A stretch of DNA of 24,586 bases from a virus. Shown piece after piece: positions 1 to 24,586 of this stretch (position 1 is the stretch's first letter; each line of letters starts with the position of its first letter). The DNA lies in IMG/VR virus record IMGVR_UViG_3300030329_000415, positions 855-25,440 of that record, one strand, 5' to 3'. The notes beneath the pieces are model-generated. The model was not told the origin of the DNA and searched no databases. It saw only the letters and a program-made list of their open reading frames with translations. The position numbers and the translations under genes are program-made.

Positions 1-2349
1 GGAGTCATCAGCGTGACCAGTTAAGGTTACTCCTACAGCAAGTCCTACCGCTGTTGTTCCACCACCATTGCTAGTAAAAGAGTGGTACATATAATGAGCA
101 TAATTATAGTCCCCAGAGTCGGATATTCTGTACCTGTAATCAGAGCCTACCGTACTTCCTTCACCAATCATAAAACTATTATTACTATCGTCTAGGGCAA
201 CATACCAATCGCCTTCATTTCCATCAAAACGAATCATGGTATCTTCCGCACCACCATCACCAATAGTTAGGCGTGGGGTTGTACCTGTGATAGTTACATC
301 ACCTGCAAAAGTTAGATCACCGTCAGACGCTATAGTTATCGGAGTTATCGTAGTAGAGCCATTGTGTATCTTGAATAACATCTCTGTAGCGTATGCACCA
401 GAACTCCAAGTGCCGTCAGCCAATGCGACTATTTGCGCCCCATTCTGAGAGGCTGAAGGGTCATCCCCTCTAAAGAGAATTGTCCCTAGAGTTTGCCCAT
501 CTGTTATCGTGCCTGATGTTCTTGTTAAGGCTAGGTAATTACCAGTAGAGCCGTCTATGGATAAAAGGTCGCTTACTCTTACATCACCAGCAGGGTTTAA
601 TGTTAAGTCTCCAGCAGATGTAGCTATTGTTCCTGCATCTGTAAGAGTTATATCTCCTTCAAGGAATAGGTCTTGCCATGCTGCTGAAGCAGAGCCAAGG
701 TCATAAGTATCATCGGCATTAGGTAAAACATTTCCTGTAACAGTTACATTAGCAGCAAGTGCTAATCCAGATGTATCAGTAACAACTCCATCAGTTATTA
801 CGGTGTCTCCTATAGTGAAGTCAGTAGTAGCATCTATTGTTGTACCTACTATGGTTGAGGCACTGGCAGCACCAATGGCTGTGCCATCTATAGCACCACC
901 ACCGATATCAACTGTTCCTGTAACGGTTAAGTTGTCATTGATTGTAGTCTCAGATGTTGAGTGTCCAATGCTTATAGCCGTACCTGATATACCAGTACCT
1001 ATGGCTACAGACTCACTACTGTTAGCCGTGTCTACAATTAGGTAAGCATCTGAACCTTGCTTAATTGTTAATGCTGTTGCTGAGTTATCGCTTACTGCTA
1101 CATTTATATCAGTACCATCAGCACTAATACTATCTAGTGCTATATCAGCTACGTTAGTTATATTTGCATCAGATACAGAAAGACTATCTACAGTAGCAGC
1201 ACCAAAGTCTACGGATCCTGTAGTAGTTAGAGTTTCGTTACCAAAATCTAACGCTCCACCAGAGTCAGTAATACTTCCATTAGCTAGAGTCAGGTTACCT
1301 ATAGTAGTGCCTGAACCAAATGAACTAGTACCTGTTGATGTGATAGCACCAGAGCCTATAGTCCCTATGGTTGCAATGTTCTTACTACCATCTAGCACTA
1401 CAGCCTTACTTGCTGCTGCTGTTCCAGCAGTTACACCATCAATGGTTTCAAGTTCCGCTTCTACGATAGCTGCACTACCAATGGTAAATCCACCAGCAGT
1501 TACAACACCGCTTGCACCTATAGTGCTAATACCACTCAATGCTCCATTAAATACAACAGCACCATTGATATCTACAGTTGTGTCTGATTCTATAGTGAGT
1601 ACACCATCTGAACTCTGGTGTATGAAAGTTCCAGTATCTCCGAACAGTAACTTCTCAGTACCGTTCATAAGTATCTCATCTGAGAACTTAAAGTAGTCCT
1701 CGTCTTCCATCCATGTGATAACACCATCACCAGTATTAGCATCAAAGGTAAGAGTTATATCGGTATCACCTGCTGCACCAAGAGTAAGGGAATCAGCATT
1801 TATGTCCATTGAAACAGAACCAGTTGTACTGGAATCCAATGTCCATACATCGGTGAGAGTACCAGACTTCATTACACTAAAGCGTATCTCTCCGTCTTCT
1901 TCCCCATCAGTTACATCATTAGCTTCTGTTGTTATACGAGCAAACTCTTCAAGGTCACCTGCGGAATTAGCAAGTTTGAATGAGAGGTAAATCTCATCAC
2001 CATCAGCCCTTGTGCTATTAGCACCACTGAATGTAGCCACCTGATTAGAGGCGTTGTTGGTGAGATTTGTAAATGAAGCAGCACCAACAGTGTTACCTTC
2101 ATTGTTCCTGACATCAAGAGTCTTCAGACTAATCTCATCAGCCCACTTCCTGTATCTAACTGATGTACCAGATGTAATCTTTACATCATATCTATCATCA
2201 TCAGCTTCATTAAATGCCCATAATCCATTACTATCAGTAGTGGTAGATGCCTCTTCAGCACCGTCTGACACCTGTAGTAGTTGGACGGTAGCACCACTTA
2301 GTGCATCACCGTCATCTTGAAATACATACCCAGAAAAATATACTGTCAT
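1..2349 (-). CDS. Tail fibre protein, partial (C-terminus beyond window)
   Basis: The frame is open without a stop for 783 codons from an ATG at 2349 to the window edge, so the C-terminus is missing. A GGAGGG Shine-Dalgarno lies inside the end of the upstream gene. Residues 1 to about 75 look like a carboxypeptidase-regulatory or Ig-like domain (FSGYVFQDDGDALSGATV, then DSNGLWAF). The rest is a long low-complexity beta-rich region full of Gly, Thr, Ser, Ile and Asp in short repeats, typical of trimeric phage fibres. A stretch near residues 520 to 560 (LPNADDTYDLGSASAAWQDL) resembles the segment common in fibres that end in an intramolecular chaperone. This is inferred to be the receptor-contacting fibre because it is the last visible gene of the structural operon. 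No chaperone or S74 peptidase can be confirmed because the end is cut off. Confidence 0.85.
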   Translation of the reverse strand, partial: MTVYFSGYVFQDDGDALSGATVQLLQVSDGAEEASTTTDSNGLWAFNEADDDRYDVKITSGTSVRYRKWADEISLKTLDVRNNEGNTVGAASFTNLTNNASNQVATFSGANSTRADGDEIYLSFKLANSAGDLEEFARITTEANDVTDGEEDGEIRFSVMKSGTLTDVWTLDSSTTGSVSMDINADSLTLGAAGDTDITLTFDANTGDGVITWMEDEDYFKFSDEILMNGTEKLLFGDTGTFIHQSSDGVLTIESDTTVDINGAVVFNGALSGISTIGASGVVTAGGFTIGSAAIVEAELETIDGVTAGTAAASKAVVLDGSKNIATIGTIGSGAITSTGTSSFGSGTTIGNLTLANGSITDSGGALDFGNETLTTTGSVDFGAATVDSLSVSDANITNVADIALDSISADGTDINVAVSDNSATALTIKQGSDAYLIVDTANSSESVAIGTGISGTAISIGHSTSETTINDNLTVTGTVDIGGGAIDGTAIGAASASTIVGTTIDATTDFTIGDTVITDGVVTDTSGLALAANVTVTGNVLPNADDTYDLGSASAAWQDLFLEGDITLTDAGTIATSAGDLTLNPAGDVRVSDLLSIDGSTGNYLALTRTSGTITDGQTLGTILFRGDDPSASQNGAQIVALADGTWSSGAYATEMLFKIHNGSTTITPITIASDGDLTFAGDVTITGTTPRLTIGDGGAEDTMIRFDGNEGDWYVALDDSNNSFMIGEGSTVGSDYRYRISDSGDYNYAHYMYHSFTSNGGGTTAVGLAVGVTLTGHADDS

Positions 2350-2351
2350 AT

Positions 2352-2711
2352 TTACCCTCCCATGTGAGAGTGGTCACGATATTCTAAAGCCTCATTGATA
2401 TAATAGTTTGCGTCTTGTTGTAAATCAACATCCTCTATAAAGATTAGGTGTACACCTAATCCTATCATTTGTTGTTTATTCACAAAATCTCTTCCTGATC
2501 CATCCGTACCTGATTCATAACTGTGCATTAACCCTGTTACATTAATTGCTAAGTCTCTTGGATTAATAAATCTAAATGCTATACCGTCTTCAGAATCTGG
2601 GTTATATATAAAATCCTGATTAGGTCTGATACCTCTAGATTGTAACGTATTAAATACAACCCATTCCGGGTATGTTCCTTGCCACCATCCCGGTACGTTA
2701 CTAGAAGTCAT
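2352..2711 (-). CDS. Small tail-region protein, possible degenerate PD-(D/E)XK/Vsr-like fold
   Basis: This encodes a 119-residue protein. The ATG at 2711 lies three bases past the previous gene's stop. A longer TTG-started frame from 2735 would overlap that gene and is less likely. The sequence runs YPEWVVFNTLQSRGIRPNQDFIY, then DLAINVTGLMHSYE, then GLGVHLIFIEDVDLQQD, and ends EYRDHSHMGG. From memory, this order matches a family of small phage proteins with a Vsr-like or PD-(D/E)XK-like fold, in which the middle motif reads DF...DLAINVQG..HY. Here the expected Asp is replaced (FRFINPRD), so nuclease activity is doubtful. It sits between a small beta-rich protein and the fibre gene. A 20-bp palindrome lies inside the coding sequence at 2442-2461. 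The family assignment is an inference. Confidence 0.75.
   Translation of the reverse strand: MTSSNVPGWWQGTYPEWVVFNTLQSRGIRPNQDFIYNPDSEDGIAFRFINPRDLAINVTGLMHSYESGTDGSGRDFVNKQQMIGLGVHLIFIEDVDLQQDANYYINEALEYRDHSHMGG
2442..2461. repeat. Palindrome copy 1 (20 bp, perfect)
   Basis: GATTAGGTGTACACCTAATC is perfectly self-complementary over 20 bp. It lies within the 119-residue gene, where it encodes GLGVHLI. It is the longest copy of the dispersed AGGTGNNCACCT palindrome. Confidence 0.85.
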
Positions 2712-2713
2712 AC

Positions 2714-3022
2714 CTACTCTAGTATTACTGACCAATCTAAATCCTGATTGGAACCACCAGCATCTGCATAAAATGTACTCAGTGGGACTGATCCCCCTAA
2801 ATCCCTAAAGTTTATTTCAAGACTATCGTTGGCAGATAACTCATATCCTAATGTACTTGATACTGCCGAATCCCCAAAGTACACGACATTACCATTACCA
2901 GTACGTGCAGATACCTTAATCCACAATACTCTTGAGGCTGCATTGGGAGCACCAGTAGCTGCCGATAAGGCAACACTAGTACCTGCAGAAGACACTCTTG
3001 ATCTGTTTGCGTGAAAGATCAT
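2714..3022 (-). CDS. Small beta-rich virion-type protein
   Basis: This is a 102-residue protein whose ATG overlaps the stop of the upstream propeller gene (ATGA arrangement), so translation is probably coupled. The pattern NAASRVLWIKVSARTGNGNVVYFGD, followed by GYELSANDSLEI and DLGGSVPLSTFYADAGG, alternates strands and turns. It resembles small phage structural proteins in which a value is described as a beta sandwich (V.I.A...N.G.VY.GDS.V....G..L..GDS.E). There is no signal peptide or membrane segment. The position between the tail propeller and the fibre suggests a tail or fibre accessory protein. The function is not established. Confidence 0.75.
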   Translation of the reverse strand: MIFHANRSRVSSAGTSVALSAATGAPNAASRVLWIKVSARTGNGNVVYFGDSAVSSTLGYELSANDSLEINFRDLGGSVPLSTFYADAGGSNQDLDWSVILE

Positions 3023-4932
3023 GGCTCCACCAAGTTAACTGTAGACATACCACGTTCATCATACCCTGTCCCTTCTACCCCACTAGCTGATACAACATCA
3101 ACATAGTAATTACGAGTACCGCCTGAGTCATCTCTAAATGTAAACTCTACCAATGTGGTGGACTCTATCGCAGACACAAGAGATGACCGTAAGTCTTTAG
3201 ACGACTTACCTTTATACGATTTATTAAGATTAATTCTAGCCTGATGTCCCCACTTAGCAGGAAGTTTCTTTCTGAACTCAAGTGTCATAGATACCACATC
3301 AGGAGACTTTAACTTGTTAGTAAGCCCTGATGCTCTAGCAAATGTAAGTTTGAATTTAATAGCCCTGAATGTAGTACCAGCTCCTGATGCAAACTGATAT
3401 TTAGTTATACCATCAGAAGTAATTGTTCCCATAGCTGTATAGGATTCACTGTAGTCAGTAGCATACTGGACAATTACAGTCTCATCACTCGATGCGTTTT
3501 GAACTTCTATCTTTAGGTTAAGTGCGAGTTTATCTACCTCTGACTGTCCTGCGTTAACCCAAGGAGTTTCATGTGTACCTGACTCTGAGTAAGCAAAGTT
3601 GCTAACCTCTGATGGATTGATAATGTCAGATGGCATAGTCATAAAGTAAACACGGTCATTGAATCCCCACCATAATCTATAGTCATCATAAGAGTTATTA
3701 ACTGACATTGAATCTATTCCACGACCAGCAGTAGGTGATAGCCATTTGGTTTCCCAACCTCTCTCATCCCATCCTAAGATAGAAGAGTATCCTGTATCAG
3801 AATCAATAACCTCTGATCCTTGATGGCTAGACCATTGGTAAGGGATGGCATCCCCTGAAGTTAAATTAGGAGCGGTAGTAGCATCTACAGCTGCTATCAA
3901 TTCATTGTGTGTGGCTTCCATGTGCTTGATAGAGCCACGCTTATCAGATGGAAGTCCATCGTCCCTGTCCGGCCCCATAATAGTAACTACCGCTGCGTTA
4001 GCACCATTAATATATTTATATATTCCCAGACCAGAAGGAACGTATACGCTATCTCTCCATCTCATAGCACCCTTACCAGCATCGGGATGAAATGGTAAAA
4101 ACAACTGAGTTTCTACAAACTTAGCATTAGCAGCATCATGTGCAAACAATCCCTTCTTAGTGCTGACATATATGATTGGCTCTCCACCTGCGTCCCTAGC
4201 AACAAACATACCTGTAACATACCCAGATGGTAATGGAATCTTTGCATCATTGGTTTCTGAACCAATGCTATATGACCACCATAGCTGTCCTGTATGACTG
4301 ATACCCCACAGCCTGTCATCCCATACAGTTAGAAACTTGGTATCAGCAGTATCATTAGTCCAACTTGTACCGTTAGAAGAATATGAATAACCAGAACCAT
4401 TAGAGTCATAGTGTGCAAACACTAGATAAGTAGTGCCATTAGTAGCAGTCCAAGTAATCGTATCGGTTACCTGATCTGGAATGTTAGCACTAATCTCTGA
4501 TCCCCAAGTATCAGAGGTATTGTTGTACTTATATAGCTTAGGATTTTCTGATGCTGTACCGTTCCACACCGCATACACTTCATCACTCAACTCTCCGATT
4601 GCACCAACCTGATTAGCAGATAAGCCATGAGATACAGCAGCGGTTTGAGTAGCAAGTCCCCCCATAACAAGGTGGTTCTTGTACCGTAGCTGACAGGTAG
4701 ACCACCATGCCCTACCTACATCTCCAGCTCCTTCCATTCGGTTAACACCTATACCACCTTGGAAATCAGACCAAGCGATAATAGATGTACGTGTCTGGGA
4801 ATCTTTAGTAGTGTCTCCGATAACTATCTTACCGGGATATATAGACGCAAGAGAACTCTGCACTGGTGCAACTAAAGGATAATAAACACCATTAAGGGAT
4901 ACTTCATTCTCACTAATTACTTTAGCAACCAT
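3019..4932 (-). CDS. Propeller-like tail protein
   Basis: This encodes 637 residues. The ATG at 4932 directly abuts the right arm of a palindrome (4931-4946), whose left arm supplies AGGTG seven bases upstream as the likely ribosome binding site. The central part (about 60 to 450) repeats short beta blades with W, G and D turns, such as DEVYAVWNGT, WDDRLWGISHTGQLWWS and PIIYVSTKKGLFAHD. This is typical of beta-propeller or WD-like tail proteins. The last 85 residues (from LPAKWGHQARINLN) look like a separate small beta domain. It follows the neck protein and precedes the fibre genes, so it is inferred to be a tail hub, nozzle or spike-like component. No catalytic residues are recognised. Confidence 0.8.
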   Translation of the reverse strand: MVAKVISENEVSLNGVYYPLVAPVQSSLASIYPGKIVIGDTTKDSQTRTSIIAWSDFQGGIGVNRMEGAGDVGRAWWSTCQLRYKNHLVMGGLATQTAAVSHGLSANQVGAIGELSDEVYAVWNGTASENPKLYKYNNTSDTWGSEISANIPDQVTDTITWTATNGTTYLVFAHYDSNGSGYSYSSNGTSWTNDTADTKFLTVWDDRLWGISHTGQLWWSYSIGSETNDAKIPLPSGYVTGMFVARDAGGEPIIYVSTKKGLFAHDAANAKFVETQLFLPFHPDAGKGAMRWRDSVYVPSGLGIYKYINGANAAVVTIMGPDRDDGLPSDKRGSIKHMEATHNELIAAVDATTAPNLTSGDAIPYQWSSHQGSEVIDSDTGYSSILGWDERGWETKWLSPTAGRGIDSMSVNNSYDDYRLWWGFNDRVYFMTMPSDIINPSEVSNFAYSESGTHETPWVNAGQSEVDKLALNLKIEVQNASSDETVIVQYATDYSESYTAMGTITSDGITKYQFASGAGTTFRAIKFKLTFARASGLTNKLKSPDVVSMTLEFRKKLPAKWGHQARINLNKSYKGKSSKDLRSSLVSAIESTTLVEFTFRDDSGGTRNYYVDVVSASGVEGTGYDERGMSTVNLVEP

Positions 4933-4946
4933 AGGTGTACACCTAT
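4931..4946. repeat. Palindrome copy 2 at neck/propeller gene junction
   Basis: ATAGGTGTACACCTAT is perfect over 16 bp. On the minus strand it contains the TAG stop of the neck gene. Its AGGTG arm is Shine-Dalgarno-like and its last two bases begin the ATG of the propeller gene. Confidence 0.9.
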
Positions 4947-6205
4947 TCCACTAACCTGATATTAGTTAATAAGGGAATCTGTCTCTTTGCCTGTTGGGAC
5001 ATTCCCATCCAGAATCCTGCCATGTTGTTCTTGTTATCAGGATCAGTGGCAGGACCACCTGATGCTGATGCAAACGCTAGTGCTGTTGCCCTAGCTATAA
5101 GATACTGTTCATCCAGTTCTGATGTATCAGTATCAGCAGTAAGCAATGCAGGTTTATCCCCACCTACAATCTTTAATAGATTGTATCTAGCAATACCATG
5201 GGAATAGTCATCTAATACTATGTCTTTTTCTTGCTTATCTATTTTCCATAGATTTCTTGGAATCTGCTCCCATTGTGCTGAGTCATTATTAACTACAGTA
5301 ATGTCATCTATCCACACTGTACATGCACCTAAATCGGAATCGTATTCCAAACCTACAGAGATGATAGCTGTGTCGCTCTCTGGGTTCGACAGGGCTACTC
5401 TACAGAATGTCCATGTGTCTGCTGATAGGGCAGGAACACTAAGAGTTTCTAATGGTGAAGCACAGTTAGCTGTGTTGTCTAATAGAATCTTTAAGTTCCC
5501 TGCAGATGTAGCAACGGAACTTCTAATCCAAAACTCTATGTAGTCATACTCGCTAATATCTTTACTGGTTATAGAGTCAGTAACTATATCTCCGGCACTA
5601 GCACCATCCGCAATAACAATTCTGTTACTGGCAGTACCTTGTTTCTTCATCTTGGTATCGGCAGTAACAGTAAAGTCAGAATCTACATTCTCATCCATAG
5701 CTGTATTACACGATAATAGTTTTGCGTAATCCACCTTAGATCGATAGTGAATTTTTTGAATCATAGAAAGTCCAGAGGGTATATCGAATCTCTGTGTTTT
5801 TCCATCTGTATGTAAGGATAGGTTTTCTACAGGATCATAAGCGTGACCAGTAGCATCAAGGATAGCTTGGTTAATAAAGTCTTCTACTCTTAATGGTGGA
5901 TATATATCGTCCCATAACTCATATGTATCATTAGCTACACTAGCGTTAGCAAATGCAGGAGATACAGTTAACGTAGTGGTACTGGCTACATAGTCAGATA
6001 CCCTACTAATCTCTACTGTAGATGCAGAGACATCGTTAAATACAACCCACTTACCTATGTGGTTATCGTCACCACCGACAAGGGTATTGTCTACTATCGT
6101 AGTTGTAGAACCAGTACCGCTGGCAGATGATACCTGTATAGCACCAAGGTTATACCCAATTGACTGACGTAGTTGTGCTCTAGTGCGACCTTGAACTATA
6201 GCCAT
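4943..6205 (-). CDS. Neck/head-tail adaptor protein with lectin-like insert
   Basis: This encodes 420 residues from an ATG at 6205, with AGAGGTG upstream. Residues 1-100 (RAQLRQSIGYNLG, then a compact beta unit ending YELWDDI) and 101-160 (YPPLRVEDFINQAILDATG) look like a phage neck or adaptor. The C-terminus (about 310-420: LWKIDKQEKDIVLDD, then DEQYLIARATALAFAS) continues that fold. Between them, residues about 165-305 resemble a carbohydrate-binding jelly-roll module: DISEYDYIEFWIRSS, DTWTFCRVALSNP and CTVWIDDITVV. Its stop codon TAG lies inside the palindrome at 4931-4946. It probably connects the portal vertex to the tail. The adaptor and lectin calls are pattern-based inferences. Confidence 0.75.
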   Translation of the reverse strand: MAIVQGRTRAQLRQSIGYNLGAIQVSSASGTGSTTTIVDNTLVGGDDNHIGKWVVFNDVSASTVEISRVSDYVASTTTLTVSPAFANASVANDTYELWDDIYPPLRVEDFINQAILDATGHAYDPVENLSLHTDGKTQRFDIPSGLSMIQKIHYRSKVDYAKLLSCNTAMDENVDSDFTVTADTKMKKQGTASNRIVIADGASAGDIVTDSITSKDISEYDYIEFWIRSSVATSAGNLKILLDNTANCASPLETLSVPALSADTWTFCRVALSNPESDTAIISVGLEYDSDLGACTVWIDDITVVNNDSAQWEQIPRNLWKIDKQEKDIVLDDYSHGIARYNLLKIVGGDKPALLTADTDTSELDEQYLIARATALAFASASGGPATDPDNKNNMAGFWMGMSQQAKRQIPLLTNIRLVE

Positions 6206-6216
6206 TGGTTACACCT

Positions 6217-6327
6217 CTAGTATTTTTTCTTAGTAGTTACCTTCTTACCAGATTTCTTGGCATAGCTTTTTGCAGCAGCCTTGCCTTTCTTGGAGTAAGG
6301 AAACTTTTTTTTACCTACTTTCGGCAT
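6217..6327 (-). CDS. Lys-rich 36-residue protein
   Basis: This is a very short, extremely basic protein (begins MPKVGKKKFPYSKKG and ends VTTKKKY) with about 14 lysines in 36 residues. Two in-frame ATGs exist. The one at 6333 overlaps the previous stop as ATGA but sits against the ribosome binding site. The one at 6327 is six bases after GAGGA and is preferred. Tiny Lys-rich proteins of this type (KKKFPYSKKGK...A...) are common in structural operons of environmental phages and may bind DNA, but the role is unknown. Its stop TAG is followed by the ribosome binding site of the neck gene. Confidence 0.65.
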   Translation of the reverse strand: MPKVGKKKFPYSKKGKAAAKSYAKKSGKKVTTKKKY

Positions 6328-6329
6328 CG

Positions 6330-6506
6330 TCATTCCTCTAGTTCTTGTTGCTCTAGCTTAGTATTTAACTCTTCTATTGTATTATCTCTTTCTGCAAGAA
6401 CTCTGGAAAGAGTAGCAAGCTGAAGTTCAAGGTTAGTAACCTGATTTACCTTCTGCTGTAATGCTGCCCTTATGTCATCTTCTGTAATAGATATTTCTGT
6501 GGTCAC
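6330..6506 (-). CDS. 58-residue coiled-coil protein
   Basis: This starts at a GTG (6506) preceded by TAAGGAGGACATCC, a near-perfect Shine-Dalgarno that also carries the stop codon of the upstream gene. The product (begins MTTEISITEDDIRAALQQ) is almost wholly helical, with heptad-like Leu, Val and Ile spacing through NLELQLATLSRVLAER and an acidic end, TKLEQQELEE. A small homo-oligomeric coiled coil is the likely fold. The function is unknown. Its TGA overlaps the first ATG of the Lys-rich gene, which implies coupled translation. Confidence 0.75.
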   Translation of the reverse strand: MTTEISITEDDIRAALQQKVNQVTNLELQLATLSRVLAERDNTIEELNTKLEQQELEE

Positions 6507-6517
6507 GGATGTCCTCC

Positions 6518-6895
6518 TTATCTTAGACCTCTATAGTATATTTTATTATTACTACTTTCCCTACGTTTATTTCTGCTTATTCTGATCTGATCCAGTATCT
6601 TACCTATCTCCTTACGTTGTTCGGGTGTAGGGGCTGGCTTATTGTGCCTCATCCTCACATCTACTAGCCACCGATCAAACGCATTGCCCACCATCTCTTC
6701 AATGTGAGCCTTAGAAGTTTCATCATCAACAAGAACTTTAAACTGATGTTTACGATTAGTAACTTCATCATGTACTAAAAACTGGTATTCATATATCTGT
6801 CCACCAGTTTCATAATTATACCCCACAGGAGTAACCCCTTTATGGGTTACTCCATGTGGAGTCCAGAGTTCTGTTTCTTCTGGAGTAGCTACCAT
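6518..6895 (-). CDS. Hypothetical structural-operon protein
   Basis: This encodes 125 residues from an ATG at 6895, three bases beyond the stop of the upstream gene. No good Shine-Dalgarno is visible, so coupling to the upstream gene is likely. The N-terminal half is beta-rich (GGQIYEYQFLVHDEV, HQFKVLVDDE). The C-terminal third is basic and helical (PTPEQRKEIGKILDQIRISRNKRRE). A tandem GVT repeat near residues 15-22 (HGVTHKGVTPVG) creates a perfect inverted repeat in the DNA at 6828-6853. I do not recognise a family. Confidence 0.7.
   Translation of the reverse strand: MVATPEETELWTPHGVTHKGVTPVGYNYETGGQIYEYQFLVHDEVTNRKHQFKVLVDDETSKAHIEEMVGNAFDRWLVDVRMRHNKPAPTPEQRKEIGKILDQIRISRNKRRESSNNKIYYRGLR
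6828..6853. repeat. Perfect 10-bp inverted repeat inside a gene
   Basis: GGAGTAACCC and GGGTTACTCC are separated by six bases, near the 5' end of the 125-residue gene. It encodes the two GVT units but would also form a strong mRNA hairpin, roughly 45-70 bases after the start codon. No T-run follows it in either direction, so it is not a standard terminator. Confidence 0.6.
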
Positions 6896-6897
6896 GC

Positions 6898-7638
6898 TTA
6901 GAATAAGTTCATCAGCATAACTGAACTGAACTCGTTATCTACAGCAGTTATACCATGTATTCGTGCAACAGCAGCAGTAGTGTCTGCACCAACAGCAAGT
7001 AATTGTCCTGCGTGGTTTGAACTGGCTCCTACTAAAGTACCAAATGCAGGAGTACCGTCTATCTTTACGTTAGCAATACCTGCTACCTGTATCCAACCAA
7101 AGTAATCTGCCTCTAAGTCAGCACAGGTTACACCTACGAACCTTCCTGCAACAGCAGCAGGGGCAACTACAATGTCCTTGTAAGGACTCTTGATAAGACC
7201 AACGGTATCTGTACCTGCTGTAATAGCAGTCTGGAATCCGTCTGACTCATCAATAGTAAATGTTCCAGTACCAGAAGAACCTATAGCTGGATGACTCTTA
7301 ATCTTATACATCTCATGAGGAGTTGTAGTAGGAAGATTAGGTCTTATATATCCCTCTGCATATAGATTTTTAGCTGCTGCAGTACCACCAAGTGTTATCC
7401 CGATAGTTGTTCCACCAGCAGCACCAGTTGTTGCTACTACCAAGTCATCATCATGGTTACCTGCAGGAGCCTCAGATGCTACAAGCAATCCTTCTCCTAT
7501 TGCAGTGCCACCATTCTCAACATAACGGAATATTCTTCCGTCTGGCAGAGCCATTGTTGTTCCGTAAGTAGCCCTTTTCTTATCATGGGTCTGCTTTTCA
7601 AACCCATATTTCCCACCTTGAATTGACGGAAAAGACAT
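6898..7638 (-). CDS. Putative capsid decoration/stabilisation protein
   Basis: This encodes 246 residues from an ATG at 7638, with a very strong TAAGGAGG Shine-Dalgarno seven bases upstream. The sequence is rich in Gly, Ala, Thr and Val with many short beta turns (GAAGGTTIGITLGG, SSGTGTFTIDESDGF, GVTCADLEADYFGWIQVAG, GTLVGASSNHAGQLLAVGAD). There is no signal or membrane segment. Composition and position, two genes after the major capsid protein, fit a capsid surface or stabilising protein expressed at high level. This is inference, as no diagnostic motif is present. Confidence 0.65.
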   Translation of the reverse strand: MSFPSIQGGKYGFEKQTHDKKRATYGTTMALPDGRIFRYVENGGTAIGEGLLVASEAPAGNHDDDLVVATTGAAGGTTIGITLGGTAAAKNLYAEGYIRPNLPTTTPHEMYKIKSHPAIGSSGTGTFTIDESDGFQTAITAGTDTVGLIKSPYKDIVVAPAAVAGRFVGVTCADLEADYFGWIQVAGIANVKIDGTPAFGTLVGASSNHAGQLLAVGADTTAAVARIHGITAVDNEFSSVMLMNLF

Positions 7639-7654
7639 AACGAACCTCCTTAAA

Positions 7655-7729
7655 GGTCACTTGTTTACAGGGTTTACCCCCTGCGACCAACCGTTACAAT
7701 AGCTTGAATAACCACGGTCAATCGTTACA
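7655..7729. promoter_or_regulatory. Intercistronic leader with hairpin and direct repeats
   Basis: This lies in the only sizeable gap of the structural operon (7639-7730). Read on the minus strand it has two copies of TGTAACGRTTGRYCG, 31 bp apart (plus-strand positions 7715-7729 and 7684-7698, 12 of 15 matching). These are followed by a CAGGG/CCCTG hairpin (7668-7683) and an outer GGTC/GACC pair (7655-7658 with 7685-7688). TTGACC, 17 bases, TGTAAC could be a weak minus-strand promoter. The arrangement suggests extra control of the downstream decoration-type gene. Confidence 0.4.
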
Positions 7730-7730
7730 G

Positions 7731-8153
7731 TTATTCAGTTCCCTGATGAGACTTCATATGAACTCTCAATCTCGACAATGCTCCAGCCTTAGTAACTGCT
7801 GATACCTCTTCACCACAATCTTGACATGCTACAGATTCCTGTGGCTCTGCCTTCTTTGGTTCAGTAGGTATTTCAACATTAACACTTCTAGCCTTGCACC
7901 ACCTACACTCACAGGTGTCACCGGGTAGGGTCGGGAACATCCCTATCCTAGCTTTTTTTAACACATAATCAGGACTTCCCGGTACGCCCTTTATAGAAGA
8001 GCCTACAGGGAAGACCTCATTCCCATTGATATCCAGACCCGGAGTATGACGATAGAGAGTTGTCTTGGGTTGCCATTCATCAATGTACTCCCAAGCATAC
8101 CCTACTGCCACCAACTCCTGACGCATCCTCTGTCTATCACTTAGATTTACCAT
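7731..8153 (-). CDS. Small protein with C-terminal zinc-finger-like domain
   Basis: This encodes 140 residues from an ATG at 8153, seven bases after AGGAGG. Residues 1-80 contain a Tyr/Trp-rich segment (VAVGYAWEYIDEWQPKTTLYRH) and a Pro/Gly region. There are two cysteine clusters: C81-E-C83-RW-C86, and C110-QD-C113 with H132-MKS-H136. The second gives a C2H2-like pattern with a longer than usual 18-residue Cys-to-His loop, including a helix (AGALSRLRVHMKSH). Such a fold could bind zinc for stability or touch DNA or protein. It sits between the capsid and decoration-type genes, so it may be a head-associated protein. The exact role is unknown. Confidence 0.7.
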   Translation of the reverse strand: MVNLSDRQRMRQELVAVGYAWEYIDEWQPKTTLYRHTPGLDINGNEVFPVGSSIKGVPGSPDYVLKKARIGMFPTLPGDTCECRWCKARSVNVEIPTEPKKAEPQESVACQDCGEEVSAVTKAGALSRLRVHMKSHQGTE

Positions 8154-8166
8154 ATCTAGTCCTCCT

Positions 8167-8184
8167 GATAGGTGTGCACCTATC
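8167..8184. repeat. Palindrome copy 3 between capsid and zinc-finger-like genes
   Basis: GATAGGTG and CACCTATC flank a 2-bp centre (TG). It lies in the 36-bp gap after the capsid gene. Here the next gene has its own AGGAGG, so the palindrome is not needed as a ribosome binding site. Confidence 0.85.
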
Positions 8185-8189
8185 CTAGA

Positions 8190-9059
8190 TTAAGCACTCG
8201 TTGATGGAGCAGCTGCATCAAATGTCAGTGGTGCTCCTCGACTGTCATCAAGTTCAAAGACCCCATAGTCGGCAGTCATAACCAGTTCTGTAGCCCTGAG
8301 AGAAGCATCTCTCTGTCTTTCAGTTCTGGTATCTACAGACTTCAGTACAGCAAGTGCAGACTTGTCAGCTATTACACCAACAGCATCATCACTAGCATCT
8401 ACCGAAAGGTTTCCGTCTTCAAATATTGGAACCCCATTTAGTGGTCGTAGTCCACTGAAGAAGTTTCCAAGCAAATCCTCAGACCAACCTGCTGGTACTG
8501 GATATGTGCTAGATGCTGTAACAGCAGTGTTAGCTATATCGAATACTGCATTTGGATGTTGAAGAATATAAGTCTGTGAACCAAACTTGTTAGCTTTAGT
8601 GTAAGCAATTGAACCTGCTACATTAGCAAGACTCATAGTTGCACCAGCAGCACCAAGAGTAGTTCCACCATTTAGACCAGAGTACAAAGCATGTACATCT
8701 GTATCTTTCTTTCGTGCCATACCATCACCAAGCTGTCTACCAACAATGCTCATAACATTGTCAGCTGCTTGCCTGACTAGTTTGTCGGTGAGGATAACCT
8801 TGGCTCCAACCTCAGATGCCGTAAGGTCAACTGTGGTCATACCAATCTCTTCCTCATCTACAATGTCTATGCCATCTTGCAGATCGCTCATAGACATCTG
8901 ACCTACCTTTGGTACGGTCACTTGCTTTGCCCCTTTAGGCAAATCGAATGACTCTATAAGAGCCATAGCAGGAGCGTTATGCTCCTCTGTATATCTTGCT
9001 GATGCAAGAATTATTCTCTGGGCATTTTCAAGATTCCCAGTTGTAGCTGTCTGTGCCAT
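8190..9059 (-). CDS. Major capsid protein (HK97-type fold)
   Basis: This encodes 289 residues from an ATG at 9059, seven bases after AAAGGAGG. The order fits an HK97-fold capsid subunit. A helical N-arm (ENAQRIILASARYTEEH) is followed by an E-loop-like strand region (QVTVPKVGQMSMSDLQDG, then MTTVDLTASEVGAKVILTDKLVRQ). A long spine-helix segment comes next (DNVMSIVGRQLGDGMARKKD), and P-domain strands with an A-domain-like end follow (LRPLNGVPIFED, DAVGVIADKSAL, TADYGVFELDDSRGAPL). It lies directly after the scaffold gene, as usual. The length is typical of a compact capsid protein. I saw no separate prohead protease in the window. Confidence 0.88.
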   Translation of the reverse strand: MAQTATTGNLENAQRIILASARYTEEHNAPAMALIESFDLPKGAKQVTVPKVGQMSMSDLQDGIDIVDEEEIGMTTVDLTASEVGAKVILTDKLVRQAADNVMSIVGRQLGDGMARKKDTDVHALYSGLNGGTTLGAAGATMSLANVAGSIAYTKANKFGSQTYILQHPNAVFDIANTAVTASSTYPVPAGWSEDLLGNFFSGLRPLNGVPIFEDGNLSVDASDDAVGVIADKSALAVLKSVDTRTERQRDASLRATELVMTADYGVFELDDSRGAPLTFDAAAPSTSA

Positions 9060-9076
9060 AGGTTAACCTCCTTTGG

Positions 9077-9913
9077 CTATTGGATACCCATTACTCTCTT
9101 AGCTGCAGCCACTGCATTTGGTGACCTGTCTCCAGCATTATACCTATCTAACCAGTTGCCGTCACTAGATGCAACTTCTGGTGCACCTTGAGAGTTATCA
9201 AATTGTTGTGCTGGTACTTGAGACTTCTCAAATTCAGCAAGTCTTGATTCCATTTTACGTCTTTCCTGTATCTCTTTAGCAAGCTGTTCCATTATCTCTG
9301 GAGTCTCTGCTTGCTTTAATACATTTAAGTCTGTTAGTTGTAATTCATATTTAGTAGCAAAATGCTCTGCTGCATTTTGCTTTGCAATTAATTGTTGACC
9401 ATATTGATCTGCTTGCTTAATAAGGTCTTGTTGTGCGTTTTGACTACTCACATATTGTTGTGCCTGTTTAAACGCTTCTTCAGGAGATGCACCTTGAGAC
9501 TCTAGTTGTTTTTGAATCTGTGTTTGCTGTTGTTGTACTGCAGCCTTCTGTCTAACCTGTTCATACTCAAGTGCCTGTCTCTGTAACTCCTGTAATTGTT
9601 GTGGAGTTAACTGTAACTGTTGTTGAGGTGGTGCTTCTACATTAGGAGCAGGATCCTCTTCCGTTGTCTCCGTAGTAGTTGCAGTATTTTCAGGGGAGCC
9701 TTCCGTAGTGGTCGCAAGTCCACTATCAGAAGACTCCGTAGAAGGCTCTGGTTCTCCTGATATATCTACATCGGGAATATTGTTTAACCTATCTGCCTCT
9801 GCGATTAACGGATTGACTTCAGCTACGAACTCATCGCCACCTGTATCTGGTGGTGACTCAGGTAGTGGAGCCTGTACTGCTTCTGGCTCTGGTTCTTGAT
9901 TAGGTGTTACCAT
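9077..9913 (-). CDS. Scaffolding protein
   Basis: This encodes 278 residues from an ATG at 9913 with GATAAGGAGG upstream. The N-terminal 95 residues are acidic and rich in Pro, Glu, Ser and Thr. Residues about 95-160 are glutamine-rich (QQQLQLTPQQLQELQRQ, VQQQQTQIQKQLESQG). A predicted coiled coil (LNVLKQAETPEIMEQLAKEIQERRKMESRL) comes next, and a short basic C-terminus (AVAAAKRVMGIQ) follows. This disordered-then-helical layout and the position immediately before the major capsid gene are the hallmarks of phage scaffolds. It is expected to guide prohead assembly and then leave or be degraded. Confidence 0.82.
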   Translation of the reverse strand: MVTPNQEPEPEAVQAPLPESPPDTGGDEFVAEVNPLIAEADRLNNIPDVDISGEPEPSTESSDSGLATTTEGSPENTATTTETTEEDPAPNVEAPPQQQLQLTPQQLQELQRQALEYEQVRQKAAVQQQQTQIQKQLESQGASPEEAFKQAQQYVSSQNAQQDLIKQADQYGQQLIAKQNAAEHFATKYELQLTDLNVLKQAETPEIMEQLAKEIQERRKMESRLAEFEKSQVPAQQFDNSQGAPEVASSDGNWLDRYNAGDRSPNAVAAAKRVMGIQ

Positions 9914-9924
9914 AATTATCCTCC

Positions 9925-12900
9925 TTATCTATATGGCATCTGTCTGATTTGTGATGGAGACTTCCCATACAAGCCTTCATAAAAAAATACGTTCATTGGG
10001 TGAGTTGGTATATTTTGAAACCACTTAATAACCATTCGATCTAATTCAGGATTAGATATAAGAATACTATATCTATGATTTTTTCTTACCAATTCCATAG
10101 TTTTAATAATAGCAGATATAGCGTAGTTAGCAGGAATCTCATCAGATCGCATTAGTCTACGAGTGCTAACATCTTCTGATAAATACTTATCCCACACTTC
10201 TGATGCGGTCATTCCCAATCTTGCAAGTTCACTGGCATGACCCTGATCTAACATTGATAGTCTCTGGAAGAACTCATCCTGTACTGGCTCTCCTGTAGAG
10301 GGATCGTATTTAATTCCATCTTGCCAGTACCCTGCTTTATCTAAAGCAGCTAGACTATCGTATCTTTCTTGTACAAGAGGATCATGATTACGGTTTACTA
10401 ATGGTCTTAATTCAAGATAAGCATTAAATCTTTCTAATAATCCACCTGTTTCTTTTGCCTCTTCATCATCCCATTGAGAAGTAAAAGCAATCCATTCTGG
10501 TTCAAATGTATCCCAATTGGTTTTCCCTGTAGCGTCTTGGTGTTTTTTTCTTATGTCAAAATAATTCCATAACGCCCATCGGATCGGATATTCAGATCTC
10601 TTTGGCATTTCTTTTTGTTCAGCGATAGCCCACGCTGTCACAGAGTCTATCCCTTTTTGTTCTGTAACAGACTCTACCGCCACATTATGTGCAAAACTTA
10701 TTAACGATAAGGCTTTATTGAAATCTGTAGGTGACCAAGGTTCTTTAGTTCCACCTTGATGTATCCATACTGGATCATTGTTATATAGACTATTGGTTGC
10801 GTATTCGTTTACTAAGGCAACTTCCTTGTTGTATTTATCATATCCAAGTTCTTGTATTTCAACTGTCCACTTTGCCCCTTCATCGTACCAAGTACCATAT
10901 CCTTCTTTTCTTCTTAACTCTTTCTCATTTACAATCTGAGCATTTTCAGGAGCATTAAGGATTAGCAGTTTAGCCTCTGCTCCATGTTCAGTATCGTTAT
11001 CCACATCTTCCCAAGACGAGTATTGTTTTCCAAATTTTTCCTCTAGTAACAACCTAACATTCCTTGTCATCAAGTCATTAAGTTCCTGACCAGTTGATGC
11101 CTTTAGATTCAATCCAGTTAACCCCTGTACAGCAAGTGATAGATTACCTAGCATGGGTTCTTCTGTTGGGAATACATCTGCAACTGTAGCACCGGGAGCA
11201 AGTATTGGATCACTAGGACTGCCTATAGTTGGTAAGTTTTTCTCGCCCAGACTTCTTGTAACTAAAGCACTAACTAACATACCGATACCGATAGGAGTCA
11301 ATAATTGGAAAGTGCTATGTAATACTTTTTGTCCTATACCATACTGCCCTATATCTCTTCCCCTAAAATCCTCACCTTCAAACCATTCCTTTACCTGTCT
11401 AGGGGTGGTACTAAGTCTTGATGCAATTGATCCAATAATTGGAAAGTTGTACTGACCATCAAGTGTTCTTAAAACTGTGTCAAATTGTCCCATAATATCC
11501 CAAGATACCAAATTACCATCTCTTCCTTTAAGTGGAAGACTAGGTTGTAAAAACTTGTCTGCATATCCAAATGGGTATATACGTTGTGCCAGTTCTTCTG
11601 AGATAACTCTATTCGCTCCCGGTATACCACTAATAAAGTTTCCTACAGGGTTATTCTCTGTATTTATAGTAAGAGGATTTAACCTTTCTTTTGGTAACGA
11701 CTCACCAGTAGTTGCTCTATGTATCGTTTCTGCCACCAGATACATAGACACTAATGCACCAAGGTTTCGTGTTATCCAGAATGGTCTGTTTTCTCCAGTA
11801 AACATTCCAGTAAATTGTCTATGAAATGTTTCCTGTTCGTTTATAGAAAACAGAAGTCTTTTAAGAAATGACTTTAAATTACCCCTAATAACGCTTTGTG
11901 ATTCAGGTATAACAGACCAATTTTGATTTACTAATTTAGCAGCAGTTGACATTACTTGATCAGGATTCATAAGAACAGTTTGGTTTCTGTTTGCTTTCTG
12001 TACCATAGGAATAACATTGTATCTATAGTCATGATATATAGATGCTGGATATATACCTTCAAATAATCCATCTTGTATCATATTTTTAAGATTAACTAAT
12101 GCTTGACCAACTTTTTTAGGAACTGTTTTCCATCCAAGTTCTGACATTAATTCACTTTTAACTTCTTCTGTTAAAGCAACACCGTCTTCTTTAGTTATAA
12201 GTATAGTTTCATCTCTGTCATTTAAGCCCAACTCTCTCGATCTTTTATTGTTATAACCTTTAAGATGCGGAAAGTCTGGATACCATTCATCTCTACTTAA
12301 CATATTTTTTCTAAGTTCTTCTCTATATCCCTTAGAGACAAATGCTTTACCCATTGCGTACACATGTTTTGGCATCCGTACTGTGTGACCAAATGCTTCA
12401 ACAATTTCAGGTAGTGCCTGTTTAGGAGTTATAATGCCCCCTTGCCATTTTTTATCTAATGTTTTCCATTTACCGTCTACCATAATGTCAGTACCAGCTC
12501 TTCTTGGTAAGACATCACGTACTGTGTAATACAACGATTCAAACGTTGTTGCAGGACCAGAGTAAACACCTCTTAACCCAAAGTCTATTTGCTGAAAGAA
12601 ACTACCAAATAAGTCTATTGCTTTAGGAATAAATATAAGATCATCGATTGCTATCTCTGGAGGTGTTTTTCCAAAAATCTTTTTCCCAGCAGTAGGCGAA
12701 ACTTGATAACGAGATATTTTCTCAATTGCATTACGATCACCAAAAAATATCTTTAATCCCTTTAACGCCTCTGGATGAAACATCCATACTTCATTGACGC
12801 TTTCTACTGCTCCAGTATTAGGATCAATAGTTACTGGAGTACCATCTACTACTTTATCTGCCTGTAATTTAGGGTCATTACCTAATATCTTATTCATTAC

Positions 12901-15615
12901 ATATGAAGTTTTTCCCTGAAACGCAGGACCCCCTTCTGGAAACTCTTCCCACCCATCTTCTAAGGCTTTTAAATATTCAGGAGTTTCAACTCCGTTTTTA
13001 ACCTTTGTAATAAAATCAGCCTGATGAATAGTTGGATGTCTTAATATATTTAATAACTCTGTTTCCATCCTTACTTTTAATCCAAGTTTGGAAGAGAACA
13101 TAGCTTGCTTGTAAGGATTCCAGTACAGTGGCTTTAAACCAAATTCCATTAGTTGTGGTAAATCAGCACTACGTCTTTTAAACTCTATCGACTGTGTTCT
13201 TCCTATCCTATTAGCATTATTGTAATTATCTATTTTGTTATGGAACTTATTCCAATCTAAGTCTACTGGAACAAGTCCTCTGTAAAAATACTGTTCAGTA
13301 TTAGTACCAAGATGATCAAAGTTTTTTAACTTTAATCCACCGTTCTCCCTAAGAGTAGACTCCATATCTGTTAGTGCTCGTAGGTTATGGTACTGACGCA
13401 TTACCAGTTCTCGTTTAGCACCATACCTAGTTGCCATCTCTTCTACATTAGGCAACCATTTTGTATCATGTAACGCATAATACAAAAGCCTTAAATCACC
13501 GGGTTCTTGTACAGTACCGATAGCCTCATCAAAAACATTACCATCTTTATCAATCCAACCTAATTCTTCTAACTCATCTGACCCATTCTTAATGGTATCA
13601 AGCATATAATCGCCATGTGCTTTTTGTGTACCTTCATATAAACGAGCAATAGTTTTAAATGGGGCTTCCACTCCACCCTTTTTTACTAACCCTTTAATCA
13701 AAGCACGTATACCATCTCTTGATGCTATTTCATTAGTAGCTGCTACCTCTCTCCACACCTTTCTTGCATTATCAAATATGTATCCCTCAACCTGATGCTT
13801 ACCTTTAACCCAATCACTTACCTTGCTCATATCTGGAACTGTTTTAATAACACCAGCTTCATCTGGTATGGTTTTTGTAACAGGGATCACTCCTCTTTTG
13901 GGAGCAGTTTGATCAATGAACTCAGATAGTGCTGATTCTAATTTAACCCCCATCCAAGACTTTTTAGTTGGTGGTAATGGTCTGTTAGGTTTTGGCTTGT
14001 ACGCATTTGATGCTTCATCATATCCATAGAAGTCATTAACAAATCTAGTCCATTCATTATCTATAACATCTACTGAACCAACATCGTCAATAAAGAATGA
14101 TTGCTGTCCTTCATTAACCTGTCTTTTAAATTTTGCCTGTAATGTTCCGTAATCTTCAAACGGAAGTTCTTGCTGTCCGGGTAATGTATCAATGTAGGCA
14201 GCTACTTTATTTCTACTTGCTTGACTTGTATCTCCAAACATAGCTTGGGAAATTTCATCAGTCCATTGTCTAACCCATCTTTTATGTCCGGGGTTTGTAG
14301 TAGTATGATCAATTCCTTTCTGCCTGTAACCTAAAAGCCTGTCTATCGTAGCTTTAACATTTTCAGGAACAAGAGCATTAAATTGAGATGCGTCTTGTAT
14401 GTCTTTGCCTACTTCTAGCCTATCTCTAATATATGTCGGTTCTGCTTCAGCTGCTTGTCTTGCTTCTGCTTTAGTAACATCTGGTTGGAACGCTCCTCTT
14501 CTTCTACCAGAAGGTGTTGTGGTTCTTCCAACTGCTACAGCTGGATCCCATATCATAGATGGCTCACGCTTTTGTCGTATCAATAAATCTTCAGCTGGTA
14601 CATCAGCAAGTGGTGTTCCGAATGGATTAAACATATCTTGCTGATATTCAAATGGTAATGGTTGTTGTACAGCATCTATATCACTTGGAACCACACGACT
14701 TGGTGGGGGAGTTATATCAACTGTAGGAGTAAACTGTTGCCCTAAGTCATCAGCAAAACGACCCCATGCTCCAGCAGTCTGAGGTTGGAAATACTGAGTT
14801 CCAAGATCAGTAACAGGTGCAGTATAAGAAGGAGTTGTTACATCGGTTAGTACAGCAGCTCCTTTAGGTGGTGTAAATTTAGCAGTCTGTCCCAGTTGTC
14901 TTCCTACACTACCTACTAGACCACCGCCTAATACTTCAGCACCACCTTCAGCAATTACCTGTTTCCATACAGGTATCTCTCCTGCATCGACAGATTGTTG
15001 ATATGCAGCTGCTAGGTTTTCTATAGTTCCTTTCACATCAGCAAACTGCTGTATCTCTCCCTTTAACCCCGGAGCCTTATCTCTTTCTTGTAAGGCTTGA
15101 TATCGTTCTCTTACTCCCGGTTCAGACAAAAGCCTATTCATAGCAACCAACCCACCACCGGGAGCAATAAAATCTGCCCATGCGTTTATTGTGGGAAGTA
15201 ATTCTTTCCCAACACCAGCAGCCATCTGTCCAAATCCATACCCCCCATCTTTAGGTTCACCAAGCCTCTCTTTGAATCTTGGATCTACATCTAATATATC
15301 TTTTGTACCACCTCTTGTTCTAATAGCTTGGGCTATAATATTGTCATAGGTAACATCTTCTACAGCACCCCTACCGACCTGTTTAACAAAGTCTAATGCC
15401 CCACCGCCTATGCCTTTCCAGTAATCGGTACTAAAGTAGGTTGGGTCTTCAACAAGTTGTCCACCTACAGGTGTGAGATATGATTGATATTGTGTTAATG
15501 CAGCATTAACTGTGGCGGTATCTGTGGGTAGCTGCGTCCCCCACTTCTCAGCAAGTTGTGGGAATCGTGCTATTGCTCTTGACCATACTGCTTGAATCTC
15601 TTCAGGAGAAGACAT
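9925..15615 (-). CDS. Giant 1896-residue protein, probable internal/ejection virion protein
   Basis: This is by far the largest gene of the window. Its ATG immediately follows the TAA of the upstream gene and has no clear Shine-Dalgarno, so it probably depends on coupled translation. The N-terminus (about 1-240) is Gly-rich and helical (YGFGQMAAGVGKELLP). The region 240-420 is Pro-rich and probably flexible, and 430-1250 is mainly helical and charged. Two hydrophobic segments near 1283 (NLGALVSMYLVAETIH) and 1438 (LLTPIGIGMLVSALVTR) could insert into membranes. The C-terminal 400 residues are Trp-rich. I see no lytic transglycosylase, peptidase or kinase motif. Giant multidomain proteins (polyvalent or ejection type) are encoded near portal and capsid in short-tailed phages. 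This is inferred to be carried in the capsid and released with DNA. Confidence 0.75.
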   Translation of the reverse strand: MSSPEEIQAVWSRAIARFPQLAEKWGTQLPTDTATVNAALTQYQSYLTPVGGQLVEDPTYFSTDYWKGIGGGALDFVKQVGRGAVEDVTYDNIIAQAIRTRGGTKDILDVDPRFKERLGEPKDGGYGFGQMAAGVGKELLPTINAWADFIAPGGGLVAMNRLLSEPGVRERYQALQERDKAPGLKGEIQQFADVKGTIENLAAAYQQSVDAGEIPVWKQVIAEGGAEVLGGGLVGSVGRQLGQTAKFTPPKGAAVLTDVTTPSYTAPVTDLGTQYFQPQTAGAWGRFADDLGQQFTPTVDITPPPSRVVPSDIDAVQQPLPFEYQQDMFNPFGTPLADVPAEDLLIRQKREPSMIWDPAVAVGRTTTPSGRRRGAFQPDVTKAEARQAAEAEPTYIRDRLEVGKDIQDASQFNALVPENVKATIDRLLGYRQKGIDHTTTNPGHKRWVRQWTDEISQAMFGDTSQASRNKVAAYIDTLPGQQELPFEDYGTLQAKFKRQVNEGQQSFFIDDVGSVDVIDNEWTRFVNDFYGYDEASNAYKPKPNRPLPPTKKSWMGVKLESALSEFIDQTAPKRGVIPVTKTIPDEAGVIKTVPDMSKVSDWVKGKHQVEGYIFDNARKVWREVAATNEIASRDGIRALIKGLVKKGGVEAPFKTIARLYEGTQKAHGDYMLDTIKNGSDELEELGWIDKDGNVFDEAIGTVQEPGDLRLLYYALHDTKWLPNVEEMATRYGAKRELVMRQYHNLRALTDMESTLRENGGLKLKNFDHLGTNTEQYFYRGLVPVDLDWNKFHNKIDNYNNANRIGRTQSIEFKRRSADLPQLMEFGLKPLYWNPYKQAMFSSKLGLKVRMETELLNILRHPTIHQADFITKVKNGVETPEYLKALEDGWEEFPEGGPAFQGKTSYVMNKILGNDPKLQADKVVDGTPVTIDPNTGAVESVNEVWMFHPEALKGLKIFFGDRNAIEKISRYQVSPTAGKKIFGKTPPEIAIDDLIFIPKAIDLFGSFFQQIDFGLRGVYSGPATTFESLYYTVRDVLPRRAGTDIMVDGKWKTLDKKWQGGIITPKQALPEIVEAFGHTVRMPKHVYAMGKAFVSKGYREELRKNMLSRDEWYPDFPHLKGYNNKRSRELGLNDRDETILITKEDGVALTEEVKSELMSELGWKTVPKKVGQALVNLKNMIQDGLFEGIYPASIYHDYRYNVIPMVQKANRNQTVLMNPDQVMSTAAKLVNQNWSVIPESQSVIRGNLKSFLKRLLFSINEQETFHRQFTGMFTGENRPFWITRNLGALVSMYLVAETIHRATTGESLPKERLNPLTINTENNPVGNFISGIPGANRVISEELAQRIYPFGYADKFLQPSLPLKGRDGNLVSWDIMGQFDTVLRTLDGQYNFPIIGSIASRLSTTPRQVKEWFEGEDFRGRDIGQYGIGQKVLHSTFQLLTPIGIGMLVSALVTRSLGEKNLPTIGSPSDPILAPGATVADVFPTEEPMLGNLSLAVQGLTGLNLKASTGQELNDLMTRNVRLLLEEKFGKQYSSWEDVDNDTEHGAEAKLLILNAPENAQIVNEKELRRKEGYGTWYDEGAKWTVEIQELGYDKYNKEVALVNEYATNSLYNNDPVWIHQGGTKEPWSPTDFNKALSLISFAHNVAVESVTEQKGIDSVTAWAIAEQKEMPKRSEYPIRWALWNYFDIRKKHQDATGKTNWDTFEPEWIAFTSQWDDEEAKETGGLLERFNAYLELRPLVNRNHDPLVQERYDSLAALDKAGYWQDGIKYDPSTGEPVQDEFFQRLSMLDQGHASELARLGMTASEVWDKYLSEDVSTRRLMRSDEIPANYAISAIIKTMELVRKNHRYSILISNPELDRMVIKWFQNIPTHPMNVFFYEGLYGKSPSQIRQMPYR

Positions 15616-15957
15616 TTATCTATACATATATCTTGTGGTTGGATTATATCTACGTGAACCCCCACCCGGACGCATCGTTGGACTCAACGATGTGTATCTT
15701 TCAGTCCAAGGAGTATCTGCTAAATAATCTACAAAACTAGTGGGGCTTTCTGCACCTTGTCTTACTTCAGTGCCAAGTACACCTTGGTATTGATTCCATA
15801 TGTTACCAGCTTGAGTTTGCCAGTATTGTTGTTGTGCTGGACCCATTCCCTGTCCCGGAGCAAATGCCCCTGAACTGAAATACGCCATTGATGGGTCAGA
15901 CTGAAGTTGATAGTCTCCCCATGACATCCCTAAGAAATCGTCCCACTCTCCTGCCAT
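15616..15957 (-). CDS. Small linker protein sharing C-terminal motif with two neighbours
   Basis: This encodes 113 residues. The ATG at 15957 is formed on the right arm of the palindrome 15955-15972, whose other arm gives AGGTG as ribosome binding site. The N-terminus has aromatic, acidic residues (EWDDFLGMSWGDY). The middle is Gln-rich (GPAQQQYWQTQAGN). Residues 52-79 (NIWNQYQG...SPTSFVDYLA) follow the same spacing as NLYDLYS...PAGGFLNYLS in the next upstream protein. The C-terminus is Arg/Tyr-rich (SRRYNPTTRYMYR). The function is unknown, probably virion-associated given its place between portal and the giant protein. Confidence 0.7.
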   Translation of the reverse strand: MAGEWDDFLGMSWGDYQLQSDPSMAYFSSGAFAPGQGMGPAQQQYWQTQAGNIWNQYQGVLGTEVRQGAESPTSFVDYLADTPWTERYTSLSPTMRPGGGSRRYNPTTRYMYR

Positions 15958-15972
15958 AGGTGTGCACCTATG
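15955..15972. repeat. Palindrome copy 4 at linker gene junction
   Basis: CATAGGTG and CACCTATG flank a TG centre. It has the same arrangement as copy 2: the TAG stop of the upstream gene, AGGTG, and the ATG of the downstream gene all fall within it on the minus strand. Confidence 0.9.
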
Positions 15973-16537
15973 TCCTTACGCCACTGAGATAATTTAAGAA
16001 TCCACCAGCTGGTTGTCCAGCTGCAGCTGCTCTAGCCGAATACAGATCATATAGGTTACCAAGTGCTCTTTGTCTTGACTGAGCACCATATCCTACACCA
16101 CCTCCATATTGTGCAGCTGCCATAGCAAGTGCATTTCTTCTGGCATCTTCACCTGTTAGGTAGCTTTGTATCTGACCCTGTTGTGCAGTTAAAGTTGCAT
16201 TAGGATCACCAATCGCTGCAGAGGCTGCAAGGGCAGCTTGCCAATCAGAACCCATAGTACCTGCTGTTGGACTATATCCAGAAAACTCACCTGTGTCTCC
16301 AGACAATAAATACCTACCAAACGCAGGAGTAAAACCTAGATTAGCTGTTCTCTGGAATTGTGGTAGTGCTGCGTAATCGCCAAGTTGTGCAAGCCTTGCA
16401 GCTTGAAACCAAGATTGCGGATCACCTGCAAAGGTGGAAGTTACTCCGGGAGCCAAAGCGGTAGGCATACCACCGAATATGTTACCCGGTCCTGCACCAG
16501 TATAATCAAATCCTGTTTCCATAAATCCATTAGCCAT
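15968..16537 (-). CDS. Linker protein, paralogue of the 653-residue protein's C-terminus
   Basis: This encodes 189 residues from an ATG at 16537 preceded by AAGGGG. Gly, Ala and Gln dominate. Residues 70-80 (TPAFGRYLLSG) and 159-187 (LGNLYDLYSARAAAAGQPAG, then FLNYLSG) align with LRPAFGEFLLGGG and LSSLYDIYEAQVGAKGKPVG, then FASWLGE, at the C-terminus of the 653-residue protein two genes upstream. Shared spacing and residues indicate duplication of a module. Its stop TAG (15968-15970) lies in the palindrome that also starts the following gene. It is likely a portal-proximal or internal virion protein of unknown function. Confidence 0.7.
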   Translation of the reverse strand: MANGFMETGFDYTGAGPGNIFGGMPTALAPGVTSTFAGDPQSWFQAARLAQLGDYAALPQFQRTANLGFTPAFGRYLLSGDTGEFSGYSPTAGTMGSDWQAALAASAAIGDPNATLTAQQGQIQSYLTGEDARRNALAMAAAQYGGGVGYGAQSRQRALGNLYDLYSARAAAAGQPAGGFLNYLSGVRT

Positions 16538-16549
16538 TACTTTACCCCT

Positions 16550-17215
16550 TTAACTAAACCATTGAGAAAATGGTAATTGATTTGCAATCCTATTCAATGA
16601 AGATGATACATTACCTGAACTACTTAATCCACTAAGCCAGTTATTCCAATTAGAAGTATTTATAGATGGGGTTGTAGTTACATTATTACCCATTTGATTT
16701 GCTATTTCATTTACTTCTGCTTGCTTTTGATAATAGTTTTTTACAAACTGATCTTTAGAAATTAAAGTAGGATCACCAGCCTGTCCTTGATAATGCCAAC
16801 CATTGTCTATCCATATATAAATAGAATTATATGGCATGTTATTTGTACCAGTACCAAGCATCTGATCACCGTCTTTGTTGGTTGACGGAGTGGGGGGTGG
16901 AGTAGAACTTACAGTACCTTCTCCACTAACCTTTACCCCCACTGAATACGGATCATACTGTGCACTATGCCCTTTAATTACACCACCAGTATTAGGGTGG
17001 GTAACAAGTTTCTGGTATTGTTCAGGAATAGTTTCCCATATCGCATCATAACCAGTAGGGGTATTCATTAATTGTGCTAATTTTTGATTAGAAGTATTCT
17101 GTATAACCGCATTTACCTCTGCCTGTTTCTGTTCCTCTTGTTTAATCAGATTTGCTTGAACCTGATTAGCAGCTGCTACATCGGGTTCATATCCATAGTA
17201 ATCATACGAATTCAT
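16550..17215 (-). CDS. Hypothetical Asn/Gln-rich protein
   Basis: This encodes 221 residues from the ATG at 17215, just after the upstream stop (TAATATG). Earlier in-frame starts at 17224 and 17239 would overlap the upstream gene and sit on top of its GGAGG. The protein begins MNSYDYYGYEPDVAAANQ, has a helical Gln/Glu-rich segment (LIKQEEQKQAEVNAVI), a Pro/Thr linker (SSTPPPTPSTNKDGD) and an aromatic patch (YNSIYIWIDNGWHYQG). It ends in a Ser/Asn-rich tail with amphipathic character. No family is recognised. Its context within a run of four linker genes suggests a virion or assembly role. Confidence 0.68.
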   Translation of the reverse strand: MNSYDYYGYEPDVAAANQVQANLIKQEEQKQAEVNAVIQNTSNQKLAQLMNTPTGYDAIWETIPEQYQKLVTHPNTGGVIKGHSAQYDPYSVGVKVSGEGTVSSTPPPTPSTNKDGDQMLGTGTNNMPYNSIYIWIDNGWHYQGQAGDPTLISKDQFVKNYYQKQAEVNEIANQMGNNVTTTPSINTSNWNNWLSGLSSSGNVSSSLNRIANQLPFSQWFS

Positions 17216-17216
17216 A

Positions 17217-19178
17217 TTAATCATAACCTCCAGCCCCACCAGCCTCTGGGGCTTGTGGCTCTTTAGTAGGGGTATCTACTATTCTTCTTTCACCTAACCA
17301 TGATGCAAACCCACCTACTGGTTTTCCTTTTGCTCCAACTTGAGCCTCATATATATCATACAAACTTGATAGATGCGATCTTAGACTATCAGAGGCATAA
17401 CCTTCTCCAGCCCCTAAAGCTGTAGATGCCATGTTAAGTATATTAGTCTTTGCTGCATCACCTTGCATTAAACTTTGCATAGCTAGAAGTCGTAAGTTTT
17501 CTGGATTTGTACTATCGTAACCCAAATACGATGAAGGGTCAGCACTCATTTGTGATGCTTTAACAAGGGTTGCCCAATCTTGACTTGTATCACGATCTCC
17601 TTGTGTCGGTAACCATTCATGGAATGGTCGCATCTTACCATCAACTAATCCACCGCCTAATAAAAACTCACCAAAGGCTGGTCGTAATCCATATCTTCTA
17701 GCACCCCACATCACAGGATTGTAAGCCTGATCTCCCATCTGTTGGGCTTTTAAAATGTCCCATTGTTCTGTTGGGGTTTTACCAAATAGATGGGCTGTAC
17801 TATCGTCTGGCATCGATGATGCAATACTACTTAGCGATGGAATAGCAGATGGATCACGTGGCTTGTTCCATCTGTCGTAAAGTTTATTGTAGTGATATGT
17901 TTCATTGCCTAACTTATAAACATGAAATACTTCACCCTCTTTTGGGGTTTTCTCTAATGTCATCTTACCCAAGTCCCATAATAAGTCGTATCCACTAGAA
18001 CCGACAGGAGCAGGAGAGTGTCTGTATACATTCTGTGTATTAGGATCAACGAACATATAAACTCTTAATCCGTCTTCTGATATACCTGTAGCATCTTCAA
18101 TATACATACCAAAATTATTGGCAGTAATATCTCGTATAACTTTATTATATTTTTCAGTCCCAAACTCTACTGGAGAACCAGCTTCTTGTATAACAGGTGT
18201 CTCTACTACTTTCGGGGTAGGGGTTGGGTCTGTAATAGGGGTTGGGGTAGGAACAGTTTCTTCTAATTCTTTAATATTTTCTATTAAGGAAGATGTTACA
18301 TTATCATCATTAATATCTACTTCTGGGGTAGGGGTTGGTGTCGCAACTACATTGGCTAGGGGGTCAGGTGAATCAGTATTCCAGACAGAACCAATATCAT
18401 GTGTTTGAGGAGTAGATAATCCTCTTGCTTCTAGTTCTGCTGCTGCAGCTTTACCTTGTCCAGTTAATCCTTGCACAAAAAATTCTTTTGCTGCTTTTGC
18501 TACGTTTAATAATCCAGAACCCGTATCAGATCTTAGTGAATCTGCTGCGTTCCAACTCCACGGTATTTCATTAAAGCCCTCTGTAAAGTCTTCACTTTCC
18601 AGTGTTGTATTAACATCACCAACAACTTCCTGTAATGCTTTATTGGGATCAACAAAGAATGGAGTTGGTTCAAATGTACGATCACCATCTTCTCCATGCC
18701 ACCATGTCTTACCATCTATTTCATTTTGCCTTGCTAATCTTGTAACAGTATTTTTTAAACTGTTTTGGTCAACACCGTAGCTATTAGCATAAGCCTCAAA
18801 TATTTCTTCTTCATCTATTTCTAGATTATTAATATTTCCAGTAGTGTAACCAGTAGATTGAAGTACAGCATTAGCAGCCAGTTCAAGTTGCATCTGATCT
18901 TGTGATGGAGCCAGATCAGTAAGCATTGCCTGTACTAATTCATCTGATGCAGTTCCACTAGCTGCCATATCAGCTAACATCGTATCGCCAGTAGCCTCAA
19001 ATACAGAATTAAAAATACTATCTGTAGTTGGAATATTATCAGGTAGTTTTATTTCTTCTGGTTTAGGTGGTTGCCCAGTTTCAGCAATACTTAATATAGA
19101 TGCAGGATCAGAAAATCCTTGCATAACCATATCGGGTAACTGCCCAAACATTTCAGCTATATTGAATCCTTTAGCCAT
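17217..19178 (-). CDS. 653-residue linker protein with Thr-Pro repeats and paralogous C-terminal module
   Basis: The ATG at 19178 follows GGGAG, which sits in the last codons of portal. Residues 1-270 are acidic and helical (DEEEIFEAYANSYGVDQNSL). Residues about 277-330 hold a Thr-Pro-rich linker (VATPTPTPEVD, VPTPTPITDPTPTPK). A region at 340-450 looks like a small beta domain (GLRVYMFVDPNTQNVYRHSP, EVFHVYKLGNETYHYNKLYD). The C-terminal 180 residues carry the module shared with the 189-residue protein (LRPAFGEFLLGGG at about 503, LSSLYDIYEAQ at about 606). The Thr-Pro linker suggests an extended, flexible virion protein. The function is not known. Confidence 0.72.
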   Translation of the reverse strand: MAKGFNIAEMFGQLPDMVMQGFSDPASILSIAETGQPPKPEEIKLPDNIPTTDSIFNSVFEATGDTMLADMAASGTASDELVQAMLTDLAPSQDQMQLELAANAVLQSTGYTTGNINNLEIDEEEIFEAYANSYGVDQNSLKNTVTRLARQNEIDGKTWWHGEDGDRTFEPTPFFVDPNKALQEVVGDVNTTLESEDFTEGFNEIPWSWNAADSLRSDTGSGLLNVAKAAKEFFVQGLTGQGKAAAAELEARGLSTPQTHDIGSVWNTDSPDPLANVVATPTPTPEVDINDDNVTSSLIENIKELEETVPTPTPITDPTPTPKVVETPVIQEAGSPVEFGTEKYNKVIRDITANNFGMYIEDATGISEDGLRVYMFVDPNTQNVYRHSPAPVGSSGYDLLWDLGKMTLEKTPKEGEVFHVYKLGNETYHYNKLYDRWNKPRDPSAIPSLSSIASSMPDDSTAHLFGKTPTEQWDILKAQQMGDQAYNPVMWGARRYGLRPAFGEFLLGGGLVDGKMRPFHEWLPTQGDRDTSQDWATLVKASQMSADPSSYLGYDSTNPENLRLLAMQSLMQGDAAKTNILNMASTALGAGEGYASDSLRSHLSSLYDIYEAQVGAKGKPVGGFASWLGERRIVDTPTKEPQAPEAGGAGGYD

Positions 19179-19179
19179 A

Positions 19180-21024
19180 TTATGCTCCCGGTCCTACTAA
19201 GCCTAACTGCCTTAACCTTTCAGCATCACCCATTGCCCCCGGTCTTGGTTGTCCCGGTGGAACTACTGCTCCACCCTGTGGTGTTGGAACAGGTGGTGGT
19301 ACTCCAGCCATAGCTGGTGGCATCACACCGGGAGGCGGCATAGGTGGCAAAGGTTGAGGCGGTGGAGCACCCGGAGGCATTGGAGGCAATGCACCAGCGG
19401 ATGGGGCTGGCGGTACTCCACCACCCAGATTATCCGATAGCATCTTAGCTTTACTCAATAGCATTGCCGTCAATTCTCCTGCATAAAATTCAGCAAGATC
19501 ATCTCTACCCTGTCTCTGTGCTGCCTGATATAGAGTCCACAATCCTGCTTCTGGCAGAGTTCTTTCAGCAATCTGCTCCTTGATAGTGTCTTCTAATTGG
19601 TCAGCATCCTGTATTCCAAGTATATTGTCTCTGATCCACAGGTCAGGCATTAGAGGAGTCTGCCCTTCTCTTGCGATCTGAGCCATTGAATACTTAGACA
19701 TATCATCCTGTGGTAATCGTGGCATTAGAGATACTTCTATATCTCCACCATTACGAACTATTTCTGGTGTAATTTCTTCCGAGAAATACATTCGATAGTT
19801 GTCTCGTCCAGATAGTTCCATAGCTGAGAAAGCACCTGTCGCATATTGTTCACACAGTAATCGACAAATCTGCCTGTACGCATTTTCAAGTGCTATAACT
19901 CTTGGAGATAAAACAGTCTCTACCCCTTGTCTTAAAGTATTAATAGCAAATCCAGATAACTGGAATTGCAGTTCTCCATAGACAGAATGAGGAATAGAAC
20001 CTCGCTGCATCTCACCAGACACCATACTCATATAAGCACCAGTTTCTCTGGCAACTTCCATGAGTCCTAATGGCTCTACGTTTTCTCCCTGTGCCAGAGA
20101 TATCTCAGTACCTTCCTGATAAGGGTCTTCTTCCAGTGTCTTTTGACCATCTCTGGAAGTTATCTTTATTCCTTGCTTACGTGACCTTGCGGTCATCTCA
20201 AGCATTACACTCATCATGAAGTTATGCTTTTCGTATAGTTCTCTTGTGGACTTGAATATGGATTCACCATAGTCCTCAACAGTATCTTCTATAGATGACC
20301 ACTCAAGTGACTGTATTAGTGGGTTAGCACCTACTGGTCCTATGAATACTGGTACACATTTACTACCATGCTTGGTTCTTTTCTTAATAAACCTATGAGG
20401 GATGGCAACAAAGTTATCTTCACGGTCATAGAAGTCATATACATCTATACCATCTGCATCCGTCCTCTCAGTACCAAGTCGGACATTATACTGAGATTCT
20501 ATCTCTGCTTTAGTCTTCTTAACCTTGTAACAAGCCCAAGCAAGACCATCTCCATCGACACCCCAATAGGTATGTAGCGGATCCCAAGGTGTTATATCTA
20601 CATGAGTGGAATCATCATCATTCTTAACAAGTAAGGCTCTTCCTGCGTACCACCCTCTCAGGGTAGCGTACCACCCAAGCTGACTTTGTATGTTAGGTTG
20701 TAGCTTATCTACTAATCTCTCATTAGCAGCTCTAAGAGCACCAATGATAAATCTTTCTTTCTTGTTGTTATCTTCTCTGGAATTTCTAGGATTACCATTA
20801 ACAGGAATCCTTACTACCAGTTCGGCATCTGATAACCAAGAGATTATCTTATCGGCATATGTCTGTGGCTCATTAGAAGTATACGATTGATACCCATCAC
20901 CAGCATCATAAGGAGTAAGACGATACAGATTATGGTCTGTATCCATCCTGTCTCTCATTGGTTCGGTAACATCGTAGTGATCTTCTACGAGTCTTATAAT
21001 ATCTTCTACTTTTCTACTAGCCAC
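19180..21024 (-). CDS. Portal protein
   Basis: This encodes 614 residues and begins at a GTG (21024) next to the terminase stop, with AGAGGTGG upstream. The order fits a tailed-phage portal. A helical N-terminus (VEDIIRLVEDHYDVTEPMRDRM) is followed by a wing region (ADKIISWLSDAELVVRIPV) and a beta segment (YAGRALLVKNDD, HVDITPWDPLHTYWG). Stem and crown helices come after it (FKSTRELYEKHNFMMSVMLEM, GFAINTLRQGVETVLSPRVIALENAYRQ). The last 80 residues are strikingly Pro/Gly/Met-rich (PPMPPGAPPPQPLPPMPPPG) and probably disordered, which is unusual for portals. It forms the dodecameric DNA gate, and its position right after terminase supports the call. Confidence 0.88.
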   Translation of the reverse strand: MASRKVEDIIRLVEDHYDVTEPMRDRMDTDHNLYRLTPYDAGDGYQSYTSNEPQTYADKIISWLSDAELVVRIPVNGNPRNSREDNNKKERFIIGALRAANERLVDKLQPNIQSQLGWYATLRGWYAGRALLVKNDDDSTHVDITPWDPLHTYWGVDGDGLAWACYKVKKTKAEIESQYNVRLGTERTDADGIDVYDFYDREDNFVAIPHRFIKKRTKHGSKCVPVFIGPVGANPLIQSLEWSSIEDTVEDYGESIFKSTRELYEKHNFMMSVMLEMTARSRKQGIKITSRDGQKTLEEDPYQEGTEISLAQGENVEPLGLMEVARETGAYMSMVSGEMQRGSIPHSVYGELQFQLSGFAINTLRQGVETVLSPRVIALENAYRQICRLLCEQYATGAFSAMELSGRDNYRMYFSEEITPEIVRNGGDIEVSLMPRLPQDDMSKYSMAQIAREGQTPLMPDLWIRDNILGIQDADQLEDTIKEQIAERTLPEAGLWTLYQAAQRQGRDDLAEFYAGELTAMLLSKAKMLSDNLGGGVPPAPSAGALPPMPPGAPPPQPLPPMPPPGVMPPAMAGVPPPVPTPQGGAVVPPGQPRPGAMGDAERLRQLGLVGPGA

Positions 21025-22371
21025 CTACCACCTCTTTACTTTTATGAACGAGTTATTCCGTAAATGACCGTAACCGAATCTATCTACTAGTCCATAGATC
21101 ACAGCTTTCACACCATGATTGTATCTATCTTCTGGTGTTTCGCCAACTATATTACCATCTCTATCGGTTCTCCAGCGATAGGCTTGTGTTTGTCCATTGA
21201 ACGGATTAGGTTCTGCCCCAAACTCTGACAGAATTCCACGACAACTTGGGTTAAAAATGATTTTTGGGGTATTAGAAATTGGATCGGGCTTCAAAAACGA
21301 CTTTAGCCTTTCAGTTCCCTCATTGATTTGAATCTTCTGAGCAGCAAGATATAGTCCTGTTTCTTCTAGCCAAATCTCTGCTGGGGCAGACATAGCCTGA
21401 TGCTGGTATCCAGCTATGTCGATCACCCCACCGTGGACATCTTTCCACCATGGTCGTGACTTGGCTATGTCGATTATCTCTGTTGTAATCAGGTTCTGTT
21501 CGTATATCTCGTCTATTACGCATATCTGACCATTGATTTCCTGTACTGCCTCTACAGCATAACCACCTGCATACCCCGGATCCATCCATAAATATACAGG
21601 ACTATCCACAGACCACTTAGCCTCATCACTGATATGTATATCTGGACGGAACTCTCCAAATACTAAACCCTGTGGCGGTGTAGGTATACCCTCAATACGC
21701 TCCATAAAGAAGTCATCAGAGGCTACAGCCTTCAATCTAAGTATCTCAGGGTCATCTTTACCACCGGGATACAGGTACTGATTGGAATAGCTTGGTAGAG
21801 AAAACGATTGTTCCTCATCTCCACCGTGTTGCCACTGTTGAAATAACTGTGGATACCAACCTAAAGAGCCTTCAAATGTACCACCAAGGAACATCCATCC
21901 CCTCTTAGGTGCACACCTACCTCTCATTCTATGGAAACTTTCCAAGTCTAACTGGCTCGCCTCACATCCAATGATGCCATTAGGTGCTCTCATAGCCAGA
22001 GTTCTGGGGTCTTTAGCTGATTTAGTCTCTATCCTAGTACCATCAGCAAGCACAATCCTACCGGGATCAACTCGTTTGGTAACTTCAGAAAGTATTCCCA
22101 GAGCAGCAAAGTCCTGTGTTAAGTATTCAAACTCTGCCCTAGTCCTTTCGTAGTCGGCAGCTACCAACCAGTAAAGCCCCGGTTCATCGTTCTCTAAGAA
22201 CCTAGACACCAGATACTTGGATGCCACCATAGACTTACCAGCTTGCTCACCACCAGCTACGAGAACAAATCTCTTACGGCAGTTAAGGATTGGTATTTGT
22301 TTTTCAGTAGGACTAAAGTCTAGCTTGGAAAATAAGTATTCCGTTACATCTGAATTACTTGCTGTTGTCAT
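21025..22371 (-). CDS. terL: Terminase large subunit
   Basis: This encodes 448 residues from an ATG at 22371, with GAGGGA eight bases upstream, and overlaps the small-subunit gene by 17 bp. Walker A is AGGEQAGKS (residues 39-47). The Walker B and catalytic region is IIGCEASQLD, with Glu in place of a full DE pair. The coupling motif LGGTFEGSLGWYP follows. The nuclease half has the expected acidic residues: D264 in LWMDPGYAGG, then VIDEIYEQ near 286 and GGVIDIAG near 316. The enzyme packages DNA into proheads by ATP hydrolysis and cuts concatemers. A 14-bp palindrome copy (21906-21919) is embedded in the coding sequence at GRCAP. Confidence 0.93.
   Translation of the reverse strand: MTTASNSDVTEYLFSKLDFSPTEKQIPILNCRKRFVLVAGGEQAGKSMVASKYLVSRFLENDEPGLYWLVAADYERTRAEFEYLTQDFAALGILSEVTKRVDPGRIVLADGTRIETKSAKDPRTLAMRAPNGIIGCEASQLDLESFHRMRGRCAPKRGWMFLGGTFEGSLGWYPQLFQQWQHGGDEEQSFSLPSYSNQYLYPGGKDDPEILRLKAVASDDFFMERIEGIPTPPQGLVFGEFRPDIHISDEAKWSVDSPVYLWMDPGYAGGYAVEAVQEINGQICVIDEIYEQNLITTEIIDIAKSRPWWKDVHGGVIDIAGYQHQAMSAPAEIWLEETGLYLAAQKIQINEGTERLKSFLKPDPISNTPKIIFNPSCRGILSEFGAEPNPFNGQTQAYRWRTDRDGNIVGETPEDRYNHGVKAVIYGLVDRFGYGHLRNNSFIKVKRW
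21906..21919. repeat. Palindrome copy 5 inside terL
   Basis: TAGGTG and CACCTA flank a CA centre, in coding sequence for GRCAP of the terminase large subunit. It is the copy with the shortest flanking match inside a gene. Confidence 0.65.
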
Positions 22372-22834
22372 CAGATTCCCTCTTCTTGGAGAGTATCTTT
22401 TCTACCTCATCTATAGCGTTCTTCTTTGCGTCTACAGTCTCGGCATCCATAGGGATTGCCTTAACTTCACCCGATTCCTTTCGCCATCTTTTGAGTTCGG
22501 CAAGAAGTTCTTTCGCCTCTGAGACATCTCCCTTGCTGTTGCGGTTAAACTCAGGTATGAAAGCGTTCATCATACTGAGAAGAAGTACAGGATTGTCCTT
22601 GGGACTCTGTGCCTTCACACGCTCCAGAGCCAAGTCCTGAAGGTATTCTTTAAATACCTGAAAGGCTTCTGCTTTCTTGTCTTTAAAATTATAGAGGTTG
22701 TCCTGCTCCCACCTGTAAATGGTAGACCTAGCTACCCCAGCTGCCTCTGCAGCTGTACGAACAGTACCGCATTCCCCATAAGCAGCTATAAAAGCATCTT
22801 GTGTTGCTATTGTTTCATTCTTTTCTTTTGGCAT
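22355..22834 (-). CDS. terS: Terminase small subunit
   Basis: This encodes 159 residues from an ATG at 22834 that shares one base with the upstream stop. Residues 24-42 (TVRTAAEAAGVARSTIYRW) form a clear helix-turn-helix of the terminase-small type. A helical oligomerisation region follows (FKEYLQDLALERVKAQ), then an acidic/basic C-terminus (SKKRESDDNSK) that could contact the large subunit. It recognises phage DNA and loads the packaging motor. The call rests on the helix-turn-helix, size and direct overlap with the large subunit. A plain DNA-binding regulator is the less likely alternative. Confidence 0.85.
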   Translation of the reverse strand: MPKEKNETIATQDAFIAAYGECGTVRTAAEAAGVARSTIYRWEQDNLYNFKDKKAEAFQVFKEYLQDLALERVKAQSPKDNPVLLLSMMNAFIPEFNRNSKGDVSEAKELLAELKRWRKESGEVKAIPMDAETVDAKKNAIDEVEKILSKKRESDDNSK

Positions 22835-23061
22835 TATGAATCACTCTGTAGAACATCTTTAGCTAACGCAATAATACCAGCGACACAGCCAACTGTCACC
22901 TCAGTCATTCCTTTGAACATTCCAACAAATGCAACCACCCCAAGTAATATGATACTTAGAAATATCTGTGGTCTTAGCTTACCAATAAATTTTTCCATAG
23001 GACTGTCTTGCCTCCCAGATAGTCCACCAAATGCTGTCGGTCTTTCTTTATTCATAAGCAT
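22834..23061 (-). CDS. Small membrane protein (possible holin-like)
   Basis: This encodes 75 residues with two hydrophobic segments at about 33-49 (IFLSIILLGVVAFVGMF) and 55-67 (VTVGCVAGIIALA), separated by a short KGMTE turn, giving a hairpin topology. The N-terminus is basic (MNKERP, then GRQDSPMEKFIGKLRPQ). There is no signal peptide. No good Shine-Dalgarno precedes the ATGs at 23061 or 23055. An internal ATG (at M22) lies 12 bases after GGGAGG and would yield a shorter protein. It is the first gene of the leftward operon. Size and topology fit a small holin or membrane accessory protein, but no lysin is visible nearby, so the function stays open. Confidence 0.65.
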   Translation of the reverse strand: MLMNKERPTAFGGLSGRQDSPMEKFIGKLRPQIFLSIILLGVVAFVGMFKGMTEVTVGCVAGIIALAKDVLQSDS

Positions 23062-23077
23062 ATCATACAGTATCAGA

Positions 23078-23126
23078 TGTGTTTCATCCTATATAACCCC
23101 CCGTAGGGGGGTATAGGTGAAACACA
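23078..23126. repeat. Long inverted repeat with C6-GTA-G6 hairpin
   Basis: TGTGTTTCA at 23078-23086 pairs with TGAAACACA at 23118-23126. Inside, CCTATA pairs with TATAGG, and CCCCCC (23097-23102) with GGGGGG (23106-23111) around a GTA loop. Small bulges (T, and TAA) interrupt the left arm. It lies in the leader of the leftward operon. No T-run follows on either strand, so a simple terminator is not supported. Confidence 0.75.
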
Positions 23127-23157
23127 ACATGTATAACAGATATAACTATTACCCTCT

Positions 23158-23172
23158 TGTTTCACTGAAACA
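23158..23172. repeat. TGTTTCA-C-TGAAACA palindrome, operator-like
   Basis: This is a 15-bp odd palindrome and the tightest of three inverted pairs of the TGAAAC box. The form (two half-sites around one central base) is typical of a dimeric repressor or activator site. Confidence 0.7.
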
Positions 23173-23225
23173 TGTTGCAATTTCCTTGAAACATTGCATG
23201 AAGTTTCAAGTTGTTTCTTGCAACA
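23173..23225. repeat. Nested inverted repeat TGTTGCAA / CTTGAAAC
   Basis: Outer arms TGTTGCAA (23173-23180) and TTGCAACA (23218-23225) enclose inner arms CTTGAAAC (23185-23192) and GTTTCAAG (23203-23210), with a 10-base loop. All arms match perfectly. This is either a cruciform or two overlapping operator types. Confidence 0.7.
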
Positions 23226-23324
23226 GCCCTCTTTAGCAAAAAAATTCTGTCATGGGTAGAAGCTAAGTATATTAGAGATTCTTAAGCCATACCCCCTACA
23301 GTTATGATTGACTGTCTGAATTGC

Positions 23325-23338
23325 CGAACATCCGTTCT
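23325..23338. promoter_or_regulatory. LexA-like site
   Basis: CGAACATCCGTTCT contains GAAC-N4-GTTC, the core of SOS boxes in Firmicutes, Actinobacteria and Chloroflexi. A minus-strand TTGACA abuts it at 23338-23343, but no good -10 follows. An 8-base core can occur by chance. Confidence 0.3.
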
Positions 23339-23421
23339 GTCAACCCCTCTTTGTTATGACTGATCAAACCGTTTTTATTGGTGTCTTGTGTATGAAAGTC
23401 TATACCCCCAGTAAATGATTT

Positions 23422-23450
23422 TTTACATCGTGTCTATTTTGGTATAAACT
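23422..23450 (+). promoter_or_regulatory. Candidate rightward promoter
   Basis: The -35 is TTTACA (23422-23427). The -10 is TATAAA (23443-23448) with a 15-base spacer, or TAAACT (23445-23450) with 17. It lies about 90 bp upstream of the first convincing rightward gene and faces it. Confidence 0.5.
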
Positions 23451-23479
23451 AGCTGTGAGTCAAATTCATATTGGAGGTT

Positions 23480-23512
23480 ATGAAAAACAAAACAAATGAC
23501 TCAATTTTATAA
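23480..23512 (+). CDS. Possible 10-codon leader peptide
   Basis: ATG to TAA encodes MKNKTNDSIL, with GGAGG two bases upstream. That spacing is too short for efficient initiation. It lies in the leader just after the candidate promoter. It could be a leader peptide or merely a chance frame. Confidence 0.25.
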   Translation: MKNKTNDSIL

Positions 23513-23539
23513 ATTTTTAGTTATAGGAGTAGATACGAC

Positions 23540-23629
23540 ATGGCTGAGTTAGTCACAAATACATATGAAGCAAATTTAACAGATTCCGACATGGAGGAGT
23601 TGGAAATATTACGTGAATTTGGATACTAA
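23540..23629 (+). CDS. 29-residue acidic peptide
   Basis: ATG at 23540 follows AGGAG by ten bases. The product begins MAELVTNTYEANLTDSD and ends EELEILREFGY; it is acidic and probably helical at its end. It is the first reasonable gene of the rightward unit. It overlaps the possible GTG start of the next gene. The function is unknown. Confidence 0.45.
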   Translation: MAELVTNTYEANLTDSDMEELEILREFGY

Positions 23630-23681
23630 GAAATTGGACAAGAAATTGGATAAAAAATCAGTACAAATGGAGTACAAAAAA

Positions 23682-24128
23682 ATGAGTTACGACACAACAA
23701 AACATAACCTTAATTGGAACAGTTACGGAGAGGCAAAACGTCACATGGAAAGACACGCCAAAATTGACAGATTTGGATGTGGTGATATGAAGATAATGCA
23801 CAACACCAGAGCCTTAATAGATGGATACAGCAACGAGGTCACCATCACCCTACACTGGACAGATATATACCAGATACACCGTGCTCATAGTGTTGGTGAT
23901 GAATTTCCACACTCTGTTATTACCTTGGATTCTGGTGGATTTCGTACCGTCACAACTAAGGATCGGATGAACAGATTTTTACCAACGGGTTACAGGATTT
24001 CGCAACAGAATTTCAATTGGATTCTTCAGGTCTTGGAATTCACAGAAGAAGACGGAGAACTGAAGAGCAAATGGTGCAACAAGGAATTGTATTTTGATGG
24101 TATGCAAATCAAGCTACCAATTGCATAA
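23682..24128 (+). CDS. Conserved phage protein with TVTTKDR motif
   Basis: The ATG at 23682 (nine bases after GGAG) is preferred and gives 148 residues. A GTG at 23613 would add 23 Lys-rich residues (LDKKLDKK) and overlap the 29-residue gene. The core is a beta-rich domain (MKIMHNTRALIDG, EVTITLHWTDIYQIHR) followed by VITLDSGGFRTVTTKDRMNR and FLPTGYRISQQNFNW. From memory, the LNSGGWRTVTTKDRINRF-type motif marks a small protein family scattered in tailed phages and of unknown function. It lies in the rightward, probably early, unit. No enzyme motif is seen. Confidence 0.75.
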   Translation: MSYDTTKHNLNWNSYGEAKRHMERHAKIDRFGCGDMKIMHNTRALIDGYSNEVTITLHWTDIYQIHRAHSVGDEFPHSVITLDSGGFRTVTTKDRMNRFLPTGYRISQQNFNWILQVLEFTEEDGELKSKWCNKELYFDGMQIKLPIA

Positions 24129-24138
24129 AAACCAGATA

Positions 24139-24172
24139 GGAAGGTTGAGGTATTAAAACGCCTCATCCTTCC
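24139..24172 (+). terminator. 12-bp hairpin downstream of the TVTTKDR gene
   Basis: GGAAGGTTGAGG and CCTCATCCTTCC form a stem with one mismatch and a 10-base loop, starting 10 bases after the stop codon. No T-run follows, so it may be an mRNA-stabilising or processing hairpin instead of an intrinsic terminator. Confidence 0.35.
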
Positions 24173-24218
24173 CAAAATGGGGTACTAAATAAACATACAA
24201 GTCGGCAAAAAATAAGGA

Positions 24219-24230
24219 AGGTGTACACCT
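24219..24230. repeat. Palindrome copy 6 in rightward intergenic region
   Basis: AGGTGTACACCT is perfect over 12 bp, and the right flank AT matches the consensus. It lies 65 bp upstream of the zinc-ribbon-like gene, so the motif also occurs in the rightward transcription unit. Confidence 0.75.
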
Positions 24231-24294
24231 ATCAGAATAACCAAGGGTCGAGCAATTTTAAGTACAGATACAGATAACAAATTAGGGAGCAAAG

Positions 24295-24486
24295 ATGAAC
24301 ATAATTGGATACACATATGAAGCTGATTACCATTGCGTAGATTGTACAGAGAATCGATTTGGGCAAGACGATTTAGGCTACGCATTTACGGTAGACAATG
24401 AAGACAATCTGGTACATCCGATATTCAGTATTGATGAGATAGATTCCGATGCAGTTTGTGGTGACTGCTTAAAAGAAATTGAATAG
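24295..24486 (+). CDS. Small zinc-ribbon-like protein
   Basis: This encodes 63 residues from an ATG at 24295, six bases after GGGAG. C14-VD-C17 and C55-GD-C58 form two CxxC knuckles that could bind one zinc. The rest (GYTYEADYHCVDC, NLVHPIFSIDEID) matches, from memory, a family of small phage proteins that begin YTYEADxHC and end CGDC. The role is unknown; candidates are protein or nucleic acid contacts. Palindrome copy 6 lies 65 bp upstream. Confidence 0.75.
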   Translation: MNIIGYTYEADYHCVDCTENRFGQDDLGYAFTVDNEDNLVHPIFSIDEIDSDAVCGDCLKEIE

Positions 24487-24525
24487 TAAAAACATATAAA
24501 TCATTTACAAAACTTAGGAGTAATT

Positions 24526-24586
24526 ATGAGAAACGAAACATATATATTTGAGTCACCATGGATCGATGCCGATAGCACTATGCCTT
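24526..24586 (+). CDS. Start of a further rightward gene, partial
   Basis: ATG at 24526 follows TTAGGAG by five bases. The 20 visible codons encode MRNETYIFESPWIDADSTMP and run off the right edge. The strong ribosome binding site and open frame support a gene. The product cannot be named from this length. Confidence 0.6.
   Translation, partial: MRNETYIFESPWIDADSTMP

Follow-up and report, generated by a model that had tools for sequence, protein, structure and literature searches.

A conserved 66-bp core, a hairpin and clade-specific inverted boxes beside the terminase genes: a possible packaging site in a large group of uncultured, mostly marine phages

The window (the whole stretch of 24,586 nucleotides that was analyzed, which makes up almost the whole of a linear viral record of 25,440 bp) carries a three-part element between its divergent gene units that consists, from the terminase side outwards, of a hairpin, a box array and a conserved 66-bp core. 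An earlier note on this DNA had described an array of GTTTCA/TGAAAC boxes; this finding is real and larger than noted, as the boxes are the clade-specific part of the larger element. The interval given in that note ends 5 bp before the core, which is the most conserved part of the site and had been overlooked. We put at about even the chances that the region is a terminase recognition site (cos- or pac-like) of a marine tailed-phage family, to which the hairpin and boxes would be accessory; because the core is tied to one terminase family, packaging is indicated rather than an origin or an operator switch. The leftward genes of the window are structural, and the rightward genes begin near 23613. 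The features referred to below are as follows.

8190-9059, leftward: major head protein gene.
21025-22371, minus strand: TerL (terminase large subunit) gene; PHROG terminase large subunit, E 1.3e-19.
22355-22834, minus strand: TerS (terminase small subunit) gene; PHROG terminase small subunit, E 3.5e-06; aligned with relatives; helix-turn-helix predicted.
22834-23061, minus strand: gene for a 75-aa membrane protein, the first of the leftward unit, with homologues at the same place in many relatives.
23078-23126, unstranded: hairpin or palindrome of 49 nt, TGTGTTTCA-tCCTATAtaaCCCCCC-GTA-GGGGGGTATAGG-TGAAACACA, with the first box pair, inverted, as its base.
23081-23086, minus strand: TGAAAC box 1; forms the left arm at the base of the hairpin.
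23118-23123, plus strand: TGAAAC box 2; forms the right arm at the base of the hairpin.
23159-23164, minus strand: TGAAAC box 3, in an inverted pair with box 4 (GTTTCA-c-TGAAAC); relatives carry equivalent pairs.
23166-23171, plus strand: TGAAAC box 4, paired with box 3.
23187-23192, plus strand: TGAAAC box 5.
23203-23208, minus strand: TGAAAC box 6.
23231-23296, plus strand: conserved 66-bp core, CTTT-N6-AAAAATTCTGTCA-T-GGGTA-N23-TTAAGCCATACCCCC, with TCTG from 23246 and AAGCC from 23284.
23422-23450, plus strand: possible sigma-70-type promoter of the rightward unit, TTTACA-17-TAAACT; a consensus match, not above chance.

All six boxes claimed in the earlier note were found where it had placed them (23081, 23118, 23159, 23166, 23187 and 23203), and its spacings of 31, 1 and 10 bases within the three inverted pairs are right. 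The box array proper spans 23159-23208, between the hairpin and the core. Six TGAAAC/GTTTCA words fall within 128 bp, where the maximum in 300 dinucleotide-Markov simulations of the 24.6-kb window was three; the highest count reached by any 6-mer was five in 40 simulations of the window, against the six TGAAAC observed. The location between divergent units and the interpretation of the boxes as sites of a protein-binding type are likewise supported. That note had also proposed TTGCAA as an interleaved inverted pair. The word is present at 23175 and 23218, within an inverted pair (TGTTGCAA / TTGCAACA); it is probably incidental, however, because the hexamer is its own reverse complement and is unmarked in the nine relatives compared, and for the latter reason we rejected it as a component of the site. 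Lack of conservation in related phages had been named as an outcome that would count against the array, a test that it passed since close relatives conserve it: at the same place they carry a hairpin, GTTTCA/TGAAAC and GAAATTTC boxes, and the core.

The hairpin lies 17 bp upstream of the leftward gene for the 75-aa membrane protein, which had no match in Pfam or PHROG. The DNA fold of 23070-23240 (171 nt) has an energy of -33.1 kcal/mol (z -7.3), and the fold is kept despite changed sequence in 12 relatives. A strong hairpin is found left of the core in 88% of 83 loci as compared with 18% of dinucleotide shuffles, and in 63 of these 83 it is stronger than all eight of the locus's own shuffles; only a few loci, such as L027, L110 and L194, are without one. 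In several clades (L084, L149 and L191) the clade's own box word stands at the hairpin base. The hairpin was rejected as an intrinsic terminator, as a T-tract is absent and no terminator was called, and a search of the window for tRNAs and Rfam RNAs found none.

Among other clades the box words change (AGTAAC, GTAAAC, GTTAAC, TGAAAT, TGTAAT, TGTACA and more) while the core is kept. The consensus of the core, derived from 72 non-redundant loci, is cTTT-N6-AAAAwTCTGkCA-N-GGGTA-N23-ccAAGmCaTrCCCCC; about 30 of its bases are fixed, and every block stands at a fixed distance from the others. The strict pattern matched 86 stretches in a scan of IMG/VR, and the IMG/VR loci collected contain 84 distinct cores when up to two changes are allowed; a looser form, with the spacing unchanged, occurs in more distant groups. 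Exactly one copy was found in 11 of the 19 records searched, and no record held more. A search for conservation to the right of the core detected nothing beyond its last C.

Eleven of the 13 core-bearing records searched with a TerL profile encode a TerL of the window's family. The two exceptions are a 4-kb fragment and G020, a probable chimera. The core lies upstream of TerS and TerL, and in nearly all loci with enough sequence both genes are on the array side, so that the site adjoins the terminase genes as a cos or pac site does; the usual neighbour on that side is TerS itself, or a small helix-turn-helix (HTH) or membrane protein followed by TerS. Beyond the core, in contrast, the early genes are variable. 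The only widely shared one encodes an AAA_25 ATPase, which has 22-62% identity among genomes with almost identical cores. We also observed one locus (L027, region 1130-1890 upstream of TerL) in which TerS stands between the array, here made of GTTAACTT repeats, and the core; array and core can therefore be separated by a gene.

The contig G020 (40,134 bp, entered as L210 and L211) probably combines two phages, one of which contributed the core and its early genes and the other a different TerL. The early genes in the main part of the contig (MoxR/VWA) are related, but the TerL there is the different one and no core lies beside it; as a single case this fits an association of the core with the terminase. 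Because protein stretches at about 4.2 kb and at the far end of the contig are near-identical, a false join is suspected, and the possibility that G020 is a packaging satellite was rejected in favor of a probable assembly chimera.

From the anatomy, the conservation, the rigid spacing and the co-occurrence with one terminase family we infer that the terminase binds and cuts at this site. The 66-bp core would be read by the terminase itself, with the cut in or next to the core, and the A-tract of the core would supply a bend. Accessory proteins that load or position the terminase, or that couple packaging to late transcription, would have their sites in the hairpin and in the clade-specific inverted boxes. 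This reading is favored because the core is rigid, present in at most one copy per record and located beside the terminase genes, with nothing conserved to its right and variable genes beyond it, and also because it is absent from 294 genomes of the likely host class, three long contigs end within it and its layout is cos-like. It is weakened because most contigs run through the core and the ends within it differ by up to 33 bp, because the type of box does not covary with the HTH of TerS beyond TerL distance and because TerS lies between array and core in L027.

The known packaging sites resemble this element in part. At the pac site of P1, hexamers flank the cut on both sides. The window shares with it a hexamer cluster near the terminase genes; however, in the window and its relatives the boxes are confined to the TerS side of the core, unlike the two-sided arrangement of P1, and the box word changes between clades. 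We know of no cos, pac or origin that matches in full the combination of a fixed core, interchangeable boxes and a box-bearing hairpin, and a literature search of partial coverage found no description of one. A similar layout is that of the lambda-type cos (cosQ-cosN-cosB; lambda, 21 and N15), which also lies beside TerS, with repeats towards TerS that vary from one relative to another, a conserved outer part and a bend element in between (PMC4669245). In lambda-like phages cosQ and cosN are conserved whereas cosB, which is bound by TerS, differs (PMC4669245). The likeness is one of layout, no sequence likeness having been seen, and there are two further differences: the specificity of the lambda-type cosB follows the HTH of TerS whereas the boxes of the window's family did not covary with it beyond TerL distance, and the window site has a long box-carrying hairpin. 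The TerS of HK97 binds at a C:G/A-tract junction that lies 15-29 bp away from its cut (PMC11331095), and, as in the window, the TerS gene is directly downstream of cos. Towards TerS, both sites have a CCC/A-tract junction, which reads TAACCCGATTTTTTT in HK97 and TACCC..ATTTTTTT in the core of the window, and towards the outside both have a G-run. The HK97 ends, which hold a G-run and, on the opposite side, TAACCCGATTTTTTT, resemble GGGGG...TACCC...ATTTTTTT in the core, a likeness that was recognized by eye and serves as a lead; the spacing differs, and the HK97 stretches read have neither a box array nor a hairpin.

We then considered which protein might read the boxes. With TerL distance allowed for, the distance between TerS HTHs did not predict box similarity (partial r 0.02, P 0.25), and the helix SRSTVYRW is common to L010 and L026, yet their boxes differ. 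TerS as the box-binding protein is thus not supported by covariation beyond TerL distance or by this pair of loci, and it could bind the core instead. The remaining candidates are a 135-aa winged-helix protein (L050:10099-10506) shared by the TGAAAC-box group and, in part of the loci, small HTH proteins whose genes adjoin the array. The latter include two families, RSRSYP..PRTT.R.WI and GLG.MS..SKDIAR..GVSRQRVGQIAR, with genes between array and TerS (ORFs left of the array in L031, L042, L065, L088 and L099 and in L090, L104, L110 and L126). A more elaborate and rather improbable form of the packaging reading is a modular control locus that combines the fixed terminase core with interchangeable boxes and a hairpin bearing the same boxes, in which a separate small HTH protein rather than TerS would read the boxes and this second phage factor would license packaging or couple it to late transcription or replication.

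The earlier note had offered an iteron-type origin or a multi-operator switch as readings of the array. As a replication origin, the boxes would bind a phage initiator, the hairpin and AT-rich stretches would aid melting and the core would load the replication machinery. Clade-specific repeats beside a conserved part, as in iteron-type origins, and the strong hairpin agree with this, the widely shared AAA_25 ATPase could be a helicase, and minima of GC and AT skew lie within about 1 kb in seven of seven sequences tested. The skew check suggested in that note thus gave a minimum near the core, but one that lies up to about 1 kb beyond it and coincides with the change in transcription direction, and skew therefore cannot separate an origin from divergent transcription. 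Iteron-type origins, such as those of lambda O and of plasmids, have direct, phased repeats and an initiator. In the array, by contrast, the boxes occur in both orientations and at unphased steps (37, 41, 7, 21 and 16) rather than as direct repeats at helical spacing; no initiator was recognized among the early proteins scanned, and the shared ATPase is as divergent as described above where cores are nearly the same. DnaA boxes lie near the core in only eight loci and are not a regular feature, so that a DnaA-dependent origin was rejected. The iteron-type origin was not supported in the form proposed, and we consider a replication origin unlikely.

In an operator switch, a phage HTH protein would act through the boxes and hairpin to govern late transcription to the left and early transcription to the right. 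The position between divergent units, the inverted boxes of a dimer type, the start of the late genes beside the hairpin and the genes for small HTH proteins that adjoin the array in many relatives are all consistent with this. A switch does not explain, however, why a rigid core is tied to a terminase family while the early genes vary. The sole predicted rightward promoter is the weak match, which lies some 200 bp past the array, and the selected early proteins that were scanned included no recognizable repressor or integrase; these two points weaken the multi-operator switch as proposed, and a switch seems to us a doubtful explanation for the element. In relatives, TTTGACAT words occur commonly to the right of the core. 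The scans covered selected early proteins of three relatives and one of the window, and an initiator or repressor may therefore have gone unrecognized. An operator role limited to the boxes could be compatible with a core for packaging; the boxes may belong to either an origin or an operator while the core serves packaging.

Finally, the single rigid copy per genome at most and the imperfect inverted halves of the core (GGGTA / TACCC) are consistent with a site-specific recombination or partition site (att-, dif- or parS-like). The spacer of a recombinase site is 6-8 bp, unlike the 23-bp variable spacer of the core; no integrase or partition gene was recognized among the early proteins scanned, and the core is absent from all 294 genomes searched of the class Dehalococcoidia, the likely host class. 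We regard a site of this kind as very improbable, and for the last of these reasons a host-encoded site was also rejected.

Contig ends were also inspected with respect to the proposed packaging site. Among 15 TerL-anchored contigs with a length of 20 kb or more, three (L030, L127 and L116) end inside the core and one more (L021) in the array. The Poisson probability of three ends in a 33-bp stretch is about 1e-6 to 8e-6, a post hoc figure for a stretch chosen after the ends had been seen; the three ends are up to 33 bp apart and most contigs continue through the core. Among shorter contigs of unrelated strains, end clusters occur to the right of the core at +243 (L007, L084 and L096) and at +75 to +78 (L009, L074, L094, L099 and L122), which are perhaps an assembly effect. 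The latter cluster had suggested that a conserved cut sequence lies to the right of the core, an idea that was rejected as nothing is conserved there. Because these two clusters are unexplained, a real alternative is that assemblies broke where sequence is conserved or repeated, and as evidence for genome ends the contig ends are suggestive only. One query for early-side contigs ending at the core returned two already known genomes and nothing else, and any left/right asymmetry of contig ends around the core was excluded as evidence because IMG/VR keeps contigs by viral marker genes.

Many relatives of the window are present in IMG/VR, whereas a search of a phage collection with the DNA of the region gave no match, and among the matches listed the TerL proteins of cultured phages, from actinobacterial phages, are 24-27% identical. 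The hosts are probably Chloroflexota, as weakly suggested by the cellular matches of the TerL profile, which are three Chloroflexota MAG contigs (55-58% identical). These contigs (L134, L132 and L133) have no recognizable core upstream of their TerL relatives. Two relatives of the window encode a Mom-like DNA-modification protein (Pfam Mom, E 6.4e-39; PHROG Mom-like; L045:5874-6548, minus strand, and L050:12500-13198, plus strand), which is unusual for phages of a probable Chloroflexota host. The head-gene cluster of the window includes an ORF of 1,896 aa (9925-15615, minus strand) with no PHROG match, at whose place four relatives have ORFs of 1,727-2,088 aa.

The signature TCTGKCA-N2-GGTA-N25-AAGMC-N-TRCCCCC marks a large group of phages, uncultured and mostly marine, whose hosts are probably Chloroflexota. 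If the element is a packaging site, it predicts the position at which the genome is cut and would let contigs be oriented and completed; it could also flag satellites that borrow the packaging machinery. The contrast between a fixed core and changeable boxes provides a natural experiment on the evolution of packaging or replication specificity.
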